From Nanobdellota archaeon (lineage in GTDB: Archaea; Nanoarchaeota; Nanoarchaeia; Parvarchaeales; Parvarchaeaceae): a stretch of 8,594 nucleotides of DNA. Shown here in pieces: positions 1 to 8,594 of this stretch (its first letter is position 1; each line of letters starts with the position of its first letter). The stretch is from contig JAJZOB010000035.1 of assembly GCA_021852135.1 (NCBI GenBank), forward strand, positions 1 through 8,594. Reading direction: 5' to 3'. A model generated the notes under the pieces. That model saw nothing but the letters and a program-made list of their open reading frames with translations, searched no databases and was not told the origin of the DNA. The position numbers and the translations under genes were made by a program.

Positions 1-1028
1 GTTGTACATGTAGTAGATGCTGAAAATGAGATTGAGGTAGTAGTACCTGCTTCTGCTGATCCTGAAGATGGGCTTGGAGTGTATGTTGTTGTACAGTCTG
101 GTGAAGCTGATGAATTTGTAAGAGTCTTAACTAAATAGGTATAAGTAGGGATACTTGATCCACTGATAGTATTTTGAAAAGAGATAGAAGAAGTTATGGA
201 ATGGTCTTCTGTGCCATCATAAGTCACATACCAAGTATAGCCGGAAGGAAGGTGGCTTTCTTCAAAAGTTGATAATAGAACTGACGGGGGGGTTACTCTT
301 TCATAATAAGTTACGTTAAATATTTCTGAGGAATTGGAATGAGCTGTGACTTTATATAAGCCAGCTGGAAGTGTTTTCAAGTAAGTTGCCTTCCCTTTTG
401 TAAGAGGTACTACTTCTGTTCCATTGATATATATGGAAACGTAATAGTCGTTTGTAGGTGCAATTACTGTGAAATTCGATTGAGTATTACTTGCTACTGA
501 GTTATTTGCATTGATTACTCCATTTAGGTATGATATTAATGGAGGGTGGAGGGTTACAATACCTAAAATCTCTGTTTCGCAGGTTCCGCCTGCGGAGTAT
601 TTTATTCCGTCTATGGAAACAGTGCTTCCAGAAGTGTTGCCTATAATAACTGTGTTAATCTCTGCATTTATAATTGTTAAATCTTCTGAAAATGAATTTA
701 TGCCTGCAGTATAATTCCCTATACGTGATAAGGAAGAAGGGTTGCTTTGGACGGTGTTGCTTGCAAATACGTTATAAATAAGCCCAGGGCTTCCTTCTGA
801 AACTGTTATTTTAAAAGTGTTTTGTTTAGAGTTAGTGCTTATATTCGTTACATTAGCATTGCATGCTACTGGCGAGCCGCTTCCTCCCGCTATTAAACCA
901 GATGGTAAAATTGCAAAATGGAATACTGAGCTTGTTATTACTACTCCTATAACAAAAAAGGCGATTAGCAGTATAATAACTATAAAATAATCAACTGCAC
1001 TTGTACCGTTTATTTTGTTACTATGCAT
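1..1028 (-). CDS. Large repeat-type surface protein with class III-like signal (partial, runs off left edge)
   Basis: The minus-strand frame stays open from an ATG at 1028 to position 1, giving about 342 visible residues with no stop, so the C-terminus lies outside the window. The N-terminus has a short polar stretch, then NGTSAVDYF and a hydrophobic helix (about residues 14-33). This resembles archaeal class III prepilin signals: possible cut after G8, acidic D13 at +5. The ectodomain is Ser/Thr/Asn-rich with many N-glycosylation sequons. It contains a PEGA-like beta segment (KGKATYLKTLPAGLYKVTAH) and, encoded near 211-270, a module with LPSGYTWYVTYDG that matches the LPSGTxW repeats of Thermoplasmata and ARMAN surface/thermopsin-type proteins. 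The start overlaps the end of the upstream 492-aa gene by 19 bp. A GGAGGA lies about 14 nt before the ATG, a rather long spacing. Role is inferred: adhesin or pilus-associated surface protein. Confidence 0.8.
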   Translation of the reverse strand, partial: MHSNKINGTSAVDYFIVIILLIAFFVIGVVITSSVFHFAILPSGLIAGGSGSPVACNANVTNISTNSKQNTFKITVSEGSPGLIYNVFASNTVQSNPSSLSRIGNYTAGINSFSEDLTIINAEINTVIIGNTSGSTVSIDGIKYSAGGTCETEILGIVTLHPPLISYLNGVINANNSVASNTQSNFTVIAPTNDYYVSIYINGTEVVPLTKGKATYLKTLPAGLYKVTAHSNSSEIFNVTYYERVTPPSVLLSTFEESHLPSGYTWYVTYDGTEDHSITSSISFQNTISGSSIPTYTYLVKTLTNSSASPDCTTTYTPSPSSGSAEAGTTTSISFSASTTCT

Positions 1029-2488
1029 ATATAAATAAGATTCCTCCCTAGAAAATCAGGTTTTGATATTCCTATCTCTTGTGGTAAAGACGAAAAGTAA
1101 GAAAATAATGATTGAGCACATTGTCCTATACCACTAGCGGCAAAGGTAGCCTCAGAAAGTTTTTCAGTGTAAAGAAGGGCATTTGGGGCCACATCATTTT
1201 TACACACCACGTTGTTGGAGCATTCCGCTGATCCAAATCCTGCAAGCGTTGCACCAACTACCAGTCCAGGATTTGATGGTGAAAGAAGCTTCGCGCCTAC
1301 GCCAGATAAAATTGCTCTTGAGCACTCATACTCTATACCGGCGCTAGGATAGTTGTTAAGAAATGTTGCAGGTTCGCATTCACTTGGCAGGCTTATTGAG
1401 CTTGGAGGGAATCTTGTACCAACAAGCGAATTTAAGTATACCATATATACCTGAGCTTTATTTATCGATTTGCTACTGTTCGGAAGCACAAACCCGCTAC
1501 TACTTGAATTGCTCACGTTTTTATAACTGAATATGACGTTGTCACCGGGCTTTAAATAATCTGCGTATGATTCATTTATTATAGATGTGCTTTTTACAGG
1601 TTCAGTCAAAACACACGAAGAAGGAGATTCGTATGAATTTGTCGTACTATCATATCCTACAGTGCAGTTATTCCCGTTGCAGAAATTAGTGTAAAGGTCT
1701 GTACATGAAGCAGTATTACCACTAATCGTTGAACATGTGTCTAAAGTAGTATTAAAGGAGCAACCCTGCGATGTTTCACATAAGTAACTAGATAGGTTCA
1801 TTGCAGCTGTCGGCGGTTTAGTCCCATTCAGAGGTATATATCTTATTGTGTTATATCCTTGTGTAAATGGCTGATAACCTGGTTGGCTCTTGCAGTTGAA
1901 ATAGTTTAATGAAAGCGCATCGCATAAACTTGGGTCACTTAAATCACACGAATATCCATTTAGATTTGAATTTGTTAATGGATCAGAGCAGGATTGAACA
2001 GCAGTATGATTAAGACAGCTTACTTCTGTTGTATAAGCATTGGTTCCAAGGTAATTTGTAAGGTTATTTATGGTTATATTTCGGTTTATATTAACATCAA
2101 CAACAGAGCACATCGCAGGAGAATTTGTAAGTACGGTTAGCCCTTGATTTGCGCCATACTGGTTCCAGCAACTAGTTAGGTCATTAGCTACTGTTGAAAA
2201 TACTTGCGAAGGCTGAGAGCCTGGTCCGTATCCTGCAGTTGCGGTCGTACATCCAAAAAGTGGTGGTGATATACCAAGCGTTTTAAGCGTGCTGCTTAGG
2301 CAGAACAACTTTGACACGCATAGTCCATTGTAATAAAAATTGGTAAATTCAGAGCTTACATAACAGATACTGCTGTTTGAAAGATTCACTCCAACCAATA
2401 GAAGATAACCTGCTATAGCAACTATGACTATTATGAATATTACTGCCAAAACTATGAATATAAAGCTCTCTCCAGGTGTCTCTGCCAT
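1010..2488 (-). CDS. Cys-rich, N-glycosylated membrane-anchored protein, 492 aa
   Basis: I do not recognise the family. The protein begins with MAETPGES and one strong hydrophobic helix (about residues 9-33). A roughly 455-residue ectodomain follows with 24 cysteines and more than ten NxS/T sequons, and no further obvious membrane span. The even cysteine count and sequons point to an exported, disulfide-bonded, glycosylated domain. The segment before the helix could be a prepilin-like signal (G6|E7) or simply a signal anchor. The extreme C-terminus, RNLIYICIVTK, resembles that of the neighbouring 296-aa protein (SRVFICIPNQ), so the two may be distant paralogs. The gene follows the 296-aa gene after a 61-bp gap that holds an AT-rich box, and it overlaps the downstream surface-protein gene by 19 bp. 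Surface-complex component is inference. Confidence 0.85.
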   Translation of the reverse strand: MAETPGESFIFIVLAVIFIIVIVAIAGYLLLVGVNLSNSSICYVSSEFTNFYYNGLCVSKLFCLSSTLKTLGISPPLFGCTTATAGYGPGSQPSQVFSTVANDLTSCWNQYGANQGLTVLTNSPAMCSVVDVNINRNITINNLTNYLGTNAYTTEVSCLNHTAVQSCSDPLTNSNLNGYSCDLSDPSLCDALSLNYFNCKSQPGYQPFTQGYNTIRYIPLNGTKPPTAAMNLSSYLCETSQGCSFNTTLDTCSTISGNTASCTDLYTNFCNGNNCTVGYDSTTNSYESPSSCVLTEPVKSTSIINESYADYLKPGDNVIFSYKNVSNSSSSGFVLPNSSKSINKAQVYMVYLNSLVGTRFPPSSISLPSECEPATFLNNYPSAGIEYECSRAILSGVGAKLLSPSNPGLVVGATLAGFGSAECSNNVVCKNDVAPNALLYTEKLSEATFAASGIGQCAQSLFSYFSSLPQEIGISKPDFLGRNLIYICIVTK

Positions 2489-2510
2489 TAATTAAGTAGT
2501 GTTTTCATTC

Positions 2511-2522
2511 AATAAATTAATA
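2511..2522 (-). promoter_or_regulatory. Putative TATA box for the 492-aa gene
   Basis: An AT-only stretch (minus strand ATTAATTTATT) lies 23-34 nt before the ATG at 2488, in a 61-bp gap. This spacing would give a leaderless mRNA. A second AT-rich tract at about 2532-2548 is an alternative. The gene may instead be read through from upstream. Confidence 0.35.
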
Positions 2523-2549
2523 TCCAATTCATTTTTTAATATAATTTAA

Positions 2550-3440
2550 TTATTGGTTTGGTATGCATATAAATACCCTGCTTTGACTGTATATCATGTA
2601 GTTGCTTAACTTTCCACATAGGGGCACATAATAGTTGCAGCCGCTGTTTTCATTTATTACGTTTAAAGACGGGTTGCCGTTGCTAAGAGAACTTATAGTT
2701 TCCCTGCTTTGATTTGCTGTTTCGTTTGAATAAGTGCATACTGATAAATCATTGATTATAGGTTGTTGGTACTGTGCGGTGTATCTACATTGGTCAATGA
2801 AGCTTATCTCACAGTTTTTTATTCCATTTGAAGGATATCCAAAATAGGTTATAGTATAGCTGGAATTTGAGAGTTTATCTGCTGGCTTTATATATGTCGC
2901 ATTGCCATCACTTCCGTTCGTTATAAAGACAACTTGCAATGGATATCTGCCATTATAATTGCTGTCAATATAACTTATTATTGCGGAATAGTTTATATTC
3001 TTGCTTTGACTTATCAAAGATCCTTTATAACAGTTGAATATTTGATCTATATTTTTTGCCGAAATAATCTGTGAACCTATACCTGCGTTTCCACCAGAAA
3101 ACAAGCTGAAACATGATGATGCTTGAGTATAAAATGAGGAGGCAAAACTAGCTGTTGATTTTTCATTAATGTTTGCAGTCTGAAGACAGTCTTTTTGGAC
3201 CTGTGCCGATTGTGTGGGATTTATAAGTACGTTTGAAAAGCCGAAGAAAGACGTTACGCTTGTAAATGGCGACAAAAAACTGTTTACAATTTTATACTGT
3301 GTAAACGCAGTAAAGCAGTTGATCCCAAAGCTTAGCGTGCCAAAAGACATTATTATAGAAAAAGAAACAACTGTTAGTATTATCCCAGCTATTATAACAA
3401 ATATAACAAACACTATCGTAAGGAGTATTCCTTCTTCCAT
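2550..3440 (-). CDS. Cys-rich membrane-anchored protein, 296 aa
   Basis: Family not recognised. The N-terminus, MEEG, leads directly into a long hydrophobic helix (about residues 5-31). The rest is an ectodomain rich in Ser, Asn and Tyr with ten cysteines and several NxS/T sequons. It ends with SRVFICIPNQ, close to the end of the 492-aa protein, and both have the same plan (short polar head, one helix, Cys-rich domain). Paralogy is therefore likely but not proven. The ATG directly follows the stop codon of the 53-aa gene. A good Shine-Dalgarno (GGTGGAGGT, about 3447-3455) sits six bases upstream inside that gene, which fixes this start and indicates co-translation. Topology suggests an outside-facing component of a cell-surface assembly; the exact role is unknown. 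Confidence 0.85.
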   Translation of the reverse strand: MEEGILLTIVFVIFVIIAGIILTVVSFSIIMSFGTLSFGINCFTAFTQYKIVNSFLSPFTSVTSFFGFSNVLINPTQSAQVQKDCLQTANINEKSTASFASSFYTQASSCFSLFSGGNAGIGSQIISAKNIDQIFNCYKGSLISQSKNINYSAIISYIDSNYNGRYPLQVVFITNGSDGNATYIKPADKLSNSSYTITYFGYPSNGIKNCEISFIDQCRYTAQYQQPIINDLSVCTYSNETANQSRETISSLSNGNPSLNVINENSGCNYYVPLCGKLSNYMIYSQSRVFICIPNQ

Positions 3441-3602
3441 TTAGGAACCTCCACCGAGAAGATTTCCAAAATAAGAAAATGGAGAGCTGCTGTGAGAGCT
3501 GGCGTAAAAGAGAATTACTATTAATCCTATGACTGCAAGGGCGGTTACTATAACTAGTATTATCCAGATAAGACGCCATTCTACACTTCCTTTTTTATTC
3601 AT
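3441..3602 (-). CDS. Small single-helix membrane protein, 53 aa, pilin-like head
   Basis: This short frame fills the gap between two larger genes. It reads MNKKGSVEWR, then a hydrophobic helix (about residues 11-33), then a Ser-rich tail ending NLLGGGS. The KKG|SVE head resembles a prepilin-peptidase site (basic residues, Gly, then an acidic residue near +3 before the helix), although the classical acidic residue is at +5. Its ATG is one base after the TGA of the 169-aa gene, and its TAA directly abuts the ATG of the 296-aa gene, whose Shine-Dalgarno is embedded in the GGGS codons. This spacing argues strongly that it is a real operon member. A longer overlapping frame at 3292-3579 lacks these signs. 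Function unknown: minor pilin-like subunit or membrane adaptor. Confidence 0.75.
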   Translation of the reverse strand: MNKKGSVEWRLIWIILVIVTALAVIGLIVILFYASSHSSSPFSYFGNLLGGGS

Positions 3603-3603
3603 A

Positions 3604-4113
3604 TCATTGACCTATACATGCTGGACAATAAGGTCCATCTCCTGATATACACGCCGTAACGTTTATTGCGCAATTTTGTATATCTGTAGCGTTGTTTGCA
3701 ACTATAGTGCTTTCAGAGCAGCTGAACAGATCAGCAGTATTTGTGGGAGAAATGGTACTACACGAATTGGTTATGTTAGCAGGAGGACTTGTTATGCAGT
3801 TCTGTACTGCTGATTCGCTTCCCTGGCCGTTTGTCCAAAGTTGATAGTAACACCAATGTCTTATGCAGGTCTGCTGTGCGGTAGCCGCATTATAACATGC
3901 ATTCTCATCATAACATCTGAATAATGAAGTGCCCTCCATTCTGTTTGCATACCCATATTCTGCGCTGGTAAACTGGTTTTGCAGCAGAGCGGTTGAAGAA
4001 TCACAGCCTATAGGAAAAATTGATGAATAATTATTGTAGAAAAGGAAAAACATTGTAAGAGCTATGATTATTCCGACAAGCACTTCAAAGAAAAGAAATT
4101 GTTCAACATCCAT
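3604..4113 (-). CDS. Cys-rich membrane-anchored protein, 169 aa; first gene of the cluster
   Basis: Family not recognised. MDVEQ is followed by a hydrophobic helix (about residues 6-27), then a compact ectodomain of about 140 residues with twelve cysteines. These include a C-x4-C pair near residue 70, C-x4-C in TCIRHWC, and a terminal CPAC. High even cysteine content and sequons such as NNAT and NITN suggest an exported disulfide-rich domain. The terminal CxxC could be redox-active, but there is no thioredoxin-like context. It is the first gene of the tightly packed minus-strand cluster. A TATA-like box lies 19-29 nt before the ATG, consistent with a leaderless transcript, and an IS605-like element ends only about 10 bp upstream of that box. 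Confidence 0.85.
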   Translation of the reverse strand: MDVEQFLFFEVLVGIIIALTMFFLFYNNYSSIFPIGCDSSTALLQNQFTSAEYGYANRMEGTSLFRCYDENACYNAATAQQTCIRHWCYYQLWTNGQGSESAVQNCITSPPANITNSCSTISPTNTADLFSCSESTIVANNATDIQNCAINVTACISGDGPYCPACIGQ

Positions 4114-4131
4114 TTGATTCTTAGCCAGTAT

Positions 4132-4142
4132 TAATTTAAATC
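4132..4142 (-). promoter_or_regulatory. Putative TATA box for the Cys-rich surface-protein cluster
   Basis: Minus-strand GATTTAAATTA lies 19-29 nt upstream of the ATG at 4113, the normal position of an archaeal TATA box for a leaderless transcript. The left end of the IS605-like element begins about ten bases further upstream, so the insertion has replaced whatever lay beyond the core promoter. Confidence 0.5.
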
Positions 4143-4150
4143 ATTTTTAT

Positions 4151-4497
4151 CAAAGGTGAGCGGGAAAACCCATGCTCTTTAGAGGTGGGATGAAAGCGAA
4201 CTGAAAGAATGGAAAACTATAAAGGGATGGAAGGCGTATCAACAGCATCAATAATGAAGTCTATCCTGAAAAAGAATAGACCGATGCTTAAGATAAAAGG
4301 TTGTTGACTAAACGTAAAATCTTAAAAAGGTTAGTCGAAATATCAATCAAATACTTCTCAAAAAGAAGTTACCCTCGGACAGAGGGGAAGTCAAGCCCGT
4401 CGAGAATCTGACCTATACACTGCAGGAAACTGCATGCAAGTCGTGTCTGTGAAGCAGGAACCGGAAGCCCATGAATTCATTCAGGGGAGGATGTCAC
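4151..4497 (+). mobile_element. Transposase-less IS200/IS605 (IS1341)-like element, MITE/PATE type
   Basis: The left part has GGGAAAACCC, then a hairpin at 4169-4189 (CCCA..CTC-TTTA-GAG..TGGG), then ATGAAAGCG, the look of an IS200/IS605 left end. The right part has GTGAAGCAGGAA, then a hairpin at 4468-4486 (CCC-a-TGAA, loop TTCA, TTCA-GGG), then GGAGGATGTCAC. This is the usual right end that follows tnpB genes. One frame over the right end reads SRVCEAGTGSP and another reads SVKQEP; both resemble TnpB tails. No TnpA or TnpB gene fits inside, so this is a non-autonomous or internally deleted copy. TTTAT at 4146-4150 may be the target/TAM sequence; such elements make no target duplication, so the ends are approximate. 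It sits between the L15e gene end and the promoter of the 169-aa gene. Confidence 0.65.
4304..4497 (+). ncRNA. Possible omega-RNA-like structured RNA within the element
   Basis: The right half of the element can fold into consecutive hairpins. These are TTGACTAA/TTAGTCGA (4304-4338), ACTTCT/AGAAGT (4353-4369), CCCTC/GAGGG (4372-4386), GTCA/TGAC (4390-4412), TGCAG-GAAA-CTGCA with a GNRA tetraloop (4421-4434), and the end hairpin (4468-4486). In IS605/IS1341 elements this is where the omega RNA that guides TnpB is made, its guide lying just past the right end (here from about 4498). Transcription is not shown; the call rests on position and fold. Without a local TnpB it could only work with a protein supplied in trans, or be a dead remnant. 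Confidence 0.4.
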
Positions 4498-4512
4498 AAA
4501 AGATTAACATAG

Positions 4513-4519
4513 AAAAAAA
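4513..4519 (-). terminator. T7 run downstream of L15e
   Basis: On the minus strand seven consecutive T residues occur about 45 nt after the L15e stop codon, followed by more T-rich sequence. Archaeal RNA polymerase terminates at such oligo-T tracts, so L15e transcription probably ends before entering the IS605-like element. Confidence 0.35.
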
Positions 4520-4562
4520 TCCACAATGTTCTACAAAAGATAAAGTAGTTTTAACAAATATT

Positions 4563-4973
4563 TTATTTACCTTTTTTATTGTCTACCATTATTACTTCAA
4601 ACCACTTGTTCTTTCCGTCTTCTATTATGAAATAAGATCCGATGACCTTCATGTTTTTGTACACTTTTAAAGCTCTGTTCCTTGCTATGCCCTCCTTGCT
4701 TATCGATAGTTTATAGTATAATCCGCTTTTACTCGGTCTTCTTGCATGGTTTGCTCTTGGTCTCCTGAAATCTCCTTTGCTTACTCTGACTCTTACGATT
4801 ATGTATCCTTGTTTTGCCTTATACCCTATCGTCTTGGCCTTTGCAAGTTTTGTCGGCCTTTCTATTCTTTGCAGTATAGGTTGATTTCTTACCTCCTGCA
4901 AGATTTCCTTTTTTCTTTCATCGTTCTTGTACAATGCCATTTCATTTGCATGTATGTATTTATATGATCCCAT
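4563..4973 (-). CDS. rpl15e: 50S ribosomal protein L15e, short form (136 aa)
   Basis: L15e is an archaeal/eukaryotic protein of the large ribosomal subunit that binds 23S rRNA. Recognisable family blocks occur in order: an N-terminal YKYI helix, a region ending in RIERPTKL (about residues 36-43), GYKAKQGYIIVRVRV (about 50-64), a basic RRPRANHARRPSKSG (about 70-84), and GSYFIIEDGKNKWFEVIMVD near the end. Family members are usually about 190 residues; this one stops right after EVIMVD with NKKGK. It lacks the C-terminal tail of roughly 50-55 residues that contains the conserved HRGR-x-FRGLT-type region. Translating past the stop in all frames does not recover that tail. The truncation may be a lineage trait or a deletion linked to the neighbouring element. 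A TATA-like box lies about 27 nt before the start, so the mRNA is probably leaderless. Confidence 0.9.
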   Translation of the reverse strand: MGSYKYIHANEMALYKNDERKKEILQEVRNQPILQRIERPTKLAKAKTIGYKAKQGYIIVRVRVSKGDFRRPRANHARRPSKSGLYYKLSISKEGIARNRALKVYKNMKVIGSYFIIEDGKNKWFEVIMVDNKKGK

Positions 4974-4995
4974 AAGGGATAAATTAAAATCTGTA

Positions 4996-5005
4996 AGTAT
5001 AAATA
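4996..5005 (-). promoter_or_regulatory. Putative TATA box for L15e
   Basis: Minus-strand TATTTATACTT is centred about 27 nt before the ATG at 4973, fitting a leaderless transcript. It lies just after the end of the upstream pilin-like gene, so L15e probably has its own promoter. Confidence 0.5.
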
Positions 5006-5018
5006 TCTAACTCTATCT

Positions 5019-5456
5019 TCAATTGATTATGCTCCCACTAGATGCTATCACAGGAGAAGAGGAAATATTCTTAGGTGTATAATATATAAAGCCGTTTCCG
5101 GTGAACGAACTTCCAAGCGACACAGCGGTTAAATTGCATTCGCTGTACTCCAAAGCAGGAATATACGTTTTTGAACACACAAAATTTGTATAGTTAGTAC
5201 CAGATATTACTATGGATATGCCGTCTATATTCACATTTTCATTTAATAGATTCTGGAATTCTATGTAGAAGAGGGATTTTGACGAAATATACCCTTGTTG
5301 TACTATTCTGAAGCCAGGAAATCCCGAATAGCTAGACTGGGTTGTGCCCCCTGTCAAGCTGGGGAAAAAAGTAAATATTATATAAAATATTGATCCTATT
5401 ACTATTATCGCTAAGCTGTAGATTGCGATCATTTCAAGAGATTGCTGACCTTTCAT
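5019..5456 (-). CDS. Type IV pilin-like protein with class III signal, 145 aa
   Basis: The N-terminus MKGQQSLEMI is a classic archaeal class III (type IV prepilin) signal. The predicted cut lies between G3 and Q4, leaving Q-Q-S-L-E with the conserved Glu (E8) at +5, followed by a hydrophobic helix (about residues 9-30) that would form the filament core. Such proteins are processed by an archaeal prepilin peptidase (EppA/PibD family) and assembled outside the membrane. The remaining 115 residues form a small beta-rich, Ser/Asn-rich domain with two cysteines (C94 and C107 approximately) and sequons NYTN and NLTA. Size is typical of archaeal minor pilins. It is transcribed alone, with a TATA-like box about 23 nt upstream. 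Pilus, adhesin or archaellum-like role cannot be told apart here. Confidence 0.88.
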   Translation of the reverse strand: MKGQQSLEMIAIYSLAIIVIGSIFYIIFTFFPSLTGGTTQSSYSGFPGFRIVQQGYISSKSLFYIEFQNLLNENVNIDGISIVISGTNYTNFVCSKTYIPALEYSECNLTAVSLGSSFTGNGFIYYTPKNISSSPVIASSGSIIN

Positions 5457-5472
5457 ATCCTTTTTTATGAAT

Positions 5473-5484
5473 TTTTAAAATATA
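5473..5484 (-). promoter_or_regulatory. Putative TATA box for the pilin-like gene
   Basis: Minus-strand TTATATTTTAAA is centred about 23 nt before the ATG at 5456. A weak AAGGAT directly before the start could act as a short Shine-Dalgarno, but the spacing favours a leaderless or nearly leaderless mRNA. Confidence 0.45.
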
Positions 5485-5586
5485 AGTATACTTTTATAAA
5501 CAGAGGAAAGCGCATTTAAAAATTGTTAAATCAAGGTTACATATTAGTATATAAAACCATAGAACTGTAGATAAAAGGGCGGCAAA

Positions 5587-5658
5587 AGCCTTGGGTGGGT
5601 TTCGAACCCACAACCTCCTGCTTACGAAGCAGATGCTCTGCCATTGAGCTACCAAGGC
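5587..5658 (-). tRNA. tRNA-Thr (anticodon CGT)
   Basis: The minus strand folds into a complete 72-nt cloverleaf. It has a perfect 7-bp acceptor stem (GCCTTGG/CCAAGGC), T8-A9, a 4-bp D stem (GCTC/GAGC) with GG in the loop, and an anticodon stem TCTGC/GCAGG. The loop TTCGTAA gives anticodon CGT (plus-strand acg at 5624-5626). The variable loop is AGGTT and the T arm is GTGGG-TTCGAAA-CCCAC. It would read the Thr codon ACG. G1-C72, C2-G71 and anticodon bases G35-U36 match known Thr identity elements; the discriminator is U. CCA is not encoded and there is no intron. A TATA-like box precedes it by 27 nt, and T-rich sequence (TTTTGCC, CCCTTTT) follows as a probable termination region. Confidence 0.95.
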
Positions 5659-5905
5659 ATAATATTAAGAATTGGCCCGTATAATAAAAGTATTTAATGC
5701 ACTATAAAACTATTATTTATTATTAAATAGTAAAGTATAATAATATTTAACTTTATATAGATTCCTTTTAAATAGGACAAAAATCAAAGTAGGATCTCAG
5801 CCAATGTAGACAAGCAGCCAAAGAATGGTATTTACAACCCAAGAAAAATATAAATAAGGGGTATTGGTGTATCATTTAGGGGATAAGATTTTGGAGGCTA
5901 CAAAA
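5659..5905. other. AT-rich spacer without a supported gene
   Basis: These 247 bases between the tRNA and the zinc-ribbon gene are strongly AT-rich. Apart from the tRNA promoter at the left, I see TATA-like strings on the plus strand (CTTTATATAG at 5751-5760, TTTTAAATAGG near 5767, AAAAATATAAATAAGG near 5844). There is also a more balanced-composition stretch at about 5780-5835. This could hold a small RNA, but there is no C/D box pair, no clear H/ACA hairpin and no convincing reading frame. Minus-strand T-runs near 5775 and 5845 could end the ParA/zinc-ribbon transcript. Confidence 0.4.
5680..5690 (-). promoter_or_regulatory. TATA box for tRNA-Thr
   Basis: Minus-strand CTTTTATTATA is centred about 27 nt upstream of the first tRNA base at 5658, the standard archaeal stable-RNA promoter position. 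Confidence 0.5.
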
Positions 5906-6091
5906 TTAACGTTTAAACGTTTCGAATCTGACTTCCTTTTTGCTTATTTCTTTTTTATAGTTTTCATTGCTTACAACGTGGTTCATTACAGAAAAGGTAC
6001 TGCTGCAGTAAAAACATTTTACTGTTTTAACTGAGGAGGTTTTCCGGTATTTGCCGCATTTTGGGCACTTCACAACCCTGTAAACTGTCAT
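5906..6091 (-). CDS. Small zinc-ribbon protein, 61 aa
   Basis: The N-terminal half (about residues 1-35) contains VKCPKCGKYRKT and VKCFYCSSTF: two CxxC knuckles about 15 residues apart, the pattern of a zinc ribbon that resembles archaeal DUF1922-type ribbons. The C-terminal half is a charged Lys/Glu-rich tail. Its ATG overlaps the stop codon of the ParA/MinD gene (ATGA), so translation is coupled and the two products probably work together. A zinc ribbon next to a ParA-like ATPase could bind nucleic acid or act as a partner that sets the ATPase's cargo; that is inference. The last codons form a 14-bp perfect palindrome (5908-5921). Confidence 0.8.
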   Translation of the reverse strand: MTVYRVVKCPKCGKYRKTSSVKTVKCFYCSSTFSVMNHVVSNENYKKEISKKEVRFETFKR

Positions 6092-6807
6092 ATCTTAATT
6101 ATCTGTCTAGATATATTTATAATGTCTTTGGCTGCAATGCTTTTTTTAGATGACAAAACCATAGGTATGCCTTGCCTTAACGCATTGTAAACTCCGTGGT
6201 CTTCTCTAATCTTCCAGATGTTGTTTATCTTCGTTATGTCTTTTATTCCGTTCTCAGTCATCTGTTCTTTTATCCGGCTGTTTACCTTGTTTACAACAAG
6301 CCCAATTATTTTTATTCCTGCTTCGTCCAATTCTTCCTTTAGTTTTTTTGCCTCTATTATTGAAGTTATATCCGGATTTGAGATTATTAGGCTGTTTGCT
6401 TCCTTTATAAGTTTTATAAAATCTATGTCATAAGAAGGTTTTGAGTCTATTATTATAAAATCGTATTTGTCTCTTAGCTGCTCTAAATATATATTTATGT
6501 TTATAAGCTTGTGTACCGAATTGTCCCGATCACTTTTTATGACTCTTGAAGGTAGAAGATGGAAATTTGCATTATCTCCCGTGTATATTGCTTCTTCTAT
6601 CTTGGTTTTTTTATTTAATACATCTTCTAGCGAATATTTAAAGCCTACAAAGCCATAGTAAATCGCAACGTGTGGAGTTTCAAGGTTCGCGTCTATAAGT
6701 AACGTTTTTTTGTTTAAGTTTGAGATTGCAGTAGCGATATTTACGGCTGTAGTCGTTTTTCCGACACCTCCTTTAGGGCTCATGACCACTATAATTTTGG
6801 CTAGCAT
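6088..6807 (-). CDS. ParA/MinD-family deviant-Walker ATPase, 239 aa
   Basis: This is a SIMIBI-class ATPase that positions DNA, proteins or surface machines by ATP-driven dimerisation. Visible motifs are the deviant Walker A KGGVGKTT (residues 12-19, with signature K12), the A' region LLIDANLETPHV (D39), Walker B/switch II IIIDSKPS (118-125) and the base-binding VVNKV (171-175). At switch II the common D-x-P-x-G pattern has become DSKPS. Length fits a single-domain MinD-like protein. The end has an amphipathic-looking helix (SRQIIKI), which in MinD proteins can bind membrane. The start at 6807 is favoured because a TATA-like box sits 22-31 nt upstream. Another Met at residue 9 directly before the P-loop is possible but would delete the first beta strand. 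It is co-translated with the zinc-ribbon gene. Whether it is chromosomal ParA, MinD or a pilus-placement ATPase is not resolvable. Confidence 0.9.
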   Translation of the reverse strand: MLAKIIVVMSPKGGVGKTTTAVNIATAISNLNKKTLLIDANLETPHVAIYYGFVGFKYSLEDVLNKKTKIEEAIYTGDNANFHLLPSRVIKSDRDNSVHKLININIYLEQLRDKYDFIIIDSKPSYDIDFIKLIKEANSLIISNPDITSIIEAKKLKEELDEAGIKIIGLVVNKVNSRIKEQMTENGIKDITKINNIWKIREDHGVYNALRQGIPMVLSSKKSIAAKDIINISRQIIKI

Positions 6808-6839
6808 ATTAATAATAAAAGGTAGACTAATTAATATTT
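6808..6839. promoter_or_regulatory. Divergent 32-bp promoter with two TATA-like boxes
   Basis: Only 32 bp separate the ATG of the ParA gene (minus) from the ATG at 6840 (plus). The stretch 6808-6819 (ATTAATAATAAA) is centred about 26 nt before the plus start. The stretch 6829-6838 (minus TAATATTAAT type) is centred about 26 nt before the minus start. Each gene's TATA box therefore lies next to the other gene's transcription start, so both mRNAs should be leaderless and the two initiation complexes would compete. Confidence 0.5.
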
Positions 6840-7364
6840 ATGGATTCGTATAAAACCTGTGCAATATGTGGTAGAAAGGCAGTTTTTTACTCTGCGTATT
6901 TGAAACAAGAGCTCTGCAAGAAACATTTTGAGAGAATGCTGATAAAAAGAGTAAGATCAAACATGAACTTGCATAAAATAAAAAAGTCAAGTTTTATTTT
7001 TGGAGATGAAAATAACTGTGGAAAGGAGTTCTTAAAATTCATGTTTAAGGACATGGATAGCAGTAGCGGAGAAAAGCTCTATTCGTATACTTTGGAGGAC
7101 TTTGCTGTCTGTGTAATGGAGTTTTTCCTTTTTCATAATCCTCCTGATAAAAAAATAGAGCAAAAGAATGGGTTTAGTCCACTGTTTAACGTGTCAGAAC
7201 ATGAGATAATAAGCTTTTTCAAGTTAAAGAAAAAAGACGTAGAGCATATAACCAGGAATGGAAAGGATGAATATGTGCTTAAATTTTTAACAGAGATAGA
7301 AGAAAGAAGACCCGGTGGTATGATCTCTCTTGTGAAGGCAGGAATAAAGCTAGGAATTATTTAA
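6840..7364 (+). CDS. Miniature TtuA/NcsA-like protein lacking the PP-loop, 174 aa
   Basis: TtuA/NcsA (Ncs6/CTU1-related) enzymes of about 300 residues 2-thiolate tRNA using an N-terminal zinc finger, an SGGKDS ATP-binding loop and an Fe-S cluster. Here the N-terminus keeps the zinc finger: C7-x2-C10, then C26-x2-H29 followed by F. YSYTLEDFAVCVMEFFL resembles the family's ATGHNLDDE-x-VLxNLL helix. SPLFNVSEHEIISFFKL resembles KPLxxxxEKEVxxYxLL. The end, FLTEIEERRPGGMISLV, resembles LNxxExRxPGxxFxLL. What lies between finger and helix is replaced by about 40 residues with no SGGKDS, so about 120 residues, including the catalytic CxxC, are gone. The third Fe-S cysteine and the C-terminal zinc finger are also missing. 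It should not bind ATP the usual way; tRNA-binding or regulatory pseudoenzyme is inference. Its 3' end overlaps the convergent gene by 8 bp. Confidence 0.7.
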   Translation: MDSYKTCAICGRKAVFYSAYLKQELCKKHFERMLIKRVRSNMNLHKIKKSSFIFGDENNCGKEFLKFMFKDMDSSSGEKLYSYTLEDFAVCVMEFFLFHNPPDKKIEQKNGFSPLFNVSEHEIISFFKLKKKDVEHITRNGKDEYVLKFLTEIEERRPGGMISLVKAGIKLGII

Positions 7365-7602
7365 GTCTGTAATATTTCTTGTTGACAGTGTTTCCCCAGC
7401 TGAAATTTCCTAGTTCATTCTTTGTTTCTACTGTGACCTTACTCTCCTTTAATGCAAGGTAAAGGTAATGATACACTAACCTGCTTGAAATTTTTCTTCC
7501 CTCCTTTTTTATTTCCTTAAATATTTCGTAGCCTGTTTTTCCCCCATTAGACAGTGTAGCAAGGATCTCTTCCATCAATTCTTTATCTATTTTTCTTACC
7601 AT
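7357..7602 (-). CDS. Small winged-helix DNA-binding protein, 81 aa
   Basis: The sequence fits a single winged helix-turn-helix domain. Helix 1 is KELMEEILATLS, then GGKTGYEIFKEIKK (helix 2), then a recognition helix around SSRLVYHYLYLALKE. A wing follows with alternating polar/hydrophobic residues, ending WGNTVNKKYYRLK. KTGYEI and the final YYRL are typical of PadR/MarR-like repressors. It has no extra sensing domain, so it would be a minimal DNA-binding dimer. The start lies three bases after the stop codon of the thioredoxin-like gene, so it is the last gene of that unit and might autoregulate it. It ends in an 8-bp tail-to-tail overlap with the TtuA-like gene. Family assignment within the winged helices is uncertain. 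Confidence 0.7.
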   Translation of the reverse strand: MVRKIDKELMEEILATLSNGGKTGYEIFKEIKKEGRKISSRLVYHYLYLALKESKVTVETKNELGNFSWGNTVNKKYYRLK

Positions 7603-7605
7603 TTT

Positions 7606-8112
7606 TTAACTACACTGGGGCAGGGATTCATTTACGGAAAGGCATATATAATTTAATATCTCATTGTAAGCAGTTTCATTGTCTGTAAATCCTCCTACTT
7701 TATAGTATTTTCCGTTGAATACAATTAAAGGCACTTTGTTAACAGCTATTTGGTTGAAAAGTAATACAGCAGAATCAGGTATGTTATTAGTTATATTATT
7801 GTTATAAGCTGATATGTTGAATTTCCATGCGCAGAAATAGCCACTGTAAAAAGTGTTGTTTGACCAGAGGCCAAAAAGAGAAGTCACGTTTTGAAATGAA
7901 TTAACCGTAGACGTGCAGGTTCTGCAGTTATCTGCATAGTAAATAACAAATGACGGCATGTTTGGTGAGCAGAGCCCGGACATATTTAAATCAGCTTTGT
8001 GGAAGGAGTATAATCTATTTAGAGAGTAGTTCTGATAAAAAAAGAATATTGACAGCATTACCAATACAAGTATTATGGCTAAGTAAAGGTAGTATCTTGT
8101 TTTAGTTAGCAT
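7606..8112 (-). CDS. Membrane-anchored thioredoxin-fold protein with CxxC, 168 aa
   Basis: A hydrophobic helix (about residues 8-26) anchors the protein, with the rest outside. The thioredoxin-type signature is clear: a beta strand and active site SFVIYYADNCRTC (C63-R-T-C66) and, about 60 residues later, NKVPLIVFNGKYYKVGGF, in which P128 would be the cis-proline opposite the active site. Four more cysteines (C48, C94, C157, C167) may form structural or relay disulfides. The CRTC dipeptide differs from thioredoxin (CGPC) and DsbA (CPHC), so redox direction cannot be stated. Likely role: a surface disulfide oxidoreductase. That would fit a genome whose nearby secreted proteins carry 10-24 cysteines. 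The start overlaps the end of the upstream gene by 11 bp, and the winged-helix gene follows three bases after the stop. Confidence 0.82.
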   Translation of the reverse strand: MLTKTRYYLYLAIILVLVMLSIFFFYQNYSLNRLYSFHKADLNMSGLCSPNMPSFVIYYADNCRTCTSTVNSFQNVTSLFGLWSNNTFYSGYFCAWKFNISAYNNNITNNIPDSAVLLFNQIAVNKVPLIVFNGKYYKVGGFTDNETAYNEILNYICLSVNESLPQCS

Positions 8113-8594
8113 AGAATGATAGGTTTAGATTTTTCATTTCGCTGGAATTGCAGCTGTTTCTTTTGTTGACTATACATATGTTCGTGTAATTTCCTAGGCT
8201 CCTATACAGATAATTATAGCTGTTTGATGAAAAGTAATTTGGATCAACAACTAAATTGAATATTTTGGAATAACTGCATGAACTTGCATTTATTAATCTA
8301 TAAACCTGAAATTCGAAAGGGCTGTATATCCCCGTCTCATTTCCGTAATCCAGCATATTGCCGTTTCCATTGAGAACTATATTTACAGTCATCTGTTTCA
8401 TATCTAATATAGCATTTATCATATCACTAATGTTTGTGCTTTCATTGAAAAGCTTTAAATCATATTTTAATGGATCAGTAATTGAGTAATTTTGAAGACC
8501 CGAATTTACTATCTCTGCATAATAGCTATCTGCCTGGGAATAAGAAAGATTAAACAATTGTTCTATCTGTGCAGGAGTCATGCTTTCATTTATA
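8102..8594 (-). CDS. Asn/Ser-rich secreted protein, partial (start beyond right edge)
   Basis: The frame is open through the right edge: codons ATA AAT GAA AGC precede the first visible ATG (8581), so the true start is probably outside the window. About 164 residues are visible, with no membrane helix in this part. The protein is rich in Asn, Ser and Tyr and has about ten NxS/T sequons (for example FNLS, QNYS, FNEST, NETG, INAS, GNYT), suggesting an exported glycosylated domain. Three cysteines lie in the C-terminal half, two in ICIVNKRNSC. Its stop codon lies within the start of the thioredoxin-like gene (11-bp overlap), so the two are coupled; it may be a partner or substrate of that protein. 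Family not recognised. Confidence 0.7.
   Translation of the reverse strand, partial: INESMTPAQIEQLFNLSYSQADSYYAEIVNSGLQNYSITDPLKYDLKLFNESTNISDMINAILDMKQMTVNIVLNGNGNMLDYGNETGIYSPFEFQVYRLINASSCSYSKIFNLVVDPNYFSSNSYNYLYRSLGNYTNICIVNKRNSCNSSEMKNLNLSFYAN

Follow-up and report, generated by a model that had tools for sequence, protein, structure and literature searches.

A transposase-free IS605-type element in a DPANN archaeon resembles haloarchaeal PATEs and retains a putative TnpB omega-RNA region

The omega-RNA of TnpB is a structured RNA that overlaps the 3' end of tnpB and ends at the right end of the element, and stand-alone omega-RNAs are known for IscB. Transposase-free relatives of IS200/IS605 elements were described in Haloquadratum walsbyi as palindrome-associated elements (PATEs), which in the available account carry subterminal palindromes resembling those of IS605-type elements, have neither terminal inverted repeats nor target duplications and are too short for a transposase; one of them, HqIRS71, has kept part of the C-terminal coding region (PMC3119063). 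The same account reported strain-specific insertions in Haloquadratum even though all IS200-type genes of one strain were pseudogenes, and already raised for haloarchaea the puzzle of how elements of this kind survive when TnpA is scarce. A 271-nt PATE-like sequence of Halanaerobium hydrogeniformans has a plan similar to that of the locus described here, comprising a left-end hairpin, the final 58 nt of tnpB and a complete right end, but it is a single copy in a bacterium and the available part of its account includes no treatment of an RNA (PMC7290912). The omega-RNA of archaeal IS200/IS605 TnpB has been described, in the part of the source available, as a structured RNA that runs over the tnpB 3' end to the right end (PMC12558985), an arrangement that recurs at our locus without tnpB. 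The literature searched, mostly at abstract level and with few subscription papers, held no description of guide-RNA-only IS605 elements.

The window is the whole stretch of DNA analysed here, 8,594 nucleotides in length. An earlier note on it had proposed a PATE-like element at 4151–4497 with IS200/IS605-style hairpins near both ends, lying between L15e and a surface-protein gene of a DPANN-type genome, and had named further copies, empty sites and an autonomous relative as what to look for. The host assignment was borne out, as the nearest genomes were metagenome-assembled genomes (MAGs) of Ca. Parvarchaeota/Nanoarchaeota, the nearest of all (G001) sharing 70% of sampled 31-mers with the window. 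The element and its surroundings comprise the following.

3604–4113, minus strand: gene for a short membrane/pilin-like protein (ORF without a Pfam match; "pilin-like" is our reading)
4144–4150, plus strand: TTTTTAT with core TTTAT, the target of the insertion; expected to serve TnpB as target-adjacent motif as well
4151–4497, plus strand: whole element, 347 bp, of non-autonomous IS200/IS605 type (PATE), recognized by empty sites, other copies and shared ends
4151–4211, plus strand: left end; 4146–4223 is about 75–92% identical to left ends of tnpB elements and mini-elements (tnpB-less copies) of the genus
4169–4189, plus strand: left-end hairpin CCCAT-g-CTC-TTTA-GAG-GTGGG, recurring with changed stems in relatives
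4456–4497, plus strand: right end with hairpin 4468–4487 and terminal AGGATGTCAC, sharing 88–93% identity with the right ends of G001 tnpB copies
4498–4517, plus strand: host flank 3' of the right end, the predicted guide segment by analogy with omega-RNA anatomy
4563–4973, minus strand: ribosomal protein L15e gene (PF00827, E 1.4e-35)

Several short secreted or pilin-like membrane proteins are encoded around L15e (1010–4113, 5019–5456 and 7606–8112), five of which were scanned and gave no Pfam match, and a tRNA-Thr (CGT) gene lies at 5587–5658 on the minus strand.

A search of 55 genomes located the L15e gene in 52, and 30 loci were taken from these, of which 29 were compared with the window and one (L158) was left out. 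In all 30 sequences compared, window included, L15e and the pilin-like ORF were adjacent, so the earlier placement between these two genes was right. The gap between them was 449 bp in the window and 448 bp in both G001 and G002, in comparison to 37–148 bp in all 27 other relatives; subtraction of 347 bp from the window gap leaves 102 bp, which compares with 99 bp in G027 and 106 bp in G003. When 4150 was joined to 4498, the flanks aligned across the junction to the empty site of G003 and less well to that of G026. The joined-flank alignment with G003 and the gap lengths indicate that 4151–4497 is an insertion directly 3' of TTTTTAT without target duplication, and the boundaries given in the earlier note proved exact to the base. 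The empty sites of G003 and G027 themselves contain TTTTTAT, and orthologues of the element were found in G001 and G002 at 98% identity (BLASTN). Comparison of these loci shows that an ancestor common to the window, G001 and G002 had already acquired the insertion 3' of TTTTTAT. Across 45 distinct left-end contexts, with the window and its G001 orthologue counted apart, T occurred at −9 in 43 and at −8 in all 45, within TTTAT, and a common sequence further upstream of TTTAT was absent; the element therefore lies 3' of a fixed short target, as IS200/IS605 elements do.

The insertion left undamaged a TTTAAAT box at 4134–4140 upstream of the pilin-like gene, which we read from its sequence as a TATA box. 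The 98% conservation in G001 and G002 at a site just upstream of this box could be explained if the element, in company with a TnpB-like protein, acted as a domesticated guide RNA controlling a host gene, with the neighbouring pilin-like operon as a candidate target, and TnpB-derived repressors are known. We regard this as very unlikely, as the same site was empty in all 27 other relatives compared, copies elsewhere have unrelated flanks and no TnpB is linked to the element.

The likeness to PATEs suspected in the earlier note fits the published definition as its available text gives it (PMC3119063). Palindromes lie near both termini of 4151–4497, the empty-site alignment contains no duplicated flank, and terminal inverted repeats are lacking, the inverted pairs near the ends being weak only (for example 16 nt at 75%, with arms outside the element but for one base). 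Its 347 bp are too short for a transposase and hold a TnpB C-terminal remnant only, and element-free sites together with several copies attest mobility. In contrast to the Haloquadratum PATEs as described there, the host is a DPANN archaeon and we read the interior as an omega-RNA with covarying helices, accompanied by a promoter-like box. With its empty site, target and relatives, the locus provides a clean natural PATE case in a small-genome archaeal lineage. The proposed subterminal hairpins also found support at both ends, as the left one recurs in relatives and the right one (4468–4487) is maintained by compensatory changes. In 25 of 44 left-end contexts no more than 5 of 100 mononucleotide shuffles folded as well as the left hairpin. 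The two window ends folded alone as DNA were unexceptional (z −1.13 and −0.36), and support for the end hairpins is thus comparative.

Both ends are common to the tnpB-only (IS1341-type) IS200/IS605 elements of the genus, such as L065, which have the same target motif, promoter box and omega-RNA core but differ from our element in possessing tnpB and a longer RNA interior. The ends that IS200/IS605 derivatives share with tnpA and/or tnpB relatives were therefore found through tnpB relatives; as none of these has tnpA, the autonomous relative was recovered only in part and a fully autonomous one is missing. A BLASTN search with 4130–4520 at E 0.01 returned matches in 30 of 141 genomes, those outside the family all being weak (E 1e-4 to 0.01), and 4283–4497 was matched at 1e-5 in 12 of 28 genus genomes, several of them via tnpB elements. 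Besides the orthologues, the multiple copies anticipated in the earlier note included a full-length copy of 84% identity on C14 of G023, with many further partial matches elsewhere. Overall, G023 had six mini-element-type matches (C14, C1, C7, C23 and two on C18, one of the latter at a contig edge), G015 had three partial matches and G001 had two sites. Flank identity for copies at other sites was 0.10–0.43, and the unrelated flanks of the window and four G023 copies (0.10–0.35) indicate that these occupy different sites. A plasmid collection searched with the element gave no match, and no viral contigs carried the core RNA pattern.

The earlier note had stated that neither TnpA nor TnpB lies inside. 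This holds in that there is no transposase gene, but it overlooked a TnpB C-terminal/omega-RNA segment and a promoter-like box, which belong to the following interior features.

4211–4224, plus strand: BRE/TATA-like promoter box GGAAAACTATAAAG, lying within the left end shortly after its hairpin
4259–4281, plus strand: hairpin H1 (GTCTAT/ATAGAC), of the mini-element type only; paired in 6 of 6 copies with letters, one pair varying on one side
4284–4497, plus strand: omega-RNA-like region, the putative guide-RNA scaffold for TnpB, which terminates at the right end; read from its conserved core, covariance model R1 and covariation
4353–4369, plus strand: hairpin H3 (ACTTCT/AGAAGT), paired in 8 of 8 copies with letters; 2 of 6 pairs changed on both sides
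4369–4452, plus strand: TnpB C-terminal coding remnant (LPSDRGEVKPVEN...), read from its frame in comparison with the intact TnpB at 427–1719 of L065; frame broken by indels in other copies
4372–4386, plus strand: hairpin H4 (CCCTC GGACA GAGGG), the core omega-RNA hairpin; 99.3% of cells paired and 5 of 5 pairs changed on both sides in 34 sequences
4422–4433, plus strand: hairpin H5 (GCAG GAAA CTGC), with one pair changed on both sides from G-C to A-U in 2 cells, and 2 cells unpaired

The promoter-like box reads GGAAAAC-TATAAA, a BRE/TATA-like sequence of archaeal type. A TATA-like string was found in 31 of 43 left-end contexts, where mononucleotide shuffles predict 6.4; some few of these strings (for example in L005 and L032) are not the left-end box. 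In all 7 contexts with a located tnpB ATG the box lay 26–30 nt before it, and a mini-element RNA driven from this box would start near 4245.

Segment 4284–4455 was the best conserved between copies (0.75–0.87), in comparison to only 0.33–0.70 for the left end of four G023 copies, three of which were rearranged. A protein-coding cause for the conservation of the mini-elements was rejected, as frame-shifting indels separate the copies; these indels sit in or beside hairpin loops. In the three rearranged copies (L050, L051 and L052 on C1, C7 and C23) the stretch corresponding to 4185–4201 of the window, 3' of the left hairpin, was inverted, and the same rearrangement was present at all three sites.

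Nine tnpB-less copies were used to build a covariance model (R1). In a scan of 234 genomes of the class it matched 19, of which 14 belong to the genus, one more to the family and four to other families. Those matches that are tnpB 3' ends scored 30–71 bits against R1, and the interior thus has the homology to a tnpB 3'-end RNA region ending at the right end that is expected of a TnpB omega-RNA. It also has the conserved secondary structure. In 13 tnpB-less copies, 94.7% of the cells in the named helices were paired against 91.5 in shuffles, and 14 cells were changed on both sides against 6.8, a value reached by 0 of 500 shuffles; the covariation score was above all 500, and two of the five measures were not above shuffles (reached by 117 and 196 of 500). 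A larger alignment took 34 R1 matches from as many sources, which we chose among the loci, and leans towards structure because it was fitted to the model; in it 93.7% of cells paired and 111 cells were changed on both sides against 30.2 in shuffles (0 of 500), with far lower scores for slid controls. Part of the covariation may stem from TnpB coding or from DNA hairpin function. The corresponding RNA of the window folded moderately (z −1.20 over 350 nt and −2.27 over 261 nt), and z was −4.80 for the RNA region of L065, an intact tnpB element, and −4.70 for that of a G023 mini-element. H4 was partly lost in the decayed copy on C7 of G001. Taken as a comparison of sequences, these results show the interior to be homologous to the RNA region at the tnpB 3' end, with covarying helices; an RNA of the element may also be expressed and functional.

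The tnpB-less copies at different sites have features in common that tnpB elements lack. H1 and the adjoining spacer are common to the copy on C37 of G001, G002 and four G023 copies, and tnpB elements, to which HMM matches begin at model position 56 or later and do not cover H1, are without both. H3 occurs in the H1-bearing copies and additionally on C7 of G001 and in one more, the fifth, G023 copy. The H5 segment is common to the tnpB-less copies including those of G015, and both H3 and this segment are likewise missing from tnpB elements. Independent deletion of tnpB at each site was rejected on this account, and the shared features show by comparison that the tnpB-less form itself spread to several sites after tnpB loss. 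The core pattern was found in 11 stretches in 4 MAGs. Ten of these, one of which starts at a contig edge, had no TnpB match at 1e-3, and the 11th (L165) had only fragments of another TnpB copy more than 1 kb away (tblastn with one genus TnpB); a search among them for exactly this RNA variant in a tnpB element found none.

Four loci matching R1 in other families were opened. One (L215, in G161) was a tnpB 3' end, and the other three (L214 in G199, L216 in G207 and L219 in G056) had no match to genus TnpB within about 1.5 kb, all TnpB-domain (PF07282) matches of these three genomes lying on other contigs than the opened loci. By coordinates alone, a TNB domain immediately precedes a second match in G199 (C20), and a partial one precedes one of the G056 matches (C4). 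The RNA-core copy in L216 sits between two tRNA genes. G161 had five R1 matches (C8, C9 and C12) and one TNB-domain match, one of the other matches being at a contig edge.

Y1 TnpA genes turned up in 2 of 28 genus genomes; a check of G001, G015 and G023 found none. The two genomes with TnpA (G008 and G009) were rejected as donors, as their loci have neither a left nor a right end of this type and the TnpB of G008 is 33% identical to the genus IS1341 TnpB; no TnpA-bearing element with these ends was found among the 28 genus genomes. TnpB was intact, being open to the stop codon, in G003 and G030 and probably intact in G005, where it is open to the last codon read, and the 430-aa protein of L065 (G003 C27) has OrfB_IS605, Cas12f1-like TNB and HTH domains. 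In G015 a stop occurs at codon 30, G023 C22 is frameshifted near the N-terminus, G002 C24 and G001 C4 are frameshifted, G001 C16 is open with an in-frame internal deletion and a contig edge truncates G001 C14. The four mini-element MAGs, all incomplete drafts, therefore yielded no demonstrably intact close TnpB, and this is the main weakness of a TnpB step in trans.

Our analysis points to 4151–4497 as probably a non-autonomous IS605 PATE that has lost nearly all of tnpB, has kept the left end, promoter, omega-RNA and right end, and is served in trans. Y1 TnpA acting in trans would peel out the element and paste it as single-stranded DNA by way of the end hairpins, and the internal promoter would drive an RNA of about 250 nt, the last bases of which would be host flank after 4497. 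TnpB from another element would then bind this RNA and cut the empty donor site beside TTTAT, and repair would copy the element back into the donor site; so understood, the element would be a guide-RNA-only parasite of tnpB elements. If TnpB does serve in trans, this would help to explain the persistence of such elements where TnpA is scarce, and the locus suggests that some transposase-free IS605 derivatives are carriers of a guide RNA and not empty shells.

Alternatively, the element may be an ordinary PATE without RNA function, that is, an internally deleted IS1341 element with leftover tnpB 3' sequence that formerly moved by its ends alone. Haloarchaeal PATEs have been described in this way in the available text (PMC3119063), many copies here are truncated or decaying, some of them at fixed sites, and no intact close TnpB was seen in the MAGs that carry the mini-elements. 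Some shorter copies also lack the RNA core (L068, L069 and L070), so the core is unnecessary for the presence of an element. Against this reading, the core is better conserved than the left end, compensatory changes occur among tnpB-less copies, a promoter-like box is maintained and the same RNA has tnpB-less copies in three other families. This explanation is a serious possibility, which we nevertheless hold to be less than probable.

Scanning of the window with Rfam at the gathering score returned only a tRNA and no match within the element. Below threshold, positions 1–130 of the HgcC model (RF00062) aligned to 4382–4508 at 20 bits (E 0.0094–0.019), where the gathering score is 50 bits; a known structural RNA across the whole region was rejected, as HgcC covers only this part and falls below threshold. 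HgcC is an orphan archaeal RNA family, the function of which was unresolved in a 2017 paper, and in the available parts of its accounts it has, like our element, a terminal hairpin followed by GGAGGAGGUCA (PMC4247193, PMC5732400). HgcC1–3 of T. kodakarensis, three of its five HgcC RNAs by dRNA-seq, were reported in the available text as sense transcription within transposase genes, with HgcC4–5 elsewhere (PMC4247193), which gives HgcC the look of a transposon-derived RNA. That the element is an immobile resident cellular RNA of HgcC type would agree with the full-length match at 20 bits, yet it is already contradicted by the empty site and is hard to reconcile with several insertions and with a transposon-derived HgcC; we give it next to no credence.

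The link between the element and HgcC is weak. HgcC matched three of ten other loci at 22–27 bits and gave no match in the other seven, six of which are from this genus, and it also matched below cut-off in a bacterium among the controls. R1 in turn matched 4 of 15 HgcC loci and none of the ten in G092, a small-genome archaeon of another family. G092 has ten HgcC matches (L221, L225, L227 and L229–L235), two of them above cut-off, with no TnpB match in the surrounding sequence examined and with TNB-domain matches on other contigs. The terminal hairpin of HgcC in the G092 loci resembles an IS605 right end. It can be suggested tentatively that HgcC is an archaeal TnpB omega-RNA, and the element thereby yields a testable proposal on this orphan RNA. 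In its widest form the proposal would be that DPANN archaea carry guide-RNA-only IS605 elements (left end, promoter, omega-RNA and right end) which lack their own tnpA and tnpB and rely on TnpB in trans against loss, and that HgcC is likewise an archaeal TnpB omega-RNA whose transposase-independent copies are guide-only elements; as a whole we consider this rather unlikely.

Two further observations concern the diversity and decay of such insertions. On C14 of G023, L120 1921–2160 contains a mini-element of a second type, which has the same ends and, in an otherwise different interior, a CTCTC-GGACA-GAGAG hairpin; this suggests that a single genome harbours more than one lineage of guide-RNA-only elements. 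Additionally, L057 2264–2480 of G001 and L073 3582–3667 of G003 appear to be one orthologous old insertion that has decayed differently in each genome.
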